A stretch of DNA of 64,000 nt from Pseudomaricurvus alkylphenolicus. Lineage in GTDB: Bacteria; Pseudomonadota; Gammaproteobacteria; Pseudomonadales; Cellvibrionaceae. The notes beneath the pieces were generated by a model. That model was not told the DNA's origin. It made no database searches and worked only from the letters and a program-made list of their open reading frames with translations. Both the position numbers and the translations under genes were made by a program. Location of the stretch: positions 1 through 64,000 of the forward strand of contig NZ_JAAQPI010000020.1 in NCBI RefSeq assembly GCF_011683955.1, in the 5' to 3' direction. Positions within the stretch are counted from its first letter, which is position 1. Each line of letters starts with the position of its first letter. This document shows positions 1 to 64,000 of this stretch, in pieces.

Positions 1-13
1 CCTTCGGCGGATC

Positions 14-49
14 GGTGGATTACGAAGCGCAAAGCGCTTCTAATCCACC
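14..49. repeat. Palindromic hairpin repeat (REP-like)
   Basis: Two 9-bp arms (GGTGGATTA and TAATCCACC) enclose a second perfect 7-bp stem (GAAGCGC/GCGCTTC) with a 3-base loop, giving a nearly continuous hairpin with one bulged C at position 23. It lies downstream of the chemoreceptor gene's 3' end. Short palindromes of this GGTGGATTA type are common dispersed repeats in proteobacterial intergenic regions; I see only this copy here. It may end or stabilise a transcript, but there is no T-run. Confidence 0.55.
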
Positions 50-227
50 CTACGTCGTGCGGCCGTTGCGGACATTATCGAACGCCCATGGTGCCCTGAA
101 CCAGGATTATGAACTTCCGGTTATGGCGCACTGCCACCATTAGACTTGGCCTCAAACAGCCCACAAAGCCTCCCGAAAATCCAAATAACCAGGCGAGCAT
201 CCATGCTCTTAAACTGAAGAAAAACGA

Positions 228-1853
228 TTAAACCCGGAATGCCCCAAGTTTCTGGCCCAATTGCTGAGCCAGATCCGATACTGAACGACTGGTCTGCAGG
301 GCATCCGTCGATAACTCCGCCCCCTGCTGCGCCAACTGATCAATTCGCTCAGCACCACTGCCAACCCGAGAAACCACCTGCCGCTGCTCATCACTGGCCG
401 AGCGGATATCCCCGGAACGGGCCCCGATCGTGGAGAACCCCTCCATAATACTGCCCAAAGACTCCCCCGCCATCTGAGCCGCAGACACCGCCGACTCCGT
501 CGCGTCAACACCCTCCAACATCTGCTGCGATGCCTGCTGAGTGCCCTGCTGAATATTATCGATAATCACCTGAATCTCCTGGGTCGAATCCGACGTGCGG
601 CTCGCCAACTGACGCACCTCGTCCGCCACCACCGCGAAACCACGACCCTGCTCACCTGCACGAGCCGCTTCAATCGCCGCATTCAACGCCAGCAAATTGG
701 TCTGATCCGCGATAGACTTGATCACTTCCAGAACCGTGCCAATATTCTCACTGTCACGTTTCAGATTATCCATCCCGTCTGCGGCACTCTTCACAAAGCT
801 CGCCACATTGTTGATCGCCTCAACCGTATCCAGCACTGTCTTATTCCCATCCAATGCCAGAGTCTGAGCCTCCTGACTCACTGAATCCGCCGCCATCACA
901 TTCTGCACCACAACATCCGCAGAGGTATGCACCTGCCCCATGCCCTCGACCATTTGCGCGATCTCATCGGACTGCTGCTCCGATTGACGGGTGGCCTGCT
1001 CATTCACACTCAGCAACTTATCCGCCGATTGGGACAGCTCACGTCCCATCAACTGCACCTGAGCCATCAACTGACCAATCTCCGACATCATGCGATCAAA
1101 GCGGCGCCCCATATCACCAAATTCATCACCCTCCGGCAGCTGGGCCCTGATCGACAGATCCTTACTCTGCTCGATCTCGGTGATCACATTCAGCATTCGA
1201 TTCATTCGACGGGTAATACCCGTATTCAACCACCAGCCCAAAGCAATCGAAATAATGGACAGTGCGACCACCGCCGCCTTAAGCATCGTCGCCCCTTCGT
1301 CCGAGACTGCCCCCGCCTGAGCACTGGCCTGGTTCGCCAACTCGCGCTGCACCTCCTCCAGTTCATGGATCATATGCAGGACAGGATCAATCTCCGTGTA
1401 GAGTTCCAAATCCACATAATTGCCCATTCCATAGGACGACTGCTCTGCGATAAAACCCTGCAGCTTTTGAATCGTTCCGGCCGCCTGATCAATCGCATCG
1501 GGGTACTTGGCCAAAATATCCTGCTCTTCCTGGCTCAGATCCCCGTCCAGATAAATCTGCCATTCACTGGCAATCTTCTGCTCAGCCTCCAGGATTTGGG
1601 TTCGCGCTTCTGACCAAAACATCATCTGTGCCCGGGTTTTATGGGCCAGATCCACCACATTTTGTGTGTACTGACGCGCGATAAAATCCAGCCGCAGGGC
1701 AGGAATCAGACGCTCCTCGGTAAGGCGTGTCGCTGTGGTCGTGACCGTCGAGAGCGTTGTTAATCCCAGCGCGGCAATAGTGAGTGCGACCACCATCGGC
1801 AGCACAATAAGTAACACCAGTTTGGTGCGAACCTTGAGTTTCATAACAATCAT
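228..1853 (-). CDS. Methyl-accepting chemotaxis protein
   Basis: A 541-residue transmembrane chemoreceptor. A first membrane segment lies at about residues 12-33, then an alpha-helical periplasmic sensor of about 150 residues, a second membrane segment near 190-212, a HAMP linker, and a long cytoplasmic signalling helix pair. The hairpin tip that binds CheA and CheW is plainly present ([20 protein letters not shown] followed by [12 protein letters not shown]). The sensor resembles four-helix-bundle types, so the ligand cannot be named. The start is the first ATG, with AGG five bases upstream; another ATG lies three codons in. No che genes are nearby, so it is an orphan receptor, possibly under a flagellar sigma factor. 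Confidence 0.93.
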
Positions 1854-2009
1854 GAACCTGAGTATGGATGCTTAAACCCCTGGACAGACACTGCTGGTCC
1901 TCAACCGTGTCCGATGATGCCCCGCGAAATTCGCATAGGTTTTTGATTTTATGAGGCTTTTTAAGCGCGCAGCGCTCAAAGGAGCTTCCTGCCCCCCGCG
2001 GTAAAATGT

Positions 2010-2036
2010 ATATCGGTTGAAGTTTCCTTTTCTATT
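2010..2036 (-). promoter_or_regulatory. Possible sigma-28-like promoter for the chemoreceptor
   Basis: On the minus strand, ACCGATAT (2010-2017) resembles the flagellar sigma -10 consensus GCCGATAA. Eleven bases upstream AATAGAAA (2029-2036) is a weak match to the -35 TAAAGTTT. Chemoreceptor genes are often read by this sigma factor. The -35 match is poor and the site is about 155 bp from the start codon, so this is tentative. Confidence 0.25.
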
Positions 2037-2127
2037 GTGAACTTTTTGTTACAGTCCTTGTAATATTTCGTTCTATTGATGGATGAATCAACTGTCAAAT
2101 CGAGCAAAATTGCCCTATAGAGCCCTC

Positions 2128-2144
2128 CTGACAAGATCTGTCAG
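2128..2144. promoter_or_regulatory. Inverted repeat upstream of uvrA
   Basis: CTGACA and TGTCAG form a perfect inverted repeat separated by five bases, about 90 bp before the uvrA start. It could be an operator. It does not fit the gammaproteobacterial LexA box (CTGT-N8-ACAG), and I found no such box elsewhere in the 378-bp space between the divergent chemoreceptor and uvrA genes. That space otherwise shows only AT-rich promoter-like stretches. Confidence 0.25.
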
Positions 2145-2231
2145 CAGCACCTGCGGGAACACTGCAAAATTGTCGGCAAAAACGCGTATACTTGCCGGTT
2201 TGCCGATTGAGAGAGCTGGACAGGACCTTCT

Positions 2232-5057
2232 GTGGATACGATTTACGTTCGCGGTGCGCGCACCCACAACCTGAAAAACATCGATATAGACCTGCCCCGG
2301 GACAAATTGATTGTCATCACCGGGCTATCGGGCTCCGGCAAGTCCTCCCTGGCCTTTGACACCCTCTATGCCGAGGGTCAGCGCCGCTACGTGGAATCAC
2401 TCTCCACCTATGCGCGCCAGTTTCTGTCGATGATGGAAAAGCCCGATGTGGACCATGTGGAGGGGTTAAGCCCCGCCATTTCCATCGAACAGAAATCCAC
2501 CTCTCACAATCCCCGCTCCACGGTGGGAACCATTACCGAAATCTACGACTATCTGCGCCTGTTGTTTGCCCGGGTCGGCGAACCCCGCTGCCCGATCCAC
2601 GGCGAGCCCCTGGCGGCACAAACCATCAGCGAAATGGTCGATCAGGTCATGGCCCTGCCCGAAGGCACCAAGATTATGCTGCTGGCGCCAGTGGTTCGCG
2701 ATCGTAAAGGGGAACACCAACACACCTTTGAGCAACTGCGCCGGGACGGTTTTATTCGCGCCCGTATCGATGGTCTGGTGGTGGATCTGGACGATACGCC
2801 GGAACTGGACAAAAAGAAAAAGCACACCATTGAGGTGGTGGTAGACCGTTTCAAGGTTCGCGACGATTTGCAGATCCGGCTGGCCGAATCCTTTGAAACC
2901 GCCCTGCAGCTGACCGATGGCCTCGCCACCATCAGCTTTATGGATGGTGAAGATGATGATCGCACCTTCTCGGCCAAACACGCCTGCCCAGTATGTGACT
3001 ACTCACTTACTGAGTTGGAGCCAAGGCTGTTCTCGTTTAATAACCCGGCCGGAGCCTGCCCCAGCTGCGATGGTTTGGGGGTCAGTCAGTTCTTTGATGA
3101 AAGCAAAGTGGTGCAATTCCCGGAGGCCTCCATGGCCGAGGGTGCCATTCGCGGCTGGGACCGACGCAACTTCTACTACTTCCACCTGTTAAAGTCGCTG
3201 TCCGATCACTATGGATTCTCCATAGACACGCCTTGGCAGGAGCTGGATAAGAAGCACCGCAAAGCAGTGCTGTATGGCTCCGGCAAAGAAGTTATCAACT
3301 TCACCTATACCAACGATAAGGGCGACACCTACCAGCGAAATCACACCTTCGAAGGTGTGATTAACAACATGAGCCGGCGCTACAAGGAGACCGAATCCCA
3401 GAGCGTTCGCGAAGAACTGGCCAAATACGTTTCCTCCCAGCACTGTCCGGAGTGTGAAGGCACCCGTCTGCGCAAAGACGCTCGCAGTGTGTTTGTGGAT
3501 GAACGCACACTGCCGGAAATTACCGATCTGCCCGTGGGCGAAGCCTTCGACTATTTTGAACAGCTGGTGTTTGAAGGTTCCAAAGCGGAAATTGCCGACA
3601 AGATCCTGAAAGAGCTGCGCGACCGCTTCCGTTTTCTGGTGGATGTGGGGCTCAACTACCTGACCCTCAACCGCAGTGCCGATACACTCTCCGGCGGTGA
3701 AGCCCAGCGCATTCGCCTGGCCAGCCAGATTGGGGCCGGACTGGTCGGCGTCATGTACATTCTCGATGAACCCTCCATTGGTCTGCACCAACGGGATAAT
3801 GATCGCTTGCTCAATACGCTCAACCACCTGCGGGATCTGGGCAACACCGTGATTGTGGTGGAACACGATGAGGATGCCATCCGCCAGGCCGACTTTATTC
3901 TGGACATCGGGCCGGGGGCGGGCGTGCACGGCGGTGAGATCGTCGCCCAGGGCACACTTGCTGAGGTAATGGCCAACCCCAATTCCCTGACGGGTAAATA
4001 TCTGTCGGGTGAAGAGGAGATCGCCGTCCCCAAAAAACGCACGCCTTACCCCGAAGACCGGGAGCTGATTCTGGAAGGCGCGCGTGGCAACAACCTGCAG
4101 GACGTAACCCTGAAGATTCCTGCGGGCCTGATGACCTGCGTCACCGGTGTGTCGGGCTCTGGCAAGTCAACGCTGATCAACGCGACTCTGTACCCGCTGG
4201 CTGCCACCGCGCTGAATGGGGCATCAACCCTGACGCCAGCGCAACACAGCGCTGTGCACAATATGGAGCTGTTCGATAAATGCGTGGATATCGACCAGAG
4301 CCCTATCGGCCGCACACCTCGCTCCAATCCCGCCACCTACACCGGCATCTTTACTCCCATGCGGGAGCTGTTTGCCGGCACCCAGGAAGCTCGCTCGCGC
4401 GGCTATAAGCCGGGACGTTTCAGCTTTAATGTCAAGGGTGGGCGCTGCGAAGCCTGTCAGGGTGATGGCGTGGTCAAAGTGGAAATGCATTTCCTGCCCG
4501 ACGTCTACGTACCCTGTGATGTCTGCAAGGGCAAGCGCTATAACCGCGAAACCCTTGAGATCAAATATAAGGGCAAGAGTATTCACGAAACCCTGGATAT
4601 GACGGTGGAGGACGCACGCGAGTTCTTCGATGCAATTCCTGCCATTGCCAAAAAACTGCAAACCCTGATGGACGTGGGCCTGTCCTATATTCGCCTGGGA
4701 CAGGCCGCCACCACCCTATCCGGAGGTGAAGCGCAACGGGTCAAGCTGGCCAAGGAACTGTCCAAACGCGATACCGGCAAGACCCTGTATATTCTCGATG
4801 AGCCCACCACCGGCCTGCATTTTCACGATATCCAGCAGCTCTTGAACGTACTGCACCGACTGCGTGATCACGGCAATACCATCGTCGTGATTGAGCACAA
4901 TCTGGATGTGGTCAAGACTGCCGACTGGATTGTGGACCTCGGGCCCGAAGGTGGCAGTGGCGGGGGCCAGATTATTGCTACCGGTACGCCGGAACAGATC
5001 GCAGAGTGCTCAGCCTCGCATACCGGTCACTTCCTGCGGCCTCTATTGCACCGATAA
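2232..5057 (+). CDS. uvrA: Excinuclease ABC subunit A
   Basis: UvrA is the damage-recognition ATPase of nucleotide excision repair; as a dimer it scans DNA and loads UvrB. The 941-residue length is normal. Two ABC modules are visible, each with a Walker A loop ([14 protein letters not shown] near residue 31 and [17 protein letters not shown] near 640), an ABC signature ([14 protein letters not shown] and [14 protein letters not shown]) and Walker B ([11 protein letters not shown] and [11 protein letters not shown]). Zinc-finger cysteine pairs occur ([31 protein letters not shown]). The start is GTG, chosen because the resulting N-terminus ([17 protein letters not shown]) matches the family; an upstream in-frame ATG at 2083 belongs to a different reading frame. 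No LexA box is evident, so SOS control is not supported by what I see. Confidence 0.97.
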
Positions 5058-5078
5058 AAGGCTGTCAGGGGCCCTCTG

Positions 5079-5234
5079 TGTCGTGAATCCGAAGTTCGTT
5101 GAATTAATTTCAAAGCCAAAAACTGGAGAACAAGGCGGCTGGACGCAGGCGTAGTGGTGCTACGTCAAGTACAGCCAACGCCGTTATCCAATTTTTGGCG
5201 AAGGAATTTTTCAACGAACTTCGGATTCACGACA
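5079..5234. repeat. Long inverted-repeat element (MITE/REP-like)
   Basis: Perfect 25-bp inverted arms (5079-5103 and 5210-5234) bound a 156-bp unit. The interior is also partly self-complementary: CCAAAAACTGG pairs imperfectly with CCAATTTTTGG, and GTAGTGGTGCTAC forms a small central hairpin (5151-5163). It lies between the convergent uvrA and phosphopantetheinyl transferase genes, where the transcript would fold into one long stem and could stop transcription both ways. The right arm supplies the last two codons and the stop of the transferase gene (5227-5234). No transposase is encoded. The structure fits a non-autonomous palindromic element. Confidence 0.8.
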
Positions 5235-5985
5235 CTAGGTCTGGCGGAGCAAAGAAGCTTGTGGGCAGCGACTGTGCCCGCCAGCGCCCCTCAGTCTGCA
5301 GCCATTGGTGCGAACCAATGGGCTCTGACAAAGGTTCCGGCACGGTAAGCGCCCCAAAGCCCTCCTGGAAGCAGAAACCGTAGCTGTACCAGGCCAGCCC
5401 CCCAACCGCTGTTGCAGGCACCAACTCCTGACGCATGCCGCCATCCAGCAGTTCACCGCAGCGGGCCTTGAGCCGGCTTTCCTTGAGTGTCCAGAGCTGA
5501 TAAAAGTGTTCGGCAAGCGCTGGGGGATCAAGACCCCGCAGCCGCTGGTATTCTGCGGGCGCGAAGTATTCCCGGGCCAGTTCCAGCAACTGGCGTGGCC
5601 GGGTCGGTATTTCCAGGTCAAACCCGACGGGGCCGGTACGACTGATGGCACAGCCGACCGTGTTGCCACTGTGACTGATGTTGAAGGCCAAGGGAGCCTC
5701 GCCGTTACCTCCGAACTGTGGTGGCCGCCCCTCCATATGTTCAATATCACCGTTGGCCCGCCAAGCGGGCTCAAACTGATCCAATGCCCGCCGCAACAGC
5801 CGATGGCCACTGAGGTATACCTGCCGGCGCCGACGGCTGCGCATGCCTCGCAAACGCTCCTGCTCGGACTCACTCAACTCATTGGCGAAGTCATCAAGGC
5901 TGTGACTGGGAGTGGCTCCAAGATCCGGCACCCTGGTCCACCACAGTGATACGGGTGCCTTGTCGCTGTTATTTGAGTTTGACAA
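5227..5985 (-). CDS. 4'-phosphopantetheinyl transferase (Sfp-type)
   Basis: This enzyme moves the phosphopantetheine arm of coenzyme A onto the serine of apo carrier proteins. Sfp-family signatures are present: NISHSG near residue 103, GFDLE near 122 (the acidic pair that binds magnesium) and LWTLKESRLKA near 164 (WxxKE). The 252-residue length is usual. It overlaps the upstream small gene by 17 bp, with a TTG start and AAGGG just before it; a GTG at residue 19 is an alternative. The two carrier proteins coded by the divergent pigment operon (8180, 8484) are the obvious substrates, so it is probably the cluster's own activating enzyme. Its last codons come from the inverted-repeat element. 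Confidence 0.9.
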   Translation of the reverse strand: MSNSNNSDKAPVSLWWTRVPDLGATPSHSLDDFANELSESEQERLRGMRSRRRRQVYLSGHRLLRRALDQFEPAWRANGDIEHMEGRPPQFGGNGEAPLAFNISHSGNTVGCAISRTGPVGFDLEIPTRPRQLLELAREYFAPAEYQRLRGLDPPALAEHFYQLWTLKESRLKARCGELLDGGMRQELVPATAVGGLAWYSYGFCFQEGFGALTVPEPLSEPIGSHQWLQTEGRWRAQSLPTSFFAPPDLVS

Positions 5986-6403
5986 CCGTACCCTTCAGCG
6001 CCACACCAGCCATCACGGCACCGGCATGACATTCGTACTTTTCGTTACTGTGATAGGGCTTCTTCTTGTAGTAGCTGTGGATATTGATCACCGCGTCTCC
6101 GCCCTCGTTCAGCGCACGCTCCTGCAATGCCAGCATCGAAGACAGGAACACCCACTCGCAGGCTTCCAGATCGGACTTGTTAAAGGCATTGGTTTTGCGG
6201 TTGGAGACATAGCTGCCGTACTCCTCCTTCACCTTGGGAGCCTTGTCACCAAAATAGAACTTAACGCCCTCGTTCAACTTTTCCTTGGCCGCTGGCGTGT
6301 TCATGGCGGATTTGATGGAATAGAGATGTTTGGTGTCTCTGGCGTCTACCAGAGCAGTACTGGTGACCAGTGTCAGCCCCAGCATCAAGGTTCTTAACCG
6401 CAT
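5969..6403 (-). CDS. Small secreted protein of the aryl-polyene locus
   Basis: About 144 residues with a typical signal peptide (MRLRTLMLGLTLVTSTALVDA). The mature part is hydrophilic with two cysteines (ACEW and YECHAG) that could form a disulfide. Relatives are often labelled excinuclease ATPase subunit, which is a propagated misannotation: there is no Walker motif and the protein is exported. I place the start at 6403 because AGGAGG lies six bases before this ATG; the ATG at 6418 has that site inside its own reading frame. It shares a divergent promoter region with the pigment operon and is followed by the phosphopantetheinyl transferase gene. Its role is unknown. Confidence 0.8.
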   Translation of the reverse strand: MRLRTLMLGLTLVTSTALVDARDTKHLYSIKSAMNTPAAKEKLNEGVKFYFGDKAPKVKEEYGSYVSNRKTNAFNKSDLEACEWVFLSSMLALQERALNEGGDAVINIHSYYKKKPYHSNEKYECHAGAVMAGVALKGTVVKLK

Positions 6404-6437
6404 GTTTGCCTCCTGCATATCGCTTGGTAAGCGCCGC

Positions 6438-6466
6438 AGTATAGCCTAAGCGGAGATCCTTCTGCA
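6438..6466 (-). promoter_or_regulatory. Sigma-70-type promoter for the minus-strand pair
   Basis: On the minus strand, TGCAGA (6461-6466) and a consensus-like -10 TATACT (6438-6443) are separated by 17 bp, about 35 bp before the start codon at 6403. The -10 is strong, the -35 modest. It would read the small secreted protein and the phosphopantetheinyl transferase. Confidence 0.5.
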
Positions 6467-6497
6467 CCAAACCCGACCATCTGTCCATATTGGGTGC

Positions 6498-6525
6498 TTG
6501 CCACTCACGGGCGACAGGGTAAAAT
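6498..6525 (+). promoter_or_regulatory. Sigma-70-type promoter for the aryl-polyene operon
   Basis: TTGCCA (6498-6503) and TAAAAT (6520-6525) each match the consensus at five of six positions, with a 16-bp spacer. Transcription would start near 6532, leaving a leader of about 108 bases before the first operon gene. I see no terminator-like hairpin inside that leader. Confidence 0.6.
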
Positions 6526-6639
6526 ACGCGTCTTTTTCCGGACAATTTGGACGTCGATAGCCGCAGTTGGGTTCACTTGCGCACCGAAACCCCAAGACGG
6601 TGCACGCCACCTCCGCCCGCGTCGTTATTTAGAGAACTT

Positions 6640-7419
6640 ATGAACACCATTCAGCTCACCATCAACGCCTGGAACGCATGGACGCCAGGCGTGGAAACCC
6701 GGGAACAATGGGATGAATGGGCAGAGGATTTGCGTACGCCCCTTGATCAGGCCACAGCTCCCAAAGCCGAGGGCATCCCCCCTATGCTGCGGCGACGCCT
6801 GAGCAGCCTGGGCAAAATGGCTCTCGCCGTCGCGGCGCCACTGGCACGGGCCAACCCAGGCATTGCCAGTGTCTTTTGCAGCCAGCATGGCGAACTGGAG
6901 AGAACCGTGCAGTTGCTGACGGAAGTGGCCGGGCAGCAACCGCTGTCGCCGACGCAGTTCAGTCTGTCTGTTCACAATGCCATTGGCGGCCTGCTCTCAA
7001 TGGCCACAAAAGACCCCAGCCCGATGACCGCCCTGGCCTGTGAGGACGGAGAAGTCAGCGCAGCCCTGCTTGAAGCGGCATTGATTGCCCGGGAACAGGA
7101 CAATCGCCAGGCTCTGTGCGTGATTTACGACGAACCGCTGCCGTCCCCATATCCACGCGATGATATGCCCCCCGCTCGCCCTTATGCGCTGGCACTGGTT
7201 ATTTATGTCGGCGACAATCCAGCGCCAGGGGCCTGCCCACTCGAATTACAAGTGCTCTCACCGGATACTGCCCAGGGAGCGCTCCTTGCAAAAGGCGGCG
7301 ACGAGCCCGAAGCCCTGCAGCTTGTGCGCCTGCTCTTACTGCAGAAACAACAGCAACTCACCCTGGCAAGTGCTCGCCACACCTGGCGTTGGTGCAAACT
7401 GCAGGTTACAGAGCCATGA
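6640..7419 (+). CDS. Ketosynthase-like chain-length factor (ApeC-type)
   Basis: A 259-residue protein of the Ketoacyl-synt_2 (PF13723-like) type that opens APE clusters. In the characterised aryl-polyene system the equivalent ApeC has no active site and pairs with the ketosynthase ApeO, setting chain length. Here the usual active-site Cys region reads FSLSVHNAIGG, with no nucleophilic cysteine, which supports a structural role. The start is the ATG at 6640 after AGAGAA; reading could be extended upstream in frame to 6547, but that stretch is proline-rich and carries the promoter leader. It ends in an ATGA overlap with the next gene. The partner is most likely the ketosynthase at 19617. Confidence 0.85.
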   Translation: MNTIQLTINAWNAWTPGVETREQWDEWAEDLRTPLDQATAPKAEGIPPMLRRRLSSLGKMALAVAAPLARANPGIASVFCSQHGELERTVQLLTEVAGQQPLSPTQFSLSVHNAIGGLLSMATKDPSPMTALACEDGEVSAALLEAALIAREQDNRQALCVIYDEPLPSPYPRDDMPPARPYALALVIYVGDNPAPGACPLELQVLSPDTAQGALLAKGGDEPEALQLVRLLLLQKQQQLTLASARHTWRWCKLQVTEP

Positions 7420-8183
7420 AACAGAAACTCAATTGGGCCTGGCGCTTGATCGGTACGGCTATTGCCTTTAGCACCTTTGGCATAGGCGGACTGATCCTGC
7501 CCTTGATTGTGGTGCCGACACTCTACTTGCTGCCCGGAGGCCCCGGAGCTCGCGAGATGCGGGCGAAAGCGGCGCTCCACTATGCGTTTCGGGGGTTTGT
7601 GGAAATCATGCGCGGGCTGGGGCTGTTAACTTACAACGTCGAACAACGTGAACTGTTGAACCGGCCCGGTCAATTAATTCTCGCCAACCACCCATCGTTA
7701 ATTGATGTCGTGTTTCTGATCGCCTTTATTAAACGGGCGGACTGTGTGGTCAAAAGCAGTCTGTTGCGCAATCCTTTTATGATCGGCCCTATCAGCGTTG
7801 CCAATTACATTGCCAACGACAGCTCCGAACAGGTGATCGAACTGGCCCGCCAATCCCTGGACAGGGGCAACAGCCTGATTGTCTTTCCCGAAGGCACCCG
7901 CACAACCCCGGGGCAACCAATTACCATGCGACGTGGTGCAGCTAACATCGCTCTGCGTTGCAATTGCCCCATTACACCGGTGGTCATCACCTGTGAGCCC
8001 AGTACACTGACCAAGGATCTGAAGTGGTATCAGATCCCCGAGCGCCGCTTTCATGTGGCGCTAAAGCTGCAGCCGCAACTTCCGGTCGCACCCTACCTGG
8101 AAGAACAGGCGCCTTCACTGGCCGCACGCCAACTCACAAGATTCTTAGAACAGTATTTTAGCCAGGAGTTATGCCAAGCATGA
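7416..8183 (+). CDS. 1-acyl-glycerol-phosphate acyltransferase family protein (ApeD-type)
   Basis: A PlsC-family acyltransferase of 255 residues. The catalytic HX4D box is NHPSLID (His92, Asp97) and the substrate motif FPEGTR follows about 65 residues later. A hydrophobic N-terminal stretch (about residues 10-35) suggests a membrane anchor. It overlaps both neighbours by ATGA, so translation is coupled. Position and family match ApeD of other aryl-polyene clusters, where such enzymes are thought to join the polyene or an acyl chain to a lipid carrier. The precise acceptor cannot be told from sequence. Confidence 0.9.
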   Translation: MKQKLNWAWRLIGTAIAFSTFGIGGLILPLIVVPTLYLLPGGPGAREMRAKAALHYAFRGFVEIMRGLGLLTYNVEQRELLNRPGQLILANHPSLIDVVFLIAFIKRADCVVKSSLLRNPFMIGPISVANYIANDSSEQVIELARQSLDRGNSLIVFPEGTRTTPGQPITMRRGAANIALRCNCPITPVVITCEPSTLTKDLKWYQIPERRFHVALKLQPQLPVAPYLEEQAPSLAARQLTRFLEQYFSQELCQA

Positions 8184-8443
8184 ACGCATTGGAACAGGAA
8201 CTGAAACAACTCATTATCGACACCCTGGACCTGGAGGACATCAGCGTCGACGATATCATCTCTGACGAACCCCTGTTTGTTGAAGGCTTGGGCCTCGATT
8301 CCATCGATGCGCTGGAACTGGGGCTGGCACTGCAAAAGCGCTACGGCATAAAACTCGACGCCGACTCGGAGGAAACCAAGAAACACTTTGCCAATGTGAT
8401 GAGTCTGGTGGCGCTGGTGACCGAGCACCAGGCCGGACAGTAA
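8180..8443 (+). CDS. Acyl carrier protein 1 (ApeE-type)
   Basis: An 87-residue acidic carrier protein. The phosphopantetheine site is GLDSIDALEL with Ser41. It carries growing acyl chains or the aryl starter for the pigment ketosynthases. The start used is the ATG at 8180, which forms the ATGA overlap seen throughout the operon; an ATG three codons earlier (8171) sits only two bases after the AGGAG and is less likely. A second, different carrier follows 40 bp downstream, as in other APE clusters. Confidence 0.93.
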   Translation: MNALEQELKQLIIDTLDLEDISVDDIISDEPLFVEGLGLDSIDALELGLALQKRYGIKLDADSEETKKHFANVMSLVALVTEHQAGQ

Positions 8444-8483
8444 TTCCCTTTGTCACATTCAGAAACACGCATGAGAAAGTAAA

Positions 8484-8732
8484 ATGACTAGAGATGAAAT
8501 TCAGGACAAGATCATCAGTGTCTTGATTGAGTTGTTCGAATTGGACGATTTGGATATTCAGCCAGGCTCCCACCTCTATGAAGATCTGGATATTGACAGC
8601 ATCGATGCCGTTGACCTGGTGGTAGAGCTTAAGAAAATGACCGGCAAAAAAATCAAGCCGGAAGAATTCAAAAGCGTGCGCACCGTGGGCGACGTCGTGG
8701 ACGCGGTCGAAGAATTAATGGCCGGACGCTAG
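8484..8732 (+). CDS. Acyl carrier protein 2 (ApeF-type)
   Basis: An 82-residue carrier with the site DIDSIDAVDL (Ser39), closer to the type found in fatty acid synthesis than the first carrier is. Having two carriers lets one handle the aryl starter and the other the elongating polyene, as shown for aryl-polyene synthesis. GAGAAAG lies a few bases before the ATG. Activation by the transferase at 5227-5985 is expected. Confidence 0.93.
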   Translation: MTRDEIQDKIISVLIELFELDDLDIQPGSHLYEDLDIDSIDAVDLVVELKKMTGKKIKPEEFKSVRTVGDVVDAVEELMAGR

Positions 8733-8765
8733 TCGCTCTCCCGGCTCCGGCGAGATAACTCCCTT

Positions 8766-9329
8766 ATGTCCATGACGGTAAAAGTGTTGCTCGGCCTGGT
8801 TACTCTGTTGTATCCGCTTGCCGTGTATACCGGCCTGCAGACCTTTGAAGCCCAACAACTGATCGTCCTGCTGGTACTGTTGGCGGGCCTGCGCCTTTTG
8901 GTGCAAGGCGACAATCCAATGAATCACTGGTTGTGGTTGCCGATTTTGGCACTCATGGCACTGGCCACCTGGATCACGGGCAGCGACCTGGGGCTAAAAC
9001 TTTATCCCGTACTCGTCAATCTGAGTTTGCTGACCCTGTTTGGCTGGAGTTTGAAATTCCCCCCGAGTGCGGTGGAACGCATGGCGAGACTGCGCGAGCC
9101 CGATCTCCCGGACGCAGCCATTCGCTATACCCGCAAGGTCACGCAGGTGTGGTGCGCTTTTTTCTGCATTAACGGTACTATGGCGTTGCTGACATCGCTG
9201 TGGGCAAGTACGGAAGTCTGGGCACTATACAACGGGTTGATCGCTTACCTACTCATGGCGCTTTTGTTTGCCGGCGAATGGCTGGTGCGCCAGCGTGTGC
9301 AGCGCAGAGCCTCTGGAAACTCACTATGA
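8766..9329 (+). CDS. COG4648-type integral membrane protein (ApeG-type)
   Basis: A 187-residue inner-membrane protein with five or six hydrophobic segments (for example VKVLLGLVTLLYPLAVYTG at the N-terminus, WLWLPILALMALATW in the middle and LYNGLIAYLLMALLFAGEW near the end) and a basic C-terminus. It has no enzymatic motif. The family occurs almost only in aryl-polyene clusters at this position, next to the carriers. It may help dock the synthase to the membrane; that is an inference. It ends with an ATGA overlap. Confidence 0.85.
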   Translation: MSMTVKVLLGLVTLLYPLAVYTGLQTFEAQQLIVLLVLLAGLRLLVQGDNPMNHWLWLPILALMALATWITGSDLGLKLYPVLVNLSLLTLFGWSLKFPPSAVERMARLREPDLPDAAIRYTRKVTQVWCAFFCINGTMALLTSLWASTEVWALYNGLIAYLLMALLFAGEWLVRQRVQRRASGNSL

Positions 9330-11077
9330 AGTCGCCTGATTATTTCCCACTGGGAGAGCTGTTAACCCGCCCCCCTGCGCAGTTCGCCCAATGCTTGCGT
9401 TCAGGTGCGCTCCAAAGCCACCACGACTGGCTGCTTCGCGTTGAACAATGGCGACAACTGCTGACCCAACACAGGCACCAAATATGGGCATTGCACCATT
9501 CCGACACGGGCGAGTTTGCCGCCATTCTGTTGGCGCTCTGGTCACTGGGAAAAGAGGTGTACCTGCCTGGCAACGCCCAGCCGCAAACATTACAGGCCCT
9601 GACGGGAATGGTGGACGGTTTCATTGGCGATTTTGACCATCGCCAGACCGGGATTCAACCCCTGTCGCCCCCCGGGTCCGGCGCCGCGGAACTGCCTGAT
9701 CAGTCACTGCTGCCGCTGGCGACAAATCGAGATCACTGCGCACTGCGCATATTCACCTCGGGTTCCTCCGGCGATCCGGTTGCCATCACCAAGTCACTGC
9801 CGCAACTGGAATCTGAACTCAATCACCTCCACCAACTGTGGGGACAGGCAACCAACGGCACCCCTCTGGTGATCGCAACAGTAAGCCATCAACATATCTA
9901 TGGCCTGTTGTTCCGGGTTTTGCTGCCGCTGTGTGCCGGTTGGTGTTTTGATGCAAATACCTGTGAATTTCTGGAGCAGTTACAAGAGCGCCAGTGGACG
10001 CAAGGGCCACGGATACTGATCAGCAGTCCTTCGCATTTGTCCCGTATTCCACCGCAGCTGCCCGCTGCGAGCAGCAGCAACCTCACTGCTATCTTCAGTT
10101 CCGGGGCACCACTGTCAAGGGATGCCAGCCTCGATGCGCTGCAGAAGTTTGGGTGCGGTGTCAATGAAGTCTATGGCAGCTCCGAAACCGGCGGCATAGC
10201 CTGGCGTCAGCAACAGATTGATAGCGAACCCCAATGGCAACCACTGCCAGGTGTGAACCTACAGCGCGATACCGACAGTGGTTGCCTGCAGGTGCGTTCG
10301 CAACACCTGCCAGACCCGCGTCAATGGTACACCACAGCGGACCGGGCGCAGCTGGATTCAGAAGGTCGCTTTCGTTTACAGGGCCGGGTGGACCGAATCG
10401 CCAAGGTGGAGGGCAAACGCCTGTCCCTGGACGAAATGGAAAGGCAGCTATTGCGGTGCCCCGAGATCGAAGCGGTACGGCTGTTGGTGCTTGAACGTCA
10501 GCGGGTGGAAATTGCCGCTGTCGCCGTGCTTAGCACGCAAGGCAAGGCAGTTCTGCAGCAACAGGGCAAGGCCGGCCTCAACCGTCACCTGAGACAACAG
10601 TTGCTGTCGCATTTTGAGTTGCCACTGCTGCCAAGACGCTGGCGCTACCCTGAACAGCTCCCCTACAACAGTCAGGGCAAACTGGTACAGCAAACACTTA
10701 TGGAGATGTTTATGCCTGGCACTGGCCCGGAACTACCGCAACAAATTCGGCGCCAACAAAACGGGCATCAATTGGAGTTGCAGCTGCGTGTTCCCGCCGA
10801 CTTGAAATTCTTTGATGGCCACTTTGACAAAGCCCCAATCCTGCCCGGTGTGGTGCAACTGCATTGGGCCCAACATTTCGCACAGCAGGCCTTTGACCCC
10901 AAGGGCGAATTTGCCGGCATGGACGCGCTGAAGTTCCAGCAGATTGTCGTGCCCGAACAGGATCTGATTCTGCAGCTCACCTACGACCAGGACAAAGACA
11001 AGATTTTCTTTACCTATACCTCGGAGCGCGGCCAACACGCCAGCGGTCGTATCCTATTGAAAAGGCAGGCAGGATGA
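9326..11077 (+). CDS. AMP-dependent acyl-ACP ligase fused to hotdog dehydratase (ApeH-ApeI)
   Basis: A 583-residue two-domain protein. Residues 1 to about 450 form an adenylate-forming ligase: phosphate loop FTSGSSGDPVAITKS (from residue 143), YGSSETGG near 283, TADRA near 334, and the GRVDRIAKVEGKR hinge with its lysine. It would activate the aryl acid and load it on a carrier. From about 467 a hotdog-fold dehydratase domain follows, with FDGHFDKAPILPGVVQLHWA carrying the catalytic histidine. In several characterised clusters ApeH and ApeI are separate proteins; here they are one chain, which would couple starter loading to dehydration. The start is the ATGA-overlap ATG at 9326; longer reading from 9200 overlaps the membrane gene and is rejected. 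Confidence 0.9.
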   Translation: MKSPDYFPLGELLTRPPAQFAQCLRSGALQSHHDWLLRVEQWRQLLTQHRHQIWALHHSDTGEFAAILLALWSLGKEVYLPGNAQPQTLQALTGMVDGFIGDFDHRQTGIQPLSPPGSGAAELPDQSLLPLATNRDHCALRIFTSGSSGDPVAITKSLPQLESELNHLHQLWGQATNGTPLVIATVSHQHIYGLLFRVLLPLCAGWCFDANTCEFLEQLQERQWTQGPRILISSPSHLSRIPPQLPAASSSNLTAIFSSGAPLSRDASLDALQKFGCGVNEVYGSSETGGIAWRQQQIDSEPQWQPLPGVNLQRDTDSGCLQVRSQHLPDPRQWYTTADRAQLDSEGRFRLQGRVDRIAKVEGKRLSLDEMERQLLRCPEIEAVRLLVLERQRVEIAAVAVLSTQGKAVLQQQGKAGLNRHLRQQLLSHFELPLLPRRWRYPEQLPYNSQGKLVQQTLMEMFMPGTGPELPQQIRRQQNGHQLELQLRVPADLKFFDGHFDKAPILPGVVQLHWAQHFAQQAFDPKGEFAGMDALKFQQIVVPEQDLILQLTYDQDKDKIFFTYTSERGQHASGRILLKRQAG

Positions 11078-11859
11078 ACGGCGCCAGCCAGAATCATGTC
11101 CCGCTTCGGCCTTGCATCGTAATACCGGTGTATAACCACGAAGACGCGGTAGGCATTATTGTGCAACGACTTGAGTCCAGCGGCTTGCCGGTTATTTTGG
11201 TTAACGATGGCAGCAGCCCGGCATGCCGGCAAGTACTGGAGCAATTGGCTGACGACAAGTCCAATGTGGAACTGTTAACCCTGCCGGACAATCGCGGCAA
11301 AGGCGGCGCCGTCAAAGCGGGGCTTCGCCTGGCACTGCAGCAGGGTTTTTCCCACGGACTCCAGATCGATGCCGACGGCCAACACGACACCGGTGATGTG
11401 GAGCGCTTCATCGACCAAGGGCGCCAACACCCCAATGCCATTGTTTGCGGCTGCCCGATCTACGACGACAGTGTTCCCAGGCTTCGCTATTACGCCCGCT
11501 ATCTGACTCACGTATGGATATGGATTAACAGCCTCTCGCTGGCGATCAAAGATTCCATGTGCGGGTTTCGACTCTATCCCCTGGAAGCTGTCGTCGAGTT
11601 GATCGACCAGGAACATACCGGCGACCGTATGGACTTTGACCCGGAAATTATGGTGCGCTGGGTTTGGAGAAAGGGGCAGGTGATCAATGTACCCACGGCC
11701 GTGTCCTATCCCATCGATGGCGTTTCCCACTTCGCGCCCTGGCGTGACAATGCGCTTATCAGCCGTATGCACGCCAATCTGTTCTTTGGCATGCTGGTGC
11801 GACTGCCGCGCCTGCTCTGGCGTAAACACCGCTCAAGTCAGGAGTGCGCCCATGGCTGA
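11074..11859 (+). CDS. Glycosyltransferase family 2 (DPM1-like)
   Basis: A 261-residue GT-A glycosyltransferase. The nucleotide-sugar fold is clear: IVIPVYNHE at the N-terminus, VNDGSSP, NRGKGGAVKAG and the metal-binding QIDADGQHD. No transmembrane helix is evident, so it probably acts at the inner face of the membrane. In E. coli-type APE clusters ApeJ fuses this domain to an acyltransferase; here the acyltransferase is a separate gene that starts before this one stops. It probably adds a sugar to the lipid or polyene anchor. The sugar is not predictable. The start forms an ATGA overlap. Confidence 0.9.
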   Translation: MNGASQNHVPLRPCIVIPVYNHEDAVGIIVQRLESSGLPVILVNDGSSPACRQVLEQLADDKSNVELLTLPDNRGKGGAVKAGLRLALQQGFSHGLQIDADGQHDTGDVERFIDQGRQHPNAIVCGCPIYDDSVPRLRYYARYLTHVWIWINSLSLAIKDSMCGFRLYPLEAVVELIDQEHTGDRMDFDPEIMVRWVWRKGQVINVPTAVSYPIDGVSHFAPWRDNALISRMHANLFFGMLVRLPRLLWRKHRSSQECAHG

Positions 11860-12805
11860 CCGTCATTGGTCTCAGGTGCAGGAATCCGGTGCACTGCTGG
11901 GCATGAAAGTCATGTTTTTCGTCTATCGCGTATTGGGGCGCTGGGCGTTTGGCCTATTGCTTTACCCCGTTATCACTTATTTTTTCCTGGCCCGCCGACA
12001 GGCTCGAAGCGCCTCCATGGACTATCTGAATCGGGTCAGGCAACAGGGGGCCCTGCCGGCGTCGACACCGCTCTGGCAGCAAAGCTTCAGCCACTTTTTG
12101 CACTTCGGCCGCAATCTGCTGGATAAGCTGGCCGCGTGGACGGGTGCATTTAACTACGACAACGTGCGTTTTCACCGCCGAGACGATTTTCTGCAAATGG
12201 TGGACCGGCAACAGGGAGCCCTGGTGATCGTTTCCCACCTCGGCAACCTCGAAGTCTGCCGCGCGCTCGCCGACAGCAGTAAACGCATTCGCCTGAATAT
12301 TCTCGTGCACACCAAGCATGCGGAAAAGTTCAATCGACTAATGAATGATCTGGACAACGATAACCATCTCAATCTGTTGCAGGTTACCGATGTCTCTCCG
12401 GCAACGGCCATGTTACTGAACGATAAACTGAGCGCCGGCGAGGTTGTGGTGATCGCCGGTGATCGCACTCCGGTAAACGGCGGCCGACAGACTGATGTTG
12501 ATTTCCTTGGCGCCCCGGCCGCGTTTCCGCAAGGACCTTACATTCTTGCCTCGGTATTGCGCTGCCCGGTTTACCTGATGTTTTGTGCCAAAGGCGAAGA
12601 TGGTTACGAAATATTTTTCGAGAAATTTGCCGAGCGCATTCGTTTGTCCCGCAACAACCGTGACGCCGACCTCAGGCACTGGACCACTCAATTCGCCCAA
12701 CGCCTGGCACATTACACGCTCCGCTATCCGTTGCAGTGGAATAACTTCTATCCTTTCTGGTCTCGGGCACAGGCAGACCAGGTTTATGACAGCTCCTCAA
12801 CATGA
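11852..12805 (+). CDS. LpxL/HtrB-like lysophospholipid acyltransferase
   Basis: A 317-residue member of the lauroyl/myristoyl acyltransferase family. The catalytic box is SHLGNLE (HX4E), with GDRTPVNGG further on and an N-terminal membrane anchor (VYRVLGRWAFGLLLYPVITY). The ATG at 11852 has CAGGAG eight bases upstream and overlaps the glycosyltransferase gene by 8 bp; the in-frame ATG at 11687 lies deep inside that gene. It corresponds to the second half of a fused ApeJ and probably transfers the polyene or a fatty acyl group to a lipid anchor. Confidence 0.88.
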   Translation: MADRHWSQVQESGALLGMKVMFFVYRVLGRWAFGLLLYPVITYFFLARRQARSASMDYLNRVRQQGALPASTPLWQQSFSHFLHFGRNLLDKLAAWTGAFNYDNVRFHRRDDFLQMVDRQQGALVIVSHLGNLEVCRALADSSKRIRLNILVHTKHAEKFNRLMNDLDNDNHLNLLQVTDVSPATAMLLNDKLSAGEVVVIAGDRTPVNGGRQTDVDFLGAPAAFPQGPYILASVLRCPVYLMFCAKGEDGYEIFFEKFAERIRLSRNNRDADLRHWTTQFAQRLAHYTLRYPLQWNNFYPFWSRAQADQVYDSSST

Positions 12806-14352
12806 CAATCACTTTTGATAACACGCCACTCACCATTGAATGCATCGCAAAACTGGCCAGTGGCGAACAGCAACTGCAGCTCAGCCGGCAGGCCGAATTC
12901 CGACAACTGATCGAAGCCGGCAGTGACTTTCTTGATCGTTTGCTGGTTGAAGACGGTGAGATCTACGGAGTCACAACGGGCTACGGCGACTCCTGCACCG
13001 TCGCGATTCCGCCGCAACTTGTGGCAGAGCTGCCTCGTCATCTCTACACCTTTCACGGCTGTGGCATGGGCAACATCCTCTCGCCCGAAATGACACGTGC
13101 CGTCCTGGCGGCGCGCCTGGCGTCTTTGTGCCAGGGCTATTCCGGTGTCAGTTTCGAACTCCTGGAACAGATTGAAACCCTGTTCCGAAACGACATTTTA
13201 CCGCTGATTCCGGAGGAAGGTTCGGTGGGCGCCAGCGGCGATCTCACGCCATTGTCCTATGTGGCTGCGGTACTCTGCGGTGAGCGCCAGGTACTGTATC
13301 GGGGCGACATCAAAAACACCGCAGACGTGTTTGAGTCCCTGGGCATCCAGCCCCTGACTCTGCGTCCCAAAGAGGGCCTGGCGATTATGAATGGCACAGC
13401 GGTGATGACAGGGCTGGCCTGCCTGGCCTTTCAACGCGCCGAGTACCTTGCCCGAATCGCCACCCGCATTACCGCCCTCGCCACACTGGCAACTAAAGGA
13501 AACGCGCACCACTTCGATGAAATTCTTTTTCAGGTAAAACCTCACCGCGGGCAACAACAAATCGCGCACTGGCTGCGCGATGACCTGCACGTGGGTGAAC
13601 CACCCCGCAATCCCAAGCGTCTGCAGGATCGCTATTCTCTGCGCTGTGCTCCCCATGTCATTGGCGTACTGCAGGACACACTGCCGTGGTCGAGGCAACT
13701 GATCGAAAACGAACTCAATAGCGCCAATGACAACCCCATCATCGATGGCATCGGCGAGCATGTGCTGCACGGCGGTCATTTCTATGGCGGGCACATCGCC
13801 GTTGCCATGGACACTCTGAAAAATACTGTCGCCAACATTGCCGACCTGCTGGATCGTCAAATGGCACAGATGATGGATCCTAAATTCAATCACGGATTGC
13901 CGGCCAATCTGTCCGGCGCACAGGGAGAGCGGGCGGCGATCAACCACGGTTTTAAAGCGGTGCAGATTGGCTGCTCGGCGTGGACCGCAGAAGCTCTGAA
14001 GCACACCATGCCCGCCAGTGTGTTCTCGCGCTCTACCGAGTGCCATAACCAGGACAAGGTCAGCATGGGCACGATTGCCGCGCGAGACTGCCTGAGAGTC
14101 CTGCAGCTGACGGAACAAGTAACGGCAGCCACACTGCTCGCCGCCTGCCAGGGTGTGGAGCTGCGGGTAAAACAAGGCGAGCTGGATCTGCAGCGACTGT
14201 CTCCCGAGCTCAGCGACATGATCGAACAAGTGCGACAGCTGAGTGCGTTTATCGATGAAGACCGCGCACTGGATGAGGAACTATCGACCACGACCCACGC
14301 CATTCAATCCCAACGTTGGCCCCTTTACCGGGAGAGCAAAGCAAATGGATAA
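12802..14352 (+). CDS. Aromatic amino acid ammonia-lyase (HAL/TAL family)
   Basis: A 516-residue MIO-dependent lyase that removes ammonia from an aromatic amino acid. The Ala-Ser-Gly triad that cyclises to the MIO group is in GSVGASGDLTP (residues 144-146), and the catalytic tyrosine is in IYGVTTGYG (Tyr55). The substrate-selecting pair aligns to Phe84-His85 (LYTFHGCG), neither the His-Leu of classical tyrosine lyases nor the Phe-Leu of phenylalanine lyases, nearer to the Ser-His seen in HAL and flexirubin TAL. No hut genes are nearby. In an aryl-polyene operon the likely job is to make a cinnamate-type aryl acid for the ligase upstream. Histidine cannot be excluded as substrate. ATGA overlap with the previous gene. 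Confidence 0.9.
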   Translation: MTITFDNTPLTIECIAKLASGEQQLQLSRQAEFRQLIEAGSDFLDRLLVEDGEIYGVTTGYGDSCTVAIPPQLVAELPRHLYTFHGCGMGNILSPEMTRAVLAARLASLCQGYSGVSFELLEQIETLFRNDILPLIPEEGSVGASGDLTPLSYVAAVLCGERQVLYRGDIKNTADVFESLGIQPLTLRPKEGLAIMNGTAVMTGLACLAFQRAEYLARIATRITALATLATKGNAHHFDEILFQVKPHRGQQQIAHWLRDDLHVGEPPRNPKRLQDRYSLRCAPHVIGVLQDTLPWSRQLIENELNSANDNPIIDGIGEHVLHGGHFYGGHIAVAMDTLKNTVANIADLLDRQMAQMMDPKFNHGLPANLSGAQGERAAINHGFKAVQIGCSAWTAEALKHTMPASVFSRSTECHNQDKVSMGTIAARDCLRVLQLTEQVTAATLLAACQGVELRVKQGELDLQRLSPELSDMIEQVRQLSAFIDEDRALDEELSTTTHAIQSQRWPLYRESKANG

Positions 14353-14764
14353 GCAGAGACATGAAGCTGAGGTGGAGATCATCATCCCGTTTCACGATGT
14401 CGACATGATGGAAGTTGCCTGGCACGGTCATTATGTAAAGTATTTTGAAATCGCCCGCTGCGCGCTGCTGGATCAAATCGACTACAACTACCAGCAAATG
14501 AAGGACTCCGGCTACGCCTGGCCAGTCATCGATCTTCGAATTCGATATCCGCAATCTGCGCTTTTCAATCAGAAAGTCACCGCCAGAGCGCGAGTGGCCG
14601 AGTGGGAAAATCGCCTCAAGATTGACTATGAAATCAGAGACAGCGCCAGCGGTCGCCGGCTGACCCGCGGTCATACCATACAAGTTGCGGTGGATATTGC
14701 CACCCGGGAAATGTGTCTGGAATCACCACCGGTGTTATTGGAAAAGCTGGGTGTTCTGCCATGA
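14345..14764 (+). CDS. 4HBT-family acyl thioesterase (ApeK-type)
   Basis: A 139-residue hotdog thioesterase. The N-terminal signature FHDVDMMEVAWHGHYVKYFE has the catalytic aspartate and the conserved histidine/tyrosine positions of the 4-hydroxybenzoyl-CoA thioesterase/YbgC family. It overlaps the lyase by 8 bp and the LolA-like gene by ATGA. In an APE operon it may release or edit carrier-bound chains. The start is the ATG at 14345; an earlier in-frame GTG at 14243 lies inside the lyase gene. Confidence 0.88.
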   Translation: MDKQRHEAEVEIIIPFHDVDMMEVAWHGHYVKYFEIARCALLDQIDYNYQQMKDSGYAWPVIDLRIRYPQSALFNQKVTARARVAEWENRLKIDYEIRDSASGRRLTRGHTIQVAVDIATREMCLESPPVLLEKLGVLP

Positions 14765-15348
14765 AGGTCGCATCAAGTATCTGTGCCGTTCTGCTGACAG
14801 CCATTTGCTGGCTGCAGCCGGCGCATGCCGATAAGCCACTGCTGGACGGCATTTCCAAACGCCTGCAACCAAGCTCCCCGCAATCCGGAACCTTTGAGCA
14901 ACGCAAATTCCTGCAAATTTTGCCTCTGCCACTGGCTTCCGAGGGCACTTTTGCGCTGAGCGAAGAGGGCGAGCTGGTTTGGACTGTCACGGCACCGGTT
15001 CACAGCCAATTGACGTTTGGCAAGGAAGGTATCACACAAATGGTGGACGGCAAGGAGAGCTGGTCTGTGGGCGCCGACCAGGCGGGCGCCTCGTCACTGG
15101 GGAATATCATGCGAGCCCTGCTGTCAGCGGACTGGTCTGTGTTGCAGGAGTACTTTCACATCCGTGGCGAACTGAACCAAGACAGCTGGAAATTGGGCCT
15201 GACCCCAGCGGAGAGCGGATTGAGTGCTGCTATCGTCCGTGTCGACCTGCAGGGCAACCACTATCTCAGGCAAATTCAATTGCTGGAGCACAACGGTGAC
15301 CGCACCGAGATAAGCTTAACCCCTGCTGCCGTGCCCCTGGATCAGTAA
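14761..15348 (+). CDS. LolA-like periplasmic lipid carrier (ApeL-type)
   Basis: A 195-residue protein with a cleavable signal peptide ending near AHA-DK (residue 22) and a LolA-type beta sheet (SGTFEQRKFLQ, EGTFALSEEGELVWTVTAP). LolA proteins ferry lipidated molecules across the periplasm. Here, beside the MMPL exporter and a lipoprotein, it probably carries the lipid-linked polyene to the outer membrane. Its start forms an ATGA overlap with the thioesterase stop. Confidence 0.88.
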   Translation: MKVASSICAVLLTAICWLQPAHADKPLLDGISKRLQPSSPQSGTFEQRKFLQILPLPLASEGTFALSEEGELVWTVTAPVHSQLTFGKEGITQMVDGKESWSVGADQAGASSLGNIMRALLSADWSVLQEYFHIRGELNQDSWKLGLTPAESGLSAAIVRVDLQGNHYLRQIQLLEHNGDRTEISLTPAAVPLDQ

Positions 15349-15358
15349 CCACTCGACC

Positions 15359-17734
15359 ATGTCCCTGCCCGCGCCTCCCATTCTCACCTCTCGCCGCGCC
15401 CAATACCTGGGGCTGGCCTTTTGGCTATTGGTTTTGTGCACTGCGGGCGCGAGCATTCTGCACAAGTTCCAACAGGGTTATCAATTTGACAGTAACCTGC
15501 TGGCACTGCTGCCCGCCACCGAGCAAGACCCTGCGCAATCGCTCGCCGCAGAACGCTTGATGGGCGCTGCCGACGATCAACTGTTGGTCATTGTCGGAGC
15601 AAAAGATGCCGCGTTAAGTTTGAATAGTGCAGAACGGGTGCTGCGGCAATTGGAAAGCAGCAAACTGTTTGCCAGGGTGGAAGGACCGCGCAAAAATCAG
15701 GATCTGGTTGGCGCCCAACAGTTCCTTGAGCGCTGGCGTTATCAGTTGCTCAGCCCAGCCCAAAGTCAGCAACTGCAGCGGGCTGACGTCACCCTGGTTA
15801 ACGATGCCCTGGGCCGACTGTACAGCCCACTGGCGGCGTTGATAGGACCGAAACTGATCCAAGACCCGTTGCAGTTGCACTTTTTGTGGCAAATGCAGGC
15901 CATGCCCAAAACTCCCTTTGAACCCAGACAAAACTGGCTGACCCGGCAAATCGAAGGGCAATCGCAACGTTTGATCCGCGTTCACCTCAAGTATTCACCC
16001 TACGCTTACGGCTATCAACAGCAGGTGGCAGATCTGTTGCACCAAATTCGCACCGAAGCAGATTCAGACACCCAGGTGTTGGCTTCGGGTCTGGTTCTGC
16101 ACGCGGCCTACGGTGCACGCCAGGCGCGTCAGGAAATTTCCACGATAGGCCTGGGCTCTGCGCTGGGAATCCTATTGCTGTTGGGGCTGTGCTTTGCGCG
16201 CCTGCGCATTATCCTATTGGCGTTCCTGCCTCTGGCAAGCGGAGTTTTGCTGGCTCTGGCCATCAGCATGCAGTTCTTCGAAAAAGTCCACCTGATCACT
16301 TTGGCCTTCGGTGCCAGTCTGGTGGGTGTTGCCATCGATTATCCATTGCATTTTTTCTGCGCCCGCCGCGAAACTCTGGCAGGGGATTCTCCAGCGCAAA
16401 GTTTGTTTCGTATTCTTCCCGCTTTGTCTCTGGGCCTCGCATCCAGCATCGCGGCTTACTCCGCTCAAGCCATGACCCCCTTTCCAGGTTTGCGGCAGAT
16501 GGCGTTGTTTTCGGCCGTGGGATTATTGGGGGCCTGGACCACGGTTATCTGCTGTTTACCGTTATTGACACCGCACACAACGGAACCCAGTAGAGGCTTT
16601 TACGGATCTTTGGTAACCGCATTGTGCAGATGGCTGCGACGGTGGCCCACCATTGAGCAAGGTCGATGCCGCTGGATATTAGTCGCCTTGGTCAGCGTTG
16701 CTTTGGTGGCAGCCATCAATATGAACCGTCAGGATGACCTGCGTTTGTTGCAAACGTCACCACCGCAACTGCTGGAGGAAGACGCGCGAGTCCAGAACAT
16801 TCTGGGAGCCGATCATCCAGGGCAGTATTTTGTGATACGAGCGCAAAGTGCACAGCTGCTGTTGCAACGCGAATTGTCATTCTCCAGAGAACTGCAACGG
16901 CTGCAGCAACAAGAACTCATTCGGGGCTACAACGCCGTATCCAGTGTTATTCTTCCCGCCGCGATGCAAGAGGAAAACCTTAGACTGCAGCGACAGCAAA
17001 TCTACGCTGAAGGCGGTCTGCTGGATCTGCTGGCAGAGAAAATGGGACTGCCGACGTTCGCAGATCAGGCCCGCTCCCAGTTCTCTCAGAACTCTCAGGC
17101 TTCTCCTCTGCTACCCCGGCAGTGGCTCCAGCAGCCCGCGGGGGAATATCATCGGCGACTGTGGCTCGGCGATGTTGACGGGCACTACTATTCCATCATC
17201 GGTTTGTCGGGAATTCAGAACGAAGCGGCGCTGGAAACACTGAGGGCGCTGGCGGACACGGACACTGCCGTGGTTTTCGTCAATCGCGCCGATCAGATTT
17301 CGCAGGTGCTCGCCACTTACCGGCAACAGCTCACCCAATGGCTGCTGCTGGCTTATGCTCTGGTCATGGGGTTACTGATTTTTCGCTATGGGTTAAACAG
17401 CTGGCGGGTTTTGGCTGCCCCTGCCACAGCGAGCCTGGTCACCCTGGCCTGTTTACAATGGCTGGGCGCTCCCTTCACGCTGTTCCATGCGCTGGCACTG
17501 CTGTTGATACTGGGCATCGGCCTGGATGCGAGCATCTTTTTCACCGAAAGCCGTTGCAGTCCTCATACTTGGGTGGCCATTTCCCTGTCGTCGGCCACGA
17601 CCCTGCTCGCCTTCGGACTGCTGGCTCTGAGCAGTACACCGGTGCTGCAATTCTTTGGACAAACCGTGTTTATCGGAATCATCTCGGTGTGGCTGTTCAC
17701 TCCGTGTTTTGTCACACCAACTGCAAGGACCTGA
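15359..17734 (+). CDS. MMPL/RND-type exporter (ApeM-type)
   Basis: A 791-residue inner-membrane transporter built of two repeats, each a single helix, a large periplasmic loop and a five-helix bundle. Helix 1 is near residue 20. The first bundle (about 255-420) includes GLGSALGILLLLGLCFARL and FGASLVGVAIDYPLHFF; the second (about 660-785) includes LALLLILGIGLDASIFF. The Asp in these helices is the proton-relay position typical of the family. It would use the proton gradient to move the finished pigment or its lipid out of the inner membrane, handing over to the LolA-like protein. It starts 10 bp after that gene. Confidence 0.92.
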   Translation: MSLPAPPILTSRRAQYLGLAFWLLVLCTAGASILHKFQQGYQFDSNLLALLPATEQDPAQSLAAERLMGAADDQLLVIVGAKDAALSLNSAERVLRQLESSKLFARVEGPRKNQDLVGAQQFLERWRYQLLSPAQSQQLQRADVTLVNDALGRLYSPLAALIGPKLIQDPLQLHFLWQMQAMPKTPFEPRQNWLTRQIEGQSQRLIRVHLKYSPYAYGYQQQVADLLHQIRTEADSDTQVLASGLVLHAAYGARQARQEISTIGLGSALGILLLLGLCFARLRIILLAFLPLASGVLLALAISMQFFEKVHLITLAFGASLVGVAIDYPLHFFCARRETLAGDSPAQSLFRILPALSLGLASSIAAYSAQAMTPFPGLRQMALFSAVGLLGAWTTVICCLPLLTPHTTEPSRGFYGSLVTALCRWLRRWPTIEQGRCRWILVALVSVALVAAINMNRQDDLRLLQTSPPQLLEEDARVQNILGADHPGQYFVIRAQSAQLLLQRELSFSRELQRLQQQELIRGYNAVSSVILPAAMQEENLRLQRQQIYAEGGLLDLLAEKMGLPTFADQARSQFSQNSQASPLLPRQWLQQPAGEYHRRLWLGDVDGHYYSIIGLSGIQNEAALETLRALADTDTAVVFVNRADQISQVLATYRQQLTQWLLLAYALVMGLLIFRYGLNSWRVLAAPATASLVTLACLQWLGAPFTLFHALALLLILGIGLDASIFFTESRCSPHTWVAISLSSATTLLAFGLLALSSTPVLQFFGQTVFIGIISVWLFTPCFVTPTART

Positions 17735-17738
17735 CGCT

Positions 17739-18992
17739 ATGCCTGTTCACTCCCCCACTCCCGTCGATGTTGCCATTATTGGCGCCGGTCCTGCCGGTAG
17801 TGTCGCCGCATCGCTGCTGCACGCAAGAGGTCATCGAGTACGCGTACTGGAGCGTCAACATTTTCCGCGCTTCTCCATTGGTGAAAGCCTCTTGCCTCAG
17901 TGCATGGAGTTCCTTGAGGAAGCCAACCTTCTGAAGGCAGTGCAGGCGAATGTTCAGGACCATCACTTTCGCTTTAAGAATGGCGCTGCCTTTGTGCGCG
18001 GGGAGCAGCGCTCCACCTTCGATTTCACGCAGAAATTTTCTCCCGGTTGGGGAACTACTTTTCAGGTTCAACGGGCGCCCTTCGACGATGTCCTGGCCAG
18101 GGAAATCGAGCGCCAGGGCGTTCCCATTTCTTGGGGGCATGAAATCACCCGGGTTGATATCAGCGTCGCGGGAGCCAGGCTTCAGGTTCGCTCGGAATCC
18201 GGAGACACCTACATGCAGGAAGCCGGGTTTGTATTGGATGCCAGCGGATTCGGTCGCGTACTGCCACGGTTGCTGGATCTTGATCGTCCCTCCGGCTTTC
18301 CGCTGCGCACCTCGTTATTCACTCATGTGGAAGATCGCATCGACAGCGGCAGTTTTGATCGCGACAAAATTTTGATCACCGTCCATCATCAGCACAAAGA
18401 TGTGTGGTTCTGGTTGATTCCGTTTGCCAACGGCCGCAGCTCTGTGGGTGTTGTTGCCGAGGATGGCTTTTTTACCCATAGAACCGCGGATCTGGATGCT
18501 CGACTGAAGGAAATCATCGCTTCCGATCCCGGACTCGGGCAGCTGCTGGGCAACGCCCGATTCGATACCCCCGCCAGGGAAATTCGCGGCTATGCCAGCG
18601 ATGTGTCCCGCCTGTGGGGCGAGCGCTTTGCCCTGCTGGGAAATGCAGGCGAGTTTCTGGACCCGGTGTTTTCCTCCGGTGTGACTATTGCCATGAAATC
18701 CGCGAGCTTGGCCGCCCGCACACTGGATCGTCAGCTCCGGGGAGAAACCGTGGACTGGCAGAAAAGTTATGCGCAACCGCTGCAGGCGGGCATCAATACC
18801 TTCCGGGTATTTGTTGAGGCCTGGTACGACGGACGCTTCCAGGACATCATTTTTGCAGCGCGACAGTCCAAAGAGGTCCGCGCCATGATCAGCTCCATCC
18901 TCGCCGGTTATGCCTGGGACACTAACAACCCCTATGTACGTGACAGTGAACGACGACTCAATACGCTCTATGAGCTTTGTCGTATGAATTGA
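17739..18992 (+). CDS. Flavin-dependent halogenase-like monooxygenase
   Basis: A 417-residue FAD enzyme. The dinucleotide loop is IIGAGPAGSVAA (about 13-24). Three halogenase hallmarks are present: a lysine in FRFKNGAAF (Lys80) at the place of the catalytic lysine, the WFWLIP form of WxWxIP (223-228), and FLDPVFSSG, the FxxPxxSxG form (307-315). GESLLPQ near residue 49 resembles halogenases acting on carrier-tethered phenols and pyrroles. Family knowledge says such enzymes form HOCl or HOBr from reduced flavin and oxygen and pass it to the lysine. Inside the pigment operon the natural substrate would be the aryl ring. Related non-halogenating reductases share part of this fold, so function is likely but not certain. 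The start ATG is 4 bp after the exporter stop. Confidence 0.82.
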   Translation: MPVHSPTPVDVAIIGAGPAGSVAASLLHARGHRVRVLERQHFPRFSIGESLLPQCMEFLEEANLLKAVQANVQDHHFRFKNGAAFVRGEQRSTFDFTQKFSPGWGTTFQVQRAPFDDVLAREIERQGVPISWGHEITRVDISVAGARLQVRSESGDTYMQEAGFVLDASGFGRVLPRLLDLDRPSGFPLRTSLFTHVEDRIDSGSFDRDKILITVHHQHKDVWFWLIPFANGRSSVGVVAEDGFFTHRTADLDARLKEIIASDPGLGQLLGNARFDTPAREIRGYASDVSRLWGERFALLGNAGEFLDPVFSSGVTIAMKSASLAARTLDRQLRGETVDWQKSYAQPLQAGINTFRVFVEAWYDGRFQDIIFAARQSKEVRAMISSILAGYAWDTNNPYVRDSERRLNTLYELCRMN

Positions 18993-19002
18993 GTCTGTTG
19001 CC

Positions 19003-19620
19003 ATGAGCCTTTATACATCATCACATCGATTGTGGATCTGGCTGTTGATCTTGACCTTGCAGGGGTGCACGCTGTTGCCGTCACCCAAGCCGGAGCTGAA
19101 GCAAGTGCCCCTTCTTCCCCCGGCCGCCATGACGCAGAGCTGGCAGAAATTGCAGAGTGTGTCGCTCTACCGGGAAGCTCAGACGGAATCGATATTGACC
19201 GCGCTGGTGGCCTGGTCCGTGGACCCGGCCCAGGTCAAAGTGGCAGTGCTGACCCCGACCGGGCAGTCACTTTTAACGCTGCTTTACGACGGCCAGACAT
19301 TAGAGCAAGATTACTCGCCGGCCGTAGCACCCCGGCTAAGGTCGGCGTTTTCGGCACGAACTCTGGTGACGCAACTGCAATTGGCTTATTGGCCAAAAGA
19401 CGTCATCAATCGATCGCTACGGCACAGCGAGTGGCAGTGGCTGGCGGAAGCGGAATCACGGCGCCTTATGTGGCGCGGCCAAACCCAGCTGGAAATTGAG
19501 GGTGCACCAGAGCGCCATCAGACCTTCCAAATACACCACTACGCCGGCGACATGCGACTTGAAGTAAAGACCCTGGCACACACGCCACTGCAGCCGGGAG
19601 CGCAAAGGCAATTACCATGA
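19003..19620 (+). CDS. DUF3261 outer-membrane lipoprotein (ApeN-type)
   Basis: A 205-residue predicted lipoprotein. The signal peptide ends in a lipobox LQGC, giving Cys22 as the lipidated residue. The rest is a soluble periplasmic domain rich in beta structure. The residue after the cysteine is Thr, not Asp, so sorting to the outer membrane is expected. The family is typical of aryl-polyene clusters and sits between the exporter part and the second synthase block. It may receive the pigment lipid from the LolA-like carrier, in analogy to LolB. It overlaps the next gene by ATGA. Confidence 0.85.
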   Translation: MSLYTSSHRLWIWLLILTLQGCTLLPSPKPELKQVPLLPPAAMTQSWQKLQSVSLYREAQTESILTALVAWSVDPAQVKVAVLTPTGQSLLTLLYDGQTLEQDYSPAVAPRLRSAFSARTLVTQLQLAYWPKDVINRSLRHSEWQWLAEAESRRLMWRGQTQLEIEGAPERHQTFQIHHYAGDMRLEVKTLAHTPLQPGAQRQLP

Positions 19621-20816
19621 AACAGCCACCCGTATATTTGATGGACGTGGGTGCCATCTGCGCGCTGGGTTCCAATCTGGACCGTATCTCAGAGAGATTG
19701 TACCGCGCTGACCCTGACTGCCTGAGTTGGTCCGGGCAGTTCAGCCATGGTCATTCGTTACCCCTCGGAATGGTCGGTACCGATTTACCGCCGCCAGAGA
19801 ACCTTCCCGCCCATCAGCGCAGCCGCACCAATCAACTGCTGCTGGCGGCCATGCAACCCATCCGCAGCCAATTCGACAACCTTCGACAGGGAATCGACCC
19901 CCTGCGCATAGGCGTTGTCATCGGTACCAGCACCAGCGGTATTGCCGAGGGAGAAACCGATTTGGCGACTCACCTGGAGACTGGAAGCTGGCCGCAGCGG
20001 TTCGATTACCAGCGCCAGGAAATGGCCAACGCCGCCTCCATGCTGGCGGATCTGCTGGGCATACAGGGGCCGGCCATGGTCATCTCCACCGCCTGCTCCT
20101 CGGGGGCTAAAGCCCTGGCCAGTGCCCGCCGGTTGTTGCGCGCAAATCTGTGTGATCTGGTCGTTGCCGGTGGTGTGGACTCGCTGTGCCAACTGACCGT
20201 GCAAGGGTTTTCCGCACTGGAAGCCATCAGTGACCGGCCTTGCCTGCCTTTTAGCGCCAACCGTGAGGGCATTAATATTGGCGAGGGCGCTGCACTGTTC
20301 CTGCTCAGCCGCGAACCTGGCCCCGTCTGCTTGAGCGGGGTAGGGGAAAGCTCCGACGCACATCATTTTTCAGCACCTCACCCCCAGGGCGACGGGGCGG
20401 CCAGCGCCATGAGCCGTGCGCTTGAGGATGCACAGCTGGAGCCCGGCGACATCGGTTACCTGAATTTGCACGGCACCGCCACCCGACAGAATGATCTGAT
20501 GGAAAGCCGCGCCGTGGCCAGGGTATTGGGTACTGAGGTTCCCTGCAGCTCAACCAAGGGTTATACCGGTCATACGTTGGGAGCCGCGGGGGCAATTGAA
20601 GCGATGTTTTGCTGGCTCAGCCTGACCCATCCAAAACCTGCTCTCCCGCCCCACTTGTGGGATAATTGCCGGGATTTGGAGTTGGAACCGATCAATCTGG
20701 TGCTCGAAGCGGATCAGGGAACCACTGACCGGGAGCCACTCAAACGCGCCATGAGCAACTCCTTTGCCTTCGGCGGCAACAATATATCGCTGATTATGGA
20801 GCGCACAGGCCAATGA
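19617..20816 (+). CDS. Beta-ketoacyl-ACP synthase (ApeO-type)
   Basis: A 399-residue condensing enzyme of the FabB/FabF group. The Cys-His-His triad is intact: TACSSGAKALASA (Cys160), NLHGTATRQND (His285) and KGYTGHTLGAAG (His319). In studied aryl-polyene systems ApeO pairs with the inactive chain-length factor ApeC and performs the elongations. The gene for the latter is at the opposite end of this operon. Overlaps of 4 bp on both sides couple it to the lipoprotein and the dehydratase. Confidence 0.92.
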   Translation: MKQPPVYLMDVGAICALGSNLDRISERLYRADPDCLSWSGQFSHGHSLPLGMVGTDLPPPENLPAHQRSRTNQLLLAAMQPIRSQFDNLRQGIDPLRIGVVIGTSTSGIAEGETDLATHLETGSWPQRFDYQRQEMANAASMLADLLGIQGPAMVISTACSSGAKALASARRLLRANLCDLVVAGGVDSLCQLTVQGFSALEAISDRPCLPFSANREGINIGEGAALFLLSREPGPVCLSGVGESSDAHHFSAPHPQGDGAASAMSRALEDAQLEPGDIGYLNLHGTATRQNDLMESRAVARVLGTEVPCSSTKGYTGHTLGAAGAIEAMFCWLSLTHPKPALPPHLWDNCRDLELEPINLVLEADQGTTDREPLKRAMSNSFAFGGNNISLIMERTGQ

Positions 20817-21274
20817 TTGAGTTCGACGTTCGAGAGATCGTCCCCCATTCCGGGACCATGTCACTGCTGGACCAGGTGCTCGAGTGCGATGAGGAGGCTC
20901 TGTCCGCCATCGTCGAGATTCGACAGGACAGCCTGTTCGTGACCGAAGGGGGTGTGCCCGCGGCAATTGGCATTGAATACATGGCCCAGGCGGTAGCCGC
21001 CTGGGCCGGCGTCCAGGACCGGCGCGCGGGGCGCGATGTGAGCATTGGCTTTTTGGTGGGCACACGGCGCTATCGCAGCAGTCATCCCTTTTTTGCCGTT
21101 GGCTCCAGGCTGCGTATCTCCGTGAGGCGAGAGCTCCAGGGCGACAATGGTCTGAGCGTGTTCGATTGCCGCATTGAAAACGACCAGCTTGAGGTCAGTG
21201 CGAACCTGAACGTCTTTCAACCGGATGACGTGGACGCATTTTTGGAACAGGAATCCGCAAAGGCTAGATTATGA
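20813..21274 (+). CDS. Hotdog-fold 3-hydroxyacyl-ACP dehydratase (ApeP-type)
   Basis: A 153-residue FabA/FabZ-like dehydratase. The catalytic histidine is in IVPHSGTMSL (His12) and the acidic partner in GIEYMAQAVAA. It would remove water from the 3-hydroxy intermediate after each extension, leaving the conjugated double bonds. A second dehydratase domain is fused to the ligase at 9326-11077, so the operon carries two, as in other APE clusters. It overlaps both neighbours by ATGA. Confidence 0.9.
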   Translation: MIEFDVREIVPHSGTMSLLDQVLECDEEALSAIVEIRQDSLFVTEGGVPAAIGIEYMAQAVAAWAGVQDRRAGRDVSIGFLVGTRRYRSSHPFFAVGSRLRISVRRELQGDNGLSVFDCRIENDQLEVSANLNVFQPDDVDAFLEQESAKARL

Positions 21275-21996
21275 ACAAAACCGTTTTTGTCACCGGCTCC
21301 AGCCGGGGCATCGGCAAAGCCACGGCACTGCGCCTGGCCAATGATGGTTACGATATTGTGCTGCATTGCCGCTCCGGGCGAACCGAAGCTGACGCAGTAA
21401 AAACAGAGATTGAGCAACTGGGCCGAACCGCCCGCGTATTGCAGTTCGACATTGGCGACCGTCAGCAGGCTGCCGAGATTCTGCTGCAGGACGTTGACAC
21501 CCACGGCGCCTATTACGGTGTGGTGTGCAATGCCGGTCTGGCCAGGGACAACGCCTTCCCGGCCATGAGCGGAGATGATTGGGATCTGGTGGTGCACACC
21601 AACCTGGATGGTTTTTACAATGTGCTCAACCCCCTCACCATGCCTATGGTCAGACGCCGCAAACCCGGCAGAATTGTTGTACTGTCGTCCGTTTCCGGTG
21701 TTATGGGTAACCGCGGCCAGGTCAATTACAGTGCCTCCAAGGCGGGGCTCATCGGCGCCAGCAAGGCCTTGGCCCTGGAACTGGCGAAGAGAGCCATTAC
21801 TGTTAACTGCGTGGCACCGGGGCTGATTGAAACCGACATGGTTGACGATGTGCCTGTGGAGGAAGCCATGAAGATGATACCGGCCCGGCGCATGGGCAAG
21901 GTGGAAGAAGTGGCGGCGACCATCAGCTTTTTAATGTCAGAAGATGCGGGCTACATCACCCGCCAGGTAATCTCCGTCAACGGTGGTATGTGTTAA
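21271..21996 (+). CDS. 3-oxoacyl-ACP reductase, FabG-like (ApeQ-type)
   Basis: A 241-residue short-chain dehydrogenase. The NADP-binding loop is TGSSRGIGKATA at residues 8-19, and the active site is a serine in LSSVSG with YSASK (Tyr153, Lys157). It reduces the 3-keto group of the carrier-bound intermediate. Its length and motifs match FabG, but its place between dehydratase and ketosynthase marks it as the pigment-specific copy. The stop TAA shares its last base with the ATG of the next gene. Confidence 0.93.
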   Translation: MNKTVFVTGSSRGIGKATALRLANDGYDIVLHCRSGRTEADAVKTEIEQLGRTARVLQFDIGDRQQAAEILLQDVDTHGAYYGVVCNAGLARDNAFPAMSGDDWDLVVHTNLDGFYNVLNPLTMPMVRRRKPGRIVVLSSVSGVMGNRGQVNYSASKAGLIGASKALALELAKRAITVNCVAPGLIETDMVDDVPVEEAMKMIPARRMGKVEEVAATISFLMSEDAGYITRQVISVNGGMC

Positions 21997-23225
21997 TGAA
22001 GAGAGTGGTTGTAACCGGGATGGCGGGCATCTCACCGATTGGCCAGGATTGGGGGACGGTAGCCGCTAATCTCAAAGCGATGAAGACAGGTGTTCGCCGG
22101 ATGGAGGATTGGGATATATACGATGGTCTCAACACTCGGTTGGGCGCACCGGTGGAAGGGTTTGAAAAACCCGGTCACTACAGTCGCAAAGCCGTTCGCA
22201 GTATGGGCCGCGTTGCGCTGATGGCAACCCGGGCTACAGAACTGGCCCTGGAGGATGCCGGCCTGCTGGGAGATGCTTCGATTCAGGACGGCCGCATGGG
22301 CGTGTCCTACGGTTCCTCCGCCGGGTCCACATCGGCGTTTAAAGACTTTGGCCATATGCTGATCAATCACAGCACCGATGGCCTCAATGCCAACTCTTAT
22401 ATCAAGATGATGGCGCATACCGCCCCGGTAAACCTGAGTGTTTTCTTTGGACTTAAGGGACGCGTGCACACCACCTCCAGTGCCTGTACATCGGGCAGCC
22501 AGGGTATCGGCTACGCCTTCGAAACCATCCGCTTCAACCAACAGCAAATGATGGTGGCCGGAGGCTCGGAAGAGCTCTGCCCAACTGAAGCGGCGGTGTT
22601 TGACACCCTGTTTGCCACCAGCACCCTCAATGACCAGCCTGAGTCCTCTCCCCGTCCATTCGATCAGGAGCGGGACGGCTTGGTTATTGGCGAAGGCGCC
22701 GGCAGCCTGATCCTGGAACAACTGGATTCCGCCCGGGCCAGGGGCGCCACCATTTATGCGGAGGTGGTCGGTTACGGTACCAATTGCGACGGAGCTCACG
22801 TCACCCAGCCGCAGGATTCCACCATGCAGCAAGCCATGCAACTGGCACTGGACAGCGCCGGCCTGAGTCCCGAACAGATCGGTTACATCAGCGCCCATGG
22901 CACCGCAACCGATCGGGGTGATATTGCGGAAAGCGTGGCCACTCATCGCCTGTTTGGCTCCAGGGTCCCGATCAGTTCTCTAAAGAGTTTCACCGGCCAT
23001 ACACTGGGTGCCTGTGGTGCGCTGGAAGCCTGGACGGCTATTCATATGATGAACGAGGGTTGGGCCCACGCCACCGCCAATCTCACCCGGGTCGACCCCG
23101 AGTGTGCTGAGCTGGACTATATTCAAAACGCCCCACGCACTATCGACGCGGAGTACGTGATGAGCAACAACTTTGCCTTTGGCGGCGTCAACACGTCATT
23201 GATTTTCAAACGCTGGGCAGATTAA
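21996..23225 (+). CDS. Beta-ketoacyl-ACP synthase (ApeR-type)
   Basis: A 409-residue ketosynthase with intact active site: SSACTSGSQGIGYA (Cys164), SAHGTATDRGD and KSFTGHTLGACG. ApeR in the characterised cluster acts early, on the aryl starter or first extension, separate from the ApeO/ApeC pair. The start is the ATG at 21996, in a TAATG overlap with the reductase stop; a GTG two codons upstream is possible but less likely. This is the last obvious member of the pigment operon. Confidence 0.92.
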   Translation: MKRVVVTGMAGISPIGQDWGTVAANLKAMKTGVRRMEDWDIYDGLNTRLGAPVEGFEKPGHYSRKAVRSMGRVALMATRATELALEDAGLLGDASIQDGRMGVSYGSSAGSTSAFKDFGHMLINHSTDGLNANSYIKMMAHTAPVNLSVFFGLKGRVHTTSSACTSGSQGIGYAFETIRFNQQQMMVAGGSEELCPTEAAVFDTLFATSTLNDQPESSPRPFDQERDGLVIGEGAGSLILEQLDSARARGATIYAEVVGYGTNCDGAHVTQPQDSTMQQAMQLALDSAGLSPEQIGYISAHGTATDRGDIAESVATHRLFGSRVPISSLKSFTGHTLGACGALEAWTAIHMMNEGWAHATANLTRVDPECAELDYIQNAPRTIDAEYVMSNNFAFGGVNTSLIFKRWAD

Positions 23226-23274
23226 TCCCACCATCCACATCGAGTAGATACCAAAACCTGACAGGGAGACATTT

Positions 23275-24033
23275 ATGATAAGGACTTTCACTCTGACACT
23301 CTTGTTGGCAATCTTGCCCGGCATCTCGCTGGCGCTGCCAGCCTCAGTGAACTCAGAACTGCAGGAGTACATCAGGGTTTTCCAGGGCAATGATTGGTTT
23401 CGACAGAAGCAAATCGCCCAGACGCTGGAATGGTCCGGGCTCACCCAGCCGGAATTGTTCGATCTGATTGAAGCCAAGCTGCTCGACCGCTATGAGACAG
23501 AAGACGACAAGCATCAGGCTGACTATTTGGCTTGGCTGTGCAAGGCACTGGCCTTCTCCGGCAATGACAAATACCGACTGACGATTCAACGGGTTGCCGC
23601 TAACGCCGAGCATGGAAAGCTGCGTAAACATGCCAAGCTCAGCCTGGCCATTCTGGATCAATACAAACAGTGGAACCACGATATTATTGTTGAAAGCCAA
23701 TGGCGCGAAGACCAGTCTGCCGACGTTAATCGTTTTACAGCCATGATCCAGAGTGACGTTTTGGAGCTAAAACGACTCGCTGCCAAACGGGTTCACTTTA
23801 AACACCTGTACGAAGAATCGCTGATGGACCTGCTTGAACAGCAGCTGCTGGCTAACTACCAAACCGACAGCGGCCACAGACTCTATGTCGACAGCTGGGC
23901 CTGGGTCTGTAAAGCCCTTGCCGGCTCCAGGAATCCGAAGTACAAAGCGACCATAGAAAAGGTCGCACAACAGGCCACCCACAAGAAGCTGCGCAAATAC
24001 GCCAAGAAATACTTGCAGTATTACAGCTCCTAA
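23275..24033 (+). CDS. Secreted protein with internally duplicated helical domain
   Basis: A 252-residue protein with a clear signal peptide (cleavage near LALPA, residue 22). The mature protein is two copies of a roughly 110-residue helical unit. LLDRYETEDDKHQADYLAWL then CKALAFSGNDKYRLTIQRV in the first half align with LLANYQTDSGHRLYVDSWAW then VCKALAGSRNPKYKATIEKV in the second, each ending in KLRKHAK or KLRKYAK. The pattern suggests HEAT-like repeats and protein binding in the periplasm. AGGGAG lies before the ATG. It starts 49 bp after the pigment operon and could be read with it, but I do not recognise it as a known APE gene. Confidence 0.75.
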   Translation: MIRTFTLTLLLAILPGISLALPASVNSELQEYIRVFQGNDWFRQKQIAQTLEWSGLTQPELFDLIEAKLLDRYETEDDKHQADYLAWLCKALAFSGNDKYRLTIQRVAANAEHGKLRKHAKLSLAILDQYKQWNHDIIVESQWREDQSADVNRFTAMIQSDVLELKRLAAKRVHFKHLYEESLMDLLEQQLLANYQTDSGHRLYVDSWAWVCKALAGSRNPKYKATIEKVAQQATHKKLRKYAKKYLQYYSS

Positions 24034-24052
24034 TCAACTCAAACCAGGCCTG

Positions 24053-24091
24053 TACGGGTATCAGCCGAGTTCCCACAACTGGATACCCGTA
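24053..24091. terminator. Hairpin after the secreted-protein gene
   Basis: A perfect 10-bp inverted repeat (TACGGGTATC, then GATACCCGTA) with a 19-base loop, 20 bp after the stop codon. There is no T-run, so it is a weak terminator or an mRNA-stabilising hairpin. The remaining 300 bp before pntAA are AT-rich and contain no gene. Confidence 0.4.
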
Positions 24092-24347
24092 AATCATCAT
24101 GTCGAACCCAATATTGAGCTTAATGTTGCTCCAGCAACGATCCCACTAAGTTGCTCCCACAACAATTCTTCTTCCAATCTACGTTCAAACGCGCAAGACA
24201 ATCCCATCAAAATCCTCTAGATTAAAAAGTATCAGTCCTTTGGGCCGCCATTTACGAAAAAAGGTCCTAACCGGCCTCCATCGCCCGATGAATAGCCTCG
24301 ACAAATAACATTAATAAAGACAATTAACTATGTTTATCAATGCAGGG

Positions 24348-24362
24348 CCCTAGACTCTAGGG
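24348..24362. promoter_or_regulatory. Palindrome upstream of pntAA
   Basis: CCCTAGA and TCTAGGG flank one central base, a perfect 15-bp palindrome too tight to be an RNA hairpin but well suited to a dimeric regulator. It lies about 85 bp before the proposed pntAA start and after an AT-rich stretch (24301-24340) that could hold the promoter. Confidence 0.3.
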
Positions 24363-24446
24363 TCCGCCTTTAGCGGCCCAATCGGACACAGATCCGAAAT
24401 GACCAAAATAAGGCGCAGAAACGCACAGATTGCGGAGGACAACACC

Positions 24447-25649
24447 TTGATTATTGGAGTACCCAAAGAAACCTGCCCCGGTGAAAACCGCGTGGCACTG
24501 ATTCCCCAGAATGTGAAAGCACTCACGGGGTTAGGCAGACAGATATTGGTCGAATACGGTGCCGGAGAAGCCGCCGGACACAGTGATTCCGCCTATCAGG
24601 AAGCCGGAGCCAGCCTCACAGACCGTGACAGTCTGTTTACGCAGGCAGACATTATCACCCAGGTACAGACCCCGGGCCTGAATCAGGACACGGGTGACGC
24701 CGACCTGGCTTCACTGCCCAGCGGCAAAGTGCTGGTGGGAATGATGGACCCCCTGGCCAACCCTGAGTTTGCCCAGACGCTGGCAGGCAAGAACGTCACC
24801 GGCATCGCCATGGAACTGATCCCGCGTATTACGCGCGCCCAGGCCATGGACGTTCTGTCATCCAACGCCATGATTGCCGGCTACAAAGCTGTGCTGATTG
24901 GGGCGAGCGAGTTGGCGTCTATGTTCCCTATGAACATGACGGCGGCCGGCACCCTCAATCCGGCACGTGTATTTGTGATGGGGGCAGGCGTCGCCGGCCT
25001 GCAGGCCTGTGCCACCGCCAAGCGTCTTGGCGGTGTCGTGGAGGCCTATGATGTACGGCCCGCTGCGCGCGAGCAGATTCTCTCGGTTGGCGCCAAACCG
25101 GTAGAGCTGGACATCAAAGCTGATGACACCGAAGGCTCCGGCGGCTATGCCAAGGAGCAGTCGGCCGAGTTTATCAAAGCTCAGCAGGCCGCCATGGCCG
25201 ATGTGCTGGCGCAGCAGGATGTGGTGATTACCACTGCCGCCGTTCCCGGCAAGAAGTCACCCATTCTGGTTACCGCTGAAATGGTAAAAGCCATGAAACC
25301 CGGCGCCGTGATTGTGGACCTGGCCGCTGAAAAAGGCGGTAACTGCGAACTGACCCAATTGGGTGAGGTCGTGATCGAGAACGGGGTGAAAATCCTCGGT
25401 CCCAAGAACGTACCCTCCACTGTGGCCAACCACTCCAGTCAGATGTACGGCAAGAACATCGAAAATCTGCTGGCTCACCTCATTGATGACGAAGGCAATC
25501 TCAACCTGGATTTCGAGGATGAAATCATCAGCGAAACCGTGGTGTCTCTGAACGGCGACGTTCCCCATGGGCGCATGCGAGACCTGCTGGGCCTGCCAGA
25601 GCAGCCCCAAGCGGCCAAAGAGCCCGAAAACAGCACTGAGAATGCCTGA
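24447..25649 (+). CDS. pntAA: NAD(P) transhydrogenase subunit alpha, part 1
   Basis: The soluble NAD(H)-binding part of the proton-translocating transhydrogenase, which makes NADPH from NADH using the proton gradient. The N-terminus IIGVPKETCPGENRVALIP and the nucleotide loop VMGAGVAGLQACATAKRLG are typical, as is RPAAREQILSVGA. About 400 residues. The start proposed is TTG at 24447 with GGAGG eight bases upstream, which puts the family's conserved N-terminus first. An in-frame ATG at 24399 adds 16 basic residues and has no ribosome-binding site. The alpha chain is split (the membrane part is the next gene), as in many alphaproteobacteria and some gammaproteobacteria. Confidence 0.95.
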   Translation: MIIGVPKETCPGENRVALIPQNVKALTGLGRQILVEYGAGEAAGHSDSAYQEAGASLTDRDSLFTQADIITQVQTPGLNQDTGDADLASLPSGKVLVGMMDPLANPEFAQTLAGKNVTGIAMELIPRITRAQAMDVLSSNAMIAGYKAVLIGASELASMFPMNMTAAGTLNPARVFVMGAGVAGLQACATAKRLGGVVEAYDVRPAAREQILSVGAKPVELDIKADDTEGSGGYAKEQSAEFIKAQQAAMADVLAQQDVVITTAAVPGKKSPILVTAEMVKAMKPGAVIVDLAAEKGGNCELTQLGEVVIENGVKILGPKNVPSTVANHSSQMYGKNIENLLAHLIDDEGNLNLDFEDEIISETVVSLNGDVPHGRMRDLLGLPEQPQAAKEPENSTENA

Positions 25650-25659
25650 GGAGTAAACC

Positions 25660-25944
25660 ATGGATATATCCATCATTCACATTACCCTGTTTGTTCTGGC
25701 CGTATTTCTCGGCTTTGAACTGATTACCAAAGTCCCCCCAACCCTGCATACACCACTGATGTCGGGTACCAACGCCATCTCCGGTGTCACGCTGGTCGGC
25801 GCCATTCTGGCAGCGGGCCACGGCGGCAGCCAAAACCTGGTGAACATTCTGGGATTTGTTGCCGTCACACTGGCCACCATTAACGTGGTGGGTGGCTTTA
25901 TGGTCACCAACCGTATGCTGGCCATGTTCAAACGCAAGGACTGA
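25660..25944 (+). CDS. pntAB: NAD(P) transhydrogenase subunit alpha, part 2 (membrane)
   Basis: A 94-residue membrane subunit with three hydrophobic helices (HITLFVLAVFLGFELITKV, a central ISGVTLVGAILAAG and FVAVTLATINVVGGFMV). It forms half of the proton channel with PntB. It lies 10 bp after pntAA with GAGGAG before the ATG, and 11 bp before pntB. Confidence 0.95.
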   Translation: MDISIIHITLFVLAVFLGFELITKVPPTLHTPLMSGTNAISGVTLVGAILAAGHGGSQNLVNILGFVAVTLATINVVGGFMVTNRMLAMFKRKD

Positions 25945-25955
25945 GGGGGGATCCG

Positions 25956-27389
25956 ATGAACGAAAACCTGATTGAAATCGCCTACATTCTGGCCGCTTCG
26001 CTGTTTATTCTCGGCATTAAGGGGCTGGCAAAACCCAAGACCGCAGTACGTGGCAACCAAATGGCTGCCACCGGTATGCTGATCGCCATAGTGGTGACGC
26101 TGCTCAATAGCACCGTGGTGAGCTACGAATGGATTCTCGCCGGTGCTATTGTCGGTGCCATCATTGGTGCCACGCTGGCCATCAAAATCCAGATGACTGC
26201 TATGCCGCAGCTGATCGCCTTGTTGAACGGCTTTGGTGGTGGTGCATCGCTGACCGTCGCCGCGGCGGAGTTCTTCAAGAGCCAGCCGGTCAGCGGTGAT
26301 TTGGCCACCATGGCGGCCACTGCCGCCGGCCACGATGTTACCGGTATGGGCACCTTTGCCATGATAGCGACCGGTGCGGCCGTGTTTATTGGTGCGGTCA
26401 CCCTGACGGGCTCCTTTATCGCCTTCGCCAAACTGCAGGAAATCATCGATGGCAAGCCCATGGGTTTTGCAGGCCAGCAGGCGGCCAGCGCACTGCTGTT
26501 GATCGGCTCCATTGTGGCCATTGGTTACCTGACCATTGAACCCACCAATACCGACCTGTTCTGGGCGATGGTGGCAGCAGCCTGTCTGCTGGGTGTTCTT
26601 CTGGTGATGCCCATTGGCGGCGCCGATATGCCAGTGGTTATTGCCCTGCTGAACTCTTACTCGGGTATTGCTGCAGCCGCAGCCGGCTTTGTCATGGGCA
26701 ACAGCGTACTGATTATCTCCGGTTCGCTGGTTGGTGCCTCCGGTCTGATCCTCACGCAAATTATGTGTAAGGCGATGAACCGCTCACTCACCAACGTGCT
26801 CTTTGGTGTGATGGCCGAGGGTGGCGAAACCATGGACGCCGACGAAGTCTACGCCGGCAAGGTGAAATCCAGCTCTCCTGACGAAGTGGGTATGCTGCTG
26901 GAGACCGCCCGTCGCGTAGTGATTGTACCCGGCTTTGGTCTGGCTATGGCGCAGGCCCAGCACGCGGTGCGTGACCTGGCCGACACCCTGGAAGATCGCG
27001 GCGTTGAAGTTGAATACGCCATTCACCCGGTTGCCGGTCGTATGCCTGGCCATATGAACGTGCTGCTGGCAGAAGCTGAGGTGGACTACGACAAGTTGAA
27101 GGAAATGGATCATATCAACCCCACCTTCGAACAAACCGATGTGGTTATCGTGATCGGCGCCAACGACGTAACCAACCCACTGGCCCGCGAAGACAAAGGC
27201 AGCCCCATTTATGGCATGCCGATTCTGAACGTGGATAAAGCCAAGACGGTGGTGGTGGTGAAGCGCTCACTGTCTCCCGGTTTTGCCGGACTGCCCAACC
27301 CACTGTTCGCCAAGGACAACACATTGATGCTGTTTGGTGACGGTAAGGGCGCGGTACTGGATCTGGTAGGAGCTCTTAAGGAAGCCTGA
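25956..27389 (+). CDS. pntB: NAD(P) transhydrogenase subunit beta
   Basis: A 477-residue subunit: about eight transmembrane helices up to residue 270, then the NADP(H)-binding domain, with the signature VIVPGFGLAMAQAQHAVRDL, the HPVAGRMPGHMNVLLAEA loop and VIVIGANDVTNPLA near the C-terminus. With pntAA and pntAB it makes a complete enzyme. The gene ends 25 bp before a strong terminator, and its last 14 bases overlap the convergent gene on the other strand. Confidence 0.97.
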   Translation: MNENLIEIAYILAASLFILGIKGLAKPKTAVRGNQMAATGMLIAIVVTLLNSTVVSYEWILAGAIVGAIIGATLAIKIQMTAMPQLIALLNGFGGGASLTVAAAEFFKSQPVSGDLATMAATAAGHDVTGMGTFAMIATGAAVFIGAVTLTGSFIAFAKLQEIIDGKPMGFAGQQAASALLLIGSIVAIGYLTIEPTNTDLFWAMVAAACLLGVLLVMPIGGADMPVVIALLNSYSGIAAAAAGFVMGNSVLIISGSLVGASGLILTQIMCKAMNRSLTNVLFGVMAEGGETMDADEVYAGKVKSSSPDEVGMLLETARRVVIVPGFGLAMAQAQHAVRDLADTLEDRGVEVEYAIHPVAGRMPGHMNVLLAEAEVDYDKLKEMDHINPTFEQTDVVIVIGANDVTNPLAREDKGSPIYGMPILNVDKAKTVVVVKRSLSPGFAGLPNPLFAKDNTLMLFGDGKGAVLDLVGALKEA

Positions 27390-28197
27390 TCGATTTTTCA
27401 CTATGTTCAATAGAAGGCCGGACCGACTCAGTCGGTTCGGCCTTTTTTGTATAGTCGAGAGGCCCATAAAGCTCCGGCGGCATCTGACGGCAAGTGCGCA
27501 AGGCCCGATTAAACAGAGGTAAAAAATCCGGATAACGAGCGTCAAATTCCTTACCGAAATAGACCACAAACGGCGACTGAAGAATGGGACGAACAATCCC
27601 TGTGCTTTGCCGCCCGAGGCTGCGCATGGTTGAGGACAGGAAGATACCAGACGTAATAATTGCATCCAGTCGACCGCCTTCGAGCATTTTCACCATCTGG
27701 TGGTATCCGGCGACCTGATGCAGTTCACCCTGCATCACCACCGACAAAGCCCGCCCAATTTCAACTTCCACATTGGCCCCGCTCATAACCCCTACACGCC
27801 TTAGCGGCTCATTGGGCCTTGGCCGGTAGGAAACTTTTGAGTCTTCAACCAGGTAATCGGAAGGGTAAGCGTAGGCGTTGCGGGCCATATCCCAATTGGC
27901 CGGAAAAAAGCCATCACTGCGGCCCGATGCCAGATTGCGTTGAATACGAACAAAAGGGCCGTCGCTGTACTCAACCCGATAGGGAATCTGATCAAAGGTG
28001 CAATCCAGCACTTGCCGGAACAGACCGCGCAATTGACCATCCTCGAAGATCAGCAGTCCCGGCCAGCGGGCCACCTGCCGGTCCAGAGTTTGCAGACGCA
28101 CCGGCACCTGCTGTTCCAGCGACGGCAATGACCTAGACTCCGACCAGCCCGGCATAATAGAAACCACCAGACCAAGAGAAAGAAAAAAACGACGCAA
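27376..28197 (-). CDS. Solute-binding-protein-like periplasmic protein
   Basis: A 273-residue protein with a signal peptide (MRRFFLSLGLVVSIMPGWS) and features of the extracellular solute-binding family 3 fold, such as YSDGPFVRIQRNLASGRSDGFFP and the hinge region RRVGVMSGANVEVEIG. No permease or ATPase gene is beside it, so it may be an amino-acid-type sensor or an orphan binding protein. The last 40 or so residues are low in hydrophobic character and their codons overlap the pntB terminator and the pntB stop, so the C-terminal tail is probably a late extension. The ligand is not predictable. Confidence 0.75.
   Translation of the reverse strand: MRRFFLSLGLVVSIMPGWSESRSLPSLEQQVPVRLQTLDRQVARWPGLLIFEDGQLRGLFRQVLDCTFDQIPYRVEYSDGPFVRIQRNLASGRSDGFFPANWDMARNAYAYPSDYLVEDSKVSYRPRPNEPLRRVGVMSGANVEVEIGRALSVVMQGELHQVAGYHQMVKMLEGGRLDAIITSGIFLSSTMRSLGRQSTGIVRPILQSPFVVYFGKEFDARYPDFLPLFNRALRTCRQMPPELYGPLDYTKKAEPTESVRPSIEHSEKSIRLP
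27414..27448 (+). terminator. Rho-independent terminator after pntB
   Basis: A 14-bp stem (AAGGCCGGACCGAC with GTCGGTTCGGCCTT, one G-T wobble) and a 3-base loop, running into six T residues. It ends the pnt transcript. It lies inside the 3' end of the opposite-strand gene, so its sequence is also coding there. Confidence 0.9.
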
Positions 28198-28234
28198 AGC
28201 TCACCCCCATATAGAGGGAGACTAGCGGCAGCGC

Positions 28235-28254
28235 GGGCGCCAGGTCAAGCGCCC
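28235..28254 (-). terminator. GC-rich hairpin after the haem operon
   Basis: GGGCGC and GCGCCC with an 8-base loop, about 20 bp after the stop of the flavin reductase gene in the direction of its transcription. No T-run follows, so termination by this hairpin alone is doubtful. Confidence 0.3.
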
Positions 28255-28274
28255 TGCGTCGTTAAACACCATGA

Positions 28275-29258
28275 TCAGGCAAATGGGGTGAACGTATCGA
28301 CCGCAATCTCCTGTATCGCCGCACCCGCCAGGAAGCATTGTTTACGAAGTTTTGATGTAAAGGATTCAGCCCCACAGATGTAAATTTTGTGCCCCTGTAG
28401 ACTTGGAAAATGCTGATGAACGTAGTTATAGATATCCGCTTGCACAGAGTCTATAGCAAACGTGTTGCAGTCGGCGAAGTCCTCCTGATACACCAGCTTG
28501 ATGTTTAGCTGAGCGGCTGCCTGCAGCAGAGACAGTTCCTCCAGCAAATAAAAATCATGGGGCGAGCGGGCCGCCCACAACAGCTGCATCTCGCCCTTGT
28601 GTCCCTGACTCAGAGCCTCTTTGATAACACCCAGCACCGGCGCCAATCCGGTTCCTGCTGCCAACAACAGCAAGGGCTGCTCAGAGGCTGCAGAATAGAT
28701 ACAGGTTCCCATGGGCCCCTGCACCTGCAAGCAGTCTCCCGGCTCTACTTCCGTGGCCAGCCAGTTGGAAAAAGCGCCATCCGCGTAGTGGCGAATGTGG
28801 AACTCCAAGGTGCCGCTGCCGTCAGACGCGTTGGCAATGGAATAACATCTGGCCAGGAAATCACCCGAGCCGGAAGGCCGCCCCAATAATGTGACGTACT
28901 GACCCGGCTGATAATCGAGAGCCGCCTCAAGGGTAACGCCGAGTACTGAAGGATTCAGCCAACGTTTATCAACAACCTTCGCATTAATTTTCAGCTGTTC
29001 ACCGTCAACCCTGTTTACCGCCATCGGCTCCCAGGGCTGGCACTGGCAGGCCAGGAAATAACCCAGGCGCTTTTGTGCCTCGGTTAATCCCTGCTGACAA
29101 TTTACCAGTTTCTCGCTGTCGCTCTGAAGCAAACAGGACTGGCAGACACCCGAACGACAACCGTTGGCGATATCAAAGCCTGCTCTCAGCAGACCATCCA
29201 GCAGCGGCTCGTTTTCGCCGAGCCGGATGGTTTCTCCCTCGAAATCAATGGCAGTCAT
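28275..29258 (-). CDS. 2Fe-2S/FAD/NAD(P)H oxidoreductase
   Basis: A 327-residue electron-transfer protein. The N-terminal plant-type ferredoxin domain has NGCRSGVCQSC and a distal cysteine (LACQC). An FNR-type domain follows, with FAD motif ARCYSIAN (RxYS) near residue 140 and the NAD(P) region LLLAAGTGLAPVLGVIK, then CGAESF at the C-terminus. The order matches phenol-hydroxylase- and CDP-glucoseen-type reductases. It is the last gene of the six-gene haem operon and starts 8 bp after the truncated haemoglobin gene, so it is probably the haemoglobin's reductase, together acting like a split flavohaemoglobin. That pairing is inference from position. Confidence 0.9.
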   Translation of the reverse strand: MTAIDFEGETIRLGENEPLLDGLLRAGFDIANGCRSGVCQSCLLQSDSEKLVNCQQGLTEAQKRLGYFLACQCQPWEPMAVNRVDGEQLKINAKVVDKRWLNPSVLGVTLEAALDYQPGQYVTLLGRPSGSGDFLARCYSIANASDGSGTLEFHIRHYADGAFSNWLATEVEPGDCLQVQGPMGTCIYSAASEQPLLLLAAGTGLAPVLGVIKEALSQGHKGEMQLLWAARSPHDFYLLEELSLLQAAAQLNIKLVYQEDFADCNTFAIDSVQADIYNYVHQHFPSLQGHKIYICGAESFTSKLRKQCFLAGAAIQEIAVDTFTPFA

Positions 29259-29266
29259 AGCGAACC

Positions 29267-29632
29267 TCAGGCGGCAGGCTCCAGATTGAGCACATCGTCT
29301 TTAACGCTCAGGCAGACGGCGATGATGTCATCTATGTATTCCTGCGGAACCTCCAGCTCCTTGAGTGTTGCTACCAGGTTTTCCGCCACCGCGTTAAAGT
29401 GCTCTTCCTTCAGATTCAGGTGCTTGTGGCCCTCACGCATATCCTTGCCCGTGTAACTGTTGGGACCACCAAAGGCCATGGTCAAGAATGCTTTTTGTTT
29501 AACATGTTGATTCTCCATATCAACGGTATCGAAGAACTCACTGATACGTTCGTCCATCAGCACCTTGCGATAAAAAATATCCACGGCAGCATTCACCGCC
29601 GCCTCGCCACCAATTTTTTCGTAAATAGACAT
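29267..29632 (-). CDS. Group 1 truncated haemoglobin (TrHbN type)
   Basis: A 121-residue globin. The distal tyrosine B10 lies in DIFYRKV (Tyr21), and the proximal histidine in REGHKHLNL (His69), as in the truncated haemoglobins of cyanobacteria and mycobacteria. Proteins of this group bind oxygen and often convert NO to nitrate. AGGAAAAA is just before the ATG. It is placed between a cytochrome c lipoprotein gene and a reductase gene with gaps of 17 and 8 bp, which points to a role in NO or oxygen chemistry linked to the operon. Confidence 0.93.
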   Translation of the reverse strand: MSIYEKIGGEAAVNAAVDIFYRKVLMDERISEFFDTVDMENQHVKQKAFLTMAFGGPNSYTGKDMREGHKHLNLKEEHFNAVAENLVATLKELEVPQEYIDDIIAVCLSVKDDVLNLEPAA

Positions 29633-29649
29633 TGTTTTTTCCTTTCAGA

Positions 29650-30006
29650 TTAATTTGCCATTGCGACATAATATTCAACGATCTGGCGTATCTCGGCCTC
29701 AGTCAGGTGATCCTTACCGCCTTTGGCTGGCATCAAGCCATAGCCTTCAACCGCATGCTTGACCAAAACGTCGACACCTTGTGGCAGACGATCTGCCCAC
29801 ATTTTCTTATTGCCCACAATAGGGGCACCATTGATACCCTGTGCGTGGCAGACTTTGCAGTTTTGTTTGTACAACAACTCCGCGGCCTTGTGTTGCTGTT
29901 CAGCAGTACCGAGGCTCTCGGTACTGCCGCGCTCACCCGAACAACCGACGAGCGCGGCGATAATCAATATCGCCGAAAAGCATAACCTCACTCTTGAAGC
30001 CAACAT
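29650..30006 (-). CDS. Class I cytochrome c lipoprotein (c5-like)
   Basis: A 118-residue single-haem cytochrome. A lipobox LVGC (Cys22) ends the signal sequence, so it is membrane-tethered. The haem site is CKVCH (50-54) and the likely axial methionine is in GLMPAKGG (Met92). This resembles cytochrome c5 and short c553 types. It probably carries electrons in the periplasm between the multihaem protein and a terminal acceptor. It lies 17 bp from each neighbour. Confidence 0.9.
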   Translation of the reverse strand: MLASRVRLCFSAILIIAALVGCSGERGSTESLGTAEQQHKAAELLYKQNCKVCHAQGINGAPIVGNKKMWADRLPQGVDVLVKHAVEGYGLMPAKGGKDHLTEAEIRQIVEYYVAMAN

Positions 30007-30023
30007 ATGGGACCTGCGATTAC

Positions 30024-30593
30024 TTAGAGAGGCACACGAATGACAACACCACCCATCACCTCACCCAATTGAAAATCGCTTTTGGGTGAGTCCTTATGAT
30101 CGTTGTGGCAGGATGTGCAGGCATCGGAAACAGCCACATCGGGATATACCGCCGTAAAGTAGGTGGTATCACCCAGCTTCTCTTCACCGTAGAAATTCTC
30201 TCCGGGGTTGGCGGCAATATATTCCAGGCCTTTTTTCTCCATGTCTGTCTTGGGTGCGTTCTGGCTGTTGATTGGCCAGATGGACTGCAGCGAATAGGTA
30301 AAGTCGTCTGTCATTTCCGCCACCGCTTCGGCCCCGGCACGAAACATCTGCGCTGGCAGCAGAGTGCCGTTGTCGATGTCCTTCCAATGTTCATCCGGTT
30401 TGATCACATTCGCTCCTGCAGGCCCAAGGCGCTTTACCACTAATTTGGTGTAGTTGGTTCTGTCGGCCTTCATAACCGCAAACAGAGAGTCGGTGTAAAT
30501 CTTAGGATCGACCCCTTTGCTTTCAGGCTCCCCGCATCCTGTCAGACCGACCGCAACCGTCGCCATTGCCAACGTCATTAAGGTTTTTTTCAT
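30024..30593 (-). CDS. Tll0287-like (DUF3365) c-type haem lipoprotein
   Basis: A 189-residue protein with lipobox LTGC and one haem-binding motif CTSCH near the C-terminus. The PAS-like Tll0287 fold is suggested by the region from TNYTKLVVKRL onward and by GDTTYFTAVYPDVAVSDACT. Proteins of this kind are haem-based redox or gas sensors, or small electron carriers. The start is the ATG at 30593, seven bases after GAGGA; a GTG two codons upstream is less likely. It sits between the multihaem gene (gap 24) and the cytochrome c gene. Confidence 0.85.
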   Translation of the reverse strand: MKKTLMTLAMATVAVGLTGCGEPESKGVDPKIYTDSLFAVMKADRTNYTKLVVKRLGPAGANVIKPDEHWKDIDNGTLLPAQMFRAGAEAVAEMTDDFTYSLQSIWPINSQNAPKTDMEKKGLEYIAANPGENFYGEEKLGDTTYFTAVYPDVAVSDACTSCHNDHKDSPKSDFQLGEVMGGVVIRVPL

Positions 30594-30617
30594 GATCACT
30601 TCCTCAGTTGTAGAAAA

Positions 30618-32033
30618 TTAATGTTTCACTCGTTTTACAGCCCAATCCACAGATTCAATATGTTGTTTTGGATTCCCGGAAAAATTGTTTCGAATCAGTG
30701 TCTCATCAGCCAGAGCGTCAATGGCGAACTCCAGACTGTGACAGCTCATACAAACGGGCCTGATCATTTTCTCATTGGGCCGCAATGTCAGATTCTGGTT
30801 ATGCACAACGGAAATGACGGCGTTTTCCGTCGCTTCATGGCCTTCTCCCAGGCTCGCACCACCATCTACCGTTTTTTCGAGGGACAGGTTGCCGGGGGTC
30901 GCAGCGGCAAAGTTAAGTCCGGGGTTTTTGTGTGTCATCCTCGGCATGTGACAAGTCGCACAGGTAACGGCTTCCGCCCAAGGCTTGCTGCCATCAATCG
31001 CGGCCTGCGCGAGTCGGCCGTGCGGTGAGTTCAGAAAAGCTCTGGAGTGCTCGTCGTCGTGGCAGGACAGACACGCGCCTACAGCGGCATTTTGCGTATC
31101 AAAGTCATGCGCTCCATGACAGCTGGTGCATCCCTGGGGTTCATGCAGCGCCTGGGACTGGAATTGCAGAGTGGAATCTTGTGGCGTTACGGCACTAAAA
31201 CCGGCCGCCAGTTTCATTCCATGTTTTCCATCGAGATAACCCCGCGTTTCCAGCGCATGACAACTCTGGCACTGCGCCAAACCGGGTTTCTCCAACCATT
31301 CGGCCTGATCCATATCGCTCCCCTGCGTATGGCAACCAGCACAATCAACACCGGCACGACCATGGGCACTGAGCAACCATTGCCCCGTAATGGTGTCGTG
31401 CTGCTGCCGCTGAACCTGGCTATCGGCAATCTGCACCGGCAATCGAGTCGGCGCTTGGTTGGCAGCATGGTTGGAATCGGCCAATCGGGCGACCACCTGC
31501 AGCCACGGCTGGCCGGAATTCTCCACCAGAAAGTCTTCATATAAGGCGCGGTTATCATGGTAATTGTGGCAGCCCGCACTGGCGCAGGAGTCAAAAGCCA
31601 AACCCTGATGACTGAGCCGACTCTCCCCAATATCCTGATGACAGTGATAACAGTAGTCTTCTGGCAATGTCACACCCATGGGGTGAGTTTGCTCTTTCTG
31701 GTGCTCCGTGTGACAACTGACGCACTGACGTGCATCAATCACTTCCAACAGGTCGGCATTGCGGGGATCGGTAAACTTCTTGCGGGGATGCGAATCGTGA
31801 GCCAATGCCAAATCATCGCCGTGGCAATCCACACAGGCCGACTGAATGACCTCTCCACCGCCAAAAGCATCGGTGTGGCAGGAGGAGCACGCCAATTCAA
31901 TCTGGAAATGGCCATGACTGGCCTCACCGATCAGCAGCTCGCTTTTGTCTTCCGCTTTTAGCAGGACAAAAGAGAAGTAGCCGGCAATTGCCAACGTCAT
32001 TAATACCCAGCTTGACCAAAGAACTCTTTTCAA
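30618..32033 (-). CDS. Multihaem cytochrome c (11 haem motifs)
   Basis: A 471-residue protein with an N-terminal membrane anchor (VLMTLAIAGYFSFVLL). Ten CXXCH motifs can be counted: CSSCH, CVDCH, CVSCH, CYHCH, CAGCH, CQSCH, CTSCH, CLSCH, CATCH and CMSCH. CASAGCH is an eleventh with CX4CH spacing. Many distal histidines lie between them, fitting bis-His haems. It lacks the CXXCK of NrfA and does not match hydroxylamine oxidoreductase by its motif spacing. It would be a long electron wire in the periplasm, taking electrons from the membrane flavoprotein encoded just upstream. Whether it is itself a reductase of nitrite or another substrate is open. Confidence 0.88.
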   Translation of the reverse strand: MKRVLWSSWVLMTLAIAGYFSFVLLKAEDKSELLIGEASHGHFQIELACSSCHTDAFGGGEVIQSACVDCHGDDLALAHDSHPRKKFTDPRNADLLEVIDARQCVSCHTEHQKEQTHPMGVTLPEDYCYHCHQDIGESRLSHQGLAFDSCASAGCHNYHDNRALYEDFLVENSGQPWLQVVARLADSNHAANQAPTRLPVQIADSQVQRQQHDTITGQWLLSAHGRAGVDCAGCHTQGSDMDQAEWLEKPGLAQCQSCHALETRGYLDGKHGMKLAAGFSAVTPQDSTLQFQSQALHEPQGCTSCHGAHDFDTQNAAVGACLSCHDDEHSRAFLNSPHGRLAQAAIDGSKPWAEAVTCATCHMPRMTHKNPGLNFAAATPGNLSLEKTVDGGASLGEGHEATENAVISVVHNQNLTLRPNEKMIRPVCMSCHSLEFAIDALADETLIRNNFSGNPKQHIESVDWAVKRVKH

Positions 32034-32070
32034 AACGATAACTCTATAAATTCGAATTAAGCTGCATAAA

Positions 32071-34062
32071 TTAGAAATAATAAACAGTGATAATGTGAGC
32101 GATCAGCAACACCGGCAGGGGCCAGGCCACGAGAATATGCAGATAGTTCCAACCCTTTTGAATTCCCGCAGCTTGCGCTGGCGCCAGTTTGTGAGCGAGA
32201 CCGGCCACCCCTCCCGCGAGCCCCCCAAAGACCAGCACAACCAGAAAGCTCGTCATCAACAGACGATTGAGGTTTTCTCCCAAGTGAAAACCGGTATGCA
32301 ACATCAGCAGACCAGCGCTGACGGTACCGAGAGCTACGTGCAGGAGACGCCAGCCAAAGAACGCTCCCATCCAGGTCCACCCAAGTCGCTTGCGCAAGGA
32401 CATTAAAAGCCCAATAAGGACCAGTCCGAGCAAAGAAAATCCGCTGACCTGTTTCCAGTCTTTGTCATTCCAGATCCGCTCGAACCAACCCACAGCTTGC
32501 ACGCTTTCCGAAACCTGAGCTGCGGGGAGAAACATCATGATCAGTGCTGCTACGACCGCCATAAAACTGCCGGCCAACAGAAAAGGCCATGCTCGCGCCC
32601 TCTCCAATCTGGTGCCCAATATCTGCGATAGCATTGGCCGGCAGGAACCGCACACCGTACCCGCGCGAGTGGCCTCCCCGAGGGCATCGACGCTGCTGCA
32701 TCCATCGGCCTGGGCCTTCTTTAGATCCTGCAGCGTGATCTGGTTACACTGACAGATGATGGAAGAGAGCGGCCATCGAGAAACGTCACCTGCACCCTGC
32801 AACAGCCATAACCGCCCCAGTACCCAGAACATCAGCCACTGCCAGGGCCAAATCCGTCGTCCACTTTTGTAGGATTCCTCAATGCGGCGAAATTCCGCCC
32901 AGGGACCAAAACCCACCGCGCCGATCAATCGGCCCTTATGCAATACCAGCTTTCGGTACTTCTGCTGCCGGCGATGCCGGAACGTTATTTCCCGCTGCGC
33001 AGGTCGCTGGGGAAGATCATTGACATCACCGATACTGACAACGTCTTCTCCGATCACTTTGAGTCGACTTACCGTGGTAGATCCCTGGTAGCAGGCATTA
33101 CCACCCGCCACCGCTTCCGCAGCGACAGCGGCCTGCTCCAGACCGGGACTGACCAGCCCGTAGGTTTTGCCCCGGTGTTCACAGCATTCTCCAATGGCAT
33201 AAACGTGTGGATCTGATGTTTGCAGTGAGTCGTTAACCAGTATGCCGGTAGCCACTTTTAGACGCGCCGACCGGGCCAGCTCCATATTGGGGCGTATGCC
33301 GGCACAAAGGAGTACTGTGTCGCAGGCCAATACCTGCCCATCGCGGGTTCGAATGGCGGTCACGCGGCCATTGCCCAGCACCTCCCTGACACCAGAGTTG
33401 GTAATGACCTCTATGCCCAAAGCTCGAACCTTTTGCATCAACAAAGCAGCTGCGGGATCGTCCAGCTGGCGGTTCATTAACCGTTCGCCCTGCTGGATAA
33501 CCGTCACCCGGGTACTTAGCCGCGACAAACCGCGCGCAGCTTCCAATCCCAAAACGCCGCCGCCAACAATCACCAAGTGACGGGCACGGGCAACGCGGGA
33601 GTACAACGCGTGGGCATCTTTCATATTTCGGAATGTATAAACCCCCTGACGCTGCACGCCGTCAATACTCGGTACGTGGGCCCTGGCCCCAGTGGCAATC
33701 ACCAGCTTGTCGTAGGCAAAGCGTCGACCGAGTGAATCCCCTACGGTTTGTCCCCCAGTGTCGATGTCACAGATGGTCGCTGTACTGTAAGTGAAATTCG
33801 GGTAATCACTGAGATCAGGGAAAGGCAGCTCAATTTGTTCCGGAGTTCGGTCTCCTGACAGCAAACTGCTCAAGAGTACGCGGTTATAGGGCTGGAAAGG
33901 TTCATTGCTAAACAAATGTACCCGTGCCGTCGAGCGGCGGCGCAGCAATTCATCCACAAATCGCATGCCTGCCGGTCCGCTTCCAATCACCAGAATGTTT
34001 TCTGTGACAGCCGGCTCGTATTGACGAACCGCCATCTCAGACTCCAACCTGTGTGCCAACAT
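32071..34062 (-). CDS. NirB/NasC-like flavoprotein fused to membrane cytochrome-like domain
   Basis: A 663-residue chimaera. Residues 20 to about 330 form an FAD/NAD(P)H oxidoreductase like the N-terminus of NirB (ILVIGSGPAGMRFVDELLRR, a second loop IVGGGVLGLEAARGL, and the FAD motif HVYAIGECCEHRG). From about 435 a BFD-type 2Fe-2S domain follows (CQCNQITL, then CGSC). The sulfite/nitrite reductase part of NirB is absent. Instead, from about 495 there are five membrane helices with histidines in LLHVALG, LMLHTGFH, YLHIL and IAHII, suggesting b-type haems. It would pass NAD(P)H electrons into the membrane and on to the multihaem protein. Two starts are possible, 34062 and 34035 (GGAG six bases before the latter). 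Confidence 0.85.
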   Translation of the reverse strand: MLAHRLESEMAVRQYEPAVTENILVIGSGPAGMRFVDELLRRRSTARVHLFSNEPFQPYNRVLLSSLLSGDRTPEQIELPFPDLSDYPNFTYSTATICDIDTGGQTVGDSLGRRFAYDKLVIATGARAHVPSIDGVQRQGVYTFRNMKDAHALYSRVARARHLVIVGGGVLGLEAARGLSRLSTRVTVIQQGERLMNRQLDDPAAALLMQKVRALGIEVITNSGVREVLGNGRVTAIRTRDGQVLACDTVLLCAGIRPNMELARSARLKVATGILVNDSLQTSDPHVYAIGECCEHRGKTYGLVSPGLEQAAVAAEAVAGGNACYQGSTTVSRLKVIGEDVVSIGDVNDLPQRPAQREITFRHRRQQKYRKLVLHKGRLIGAVGFGPWAEFRRIEESYKSGRRIWPWQWLMFWVLGRLWLLQGAGDVSRWPLSSIICQCNQITLQDLKKAQADGCSSVDALGEATRAGTVCGSCRPMLSQILGTRLERARAWPFLLAGSFMAVVAALIMMFLPAAQVSESVQAVGWFERIWNDKDWKQVSGFSLLGLVLIGLLMSLRKRLGWTWMGAFFGWRLLHVALGTVSAGLLMLHTGFHLGENLNRLLMTSFLVVLVFGGLAGGVAGLAHKLAPAQAAGIQKGWNYLHILVAWPLPVLLIAHIITVYYF

Positions 34063-34105
34063 TCCGCTCCCCTACGCTTCTCTTTGAATTCGATGTTCCA
34101 CAAAC

Positions 34106-34153
34106 AAAAAAGGCGCCCACAACCCGCAAATATTTGCGAATCGAGGGCGCCTT
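34106..34153 (-). terminator. Leader terminator upstream of the haem operon
   Basis: On the minus strand AAGGCGCCC (34145-34153) pairs with GGGCGCCTT (34110-34118), followed by six T residues (34106-34111). Its loop contains a perfect 14-bp palindrome, CGCAAATATTTGCG (34125-34138), which extends the structure. It lies in the leader, before the first gene, with only a divergent gene further upstream, so it acts on the operon's own transcript. That is the arrangement of an attenuator. Confidence 0.8.
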
Positions 34154-34193
34154 TGCCGAAAGTCCCGAGCTACGCCGTTGTAGCCGTACTTTC
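34146..34193 (-). ncRNA. Candidate two-hexaloop (ANTAR-type) leader RNA
   Basis: Two hairpins precede the terminator. The first (34168-34185) has stem GGCTAC/GTAGCT and hexaloop AACGGC, within a further stem GAAAGT/ACTTTC. The second (34146-34157) has stem GGC/GCC and hexaloop AAAGGC. Both loops carry A at position 1 and G at position 4, the consensus for RNAs bound by ANTAR proteins such as NasR, NasT and EutV. The second hairpin uses GGCGCC, part of the terminator's 5' arm, so the two structures exclude each other. Its 3-bp stem is short. No ANTAR gene is in the window, so this stays a prediction. Confidence 0.55.
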
Positions 34194-34219
34194 AATATGT
34201 CCTTTTTCCAATCTTCACA

Positions 34220-34235
34220 AGCATATAGCATGCCA
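34220..34235 (-). promoter_or_regulatory. Sigma-54-type promoter of the haem operon
   Basis: On the minus strand TGGCATGCTATATGCT matches the sigma-54 pattern TGGCAC-N5-TTGCW, with GG and GC exactly 10 bp apart. Two positions differ (T for C, A for T). Transcription would start near 34210 and run straight into the two-hairpin leader. Sigma-54 promoters coupled to NasT-type antitermination are known for nitrate assimilation operons in pseudomonads and Azotobacter. Confidence 0.6.
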
Positions 34236-34375
34236 GACTTAACAGGCCTATGACTTCGAGCCCTGCGGTGAGTGTTGGGAAGGAGAATGTGTTTACGAGG
34301 TGCGCTGACTAGCCTGCAAGCACCAGGCGGGTGCACAGGCTCGAAAGCACAGGAATCCTTGGCTACTATAAAGAA

Positions 34376-37300
34376 ATGGTCAGAAACGTGACTCCCAACC
34401 AATCGATCAAACGCAGCCTGACGTTGCTAATGCTGGTATTGGCCCTGGTACCTGTTTCGCTCGTCTCTGTTTTCAGCTATCAGCAAGCTGCACGCAGCCT
34501 CAAACAGCAGGTGGCCCAGGAACTGGTACAATCTTCCAGCATGGCCGGGCATTTTCTCAACGAGTGGTTCGATTCGCGAGGGCGCGAGCTGGACACACTG
34601 GCCCGTTCCCGCTGGAGCACCGCCACCATTGAAACACTGAACAGCGACTTCGCCGAAAGCGGGCTCACACTGGATAAATACATCGGCAGCACACGCTGGC
34701 GCCATACCGTGGAACCTTTTCAGCAGGTTCTGCAGGAAATCATGGAACGATACCCCAGCAGCTACGACCTGTTCCTGATTGATCGCAAGGGCAACATCCT
34801 ACTGACGGTGACCGAAGAGAGCGATCTCGGCACCAACCTGATTACAGGGCCCTACGCTGATTCTCGCTTTGCCGGTGCCCTAAAAAAGACGCTGGCAAAG
34901 GAAACCCTGGTATTCTCCGATTTGGAACATTACGCCCCTTCCAATAACATCATTGCTGGCTTCATGACCGCTCCAATCCGCGACAACAAGGGCGCAGTGT
35001 CCGGGGTAATGGCGATGCAGGTGAAGCTCGATCAGATCATGGACGTAGTGCGCGCCAGCCAATACAGTCAGCAAGAGCGCTATTTGGTCGGTACAGATGG
35101 ACTACTGCGCAGCCACCTCAGCAGCGAACCGGACACTGCGCTAAGAGTTAGGGTTGATTTGGACCGGTGGCACCAGGAGCCAGCCACCGAGCGGGGAATT
35201 CAAGCCAATGTTGGCTTTTACAAAAACGATAACGGGCTGAACGTTATCGGCGCCCATCGGCAGCTGGATATTTTGGACATTCCCTGGATTCTCGTCAGTG
35301 AAACCGCCACACGCGATGCATTGGCCCCCGCCCGGGATATCGCCACGATTACCGCCCTGTTGCTACTGTTGACTTCCCTGGTTGCGGTAGTCCTGATTCA
35401 GATACTGGCCAACCGAATCACCGCCCCCCTGATCCGGCTGTCACGCGCTGCCAGTGACGCTGCCAAGGGCGTGCCGATGAAACCCGTCGTCGTCGACAGC
35501 CACAACGAATTGGGGCATCTCGCCCACGCATTCAACCAAATGGTGACTGCGAGAAGACGCCATGAGGAAAATCTCGCAGCCTCCAGCCAATACATTGAAA
35601 GCCTGCTGAGAGCCGCCACCGGGTTTTCAATCATCGCCACTGACTGCGATGGCTTGATCACAAGTTTTAACAGCGGTTCTGAACAAATGCTGGGTTATCG
35701 GGCTGACGAGATGATCGGGCGTCTTACGCCCGCTGTGATTCACTGCGCCGACGAAATAGAACAGAGAAGCCGCGAACTGAGCCGCGAACTGCAACGACCC
35801 ATCAGCGGCTTTTCTGTTTTTACGGCCATCGCCGAACGAGACAGCGCGGAAACTCGCGAGTGGACCTATATCGCCAAGGGAGGGCGCCGCATACCGGTAA
35901 CCCTCTCGGTGACCGTTACACGAGACAGCAATCAACAGATCACCGGGTATCTGGGCATTGCCCAGGATATCTCCGAACAGAAGCTGGCGGAGAACGCACT
36001 GGCGGAGAGCAAGCGACAACTGCAGTTGATTATTGAAAGTACAGGCGTGGGAATCTGGGACTGGAATCTGGTTCGCAACAGCATTTCCTTTGATCAGCGT
36101 GCCGCAGAAACACTCGGCTACCAACGCCTTGAACTGGAAGAACTCCCCGACGGCCAACAGCTCAAGTTTTTGCATCCCCGTGATCGCAAACGCGCCAGGA
36201 AGCGACTAGATCACCACTGGCAAGGTAAAACAGATCGCTTTGAGGCGGAAATACGGGTGAGGCATGCCAAAGGCCATTGGCAGTGGGTTCTATTGACCGG
36301 CAAGGTCGTGGAGCATCGCCCCGATGGTACGGCCCGGCGAATGGTTGGCACGATACTGGATATCGACAAGCGTAAGCAAGCCGAGGCGGAAATCACCAAT
36401 CTGTCAAAAATCGCCAGCCAGACCAGTAACGGAGCCATCATTACCAACGCCGCAGGAGAGGTGGAATGGATCAATGACGGGTTTACCCGAATCACCGGGT
36501 ATTCCCTGGAAGAAATGAAGGGGCGTTCGCCGGGCTCCGTTTTACAGGGGGAAGAGACTGACCCGGCGACGGTCAGCGAAATACGGAATGCCCTGGCTCA
36601 GAAGCAGCCCTTCGATGTGGAGATCCTCAATTACCGTAAGAACGGCGAGAGTTACTGGATCGCGGTCAGCTGTAACCCGCTGCACGATGAAGAGGGTCGC
36701 TTGCAGGGTTTTATGGGTATTGAGACCGACATCACTGAACGCAAGCGTAACCAGATCGCCCATCAAAATGCCCTGCGCTACAACCAGGTACTGGCGGAGC
36801 TGACGATTCACCCCAAAATCATGGCGGGCAAGCTGCAGGAAGCGCAAAGCTACCTGACTGAGCAGATGTCCTATGCACTGCAAGTCACTCGCGCCAGCAT
36901 CTGGCTGTTTGCCGAGGACACACTCAGCATTCACTGCTTGGATCTGTATGATGCCCGCACCAATCTCCACTCCAGTGGAGAACGGCTACTGCGTGCTGAT
37001 TACCCAAGCTATTTCGACGCCCTGTTGCGACAGTCACTGATAACGGCTGACGACGCGCGCACCGATCCGGATACCCGCGAATTTAGAGAGACCTACCTCG
37101 ATCCCTTTGGCATCACATCCATGCTGGATGCGATAATCGTCGGTGGCGAGGGTGTTGTTGGCATGGTGTGTTTCGAGCACATTGGCCCGCAACGCGATTG
37201 GAGTTCGGCAGAAGGCAACTTTGCCGGTGCTGTCGCCACAATGATCGGCGGCATCTACTCCAATGAACAACGTCGGGTGGCAGAGGAGGCCCTGATTGCA

Positions 37301-39340
37301 GCGAAAGAAGCCGCTGAAAGTGCCGCTCTGGCCAAAAGTGAATTCTTGGCCATGATGAGCCACGAAATTCGCACCCCTATGAACGGTGTGATCGGCATGC
37401 TGAATTTGTTGCAGCGAACTGAACTCGATGGCGAACAAAGCCGACAGTTGGAAATTGCACAATCCAGCGCTCGTTCACTGCTGTTTTTGATTAATGACAT
37501 TCTGGACTTTTCCAAAATCGATGCTGGCAAAATGGATATGGAATACATCGATTTTGACCTCAGCCACAGTCTGGAGGAATTCGCGGAGGCCATGGCGTTC
37601 AAGGCGCATCAGAAAGGCCTGGAGCTGGTACTGGATGTGACCGATATTACCGAGCCCTGGGTGACAGGCGATCCTGGCAGGATCCGGCAGATTTTCACCA
37701 ATCTCGTCAGCAATTCGCTCAAGTTCACCGAACAGGGTGAGATTGTTATTAGGGCCACACTCAGACACGAGGATGATTGCAGCCACCTGGTCGCCAGCGT
37801 CACCGATACCGGCATTGGTATTCCCAAGGAAAAACAGGCCTCGCTGTTTGAGTCTTTCACCCAGGTGGATGCCTCTACCACTCGCCGCTACGGTGGTACC
37901 GGATTGGGCCTGGCTATTACTAAAAAGCTGTGTCAAATGATGGGGGGCGATGTCAATGTGAGCAGTGGTGACGGTGAGGGCAGCCGCTTCAGTGTGCATC
38001 TACCTCTGCGGCGATGCCCTCAACATCACTTGAGCGTCCCGGACATCAGTCTGGAGGGCCTGCGGGTGCTCATTGTCGATGACAATGCCACCAACCGGGA
38101 AATTTTGCGGGCTCAACTGCAACAGTTTCGGGCGCGGGTTTTTGAAGCCGCCAGTGGCAAAGAGGCGTTGGAGTTTTGCCTACGCCGGGAAAGCCCGCCT
38201 GTGGATATCGCCATACTGGATATGCAAATGCCCGGTATGGACGGGGAGCAATTGGGTGAAAAACTCAAAGCCGACCCCCACACTCACTCGGTGCGCCTGA
38301 TCATGATGACCTCCATGGCCAAACGTCACGATGCCGAGCACCTGGCTGAACTGGGGTTCAGCGCTTACTGCACAAAACCTACCACAACCCGCGATCTGCA
38401 CGATGCGCTGGCCGTTGTCATGGAAGACGGCAAAGTGATGCACAGTGCCCACCCGCTGGTTACCCACGATTTTCTGGTCAGCCTCGATCATCCTGACGAC
38501 ACCGAGATCAACCGCACCATCCATTGGCCGGAGCACTGCCGCCTGTTGTTGGTGGAAGACAACCCTGTTAATCAGGAAGTGGCAACCATGATGCTGGCCG
38601 ATCTCGGTCTGCAGATTGACCTCGCCACCAATGGCCTGGAAGCCATACAAGCGTTACACGGCTCTTCCACGGCCAATCCTTTTACATTGATTTTTATGGA
38701 TTGCCAGATGCCGGAGATGGATGGCTACGAAGCGAGCCGTCAGATCCGAGCCGGTGCGAGCGGCGAACGCTACTTGAAAGTCCCCATCGTGGCGATGACG
38801 GCCAACGCCATGAAGGGGGATCGGGAAAAGTGCCTGGCCTCGGGCATGAATGATTATCTCAGCAAACCCATTGACACTGAAGAACTCTACACCTGCCTGC
38901 ATCGATGGCTGATTGGTCCCGGGCGCAGAGAAGAACAGCTTCGCAGCGCTAATGAACAAGCGAAATCAAAGGAGAAAACCGATAGCCAGAAACCACTGTG
39001 GAATCGCGAACTGGCGCTGAAACGTGTCAATGGCAAACCGGAACGACTGCAGCATCTGACCCAATTGTTTCTGAAAGATATGCCCGCCCGGCGACAACAA
39101 TTGCTGGAAGCCCAGGGCGCGCAACATTTGGAAGAAGTGAAATCGCTGGCGCATATCGTCAAGGGTGTATCCGGTAATCTGGCACTGGAACGTTTGCAGG
39201 ACAGCTCCGCCGCCGTTGAATCAGCAGCACTGGCGTTATTGACGGAGGGCAAGCCGCTGCCCGGTGAACACCCGCTGTGGCTGGAGTTTCTTGAAAGCTT
39301 CAATGAAACGCTCGAACTTTTGGCGGAGGAAGACGACTAA
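34376..39340 (+). CDS. Large hybrid sensor histidine kinase
   Basis: A 1654-residue multidomain kinase. In order: membrane helix (about 12-32), periplasmic double-Cache sensor, second helix near 325, HAMP ([20 protein letters not shown]), three PAS/PAC domains (about 390-790), a GAF domain (about 800-950), HisKA with [10 protein letters not shown] (His near 996), an HATPase with [13 protein letters not shown], two receiver domains ([10 protein letters not shown] and [10 protein letters not shown]) and an HPt domain ([12 protein letters not shown]). It is a phosphorelay kinase with its output regulator elsewhere. The Cache domain should bind a small extracellular ligand. The ATG at 34376 is preferred to a GTG at 34331, but neither has a strong ribosome-binding site. 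It is divergent from the haem operon. Confidence 0.93.
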
Positions 39341-39534
39341 ACTGCCACTATGTGAATTAATCGTGACAACCACAGCCTCCCGGTCTGTCGACCACAACCT
39401 TTTGCTATAGTTCTGAGATAGAAGTTCAGAGAAAACAGTTCAAGCGTAACGCTCGACAACCCGGAGAAGGGCCAATCAACAACTCAATTTTTTTCCGGCA
39501 ACTCAATATACTTGAGGAACACAGCTCCCCGCAC

Positions 39535-40482
39535 GTGCGCGTGCACCGAATTGCCAGTGTTGACTACCAGAGCAGCACTTACCCCATTTACGCGCTCTCC
39601 CTTGGCAGTGACTCAAGTGATGTTCCTTGCCTCGCGTTTATCGCCGGCATTCACGGCCTGGAGCGAATTGGCAGTGAGGTGGTGCTGGCCTTTCTGGACA
39701 CACTGATACAACGACTCGAGTGGGACCAGTCCTTAATCAGCGGATTGGAACAGCTGCGATTGCTGTTTATTCCGGTGGCCAATCCGGTTGGCAGCCTCAA
39801 TAGCACCCGCAGCAATGGCAACCATGTTGACCTTATGCGCAACGCGCCGCTGGATGCCGAAAGCCGACCTGCCTTTTTGGTCGGCGGCCACCGGCTCCAT
39901 CCGAGGATACCCTGGTATCGGGGCCCCGAGGGAGCCCCAATGGAAATCGAAAGCCAAGCCGTTTGCGACTTTGTCCGACGCGAGCTGCTGCCGGCCCCGT
40001 TCAGTATACTGCTGGATTGCCATTCGGGATTTGGATTTGATGATCGCATTTGGTTTCCCTTTGCCTACAGCCGTCGGCCAATTGACCATCTGAGTGAAGT
40101 GTTTGCCCTCAAACGCCTGCTCAATCAGACCTACCCCCATTTACACTACCTGTTCGAACCCCAATCGCTTCAGTACACTACCCACGGTGATCTTTGGGAT
40201 TATCTCTATCTGGAATCGCTGCAAAGAGACACCGTCTTTCTGCCGCTGACTCTGGAAATGGGGTCCTGGCGCTGGGTAAAGAAAAATCCCCGTCAATTGG
40301 CGTCGGTCAGCGGGTTGTTTAATCCGATCATTCCACACCGTTTACGCCGTGTACTGCGTCAACATATCGTGATGATGGAGTTTCTGATACGAGCCTGCCG
40401 CGCCTGGCAGCAATGGTGTCCCCAACCCACACAACGCGTTTTCCTGCAACGCGAAGCCCTTCGTCACTGGTACAACACCTAG
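39535..40482 (+). CDS. M14-type zinc carboxypeptidase/deacylase family protein
   Basis: A protein of at least 315 residues with the succinylglutamate desuccinylase/aspartoacylase-like or DUF2817 fold. The zinc ligands HGLE (HxxE, near residue 40) and DCHSG (near 162) are clear. Such enzymes hydrolyse amide bonds at a carboxyl-terminal residue; the substrate here is unknown. The given start is GTG with no good ribosome-binding site. The frame stays open upstream to 39367 without ATG, GTG or TTG, and its last 15-20 codons read like the family's N-terminal helix, so the real start may be a rare codon such as ATC at 39475, eight bases after GGAG. Confidence 0.82.
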   Translation: MRVHRIASVDYQSSTYPIYALSLGSDSSDVPCLAFIAGIHGLERIGSEVVLAFLDTLIQRLEWDQSLISGLEQLRLLFIPVANPVGSLNSTRSNGNHVDLMRNAPLDAESRPAFLVGGHRLHPRIPWYRGPEGAPMEIESQAVCDFVRRELLPAPFSILLDCHSGFGFDDRIWFPFAYSRRPIDHLSEVFALKRLLNQTYPHLHYLFEPQSLQYTTHGDLWDYLYLESLQRDTVFLPLTLEMGSWRWVKKNPRQLASVSGLFNPIIPHRLRRVLRQHIVMMEFLIRACRAWQQWCPQPTQRVFLQREALRHWYNT

Positions 40483-40556
40483 TCAATGCACCGAGAGCCT
40501 GTTAGATTGCCCCCAACGCTGTGCCAGCAGAGCTGATTGAATAACAGGAATTCGTC

Positions 40557-41762
40557 ATGAAAAAAATGGGACCGGGTTTACTGGTGATGGCCGCCTTTAT
40601 TGGCCCTGGCACCGTGACCACTGCCAGCAGCGCCGGCGCCAATTTTGGCTTCGCCCTGCTGTGGGCGTTATTGTTTGCGGTGATGGCGACACTGGTTTTG
40701 CAAGAGATGTCAGCCCGCCTGGGGCTGGTCAGCGGGCAAGGCCTGGCCGAAGCCTTACGCACCAGCTTCCGCAATCCGTTTTTCAGTCGCCTGTCGATCA
40801 TCCTGGTGGTGGCCGCCATCGGCTTTGGCAACGCTGCCTACGAATCAGGGAATATTTCCGGTGCTTCACTGGCCCTGCAGGGCGTGACCGATATCCCGCG
40901 CGGCATATGGGCTGTGGTGGTGGCGTTGATTGCCGGTTCGCTGCTGGCGTCCGGTCGCTATCAGGTAGTGGAGAGTGCGCTGGTTGCCCTTGTGGCGGTG
41001 ATGAGCGTTGTCTTTGTTGTCACCATGATGCTGGTAAAACCGGATCTGGGCGACCTCTTCAGTGGTTTATTGCGCCCCAGCCTCCCCGACGGTTCCGCTT
41101 TGACGATTATGGCTCTGATAGGCACGACGGTGGTGCCCTACAACCTGTTTCTTCACGCCAGCTCGGTGCGACAAAAGTGGTCCGAGAATGTCCCTCTGGA
41201 GACGGCACTGAAAGAATCCCGCCAGGATACAAGGTTTGCCATTTCTCTCGGCGGTCTGATCACTCTGGCGATTGTATCTACTGCTGCCGCTGCGTTTTTC
41301 GGTACCGGCGTTGCCTTTTCTGCCTCAAGCCTGTCAATTCAGTTGCAACCGCTATTGGGTGACTATGCAGGTTGGTTCTTTGCCAGTGGGCTTTTTGCTG
41401 CAGGGCTCACCAGTGCGGTCACTTCACCTCTGGCCGCAGCCTACGCCGTATGCGGTGCTTTAGGATGGCCCGTGGATATGACGGAACGACGCTTTAAAGC
41501 GATATGGATCGCGGTTTTGACGGCGGGCGCAGTCGTGGCTGCGCTGGGAGCGCGCCCTATTGCTGCCATCATGTTCGCCCAGGCCAGTAATGGGTTTTTA
41601 CTCCCCTTGGTGGCCGTCTTTTTACTAGTGGTTATGAACCGCAGGGATTTATTGGGGCAATACTGCAACACCTGGCGAAGCAACCTGCTCGGTGGGCTGG
41701 TTATTGCGATTGTGCTGATGCTCAGTGGAGTAAAGCTGGCGCAGGTGGTCGGCCTGGTTTAG
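40557..41762 (+). CDS. Nramp-family transporter with altered metal site
   Basis: A 401-residue membrane protein with about eleven helices and clear Nramp homology. In helix 1 the metal-binding DPGN is replaced by GPGT (FIGPGTVTTASSAGANFGFA), and in helix 6 the usual MPH reads VPY (TTVVPYNLFLHASS). The aspartate and methionine that bind manganese or iron are thus missing. Family knowledge: Nramp proteins lacking these residues move other ions or act differently. So this should not be called MntH. AGGAA lies seven bases before the ATG. Its stop overlaps the stop of the opposite-strand kinase gene by 4 bp. Confidence 0.85.
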   Translation: MKKMGPGLLVMAAFIGPGTVTTASSAGANFGFALLWALLFAVMATLVLQEMSARLGLVSGQGLAEALRTSFRNPFFSRLSIILVVAAIGFGNAAYESGNISGASLALQGVTDIPRGIWAVVVALIAGSLLASGRYQVVESALVALVAVMSVVFVVTMMLVKPDLGDLFSGLLRPSLPDGSALTIMALIGTTVVPYNLFLHASSVRQKWSENVPLETALKESRQDTRFAISLGGLITLAIVSTAAAAFFGTGVAFSASSLSIQLQPLLGDYAGWFFASGLFAAGLTSAVTSPLAAAYAVCGALGWPVDMTERRFKAIWIAVLTAGAVVAALGARPIAAIMFAQASNGFLLPLVAVFLLVVMNRRDLLGQYCNTWRSNLLGGLVIAIVLMLSGVKLAQVVGLV

Positions 41763-44700
41763 GCGGAAGTCTGCGCCAGGTAATCCCGCAACTCGGTTTC
41801 CAGCTCACAGTATTGTTTGCGCAGTTGAAAGGTCAGCGTATCGAGCTGGTCGGCACTGCACTTGCGACCGGAGATTTCCACCGCGGAAATAACTTCAGTA
41901 AAGGCATCGGCACCCAGGTTGGCAGCAACACCTTTAATACCATGAGCCAGCTTTGAAATTTCTCCATAATTGCGCTCGGCCATTTTTGCCTGCAGCTGCA
42001 CCATGCGCGCAGGGATATCATCGACAAACATAGACACCAGATGCCGCAGCCGCTCTTCTTTGCCTCGCACACGCTTAAAGACGGCATCGCGATCCCACAC
42101 CAATTTGATGACCTCGGATCTGACAGTTTCTGGCTCATTCTCATTGAGGCCATCACTGAGCCACTGCATCAACTTGAGTTCCAATTCATCGGCATCGACG
42201 GGTTTGGCAAGGTAATCACTCATCCCGCACGCCAGGCAGCGTTCCCTGTCTCCCTTCATCGCATTCGCCGTCATGGCAATAATCGGCACTGAACAATAGC
42301 TTTCACCCGCTTCCCCTCGTCTGATTCGACGGGTGGCTTCGTAGCCATCCATGTCGGGCATCTGACAATCCATCAATACAAGATCATAGGGTGCCAATTG
42401 ACGAGCCTGTTTTAGGGCATCCAGTGCTTCGGTGCCGTTTCCGGCCACATCGCAGCTGAGGTCGAACTCCTCAAGGATACCCAGTGCAACAGTCTGGTTA
42501 ATGGGGTTGTCCTCCACCAACAACAGCCTCGGGCATCCCTGCCAGGGTTTAATAGCCCGTCGCTGCGGCTGATGATGCCGCAGACCACTGAGGTAGTGGC
42601 GAGTAACCAGTGGTTGTGCCTGCTCCATTACTTCCCCGCCGTTGATGACCACCGCCAATGCGTCAAAGAGATCAGAAGTTGTGGCAGGTTTAGGAAAATA
42701 GGCATTAAACCCCTGTTCTGCCAGGCGACGGGCATCTCCTCGCCTGGCCATGGAGGTCATCATGACCAATTTGCAGTCGTCAAAACGGTGATCCGCACGA
42801 ATGACTGCACCGACTTCGAGCCCATCCATCCCGGGCATTTGCATATCCATTAAGATCACATGAAACAAAGGCTCGTCTTTGCTACCCAGCTGCGCCTTCA
42901 TGATGCTCAAAGCCTCTTTGCCGTCCCGCGCCTGTGTAACTCTGGCACCCCAGGATTGCAACTGAGTCGTCAGCACCTCTCGGTTGGTCGCGTTATCATC
43001 TACGACCAGCATAGGTATGTCTTCAATACTCACGGCGGGTAGCAGTGACTGTGTCTGGGCGCTGGCTTCCAGCTCCACCGTAAAGAAAAATCGACTGCCC
43101 CTGCCTACCTCACTTTCAACCCCGATCTTGCCGTTCATCAGCTGGCATAACTGTCGGGTAATCGCCAGCCCCAGTCCGGTGCCACCAAACTTTCTGGTGG
43201 TGGAGGCATCCACTTGAGTGAAAGAATCAAACAATGTATCAATCGCCTCTGCCGGTATTCCAATGCCGGTATCCTCCACTTCGCAGCACAAACTCAGTTT
43301 GCCCTCATGCCCTGTTCTTTGTTTGGCATGCAGCGACACCCGAATCGTTACTTCACCGCGTTCCGTAAATTTAATGGCGTTACCCACAAGATTAGTCAGT
43401 ATCTGGCGTAACCTCCCCGGATCACCTCGGACCATGGTTTGATCGACAGCAGTCACATCGAGTATCAACTCCAGTCCTTTTTCCTGCGCCTTGTGACTGA
43501 TCGCCTCGGCGAACTCACCCAGTTGATGCGTTAGGTTAAAATCGATAACTTCCAGATCCAGTTTGCCTGCTTCGACTTTAGAGAAATCCAGAATATCATT
43601 GATGATGGTCAACAACGATTCAGCGCTGGATCGAGCCAGGGACGCTTGGTGATACTGTTCTTTATTCAAATCACCCCGCATCAGCAATCCCAACATGCCC
43701 AACACGCCATTCATTGGCGTCCGTATTTCATGGCTCATGCTGGCTAAAAACTCAGACTTGTAACGTGCCGCGCTTTCCGCTGCTTCCTTGCTTTCGATCA
43801 GTGCCTGCTCAGCGGATTTTTGTGCGCTGATGTCGTGGATCAAACCAGTAAACACACGCCCTTCGGCAGTGGACACTTCAGATATAGCCAAATGAATCGG
43901 AAATTCCGTGCCATCCTTTTTCCTGGCAACCAGTTCCCTGCCGACTCCAATGATGCCGCTACGACCTGTATTTAAGTATCGGCTGATGTAACCGTCGTGT
44001 TGCTCGCCATGTTCCGCAGGCATCAGACCATTGATTTTCTGGCCAAGAATCTCATCCAAATGGTAACCAAACATTGTCTCCGCCGCGCGATTAAAACTCA
44101 GAATTACGCCATGATCATTGATGGTGATAATGGCGTCCGCAGCGGAATTAACAATTGCCTGCAAATGTTGACTGCTTTCCTGAGACTCCAGCGCCAGTTG
44201 CTTTTGTGTATTCAGTGACGACTGGATGCGAATCAGTAAATTGTGAAAACTCCTGGCCAGCACTCCGATCTCATCCTGGGATTCAATCGGTAAATGTTCC
44301 AATCGACCACTGCTTTCGTAGGTCTGTACGGCGTGTGACATCTGTACCATCGGTTGCACCAGGCGTCGCGAAGCCAACACTGCCAGAGCCAAGGCAACGA
44401 GCGCCAGTGCCACGCCCAGTACCAAGCTGCGGTTACGAAAGGCTGCGAGTTCCGCCGTGACACCATCACCGCGGTGTTGAATCAGTAACAGCAGTGGATA
44501 CTCACTTCCGTAGTGACTCAGGTCAAGACGTTGGAAGTATGAAGCTCGGCCTTCGGCTGATTCCGTTGCCAGATGACTAAACCCTCTGGCATGCACGCTC
44601 GCCTCTACCGCCGCCTGCAGATCCGGAAACTCTTCCTGCATCAAATGACGTCGCCCAAGATCAAACCCGAAACGCTTGTCTGCCTGAGGGTGTACAAGGT

Positions 44701-46399
44701 AATCGCCGCGGAAATTCGCCAGGTAGTATGTAAAGCCCTCCATATTGGGCTCAACGTATTGGGACAAAAAGCGATTGAAGTCCATATTAAGAATAACAAG
44801 TCCAAAAAGCTGACCCGTTTGATCGCTGTAGATCGGCGTCGCCACTCGCAATACCGGCTGATGAGGAACAACTACCCTCCCGTGTTCGCGACTGAGTTCG
44901 ATGGCAGAGAAGTAAACCTCGCCCGGCATTTTCTTTGTGGCATCCAGAAAGTACTCGGTATCACCTTTGGATTGCAGGCGCGATGAAGGAATCACTTGAA
45001 TACCACTGAAATTGCGGACCACATTCACCAGTTCCATACCCTTGTCAGCGATACCGATATAGCGGATTTGCGTGTAGGTTGGATTACTGGAGAGCCGTTG
45101 CTGAAAAATTGTCTGTAAGCGGCCAGCCCATACTTTTGCATCCTTTTCTCGCCCTTCCAGGGTGGCACGCGCAATCGCATTAATCGGTGGGGTTCCCGCC
45201 AGAAAAGTCACATCGCTGGCGGATTGCTGGTACAGCTGTGCCAGTAGCGGCTGTACCAATTTCGCCTCAAGTTTCAGTAGCTCCAGCCCTTTTTTGTGCA
45301 CCAGGCGCTCACTCTCAAAGTAAAAGCTGAAGCTGACCAGCAGTGCCACAATCAGCACCAGCAGAAATGCAGCGAGCGGCATTTGCAATCCAAGTGGACG
45401 ACGAGCATTGCCGATGTCAAGTTCCCCCTCAACTGTTTCCCGTGGATTACCTGCCCTTTCACTGCTCTCATCTGGTGACCGATGGTGCGCTGCTTTTGCA
45501 CCACTCACCAAATCCATCAAAAATCCGAGCAGAACCGTAGCGTAGGCGAGACTCTTCAGGGCGTGGGCAATATTAAAATGGTTGTCGAACAACGCGCTGG
45601 ATCCAATCGCCATATGCAACTGGGTCGACACCGCGGGTATGAAACTCAACAACAGCCCATAACGGGCAATGCTATTGTCTCGACGAAACCAGACCCAATA
45701 TACGGTCGCCCCCAACAGCAACAGTGCCAAAGGCAACACATCGAATGGCCGACTGATCAACGCCTCAGGAAACTGGGTTTGCGGCAATTGCAGACGGGCC
45801 GCGGCAGCTTGTGCAACGATGAGAGCTACTGCGACAAAAGAGGCTGACACGGCCATCAGAGTGGTCATACCATAGTGGCGGGGCGACTGAAGCGGACGGG
45901 ACAGCCATATACTGACAAAAACAGCCGCGATCATGATCGATGCGTTAAACAGGCGGGAAACGGCCCAGGTAAAAGGAATAACATCGGTGCTGGGCGCATT
46001 GGCCTCAATGATGCGAGTGGCCGCCAGTGCATGAAAGGCATCGACGCCCCCCGCGCAAAGCAGCGCCACACCGATAACAGGCACGGTGATATCCCTGCGT
46101 ACCCGGTAGTGTAAAAATGAAACAGCCGCTGTCACCACCGCCAGGCTGATCGCCGTCCATTCCAGCAGTGCGTGGTGCATCGCTCCGGAGAGAGCATAGA
46201 ACTGGGAATCCTGATCACTTTTTCCCCAGACCACACCTGAATTCGGCGCATGAGCCAAGGACTGGCTACTGGAGCCAAAATCCACACCCAATGTATTGAG
46301 GAAAGTGGGCAGCAAACAAAAAAACGTCAATAGCCACAGCGTCGCGTGGCGCCTGTTGATTCCCGTTTCCATGGAAGCCTGAATCGTTTGCAAGTTCAT
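41759..46399 (-). CDS. Large hybrid sensor histidine kinase with MASE-like and Cache domains
   Basis: A 1546-residue kinase. Seven to eight N-terminal helices (about 20-300, MASE-like) are followed by a second membrane-spanning module with a periplasmic Cache-type domain (about 345-660), HAMP, PAS (about 745-860), HisKA with [10 protein letters not shown] (His near 888), HATPase ([13 protein letters not shown]), two receivers ([20 protein letters not shown]) and an HPt (AHGIKGVAANLG). Having two different input modules in one protein is unusual. Its catalytic half resembles that of the kinase at 34376, suggesting duplication. Partner regulators are not in the window. Confidence 0.92.
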   Translation of the reverse strand: MNLQTIQASMETGINRRHATLWLLTFFCLLPTFLNTLGVDFGSSSQSLAHAPNSGVVWGKSDQDSQFYALSGAMHHALLEWTAISLAVVTAAVSFLHYRVRRDITVPVIGVALLCAGGVDAFHALAATRIIEANAPSTDVIPFTWAVSRLFNASIMIAAVFVSIWLSRPLQSPRHYGMTTLMAVSASFVAVALIVAQAAAARLQLPQTQFPEALISRPFDVLPLALLLLGATVYWVWFRRDNSIARYGLLLSFIPAVSTQLHMAIGSSALFDNHFNIAHALKSLAYATVLLGFLMDLVSGAKAAHHRSPDESSERAGNPRETVEGELDIGNARRPLGLQMPLAAFLLVLIVALLVSFSFYFESERLVHKKGLELLKLEAKLVQPLLAQLYQQSASDVTFLAGTPPINAIARATLEGREKDAKVWAGRLQTIFQQRLSSNPTYTQIRYIGIADKGMELVNVVRNFSGIQVIPSSRLQSKGDTEYFLDATKKMPGEVYFSAIELSREHGRVVVPHQPVLRVATPIYSDQTGQLFGLVILNMDFNRFLSQYVEPNMEGFTYYLANFRGDYLVHPQADKRFGFDLGRRHLMQEEFPDLQAAVEASVHARGFSHLATESAEGRASYFQRLDLSHYGSEYPLLLLIQHRGDGVTAELAAFRNRSLVLGVALALVALALAVLASRRLVQPMVQMSHAVQTYESSGRLEHLPIESQDEIGVLARSFHNLLIRIQSSLNTQKQLALESQESSQHLQAIVNSAADAIITINDHGVILSFNRAAETMFGYHLDEILGQKINGLMPAEHGEQHDGYISRYLNTGRSGIIGVGRELVARKKDGTEFPIHLAISEVSTAEGRVFTGLIHDISAQKSAEQALIESKEAAESAARYKSEFLASMSHEIRTPMNGVLGMLGLLMRGDLNKEQYHQASLARSSAESLLTIINDILDFSKVEAGKLDLEVIDFNLTHQLGEFAEAISHKAQEKGLELILDVTAVDQTMVRGDPGRLRQILTNLVGNAIKFTERGEVTIRVSLHAKQRTGHEGKLSLCCEVEDTGIGIPAEAIDTLFDSFTQVDASTTRKFGGTGLGLAITRQLCQLMNGKIGVESEVGRGSRFFFTVELEASAQTQSLLPAVSIEDIPMLVVDDNATNREVLTTQLQSWGARVTQARDGKEALSIMKAQLGSKDEPLFHVILMDMQMPGMDGLEVGAVIRADHRFDDCKLVMMTSMARRGDARRLAEQGFNAYFPKPATTSDLFDALAVVINGGEVMEQAQPLVTRHYLSGLRHHQPQRRAIKPWQGCPRLLLVEDNPINQTVALGILEEFDLSCDVAGNGTEALDALKQARQLAPYDLVLMDCQMPDMDGYEATRRIRRGEAGESYCSVPIIAMTANAMKGDRERCLACGMSDYLAKPVDADELELKLMQWLSDGLNENEPETVRSEVIKLVWDRDAVFKRVRGKEERLRHLVSMFVDDIPARMVQLQAKMAERNYGEISKLAHGIKGVAANLGADAFTEVISAVEISGRKCSADQLDTLTFQLRKQYCELETELRDYLAQTSA

Positions 46400-46622
46400 T
46401 CCCTGATCCTACGAGAGTGGCCGACGCCACGCTCCGCTGCTAACTCTGTAAAAACCTTAGTCCATAACTCGGGTATTTGGTAGCAATAGCTGATGCCTGC
46501 AATAAGCGATTGATTTTCCTGGTGCTATCGCTAGGATTACCCAAGCGGGCTCGGACCGCGCAGTCATCTGAAGCTGCAGACAGGAAGGATGGCAGATTTT
46601 TCGACATTGAGGTTCCCGATTT

Positions 46623-47639
46623 ATGGCCGTCGCCAAACTCTTTCGCAAACTGTTCGGCAAAAGCCCGGATACCCCCCAATCGACCGGCGCCAAACCCTTG
46701 GCGCTGGAGCGAACGTTTGAAATTGCCGAACCCTACACAATGGGCATACGCTCCATTGAGGACGGTTTCTACCGCGCACTGTTTGCCAGTTCGTCACTGA
46801 GCGACCCGCTGACCACCACCCAGAAGCAGGCCCAGGAGGCCGTGCGTCAGAAGCTGGGCGCGGCTGAGTCACGGGACCTGATCGTGCCCCGTCTGCCCTC
46901 AGTGATACCGCGGCTGATGCGCAGCCTGCGGGATCCGGACTCCTCCGCCAGCGATTATGTGGCCATTATCAACAAAGATCCTGCCATGAGCGCTGCGGTA
47001 TTAAAGCTGGCCAACACGGTCTACTTTAACCCCGCCAACCGCCGCATTACGTCCATTGAAACCGCTGTGGTCAAACTGGGAATCGAGGGATTGCGTTCGG
47101 TGCTGTCAGCGGCGGTCATGCAACCGGTGATTCAAAAGGATTCACCCTACTTTAACCAGTTCGGCGAGCAACTTTGGCAGCACTCGCTGCAATGTGCGGT
47201 CACCTGTGAAACCATTGCCGCCACACGCGGCGCCGAACCTTACAAGGCGTATCTGCTGGGCCTGACCCACGATATCGGCAAGATTACCGCCTTCAGCGAA
47301 CTGTGCCGCGAGTTCAAACTCAAGATTGGGCGCGATACTCCCGGCTACCAGGCATTTGTACCTGTATTGCAGAAGATTTCCGCTCCCCTGAGTTATCAGA
47401 TTGCCCGCAATTGGGACTTGCCTGACGAAATTTGCAATGCCTTGAAGCAACAGGTCAATTTGCAACCCGGCCGCAAGGTCGACACCTATGCCCATATCCT
47501 GTTTCAGGCCAATCTGATCTGTGAAGTGATGGGCGCACCGGACTTCCACCCACCGAAAGCGGTGGACCGCTTGATACGAGCCATGCAATTGCCCGCCAAT
47601 TTGAATACCTCGCTGCAGGAACTCTCCATGGAGCTCTGA
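46623..47639 (+). CDS. HDOD domain signalling protein
   Basis: A 338-residue soluble protein. The HDOD domain covers roughly residues 90-300: LPRLPSVIPRLMRSL, ISKDPA-like IINKDPAMSAAVLKLANT, and GLTHDIGKI, which keeps an HD pair. HDOD proteins act in stress and motility regulation, usually without catalysis. It lies 36 bp ahead of pyruvate kinase and could be cotranscribed. GAGG lies ten bases before the ATG. The 223 bp between it and the divergent kinase gene contain promoter-like AT-rich sequence but no gene. Confidence 0.9.
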   Translation: MAVAKLFRKLFGKSPDTPQSTGAKPLALERTFEIAEPYTMGIRSIEDGFYRALFASSSLSDPLTTTQKQAQEAVRQKLGAAESRDLIVPRLPSVIPRLMRSLRDPDSSASDYVAIINKDPAMSAAVLKLANTVYFNPANRRITSIETAVVKLGIEGLRSVLSAAVMQPVIQKDSPYFNQFGEQLWQHSLQCAVTCETIAATRGAEPYKAYLLGLTHDIGKITAFSELCREFKLKIGRDTPGYQAFVPVLQKISAPLSYQIARNWDLPDEICNALKQQVNLQPGRKVDTYAHILFQANLICEVMGAPDFHPPKAVDRLIRAMQLPANLNTSLQELSMEL

Positions 47640-47675
47640 CTCCTTCCCCTCCGCCAACACCGAATCGAGATACCC

Positions 47676-49103
47676 ATGCGCAAAACCAAAATCATCTGTA
47701 CCATCGGCCCTGCCACTGAATCGCTGGAAATGCTGGAAAAACTCTATCACGCCGGCATGAATGTGGTGCGACTGAACATGTCCCACGGCGACCATGAGTC
47801 ACACGCCAAGGTGATTCGCTCTATCCGCACTCTCAACAAGCGGGTCAAGCACCCTATTCCCATTCTGCTCGACACCCAGGGGCCGGAGATTCGCACCGGC
47901 GATGTGGCCAGGGAGCTTGACCTGCACGAAGGCTCTGAGGTGACCATCGCCGTGCGCGGTGCTGAAAATGTGGAAGAGACGTCTATCCACATTAACTATG
48001 ACGACCTGGTGGACAGTGTCAGCGATGGCGACATGATCACTGTGGATAACGGTTTGATCAATCTGGAAGTTCTGGAGAAGCATGAGCGGCAACTGCGCTG
48101 TAAAGTGATCGATGGTGGGGTATTGAAGAGCAAACGCCATGTAAACCTTCCAGGCATCCGCGTCAATCTGCCGGCGATAACCGAAAAAGACCGTCGTGAT
48201 GTTTTGTTTGCCATGGAACAGGAACTGGATTTTATCGCCCTGTCTTTTGTTCGCCGCGCCGAAGACATTGAAGAGCTGCGCCAGCTTTTGGGTGACAAAG
48301 CCAACAAGATCAAGATTATTGCCAAAATTGAGGATCAGGAAGGTCTGGGTAATCTCGAAGAGATTATCGACGCCGCCGACGGTGTGATGGTGGCGCGAGG
48401 AGATCTCGGAGTTGAAATCAGCGTCGAGCTCCTGCCCAACGAGCAACGGCGCATGGTGCGCCTGTGCGTAGAGCGAGGCAAGCGGGTCATTGTTGCCACT
48501 CATTTGCTTGAGTCCATGATCGACAATCCGATCCCCACCCGCGCAGAGGTCACCGATGTGGCCAACGCCATCTACGAAGGCGCTGACGCGGTCATGCTTT
48601 CCGGCGAAACCACCATCGGTAAGTATCCCGTCAAATGCGTGGAAATCCTCGACAAGATCGCGGACGCTTCAGAGCGGGAACCGGGTCTGCAGTTTGCCCG
48701 CAACCTGCACAAAAATGACGAAAAACAGCACTTGGCGCACGCAACGGTCAGCCTTGCCGAATCGCTGCGGGTGAAGGGTATTGTTGTGATAACACGACGG
48801 GGCTTTATGGCCAATTTGGTGACCAATTGCCAGCCCCACCACACGCCGGTATACGCCTTTACCAATGACGCCCGTACCCGTCGGCAACTGTTGCTCAACC
48901 GCAGCGTTTACCCATTCCGTATGGAATTTTCCCAGGACCCCGAAAAAACACTGCTGAACGCCTTCCGGATTCTGGTGGAAAGGTCCGATTTTGTGCCGGG
49001 TGACCAGGTTGTGGTGATTTCTGACATTATTGCCGGTTCCGGTGTTGATGCGGTGCAGGTCAGAGAGATTCCGGTCCAGGACCCAGAGGTCGATTCGCAC
49101 TGA
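47676..49103 (+). CDS. pyk: Pyruvate kinase
   Basis: The last step of glycolysis: phosphoenolpyruvate plus ADP to pyruvate plus ATP. The 475-residue sequence has the normal N-terminus (RKTKIICTIGPATES), the active-site signature IKIIAKIEDQEGLGNLEEI with its catalytic lysine, MVARGDLGVEI and the C-terminal allosteric domain. It resembles the E. coli PykA class more than PykF. The stop codon shares one base with the ATG of rlmG (TGATG), so translation is coupled. Confidence 0.96.
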   Translation: MRKTKIICTIGPATESLEMLEKLYHAGMNVVRLNMSHGDHESHAKVIRSIRTLNKRVKHPIPILLDTQGPEIRTGDVARELDLHEGSEVTIAVRGAENVEETSIHINYDDLVDSVSDGDMITVDNGLINLEVLEKHERQLRCKVIDGGVLKSKRHVNLPGIRVNLPAITEKDRRDVLFAMEQELDFIALSFVRRAEDIEELRQLLGDKANKIKIIAKIEDQEGLGNLEEIIDAADGVMVARGDLGVEISVELLPNEQRRMVRLCVERGKRVIVATHLLESMIDNPIPTRAEVTDVANAIYEGADAVMLSGETTIGKYPVKCVEILDKIADASEREPGLQFARNLHKNDEKQHLAHATVSLAESLRVKGIVVITRRGFMANLVTNCQPHHTPVYAFTNDARTRRQLLLNRSVYPFRMEFSQDPEKTLLNAFRILVERSDFVPGDQVVVISDIIAGSGVDAVQVREIPVQDPEVDSH

Positions 49104-50269
49104 TGTCGGCGGACACCAACCTGTTCGATACCCCCTTCGGCGGCTTCTCTTTGCATCGCTACCCACCCCGGAAAAAGGGTGGGCAGGCACCGCTGCGTGC
49201 CTGGGATGCTGCCGATGAGTACCTGCTGCATTGGCTGCACGACAATCAGGATTTGGATGTCGCCAACAACAGATCCTTGATCTGCAATGACGCCTTTGGC
49301 GCTCTGAGCCTGGCTTTACACCACCTGCACCCGGTTAATCAGGGTGATTCCTGGCTCGCGCATCGGGCTTGCCAGGAGAATCTGGCCCACAACGGCATGA
49401 GCGGCGATAACGTTGTCTGTATCGATAGCCTGACGACACCGGAGCAAACTCTGGCACTGGTGGTGATCAAAGTACCCAAAACTCTGGCGCTGCTGGAGGA
49501 TCAGCTCTACCGATTGCGGCCGCGAATTACTGAAAATACCTGTGTTGTCGCTGCCGGCATGACCAAAAATATCCATACCAGTACACTCAAGCTGTTTGAG
49601 TCGATTATTGGACCCACCCGAACTTCCTTGGCCAAAAAGAAAGCCCGGCTGATTTTTTGCCAGCCCCAACCACAGCAATGGCAGCATCAATCTCCCTACC
49701 CCAGTTATTACACGCTGGAAAATTCCGGTTATCGAATCGGCAATCACGCCAATGTCTTCTCCCGTGCAAACCTCGATATAGGCACCCGCCTGATGCTGGA
49801 GCATATGAACGCGCTCCCCGGTGCCGATGACATTATCGATCTCGGTTGCGGTAATGGCCTCCTCGGTCTGATGGCAAAGGCCCGGCAGCCGGAATCGCGG
49901 GTTGGTTTTTTTGACGAATCCTACATGGCGCTGGCCAGTGCCAGAGAAAATCTGCAAAACGCGCTGGGCCCTGATGCGCTGAATGATTGCCAGTTCCTGG
50001 CCAACAACTGCCTGGAGGGAGTAGCCACCGCCAGTGCAGATCTGGTTCTCAACAATCCGCCGTTTCACCAGGGCAACGTGGTGGGTGACCACATTGCCTG
50101 GCAGATGTTTCAGGATGCTCGGCGGGTATTGAAACCGGGCGGGCAGTTGTGGGTAATTGGCAATCGCCACCTCAACTACCACACCAAACTCAAGAAACTG
50201 TTTGGCAATTGTCGCGTGCAGGGCTCCAACCGCAAATTCGTGGTGCTGGTCACCACTTGCCGCACATGA
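49103..50269 (+). CDS. rlmG: 23S rRNA m2G1835 methyltransferase
   Basis: RlmG methylates guanine 1835 of 23S rRNA with S-adenosylmethionine. The 388 residues follow E. coli RlmG closely: WDAADEYLL, ICNDAFGALSLAL, VIKVPKTLALLEDQL, HTSTLKLFE, HANVFSRANLDIGTR, the SAM-binding DLGCGNGLLG and the catalytic NPPFHQ (Asn318). The similarity along the N-terminal half separates it from RsmC. After this gene come 298 bp without a gene; a TATACT -10-like box lies at 50465-50470. Confidence 0.95.
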   Translation: MSADTNLFDTPFGGFSLHRYPPRKKGGQAPLRAWDAADEYLLHWLHDNQDLDVANNRSLICNDAFGALSLALHHLHPVNQGDSWLAHRACQENLAHNGMSGDNVVCIDSLTTPEQTLALVVIKVPKTLALLEDQLYRLRPRITENTCVVAAGMTKNIHTSTLKLFESIIGPTRTSLAKKKARLIFCQPQPQQWQHQSPYPSYYTLENSGYRIGNHANVFSRANLDIGTRLMLEHMNALPGADDIIDLGCGNGLLGLMAKARQPESRVGFFDESYMALASARENLQNALGPDALNDCQFLANNCLEGVATASADLVLNNPPFHQGNVVGDHIAWQMFQDARRVLKPGGQLWVIGNRHLNYHTKLKKLFGNCRVQGSNRKFVVLVTTCRT

Positions 50270-50567
50270 CCTTATTTAAAGTCATTCACAGATTCCCTGG
50301 ATCCCCACACTGATATCCTGTGGATAACAAGCGCTCGCCCCCGTCAGCCCTGGGATTGCAAAGTTTGCTTAAGAATCAGACAGTTAGCACTCCCTCCTGA
50401 TTGATTGCTCAACTCTGCTCCCGGATTCACAACCGCCAATTCGATTTCAGAGCCCCAGGGGATTATACTTCAGGGACTCTAGCCACAGGGCCTCAAGGCT
50501 TGAAGCCCCTTAACGACAATCGGGCGTGAACCCACAGTGAGCGTGGGAATTACATGGACGTAACACG

Positions 50568-52322
50568 ATGGTTTCCTTGAAGCACTCTCTTTCACCTTCT
50601 GCCAGTATCGAATCCGAGCTGTTGCACCTATTGGCGCGCCAGGGCTGGATGGGGCCGATACCGGTTTTGATTTCCCTTGGGGTTATCGCCGGGTTTTCGG
50701 CCGAACATGTGCCCGTTCTTGCCTGGGCCGGCTGGCTGCTGCTCTGTACGGTGGTGTTATTCGCTCGCTCCACCGTGCTGATTTATTTGCCGAGGATGAA
50801 CCATATTGCTGAGCACAGGCGACTGCGCTGGGCCATTGCGCTGAGCGCAGTCAATGGCTGCTGCCACGGGCTGTCGCTGCTTTTCTTTCCTTATCTGGAC
50901 GAACTCCAACGTGCAGTGCAGACGATGATCCTGACGGGCATAGGCACCATCAGCGTGATAACCACCGCCGGGTTCCTGCCAATTTCGATCGCCTACCTGA
51001 TCCCGACACTGGTCCCCAATATCTGCTTGTGGATCGCCTATACCTGGCTTGAGGAAGGCAGCTGGATTGGTTATGCGGTGGCGATCATGGCACTGTTGTC
51101 CAATGTCATTATGGTGGTGCTGTCCAAGGATACCTACGAGCTGTTTAAGGAATCTTTCGCAATTCGGCGCCGCCAGAACGAGATGAATATCCAACTCAAA
51201 GCGGCACTGCAGGAAGCGGAAGCCGCGAGCAGGGCCAAGACCCGCTTCCTGGCCTCCGCAAGCCACGATCTGCGCCAGCCCATTCATGCATTGTCACTGT
51301 TTGGTGGCGCCCTGGCCAAACGCCCGCTGGACGAGCACAGCCGGGATATTGCTGAACATATGGATCTGGCATTACAGTCGCTGGCGTCACGATTGGACTC
51401 GTTACTGGATATATCGAAACTGGATGCCGGCATCATTCAGGTCAATGAGGCGCCATTCAATTTACGCCTGCTGGCGGAACGGTTACAGGATGAATTTATG
51501 CCGGCCGCAAGAAACAAGAGCCTCAAGGTGTGGTTGCACTGCCCGGACGACGTATTCGTAGCCAGCGATGAAGTGTTGATGGAACGGATTGTTCGTAACC
51601 TGCTGTCGAATGCGATCAAGTACACCGACAGAGGGCGCATCGACTTCAGCGTGACCGTCGCGTCCGGGCTGGTCAGGCTTCAAGTCATGGATTCCGGTCA
51701 GGGGATTCCGCTGGATGAGCAGGAGCACATCTTCGAGGAGTTCTACCAACTCAACAATCCTGAACGCGACCACGCCAAAGGGCTTGGCCTGGGGCTCGCC
51801 ATTGTCAGGCGTTTGTCTGATCTGCTGAAAATCACACTGGAGTTGGAATCCAGTCCGGAACGGGGCTCCACTTTTACACTCACCATGCCCAGTACCAGAG
51901 TTGAGGCGGACCCCGTACTGCCAGACCCCAAAGTCAGTCTCAGTTGGAATAATCTCTGTGCACTGGTCATCGATGACGAACTTGAAGTGGCGCTGGGCAT
52001 GCGAGCTCTGCTGGAGAGTATGGGTTGCAAGGCATTGTTGGCTGACAGCACAGAGACCGCCATGCAACAGGCCCGGCGGGAAAGACCGGATATCATCCTC
52101 GCCGACTTTCGCCTGCGAGGCGAAGATGACGGCATACGCTCCATCAAATCTGTTCGCGGCCTCTACGGCGAGCTACCTGCCATTCTGATCAGTGGAGATA
52201 CCGCCCCGGAGCGACTGCGGGAAGCGGAAAATGCCGGTATAGAACTGTTACACAAACCTGTGTTGGTACAAGATCTGGAGTTGGCCATTTCCGAAGCCTG
52301 CGACCTCACCGAAGCCCTGTGA
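50568..52322 (+). CDS. Membrane hybrid histidine kinase with C-terminal receiver
   Basis: A 584-residue kinase with six to seven N-terminal helices (residues about 25-190) and a short coiled linker. HisKA has SASHDLRQPIHALSLF, an H-box variant typical of quinone- or lactone-responsive orphan hybrids. The ATPase domain has LGLGLAIVRRL, and the receiver has ADFRLRGEDDG with the phosphorylated Asp. There is no PAS domain, so the membrane part is the sensor. No regulator gene is adjacent. Confidence 0.92.
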   Translation: MVSLKHSLSPSASIESELLHLLARQGWMGPIPVLISLGVIAGFSAEHVPVLAWAGWLLLCTVVLFARSTVLIYLPRMNHIAEHRRLRWAIALSAVNGCCHGLSLLFFPYLDELQRAVQTMILTGIGTISVITTAGFLPISIAYLIPTLVPNICLWIAYTWLEEGSWIGYAVAIMALLSNVIMVVLSKDTYELFKESFAIRRRQNEMNIQLKAALQEAEAASRAKTRFLASASHDLRQPIHALSLFGGALAKRPLDEHSRDIAEHMDLALQSLASRLDSLLDISKLDAGIIQVNEAPFNLRLLAERLQDEFMPAARNKSLKVWLHCPDDVFVASDEVLMERIVRNLLSNAIKYTDRGRIDFSVTVASGLVRLQVMDSGQGIPLDEQEHIFEEFYQLNNPERDHAKGLGLGLAIVRRLSDLLKITLELESSPERGSTFTLTMPSTRVEADPVLPDPKVSLSWNNLCALVIDDELEVALGMRALLESMGCKALLADSTETAMQQARRERPDIILADFRLRGEDDGIRSIKSVRGLYGELPAILISGDTAPERLREAENAGIELLHKPVLVQDLELAISEACDLTEAL

Positions 52323-52417
52323 ATTTTAAGTAAGTTGCTATACTCAAAGGGCAGCTGCCCTCCTGGCGCTGACCCACAAAAATAAAGTTAATTCCGGCTT
52401 ACCACAGGAGTATCGAT

Positions 52418-52648
52418 ATGGATCTTGCACATATGCAGAAGCTCTACGACCTTGGCCGCCTCAGCGACGTTATGGCGGTAGCGGAGAATCAGGACGACAG
52501 TTGGCACCTGGACTGTCATGACCTCTGGGGACATGTTCTGCACCTGACCGACAACCGCGGTGAACCGCGCCGTTTTCACAGTCTCGATTCCGCCTCACGA
52601 GTGGCGAGAGATATCGGTTTCAGTGAAATTCAGGTAGTGGAGCACTGA
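52418..52648 (+). CDS. Small hypothetical protein (76 aa)
   Basis: A soluble 76-residue protein with a good ribosome-binding site (CAGGAG seven bases before the ATG). It is acidic, with histidines spread through the middle (WHLDCHDLWGHVLHL) and an alpha-helical end (SASRVARDIGFSEIQVVEH). I do not recognise the family. The codon use is like its neighbours, and the site before the ATG supports a real gene. It lies between a histidine kinase and a diguanylate cyclase. Confidence 0.7.
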   Translation: MDLAHMQKLYDLGRLSDVMAVAENQDDSWHLDCHDLWGHVLHLTDNRGEPRRFHSLDSASRVARDIGFSEIQVVEH

Positions 52649-52701
52649 CCTTCCCACTAGTCCGACACCTCACCCACTTTAACACTCTTCAAGTCAGGAG
52701 A

Positions 52702-54489
52702 GTGTTTTCGTTCGTCTGCCTGTCAATGCTGCTGGCTTCGGTCGGCCAGACGGCGAGCAGCCAGCCAGCCTGTATCAATCCAAGCCCACAGCAGGGAGAG
52801 ATGCGGGTCAACTGCTGGTCACAGTCCCAACCGCTATCTCTGGCCGGTGAATGGCAGCTGCACTATCAGTCCCAGGACAATCAGGAACATTACCAGGGGC
52901 CAATGGCAGTGCCCGGGCTTTGGCGTACCCGCAGAACCCCGTTACCCGGTATGGGAGAAGGGCAATACCGGCTCATACTGCACTTTCCCCAGACGGTGTC
53001 CGGAGCCGCGCTCCAGCTTCCCTGGATGAGTGCCGCCCGCCGGGCCTTCATCACCATCGATGGGCAGCGCACTCCTTTGTTGGATGTTGGATACCGGCAG
53101 CGTCGGGCTGCACAAGCCGACTATCGACACCCTCTGCTGCAACTGCCTCCACTCTCTGGCAGGGTATTGCTGGAAGTCGATGTATACAGCAACTTCAGCC
53201 TCAATGGTGGCATGTATGGCCCGCCAGTGCTCGGGGATTACCAGTTACTCCTGAGGCAACACCAAAAACAAAAGACCCTTGCCACGGCACTCGGCACCCT
53301 GATCTTTATGTTTGCCCTGGTGAATCTGGTGTTCTGGGGGCTGCGGGACTATGGGCGAGGCTTTTTGCTGTTGGCGGCGCTGGGTACCGATATTTCACTT
53401 CGCATTCTGATCAACGATTCCGATGTTCTCGAGGACTTTCTTCCACGCTTTTCGGTTGCCGCCGATACCTATTTCGGCTGGGTGTTATTCCTTGGCGGTG
53501 CGGCTTTAGGGGCCGCCTACTTTCGAACCATTTACCCACGCATTATTCCTCGCTGGCTTTGCATCGCTGCTGTCCTTTTCAGCCTGATCGGGTTGACGCT
53601 TCTGTTCACTTCGCCTATCCCTGTCGTGCAGTCCTATGGCGAGTTTTATCGCCCAATGGTGGCCCTGCTGGCACTGGCGCTGACGCTGATGCTGGTGCGG
53701 GGCTATCTTCGCGGTCAACGCGAGGTACTCTACTCCCTGCTGTCAGGCATGGTGGTATTGGTTTCATTTATGTTTGAAACCCTGTATTTCCATTTTCAGG
53801 CCCGTGCCACCCCTTTTCTGGCCTATGGTCTCGGCTGGCTGGTGTTTCTGATGATCGAAACCTGGCAGATGTCGCGGCGCTTTCGGCGCTCAATGGAGCG
53901 GGCCGAACGTCTCAGTTCCCGCAATCAGATGTTGGAAGATATCGCCCTTCGAGATCCCTTGACGGAACTGGGAAACCGGCGCGCCTTTGACCAGCGCTTT
54001 GAGCAGGAGGTAAAACGCCACCGCCTCCGTTATCCCGGCAGCCAAGGCCCGCTGTTGGGGCTGGCACTGATAGATTTGGATTTGTTTAAACGCATTAATG
54101 ATGAGCACGGTCACGACGTGGGCGATCAGGCTCTGCAAGCGGTGGCTGCCGTTTTACGAGAGCGGGTCAGAGATGAAGATTTCGCCGCAAGGGTTGGCGG
54201 CGAGGAATTTTGCCTGCTGATGCCTGATTGCGGCAGGGATAGCGCCCGCCAGACGGCCGAACGTTTGCGTCGCTATATTGAGACCCTGGCTCTGGGTAGC
54301 GCAAAAGGCCCGCTCAGCATCAGCGCCAGCATCGGCGTGGCGGTACTGCTGCCCAACATGAGCCGCCACGACCTGCTGCGCAACGCCGACCGGGCACTCT
54401 ATCGCGCCAAAGACAGTGGCCGTAACCGCTCCGTCTGCTATTGGGAAATGGAAACCGAACCCGACAGGGATAAAGAGCCCTCAGCCTGA
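52702..54489 (+). CDS. 7TM-DISM diguanylate cyclase
   Basis: A 595-residue c-di-GMP synthase. A signal-like N-terminus leads into a periplasmic beta-sandwich of the 7TMR-DISMED2 type (about 30-185), seven membrane helices (about 195-390) and a GGDEF domain. The active site is VGGEEF near residue 498, and the inhibitory RxxD site five residues before it is present (RDED), so product feedback is expected. There is no EAL or HD-GYP domain. The start is a GTG very close to AGGAG; a downstream ATG at 52726 is an alternative. The stop lies within the first unit of a tandem repeat. Confidence 0.9.
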   Translation: MFSFVCLSMLLASVGQTASSQPACINPSPQQGEMRVNCWSQSQPLSLAGEWQLHYQSQDNQEHYQGPMAVPGLWRTRRTPLPGMGEGQYRLILHFPQTVSGAALQLPWMSAARRAFITIDGQRTPLLDVGYRQRRAAQADYRHPLLQLPPLSGRVLLEVDVYSNFSLNGGMYGPPVLGDYQLLLRQHQKQKTLATALGTLIFMFALVNLVFWGLRDYGRGFLLLAALGTDISLRILINDSDVLEDFLPRFSVAADTYFGWVLFLGGAALGAAYFRTIYPRIIPRWLCIAAVLFSLIGLTLLFTSPIPVVQSYGEFYRPMVALLALALTLMLVRGYLRGQREVLYSLLSGMVVLVSFMFETLYFHFQARATPFLAYGLGWLVFLMIETWQMSRRFRRSMERAERLSSRNQMLEDIALRDPLTELGNRRAFDQRFEQEVKRHRLRYPGSQGPLLGLALIDLDLFKRINDEHGHDVGDQALQAVAAVLRERVRDEDFAARVGGEEFCLLMPDCGRDSARQTAERLRRYIETLALGSAKGPLSISASIGVAVLLPNMSRHDLLRNADRALYRAKDSGRNRSVCYWEMETEPDRDKEPSA

Positions 54490-54550
54490 TGGAGAGCCTT
54501 CAGCCTGATGGAGAGCCCTCAGCCTAATAGACAGCCCTCAGCCTAGGCGT
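54475..54550. repeat. Four-copy 19-bp tandem repeat
   Basis: Four units of a 19-bp sequence close to GAGCCCTCAGCCTGATGGA start at 54475, 54494, 54513 and 54532, with one to several changes in each. The first unit contains the cyclase stop codon and the last contains the stop codon of the convergent desaturase. Because 19 is not a multiple of three, copy-number change would not alter either protein as long as the outer units stay. It behaves like a small VNTR at a convergent gene junction. Confidence 0.85.
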
Positions 54551-55781
54551 ACTGCATGGCCCGCATTTCGTAAATCGCATCAAAAAACGCTTGCTTGCGC
54601 GCCCGCATCGCCCGGCGCGCCACTTCCATCTCCGCCTTGAGTTGTTCCAGCCTGCGCTTCAGCTCCAACTGAGGCAGAGACATGGATTGAATCTGGATCT
54701 TACGCGCCCTGAAGGTCTCCCAGTGCTGCGTGGCCTCCAGCCATTCCGACTTGAGAGCCTCCAGTTTCGCTTCCCATTTGTCCCAACGGGGGCGCAGGGT
54801 TTCCACCCGGGCTTCCAGCAATTTGCGACGGGCGATTATTTCCGCCTCCTGGCGTTTGCTGGCCCGTTGCAGCCCCTTTACCAGCCCCAGGGCATTGAGC
54901 AGCAGAATCACATAACGGCTGGGGTCGAGCAGCCAGCCGCTCCAGCCGAAGCCATTGCGGTAATCGCGGCCATAGTCGTGATGGTCAGCGTGGTGATTGC
55001 CCTCACCCAGTGGCCCCATCCAGATGTAATTGTTCTTGGCGGAGCTGAATGCGCCTTTGGTAAATCCCCACATATGGGTCACGCTGTTGACCGTCCAGGT
55101 ATTGTGCTGTGCCAGGATAAATCCGCCAATCGACGCCACCAGTAGGCACAAAGCTCCGGTGATCGTGCCCGTAATCAAGTAGCCCACCACCATCGGCAAG
55201 AGAAAATTCAGACCAATCAGCAGTGGCAGGTAAAGTTTGTCCTGCCATACCAGCGGGGCGCTGTTCTTGGCGTCGTAGGCCTTGTCTTTGGCTTCCGTGT
55301 CGGGGTGATGAAAGAAGTAGGTCAGCACGTGGGACCAGAGGAAATTGCGCCAGCCACTGCTGAACCAGGTGGCGCTGTAGGGATCCAGATGGTGCTTGCC
55401 ACTGCGGTCGACGCCATGGTGCACCACATGCATAGCCGCCCAGCGACGCACGCTGCCCTGCATGGCCAGCACCTGCCCGATAAACCCAAACACAATGTGT
55501 ACAGGCCAACTGATCGTTTTGGCTGCGCCATGGGCGATAAGGCGATGGGAATAGACAGTGGTGGAAAGGCAACCAATCAATGCGTGGATCAGGGTCCAGC
55601 CAAGCATAATCTGCCAAAAGCCCGCAGGGGCATAATAATAGGCGACAGGCGTCGCCAGCAGACAGATCAAGTGAGTGGACGAAATGAATGACGCAGTCAC
55701 CCAATCGATGGTAAACCCATTGCTGAACAGGTCGCGAATTCGATGGTAGATGGGAGCCGGATCGTTTTGGGGTCGGGTCAT
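54543..55781 (-). CDS. Acyl-CoA delta-9-type fatty acid desaturase with coiled-coil tail
   Basis: A membrane di-iron desaturase. The three histidine boxes are SHRLIAHG (HxxxxH), AMHVVHH (HxxHH) and GNHHADHH (HxxHH), and four hydrophobic segments flank them. It inserts a cis double bond into saturated acyl chains, adjusting membrane fluidity. The catalytic part ends near residue 295. The remaining 115 or so residues are a charged coiled coil (RRKLLEARVETLRPRWDKWE and onward), which is not usual in the family. The total is 412 residues. The last codons derive from the tandem repeat. Confidence 0.93.
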   Translation of the reverse strand: MTRPQNDPAPIYHRIRDLFSNGFTIDWVTASFISSTHLICLLATPVAYYYAPAGFWQIMLGWTLIHALIGCLSTTVYSHRLIAHGAAKTISWPVHIVFGFIGQVLAMQGSVRRWAAMHVVHHGVDRSGKHHLDPYSATWFSSGWRNFLWSHVLTYFFHHPDTEAKDKAYDAKNSAPLVWQDKLYLPLLIGLNFLLPMVVGYLITGTITGALCLLVASIGGFILAQHNTWTVNSVTHMWGFTKGAFSSAKNNYIWMGPLGEGNHHADHHDYGRDYRNGFGWSGWLLDPSRYVILLLNALGLVKGLQRASKRQEAEIIARRKLLEARVETLRPRWDKWEAKLEALKSEWLEATQHWETFRARKIQIQSMSLPQLELKRRLEQLKAEMEVARRAMRARKQAFFDAIYEMRAMQYA

Positions 55782-55920
55782 TGGGTACCAACTTCAATGA
55801 GGCAAATCGAGAGCTCTTATACTATAGGCGATGCCAGCAAAAACAAGTCGGCTTTGGTATGAAGCTTTTGTAACAGTCTGCTAGAATCCGCTCCCCCATT
55901 GTGCTACCCGTCTCACCTTT

Positions 55921-56748
55921 ATGAAGCCACTGTCCGAACACACCCTGCAACGCTTTGGCGGCATTGCCCGGCTCTATGGCATGACGGCCCTTGAACACTT
56001 GCAGCGGGCGCATTTTGCGGTTATTGGCATTGGAGGGGTAGGCACCTGGGTGGCAGAGGCCCTGGCCCGTAGTGGCGTGGGTGAAATCACCCTGGTGGAC
56101 ATGGATGACATTTGCCTGACAAACACCAATCGCCAGATTCACGCCCTGCAGAGCACTATTGGACGCCAAAAGATCGATGTCATGGCGGAACGGCTGAGGG
56201 ATATCAACCCCGAAATCAAACTCCATTGTGTCGATGATTTTCTGGATCGGGACAACCTGCTGGAGCTGATCCACTCCGATTTGGATCTGGTGGTGGATGC
56301 AATTGATGCCGCCTATGTGAAAGCGGCTCTGATTTCCCACTGCAAGCGCCAGAAGCAGTTGATGGTGACGGTGGGCTCCGCCGGGGGAAAACTTGACCCC
56401 CGGCAGATTGTCAGCGGGGATCTGGCCAAGACCATCAATGACCCATTATTGGCCAAGACCCGCAACAACTTGCGCCGACTGCACGGCTTCTCCCGCAACC
56501 CCAAGCGCGTGTTCTCAATCGAGGCCGTCTACTCCACCGAGCAAATGACCTACCCCGACCAACAGGGCGGCACCTGCCAGAGTAAGAGCGGTCTGGAGAA
56601 TGGGGTTAAGTTGGATTGCAGCGGTGGTTTTGGCGCTGCCACCATGGTTACCGCCAGCTTTGGCTTTGTCGCTGTATCGCGGGCTATCGACAAGTATTTG
56701 CTGCGCTGTCAGTCCCGGGACGAAGCCCGTACCAATGCCAGAGCCTGA
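55921..56748 (+). CDS. tcdA: tRNA threonylcarbamoyladenosine dehydratase
   Basis: TcdA (formerly CsdL) uses ATP to cyclise t6A37 of tRNA to ct6A. The 275-residue protein has the E1-like fold: RFGGIARLYG, the nucleotide loop VIGIGGVGTWVAEALARSG, LVDMDDICLTNTNRQ and DAIDAAYVKAALI. In E. coli it works with the CsdA/CsdE sulfur system. Here its last 40 bp overlap, tail to tail, with a fused csdA-csdE gene. The start is ATG after the short leader; the 140 bp before it are AT-rich. Confidence 0.95.
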   Translation: MKPLSEHTLQRFGGIARLYGMTALEHLQRAHFAVIGIGGVGTWVAEALARSGVGEITLVDMDDICLTNTNRQIHALQSTIGRQKIDVMAERLRDINPEIKLHCVDDFLDRDNLLELIHSDLDLVVDAIDAAYVKAALISHCKRQKQLMVTVGSAGGKLDPRQIVSGDLAKTINDPLLAKTRNNLRRLHGFSRNPKRVFSIEAVYSTEQMTYPDQQGGTCQSKSGLENGVKLDCSGGFGAATMVTASFGFVAVSRAIDKYLLRCQSRDEARTNARA

Positions 56749-58382
56749 TCCAGCAGCGCCCTGAAGCCATTGCTGCGCGAGGGGCTGAGGTACTTCTCCA
56801 GACCCAACTCTGCGAAGGTGGCCTCCAGATCCAGGGCCTCAATGTCCCGGCGAGTGCGGTTATCGATCAGCAGCAAAACCAGTATGGAAAGCCCTTGAAT
56901 GACTCTTGAGTCCGTATCGATAGCGAAGCGATGGCGATCCGCTTCCACTCGATGTACCAGCCAGACTTCGGATTCGCAGCCGTGCACCTGATGTTCAGGA
57001 ACTCGAATCGCCGGTTTGCGCGATAACTGAGTCGCCCAGCGAGTCAGTTGTCTGTAGCGTTTCTGCCAACTGGATTGCGATGAAAGCTCCTGCAGGGACA
57101 AAGCGCTGAGATCATCCCCGACCCAACCCTCAACAGTCGATGGTGCCGCAGATTCCACATCCTCATCCAGAGGCATGACTGATAGCGCCTGTAGCAATCG
57201 ATCGACGTCCTCGCGGTTGTTATAGGCGGCCAAAGAGATTCTGAGACTACCCGATTGGCCCAGACTCTCCATAAGCGGTTGGGCGCAATGGTGTCCCACC
57301 CGTACGGCAATATCGTGCTCATCCAGCCAGTCGGCGATATCACTGGCCGCCAGCTTGCACTGAGGGCTTGGCACCAGTGCCGCAATACCGACGTTGTTTT
57401 CGAAACGGGTCAGAAGTTGTAGCGGTCGCTTCAGGCAAAGAGCCTCCAGCTCTGTGTGCAGGTAACGGTTCAGGTGAGACTCATAGGTTGCCATCGCCTT
57501 GCGGTCCTGGCCCTCAAGAAACTCAAGGGCGGCCCCCAACCCCGCTATGGCCGCCAACGCCGAAGTCCCCGCCTCAAACCGATGAGGGGCCTCGGCATAA
57601 TCGCTGCTTTGCAGACGCACCTGACGAATCATCTCACCACCACCCTGCCAGGGCGGCAATGCGCTTAATGCCTCTCTGCGTCCATACAACAATCCCACAC
57701 CCGTGGGTCCATAAAACTTATGGGCGGAACCCACCAGAAAATCACAACCCATTGCCTGCACATCCACGCGCTGGTGAGCCAGTATCTGACTGGCATCCAC
57801 GACCAGACGACAGCACTCTGGCAACAGGTTTTTCACTCTCTCGACCGGAATACGAAAACCCAGGGCGTTAGAAGCCGCCGATAGCGCCACTACCCGCAGG
57901 CGCCCGTTCAAGAACTCCGGCAATCGCTCTAACTGCGGCTCGCCGTTGTGATCGGGCAGAAAGCAGAGCTCCAGCCCAAATTGCTCTGCTGCCATTTGCC
58001 AGGGCACCAGATTGGCATGGTGTTCGGCCGCAGACAGCAGTACCTGATCGCCAGGCTCCAGGGTGCGTGCCAAACTTTGGGCCAATAGGTTAAGCGCTTC
58101 AGTGGCTCCCCGGGTAAAGATAATTTCGTCTCTGTCGGAGGCATTCACAAACTCCGCCGTGGCCTGCCTGACACGCTCAACCATGGCCGTAGCGGCTCTG
58201 GCCAGGCGGTGGCTGGAGCGGTGTGTATTGGCATTGTAGCGGCTGTAAAAGTCCGTCAGCGCCTCGATGACACAGCTGGGTCTCTGGGTGGTGGCGGCAT
58301 TGTCCAGATACACCAAACGGGTATTCTCGGCATGCTCAAACAGGGGGAAGTGCCGTTTAAAAGCGGCGTTATCAAAGGCCAT
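56709..58382 (-). CDS. csdA: Cysteine desulfurase fused to its sulfur acceptor (CsdA-CsdE)
   Basis: A 557-residue fusion. Residues 1 to about 405 are a class V aminotransferase-type desulfurase: Lys222 in GSAHKFYGPTG binds pyridoxal phosphate and Cys366 in RVGHHCAQPL is the persulfide cysteine. Residues from about 430 on are a SufE/CsdE domain with acceptor Cys469 in VHGCESEVWL. In E. coli these are separate proteins. Fusion would let sulfur pass from Cys366 to Cys469 within one chain. The gene follows tatD by 24 bp and overlaps convergent tcdA, the partner known to use this system. Confidence 0.93.
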   Translation of the reverse strand: MAFDNAAFKRHFPLFEHAENTRLVYLDNAATTQRPSCVIEALTDFYSRYNANTHRSSHRLARAATAMVERVRQATAEFVNASDRDEIIFTRGATEALNLLAQSLARTLEPGDQVLLSAAEHHANLVPWQMAAEQFGLELCFLPDHNGEPQLERLPEFLNGRLRVVALSAASNALGFRIPVERVKNLLPECCRLVVDASQILAHQRVDVQAMGCDFLVGSAHKFYGPTGVGLLYGRREALSALPPWQGGGEMIRQVRLQSSDYAEAPHRFEAGTSALAAIAGLGAALEFLEGQDRKAMATYESHLNRYLHTELEALCLKRPLQLLTRFENNVGIAALVPSPQCKLAASDIADWLDEHDIAVRVGHHCAQPLMESLGQSGSLRISLAAYNNREDVDRLLQALSVMPLDEDVESAAPSTVEGWVGDDLSALSLQELSSQSSWQKRYRQLTRWATQLSRKPAIRVPEHQVHGCESEVWLVHRVEADRHRFAIDTDSRVIQGLSILVLLLIDNRTRRDIEALDLEATFAELGLEKYLSPSRSNGFRALLDQALALVRASSRD

Positions 58383-58406
58383 GAATATCGATCAACAATT
58401 TACGGT

Positions 58407-59210
58407 TCAATTAAGCTGCAGATTAAATAGACGTCGGGCATTTGCACTGGTCTGTCGCGCGATGTCTTCCAGCGGCAACTCACGCAACCGTGCGAGGCAC
58501 CGGGCCACTTCGAGCAACGCCAGAGGGCTGTTGCGTCTGCCCTGATGCCCCTGCAGAGGCATGGCCGGGGCGTCGGTTTCCAGTACCAGGCTCTCCAGCG
58601 GTAAATCCACAACCGCTGAACGGGTTTTACGGGCGCGCTCATAGGTAATACTGCCGCCCACACCAATATAAAAGCCCATTGCCCAATATTGCCGGGCCAA
58701 TTCGGGGCTGCCGGAAAAGCCGTGTATCACCCCGCCGGCTTTGGGTCGGTGGGCCTTGATCTGTCGCAGCAGGGGATTGTGAGCGCGATGACCATGCAAG
58801 ATCAAGGGCAAATCCAGTTCGCAGGCCAATTGCAGCTGTACCTCCAGATAGGCTTGCTGACGCTCCAGAGGGCAGTTGATGGCGCCATCCAGCCCGCACT
58901 CTCCAATCGCAACGGCCCCCTGCTCCCGGATTTGCTGTTGTAGCTGCAGTTGAAACTCTTCGGGCGACTCCTGCTGGTGCTCTACCCACCAGGGATGGAG
59001 CCCATAGGCCGCCAGCAATCGTGGCGATGCGGCTGCCTGTGTGAGCTCCGAAAGCCCCGCCCACTGCGCTGGCTCTATGCCAGGAAGCACGATAGTGGTG
59101 ATTTGTTGGTCGCGACATTGCTGCAACAGGGTCTGGCGATCCGGCTCAAACTCCGGAAAATCGAGATGACAGTGGCTGTCTACAAACGCTGCAGAGGATA
59201 TCGGCATCAA
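58407..59210 (-). CDS. TatD-family metal-dependent hydrolase
   Basis: A 267-residue TIM-barrel hydrolase. The metal ligands are visible: DSHCHLDF at the N-terminus (HxH), GECGLDG near the middle, LHGH, and HGFSGS, with ETDAPAMP near the C-terminus. Family members are DNases or D-aminoacyl hydrolases involved in DNA repair and quality control. It overlaps the upstream glycine-rich gene by 4 bp and is followed by the csdA fusion, all in one minus-strand unit. Confidence 0.93.
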   Translation of the reverse strand: MMPISSAAFVDSHCHLDFPEFEPDRQTLLQQCRDQQITTIVLPGIEPAQWAGLSELTQAAASPRLLAAYGLHPWWVEHQQESPEEFQLQLQQQIREQGAVAIGECGLDGAINCPLERQQAYLEVQLQLACELDLPLILHGHRAHNPLLRQIKAHRPKAGGVIHGFSGSPELARQYWAMGFYIGVGGSITYERARKTRSAVVDLPLESLVLETDAPAMPLQGHQGRRNSPLALLEVARCLARLRELPLEDIARQTSANARRLFNLQLN

Positions 59211-59464
59211 CAGCCACCGCCGTCGCCACCGCCGCCACTGCCGCAGTCACCGCCTCCGCCATCACCCCAACCGCCGCTGCCCCAGCCTCCAGAGCCACCG
59301 CTGCCGCCGGCCCTGGCAAGAGTCAACCGCGACAGCAACCAGACAATAAAGGCAAAATCCACAACGGGTAACAGGACTCCGTCGAACCAATGCAGGCTCT
59401 CCAGATCGGTGTTAAGGAGGCTGGTGATACCCACCACCAGCCAGATCAGGGTAGTCAGCTTCAT
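59207..59464 (-). CDS. Small membrane protein with glycine-rich tail
   Basis: An 85-residue protein. One or two hydrophobic helices (LTTLIWLVVGITSLL and LLPVVDFAFIVWLLSRL) are followed by a tail of about 33 residues made almost only of Gly, Ser, Trp, Asp and two Cys, ending GGGGDGGGC. Tails of this type occur in small membrane proteins of unknown function. It overlaps tatD by ATGA, which supports it being a real gene. The function is unknown. Confidence 0.7.
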   Translation of the reverse strand: MKLTTLIWLVVGITSLLNTDLESLHWFDGVLLPVVDFAFIVWLLSRLTLARAGGSGGSGGWGSGGWGDGGGGDCGSGGGGDGGGC

Positions 59465-59513
59465 AGAGCCCTTCCCGCATGCTCAGTTGTCAGTTACCAG
59501 TGTAACGGACGAC

Positions 59514-60869
59514 TCAGACATTGTGGACAACACTACCCCAGAGGTCATATTCATCGGCATGCTCGATTTCGACCTGAACCCGTTGACCAGGTTTGACGCT
59601 GAATTCTTCATTCAGGTATACGACGCCATCGATTTCCGGGGCATCCGCAAAGGTGCGTCCAATGGCACCTTCATCGTCAACCTCGTCAATCAACACCTCC
59701 AGGGTGCGGCCGATCTTGCGTTGCAGACGGGCTGCGCTGATGCGCTGCTGGGTTTCCATGAATCGCTCCCAGCGCTCTTGCTGGATATCTTCAGGCACGT
59801 GATCCGGGAGGTCATTGGCCCTGGCGCCATCAACCGGGGAATACTTGAAGCAGCCAACCCGATCGAGCTGGGCCGTTTCCAGAAAATCCAGCAACATCTG
59901 GAAATCTTCTTCCGTTTCACCGGGGAAACCCACAATAAAAGTGGAGCGAATGGTCAGGTCAGGGCAGATCTCCCGCCAGTTCTGGATGCGGTCCAGAACC
60001 TTTTCACTGTGGGCCGGGCGCTTCATCATCTTCAGCACCCTGGGGCTGGCGTGCTGAAAGGGAATATCCAGATACGGCAGGATTTTGCCTTCTGCCATCA
60101 GGGGGATCACCTTATCGACGTGAGGATAGGGGTAAACATAGTGCATTCTGACCCACACTCCCAACTCGCCCAAGGCAACCGCCAGGTCCTGCATACGGGT
60201 CTCACGTCCCTGGGCCAGATCCAGCTTGTATTTGACGTCCACGCCATAGGCACTGGTGTCCTGGGAGATCACTAACAGCTCCTGAACGCCACTTTTGACC
60301 AGCTTATCGGCCTCTTGCACTACATCGTTCAGGGGGCGGCTGACCAGGTCCCCGCGCATATCGGGAATGATGCAGAAGGTGCAGCGATGGTTGCAGCCCT
60401 CGGATATCTTCAGGTAGGCGTAGTGTTTCGGGGTCAGCTTGACCCCCTGAGGCGGCACCAGATCCACTAAGGGGTTGTGGGCCTCAGGAGCAGGGGGAAT
60501 AAACTCGTGAACCGCATTCATGACCTGGTCATAATCCGCGGGGCCACTGACGCTGAGCACATCGGGATTGGCCGCCTTGATGGCCTCGGCGTCAGAGCCT
60601 TTGCCCATGCAGCCAGTGACAATCACCTTGCCGTTCTCCCGCATGGCCTCTTCAATCGCTTCCATCGACTCCTGTTTGGCGCTGTCAATAAAGCCACAGG
60701 TGTTGACCACCACCACGTCGGCGTCATCGTAGCTGGATACCACGTCGTATCCATCAAGCTTGAGCTTGGTCAGGATCCGCTCGGAATCCACCAGCGCCTT
60801 GGGGCACCCCAATGACACAAAACCCACTTTTTGCGAACCGACTTTCTGGTCGAAACTGCTGTTAGACAT
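59514..60869 (-). CDS. rimO: Ribosomal protein S12 methylthiotransferase
   Basis: RimO adds a methylthio group to Asp88 of ribosomal protein S12. The 451 residues show the N-terminal UPF0004 domain ([16 protein letters not shown]), the radical-SAM cluster motif [12 protein letters not shown], and a C-terminal TRAM domain ending [20 protein letters not shown] and the length separate it from MiaB. It is 84 bp downstream of galE on the same strand. Confidence 0.96.
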
Positions 60870-60953
60870 TCAATAATCACCGACGGGTAAAACAGGGCCG
60901 CGTATTGTACAGAAATCACCCAGCCGGTGCTATTAAATGGGGGGCTATGGAAG

Positions 60954-61970
60954 CTATTGATAACCTTCGGGATTATTGGACTGCCAGCGCCAGGTGTCCT
61001 CCATCATGCGCTCAATACCCAGCTGTGCCTGCCATCCCAGTTCCCGCTGGGCTTTTTCCGGGTTGGCGTAGCATTGAGCCACATCCCCCGGCCGGCGCGG
61101 TTGAATCTCGTAGGGGACCTCGCGATCGCTGGCAGCGGCAAATGCCGCCACAATTTCCAGCACGCTATAGCCGCGTCCGGTACCCAGATTATGGGTGTAA
61201 CAGCCTGAATGGTTATCCAGCAGGAACTGCAGGGCTTTTACATGGCCCTGGGCCAGGTCCAGAACGTGAATATAGTCCCTGACTCCCGTGCCATCGGGGG
61301 TGTCGTAGTCCTGTCCGAACACATTGAGATGGGGCAGACGCCCCACCGCCACCTGGGAGACGTAGGGCAATAGGTTATTGGGAATGCCCTTGGGGTCCTC
61401 GCCGATCAACCCGCTGGCATGAGCCCCTACCGGGTTAAAGTAGCGTAACAGGCTGACACGCCAGGGATTATCCGGAGTCCTGCACAGATCACGCAGAATT
61501 TCTTCCACCATAAGCTTGCTGCGACCGTAGGGATTGGTGGCAGAGGTTGGAAAGCTTTCATCGATGGGAACTGTCGCAGGATCGCCATATACGGTGGCTG
61601 AGGAGCTGAAAATCAGGTCATGGACATCATATTCGGCCATCACCTGGCACAGAGTCAGCGTCGCCGAAATATTGTTGTGGTAATAGGTCAGAGGCTTTTG
61701 CACTGACTCCCCCACCGCTTTCAAGCCCGCGAAGTGCAGTACCGCGCCCACCTGGTGACGGGCGAAAATCTCCCTCAAGGCATCGCGATCAGTGACATCC
61801 GCTGTTTCCAGTGCCAGCTCCCGGCCCAGAATCTGTGACAGGCGGTCCATAACCATGGGTTTGCTGTTGCAGAAGTTATCAACCACCACCGGCTCAAAGC
61901 CCGCGCTCATCAGCTCTATACAGGTATGGCTGCCAATATAACCGGCTCCGCCGGTAACTAGTACTTTCAT
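60954..61970 (-). CDS. galE: UDP-glucose 4-epimerase
   Basis: GalE interconverts UDP-glucose and UDP-galactose with bound NAD. The 338-residue sequence has the nucleotide loop TGGAGYIGSHTCIEL, the catalytic YGRSK (YxxxK) and SSSATVYGDP, all normal. It supplies sugar for surface polysaccharides or lipopolysaccharide. It is the first gene of a minus-strand run with rimO, the small membrane protein, tatD and the csdA fusion. Confidence 0.96.
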   Translation of the reverse strand: MKVLVTGGAGYIGSHTCIELMSAGFEPVVVDNFCNSKPMVMDRLSQILGRELALETADVTDRDALREIFARHQVGAVLHFAGLKAVGESVQKPLTYYHNNISATLTLCQVMAEYDVHDLIFSSSATVYGDPATVPIDESFPTSATNPYGRSKLMVEEILRDLCRTPDNPWRVSLLRYFNPVGAHASGLIGEDPKGIPNNLLPYVSQVAVGRLPHLNVFGQDYDTPDGTGVRDYIHVLDLAQGHVKALQFLLDNHSGCYTHNLGTGRGYSVLEIVAAFAAASDREVPYEIQPRRPGDVAQCYANPEKAQRELGWQAQLGIERMMEDTWRWQSNNPEGYQ

Positions 61971-62317
61971 GTCTTGGTCCTTAATTTAACGGGCTTCCTT
62001 CAGGGGGCGATTATCACACACCCAATACGACTAAAGAAGCGTCAACGCCAGTGCAACAACACTGCGGGAGTAATCTTTTTGCGTTAAAAAAACGTAAAAA
62101 TTAATTCCATAGTGACGCACAAATTTTTTTTGCGTCTATGCTTTCTGGTAGGGAATAACGGTTTCGATGGATTCGCCTATAACGTTATATGCAGTTGGCC
62201 TATATAGGGGGAATATTTTAACTATCCCGCGGTCTAAACCCCCACAGGCTACTGACAATTTTTGACCAAAGTTTTTGCAGTTGCAGCAGTTAGGCTTTGC
62301 CCTGAAGGAGACGAACC
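61971..62317. other. Intergenic region between galE and prkA
   Basis: This 347-bp divergent region holds no gene. It is AT-rich around 62076-62130, where TTTTTGCGTT and AACGTAAAAA form an imperfect inverted repeat (62076-62100). Two perfect palindromes follow, TATAACGTTATA (62178-62189) and CCTATATAGG (62199-62208). AAGGAG (62305-62310) is the prkA ribosome-binding site. The palindromes may be operator sites, but I could not match them to a known regulator. Confidence 0.4.
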
Positions 62318-64000
62318 ATGAGTATTTTCAGCCACTATCGTGAGCGCTATGAATCCACTCAGGAAGAGGAACTCACTATTCAGCAGTATCTGGAGCTGTG
62401 CAAGAGTGATCCCGGCGTATACGCGACCGCGGCAGAACGTATGTTGATGGCCATTGGTGAGCCGGAGTTGATCGACACCTCCACAGATTCCCGCTTGAGC
62501 CGTATCTTTTCCAATAAAGTCATTAAGCGTTATAAGGCTTTTGGCGATTTTTACGGAATGGAAGAATGCATCGAGGAGATCGTTTCCTTCTTCAAGCACG
62601 CCGCACAGGGTCTGGAGGAGAAAAAACAGATTCTTTACCTGCTCGGACCGGTGGGAGGGGGTAAGTCCTCACTTGCAGAAAAACTGAAAGACCTGATGCA
62701 AAAAGAGCCCATTTACTGCATCAAGGATTCACCGGTTTTCGAATCACCCCTGGCGCTGTTTGACGAAGATGAGGACGGACATATTCTGGAAGAGGATTAC
62801 GGCATTCCACGTCGTTATATCAAGTCCATTATGTCGCCCTGGGCGGTCAAACGCCTCCACGAATACAACGGCGATATCAGCAAGTTCAAAGTCGTTAAAA
62901 TGTATCCCTCCATTCTGGACCAGGTTGCCATCTCCAAGACCGAACCCGGCGATGAAAACAACCAGGACATTTCCTCCCTGGTGGGCAAAGTGGACATTCG
63001 CAAACTGGAGGACTTCCCGCAAAACGACCCCGATGCCTACAGCTTCTCCGGCGGCCTCTGCCGATCCAACCAGGGCATCATGGAATTTGTGGAAATGTTC
63101 AAAGCACCTATCAAAGTGCTGCACCCTTTGCTGACTGCCACCCAGGAAGGCAACTACAACAGTACCGAAGGATTGGGAGCCATCCCCTTTGAAGGTATCA
63201 TTCTGGCGCACTCCAACGAATCAGAATGGCAGACCTTTAAGAACAACAAAAACAACGAAGCCTTTATCGACCGTGTTTATATCGTCAAGGTCCCCTACTG
63301 CTTGCGTGTTTCGGAAGAGATTCGCATCTACGACAAGCTGTTGGTCAACAGCTCCTTGTCCAAGGCGCCTTGTGCACCGGATACGTTGAAAATGCTGGCT
63401 CAGTTTTCCATATTGTCTCGCATTAAGGACCCGGAAAACTCCAACCTCTATTCCAAGATGCGCATCTATGATGGCGAAAACCTCAAGGACACTGACCCTA
63501 AAGCCAAGTCGTTACAGGAATACAAAGACTCCGCCGGAGTGGATGAAGGCATGGCGGGCCTATCTACCCGCTTTGCCTTTAAGATTCTCTCGAAGGTGTT
63601 TAATTTCGATCCCACCGAAATTGCTGCCAACCCGGTGCACCTGCTTTATGTATTGGAACAACAAATCGAGCAGGAACAATACCAAGCCGAACAGCAGGAA
63701 AAATACCTGGCCTTTATCAAAGAATATCTGGCCCCACGATACGTCGACTTTATTGGCAAGGAAATCCAGACAGCTTATCTCGAATCTTATGCTGAATACG
63801 GGCAGAATATTTTTGACCGCTATGTAACCTATGCTGACTTCTGGATTCAGGATCAGGAATTCCGTGACCCTGAAACCGGCGAAATTCTGGACCGCAGCGC
63901 TTTGAACGAAGAGCTGGAGAAAATTGAAAAACCGGCAGGTATCAGCAACCCGAAAGATTTCCGTAACGAAATCGTCAACTTCGTATTACGCGCACGCGCC
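62318..64000 (+). CDS. prkA: PrkA family serine protein kinase (partial, runs off window)
   Basis: The first 561 residues of a protein usually about 640 long; the window ends before the stop codon. The N-terminal AAA-like domain has Walker A GPVGGGKSSLAEKLK near residues 109-123, and the PrkA-specific stretches NEGSF-type LLTATQEGNYN and YVRDPE-like EFRDPETGE are seen. PrkA (YeaG in E. coli) works in stress and nutrient-limitation responses, normally together with YeaH and SpoVR, which would be expected just past the window. AAGGAG precedes the ATG by seven bases. No frameshift is seen. Confidence 0.93.
   Translation, partial: MSIFSHYRERYESTQEEELTIQQYLELCKSDPGVYATAAERMLMAIGEPELIDTSTDSRLSRIFSNKVIKRYKAFGDFYGMEECIEEIVSFFKHAAQGLEEKKQILYLLGPVGGGKSSLAEKLKDLMQKEPIYCIKDSPVFESPLALFDEDEDGHILEEDYGIPRRYIKSIMSPWAVKRLHEYNGDISKFKVVKMYPSILDQVAISKTEPGDENNQDISSLVGKVDIRKLEDFPQNDPDAYSFSGGLCRSNQGIMEFVEMFKAPIKVLHPLLTATQEGNYNSTEGLGAIPFEGIILAHSNESEWQTFKNNKNNEAFIDRVYIVKVPYCLRVSEEIRIYDKLLVNSSLSKAPCAPDTLKMLAQFSILSRIKDPENSNLYSKMRIYDGENLKDTDPKAKSLQEYKDSAGVDEGMAGLSTRFAFKILSKVFNFDPTEIAANPVHLLYVLEQQIEQEQYQAEQQEKYLAFIKEYLAPRYVDFIGKEIQTAYLESYAEYGQNIFDRYVTYADFWIQDQEFRDPETGEILDRSALNEELEKIEKPAGISNPKDFRNEIVNFVLRARA

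Follow-up and report, generated by a model that had tools for sequence, protein, structure and literature searches.

A conserved flavoprotein and multihaem cytochrome operon with a nitrate-type leader and an interchangeable haemoglobin slot in Pseudomaricurvus alkylphenolicus

The question raised by this locus is what is served by a single operon that joins an NAD(P)H flavoprotein with a membrane domain, an 11-haem cytochrome, other haem proteins and a haemoglobin. The window analysed (64,000 nucleotides of P. alkylphenolicus contig NZ_JAAQPI010000020.1) carries these six genes on the minus strand at 28275-34062. The reading favoured here, to which we give about an even chance, is that the operon is an accessory of nitrate assimilation that combines a globin for cytoplasmic NO with a transmembrane relay to a periplasmic acceptor. 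Established at the level of sequence are a nitrate-type leader, a conserved core, an interchangeable haemoglobin slot and the cofactor motifs. The features and the evidence for each are as follows.

34221..34235, minus strand: sigma-54-like promoter, TGGCATGCTATATGC (pattern scan of upstream regions)
34169..34185, minus strand: hairpin with hexaloop AACGGC (A1, G4), candidate NasT/ANTAR site (hairpin scan, folding)
34106..34154, minus strand: terminator-like stem (attenuator), GGCGCC stem followed by a T run (folding, leader inspection)
32071..34062, minus strand: FLAV, NirB-N-like NAD(P)H:FAD oxidoreductase with BFD [2Fe-2S] domain and membrane domain (profiles, alignment, structure model)
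30618..32033, minus strand: MHC, 11-haem cytochrome c with 10 CXXCH and one CX4CH (Pfam, motif count, alignment, profile and fold comparison)
30024..30599, minus strand: TLL, Tll0287-like (Cache-fold) c-haem protein (Pfam, alignment, PMC12889525)
29650..30006, minus strand: monohaem cytochrome c with CXXCH and conserved Met92 (Pfam, alignment)
29267..29632, minus strand: trHb, group 1 truncated haemoglobin (Pfam, alignment, PDB match)
28275..29258, minus strand: 2Fe-2S/FAD/NAD(P) reductase, likely electron donor to trHb (Pfam, profile; relatives solely beside trHb)

The gene calls held in an ORF check, and the intergenic gaps from FLAV to the reductase were 37, 18, 17, 17 and 8 bp, confirming the initial annotation of six same-strand genes with gaps of 8 to 37 bp. 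Its family assignments were likewise backed by Pfam for every gene, the exception being the C-terminal membrane part of FLAV, which had no match in the window protein. All 73 non-redundant loci retrieved with MHC contained the full FLAV, MHC and TLL core; the set was restricted to MHC matches above 250 bits (which excludes, for example, L123-L126) and is without L113. Strong matches to the FLAV membrane domain and to MHC fell in the identical 22 of 274 class genomes. The gene set was present in gamma-, beta- and alphaproteobacteria and in a planctomycete bin, and no published description of it was found in the literature searched. Conserved synteny of all six families had been put forward as a check; it held for the first three genes, whereas 44 of the 73 loci had a recognised cytochrome c gene (counting any within 5 kb; the L041 copy lies elsewhere on the other strand) and trHb and its reductase were interchangeable with another globin. 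The neighbour profiles were built from these same 73 loci, and genes at contig ends are missed in the locus counts.

The leader had been predicted to combine sigma-54 and attenuator signals of the nitrate kind, and this was borne out. From 74 candidates (73 loci plus the window), 71 upstream regions were retained, three having too little sequence. A loose sigma-54-like pattern was found in 26 regions (shuffled mean 1.14, maximum 4), strict TGGCAC-N5-TTGC in 5 (shuffled mean 0.02, maximum 1) and AAYGRN hexaloop hairpins in 21 (shuffled mean 0.36, maximum 2), the window being among the first and last of these; the counts are not independent because some regions are near-copies of one another, and the comparison with shuffles was not blind, since the hairpin and loose sigma-54 patterns were fixed after some of these leaders had been viewed. 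A more general A..G hexaloop was present in 21 of 44 upstream regions. The window segment 34230-34060 folded better than 200 of 200 shuffles (z −3.98), and its leader (34185-34106) places a hexaloop hairpin with A1 and G4 ahead of the terminator, the arrangement that marks a NasT/ANTAR leader by the rule given in the available part of PMC3369931. The tandem-hairpin feature differed among leaders, with a single AAYGRN-type hairpin in the window and two close together in L051, L056, L058 and L059. The strict hairpin test gave none in 50 of the 71 regions and none before the window genome's own nasA/nirB genes, and both results count against a nitrate-accessory role. The leader terminator at 34154-34106 was missed by a simple consensus terminator scan, sigma-70-like sites occurred at chance level, and an Rfam scan of the whole window gave no match at gathering score.

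Nitrate-type genes lay within about 11 kb of the operon in 25 of the 73 loci; the visible stretch of 48 held none, which counts against the favoured reading. The near-operon counts were 13 for nasT-like, 18 for nrtA/nasS-like and 5 for nirB-like genes, where Pfam was run on a few neighbours (three single-domain globins, the L033 transporter genes and porin, and the L042 nasT) and the other nrt, nas, nap and nirD names were given by similarity or by eye, transport substrates being putative. In L042, nasT (receiver and ANTAR by Pfam) and a nasS-like gene come after the globin, while the sole nitrate-type match in L059 is a weak permease. Near L033, L041 and L135 lies a 'QHRG' protein whose reading as a nitrate-sensing NIT domain had no Pfam support. 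The window genome encodes one ANTAR protein (PF03861, 3.6e-21), NasT-like by eye, together with nasA and nirB; its nas genes lie on another contig, a further point against the nitrate-accessory reading. By our own count, a nasA match better than 1e-120 was present in 16 of the 17 MHC genomes and in 58 of the 80 others, a co-occurrence that is weak evidence. The operon was rejected as a replacement for NirB because 15 of the 17 MHC genomes (of 97 own and related genomes) have NirB over the cut-off; the remaining two, G073 and G076, have only NirB pieces at contig ends.

After the core, a single-domain globin was found in 37 of the 73 loci, a truncated one in 18, both in none and neither in 18, the last again counting against the nitrate-accessory reading; 3 of the 18 globin-less loci end within 413 bases of TLL. 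Relatives of the 2Fe-2S reductase were found only beside truncated haemoglobin (16 loci). In sequence trHb matched the PDB entry 3aq5 (2.9e-33), and Y21 and H69, which we take to be the B10 Tyr and the proximal His, were kept in 19 of 19 aligned sequences, as in group 1 truncated haemoglobins. On the MHC tree, which left out 4 of 73 rows, each with fewer than nine CXXCH, single-domain globins appeared among trHb rows more than once, in L033 (support 93/83) and in a Porticoccus group (100/99), which suggests that one globin type replaced the other. Judged from these comparisons, the haemoglobin slot can be filled in two alternative ways, of which trHb with its reductase is one. A putative role in NO removal, as NO dioxygenase, fits the family and its context. 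Replacement of Hmp was discarded as an explanation because Hmp presence followed no pattern: 5 of the 17 MHC genomes, the window's own among them, had an Hmp above the cut-off, as did 30 of the 80 genomes lacking MHC. In MHC genomes there is no obvious lack of other NO defence, and this too counts against a nitrate-accessory role.

Two known systems resemble this part of the operon. In Bradyrhizobium japonicum, narK-bjgb-flp-nasC supplies a flavoprotein and a single-domain globin that protect nitrate assimilation (PMC4724949, available part), the globin being of the kind present here in 37 of the 73 loci; this haemoglobin and flavoprotein are tied to nitrate assimilation and NasS-NasT, whereas the parts of PMC4724949 and PMC6759348 at hand make no mention of a membrane electron path, a multihaem cytochrome or a Tll0287-like protein. 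In the B. diazoefficiens nasT mutant, narK-bjgb-flp was up, not down (PMC6759348, same part), which counts against the nitrate-accessory reading. A truncated haemoglobin also adjoins a reductase in the Legionella pneumophila trHb-ferredoxin reductase pair, but that pair is under NsrR in the portion of PMC3820574 available, while trHb and reductase here end an operon with a nitrate-type leader.

Absence of the NirB nitrite/sulfite reductase domain from FLAV, as first proposed, was confirmed. The match to TIGR02374 (NirB) was confined to profile positions 1-469 of 794 and scored 378.5 bits, below the cut-off of 578.35, and no NIR_SIR sirohaem domain was matched by Pfam at E 0.01. Like NirB and NasC-type flavoproteins, FLAV carries the NAD(P)H/FAD module and BFD 2Fe-2S domain (Pyr_redox_2, Rubredoxin_C, BFD), with BFD Cys 437/439/471/474 kept in 70 of 71 aligned sequences; unlike them, it has a likely di-haem b membrane domain instead of the sirohaem domains. 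Two His-x13-His pairs (H575/H589 and H642/H656) were kept in 70 of 71 aligned sequences and in 36 of 36 in another alignment, and therefore electrons probably cross the membrane through two b haems; an electron path from NAD(P)H to the periplasm, as originally suggested, is supported as likely. Two His pairs on two helices are shared with the di-haem b membrane proteins DUF4405, cytochrome b561 and NOX/FRE, but FLAV differs in its NirB-like flavin part carrying a 2Fe-2S cluster. Among 36 aligned members, 20 weakly matched DUF4405, the window FLAV not being one of these, and 6 weakly matched the cytochrome b561 family. A fold search with the membrane domain model (pLDDT 92.9) gave no match at E 0.001, and its profile found no significant solved structure in the PDB.

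TLL kept CXXCH within its domain in 72 of 72 aligned sequences and matched PF11845, which places it in the Tll0287-like (sCache_heme) family, described as a c-haem Cache domain in a 2026 preprint (PMC12889525). Only the two CXXCH cysteines were conserved in the sequence alignment, so that the axial Cys of the Cys/His-ligated type was not found, and 19 of the 72 sequences had no Cys beyond CXXCH. In that preprint a stand-alone Tll0287-type protein released NO fast and its axial-Cys mutant was also fast; the missing Cys alone is therefore no argument for NO binding by TLL, which counts against the favoured reading. A comparison of TLL with the PDB gave no match of note. A role as sensor only was rejected because the window protein has no kinase or chemoreceptor part by Pfam. 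Lipobox-like starts, judged by eye, are the sole basis for calling TLL and cytochrome c lipoproteins.

In the favoured reading, NtrC and sigma-54 would initiate transcription under nitrogen shortage, and in the presence of nitrate or nitrite NasT would permit passage of the leader terminator. The cytoplasmic haemoglobin would convert NO leaked from nitrate/nitrite reduction to nitrate, and may be reduced by its own flavin reductase or perhaps by FLAV where the reductase is absent. In parallel, electrons would pass from NAD(P)H through FAD, 2Fe-2S and the two b haems of FLAV across the inner membrane to the 11-haem MHC, with TLL and cytochrome c next in line, and in this way nitrogen oxides could be handled in the periplasm as well. 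NO or nitrite is the preferred guess for the final acceptor.

Whether MHC, with TLL, is itself a new type of periplasmic nitrogen-oxide reductase, which would use electrons from NAD(P)H to reduce nitrite, NO or hydroxylamine, was also considered; we hold this to be rather unlikely. The initial annotation had seen no known terminal reductase in the operon; MHC is nevertheless not without family. Its C-terminal half is distantly similar to the octahaem nitrite reductase/NrfA/HAO superfamily, with profile matches to octahaem nitrite reductases (1.3e-10) and NrfA (7.7e-10), and the best two Foldseek matches were hydroxylamine oxidoreductases (E 2.1e-3 and 2.8e-3); CXXCH spacing may be partly behind both, no fold match was obtained at E 0.001, TM-scores were at most 0.29 and the model was poor (pLDDT 61.5). 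The nitrate-type leader speaks for a reductase, as do K422 and R425, basic residues that are conserved close to the last haem. MHC differs from the superfamily in its 11 haem motifs, identical in 43 of 43 aligned sequences (window included), in an extra N-terminal five-haem part and in the lack of the catalytic CXXCK motif of NrfA and octahaem nitrite reductases, found in none of the 43. The lack of CXXCK counts against a reductase. The HAO/ONR superfamily is marked by one haem that has no distal ligand; in MHC, 12 conserved non-motif His, counted with four rows excluded (L044, L054, L068, L069), suffice in number for all 11 haems, which likewise counts against this rival. An N-terminal helix is a possible anchor, and a viral library gave no match to MHC.

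An electron valve, in which FLAV and MHC would drain NAD(P)H electrons to the cytochrome c pool of the periplasm (serving oxidases, or a periplasmic nitrate reductase such as Nap) for redox balance during nitrate use, would account for the operon cytochrome c with its conserved Met and for L135, where the operon has near it genes for a molybdopterin enzyme (napA-like by eye) and an Fe-S protein (napF-like by eye) as well as a napD-like gene. We consider it improbable: the cytochrome is missing from the counts of many loci, as given above, Nap was found in 1 of 73, and the globin is left unexplained. The multihaem wire, and distant look-alike clusters that join a membrane protein with very haem-rich proteins, would also suit electron transfer to acceptors outside the cell or in the outer membrane, such as metal, haem or an electrode. 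This seems very improbable, since no outer-membrane multihaem partner was recognised among the annotated recurring neighbours (not all clusters being annotated) and the recurring porin (10 of 73 loci) has adjoining nrt-type genes in 8.

Accounts of nitrate assimilation usually confine it to the cytoplasm. The boldest reading, which we consider rather unlikely, is that FLAV, MHC and TLL form a new NAD(P)H-driven periplasmic NO or nitrite reductase, in which a NOX-like membrane domain takes the place of the NirB sirohaem domain and is paired with an 11-haem protein. If this were true, a single operon would let nitrate-grown bacteria remove toxic nitrogen oxides in the cytoplasm and in the periplasm alike. 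Taken together, the conserved haem relay of membrane and periplasm, its nitrate-type leader and the interchangeable haemoglobin suggest an overlooked part of nitrate assimilation, which can now be tested with a defined set of genes, the genomes that carry them and a signal.

Pfam and NCBIfam largely bore out the families to which the initial annotation had assigned the six genes of the operon. The features concerned, in a genome of 8.9 Mb, were as follows.

34062 to 28275, minus strand: operon of six genes, namely FLAV (flavoprotein with a BFD domain and a membrane domain), MHC (11-haem cytochrome c), TLL (Tll0287-like c-haem protein), monohaem cytochrome c, truncated haemoglobin and reductase, with intergenic gaps of 37, 18, 17, 17 and 8 bp
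34331-39340, divergent from the operon and sharing its upstream region: hybrid sensor kinase with dCache, HAMP, PAS, GAF, receiver and Hpt domains
27376-28197, minus strand, 77 bp past the operon end: gene without a Pfam match, by eye possibly encoding a periplasmic binding protein

Screening of named genomes for the 11-haem protein returned 47 loci. Clear relatives accounted for 46, some of them interrupted by a frame or contig break, and the remaining one was a weak partial match. The titles placed the hosts of the clear relatives among the gamma-, beta- and alphaproteobacteria, plus one Planctomycetaceae bin. Together with searches of relatives and of the class, this gave 83 loci with an MHC score above 250 bits, or 73 once identical sequences were merged, the window lying outside these. 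FLAV and TLL were both found within 5 kb of MHC in 73/73 loci. Cytochrome c was detected in 44 loci, a truncated globin in 18 and the reductase in 16, every time alongside a truncated globin. A single-domain globin was present in 37 loci, both globin types in none and neither in 18; among the last, the sequence left past TLL was 70, 2 and 413 bases in L032, L044 and L146, respectively. On the MHC tree (70 rows, window included), the truncated-globin label required 4 changes versus 16.8 when shuffled, and the single-domain label 11 versus 23.9.

Across 274 class genomes, the 22 with a strong MHC match (E of at most 1e-97) were the same 22 that strongly matched the FLAV membrane domain (E of at most 1e-40). 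Looser limits gave MHC matches in 79 genomes (0.001) and membrane-domain matches in 30 (1e-6); the five weak-match stretches inspected were all other clusters. Haem-rich proteins were among those listed for four of them, and the fifth likewise encoded a 10-haem protein. The core of FLAV, MHC and TLL was present twice in one 1.7 Mb genome (L145 and L146, G274).

Other gene sets were also observed. In a look-alike set at L153:3806-9137 and L154:666-3345, a 10-CXXCH protein adjoins a membrane protein weakly matching the FLAV membrane domain, L153 also having a flavoprotein-like ORF (by eye). Proteins with 21-23 CXXCH motifs, or 8 in one truncated by a contig end, adjoin a membrane protein at L150, L151 and L152. 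A Tll0287-like protein is paired with a five-CXXCH protein at L123:6261-7491, L124:8074-9616 and L023:1156-2784, resembling the MHC N-terminal half plus TLL. Proteins near the operon at L033:966-1829, L135:15823-16761 and L041:7483-8418 share a QHRG motif and lack a Pfam family.

The core is likely to form a transmembrane relay. In the membrane part of FLAV, H575, H589, H642 and H656 were each conserved in 70/71 aligned sequences, as were the four BFD cysteines, and the histidine columns were invariant (36/36) in a second alignment; their spacing corresponds to that of two stacked b haems. No significant match to the membrane-domain model was found among solved folds, although the predicted model was confident (92.9). 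For MHC, all 11 haem motifs were present in 43/43 aligned sequences. Five spare histidines are conserved in its N-terminal five-haem part and seven in its C-terminal six-haem part, and therefore no open haem is evident. Its profile matched octahaem nitrite reductase (1.3e-10) and NrfA (7.7e-10), and the best fold matches of its model, itself weak, were hydroxylamine oxidoreductases (E of 2.1e-3 and 2.8e-3).

In its available portion, a 2026 preprint (PMC12889525) presents the Tll0287-like family as a Cache domain carrying c-haem. Of the proteins tested there, the signalling-type one bound NO tightly and a stand-alone Cys-ligated one let NO go quickly, whether or not its Cys was present. Since TLL is a stand-alone protein without a conserved axial Cys, neither case is directly transferable.

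Among 71 regions upstream of FLAV, 26 contained a loosely defined sigma-54 pattern (mean 1.14 and maximum 4 after shuffling) and 21 contained AAYGRN hexaloop hairpins (mean 0.36 and maximum 2 after shuffling). Six neighbouring control loop patterns, counted in 44 regions, gave 0 for five and 1 for one. Hexaloop positions 1 (A) and 4 (G) are important for NasR and EutV, according to the text available of PMC3369931. The window leader has the sigma-54-like pattern and the hairpin, together with a strong stem followed by a T run. Nitrate-type genes lay within about 11 kb in 25/73 loci (nrtA/nasS-like 18, nasT-like 13, nirB-like 5, napA-like 1), and a single contig of G066 carries the operon, a transporter, an ANTAR gene, nirB and two nasA-like genes. 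The window's own genome encodes one ANTAR protein and has nasA and nirB away from the operon; sigma-54-like sites precede these genes, and no AAYGRN hairpin was seen before them.

The truncated haemoglobin belongs to group 1 and is closest to 3aq5 and cyanoglobins. For the single-domain globin of L033, the closest chains were named haemoglobin-like flavoprotein (3s1i, 3ubc), followed by bacterial haemoglobins and flavohaemoproteins. In the parts available of the following papers, a Bradyrhizobium japonicum globin adjoins a flavoprotein in a NasS-NasT-linked operon, with a proposed role in protection from NO arising in nitrate assimilation (PMC4724949); the same roles are given in PMC6759348, yet narK-bjgb-flp was up in a nasT mutant; Legionella pairs a ferredoxin reductase with a truncated haemoglobin (PMC3820574); and in mycobacteria a truncated haemoglobin and nirB are under common NnaR/GlnR control (PMC6277429). 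Because of these parallels, the globin end of the operon would most simply serve NO removal.

No description of such a gene set was found among open-licence papers searched by title and abstract start, nor in the portions available of PMC9230427 and PMC10734462. The parts and regulation of the operon are of known kinds, and their combination appears undescribed in the open-licence literature searched. The whole reading, in which a globin end would remove NO and the core would act as a transmembrane relay, is judged about evenly balanced between right and wrong.
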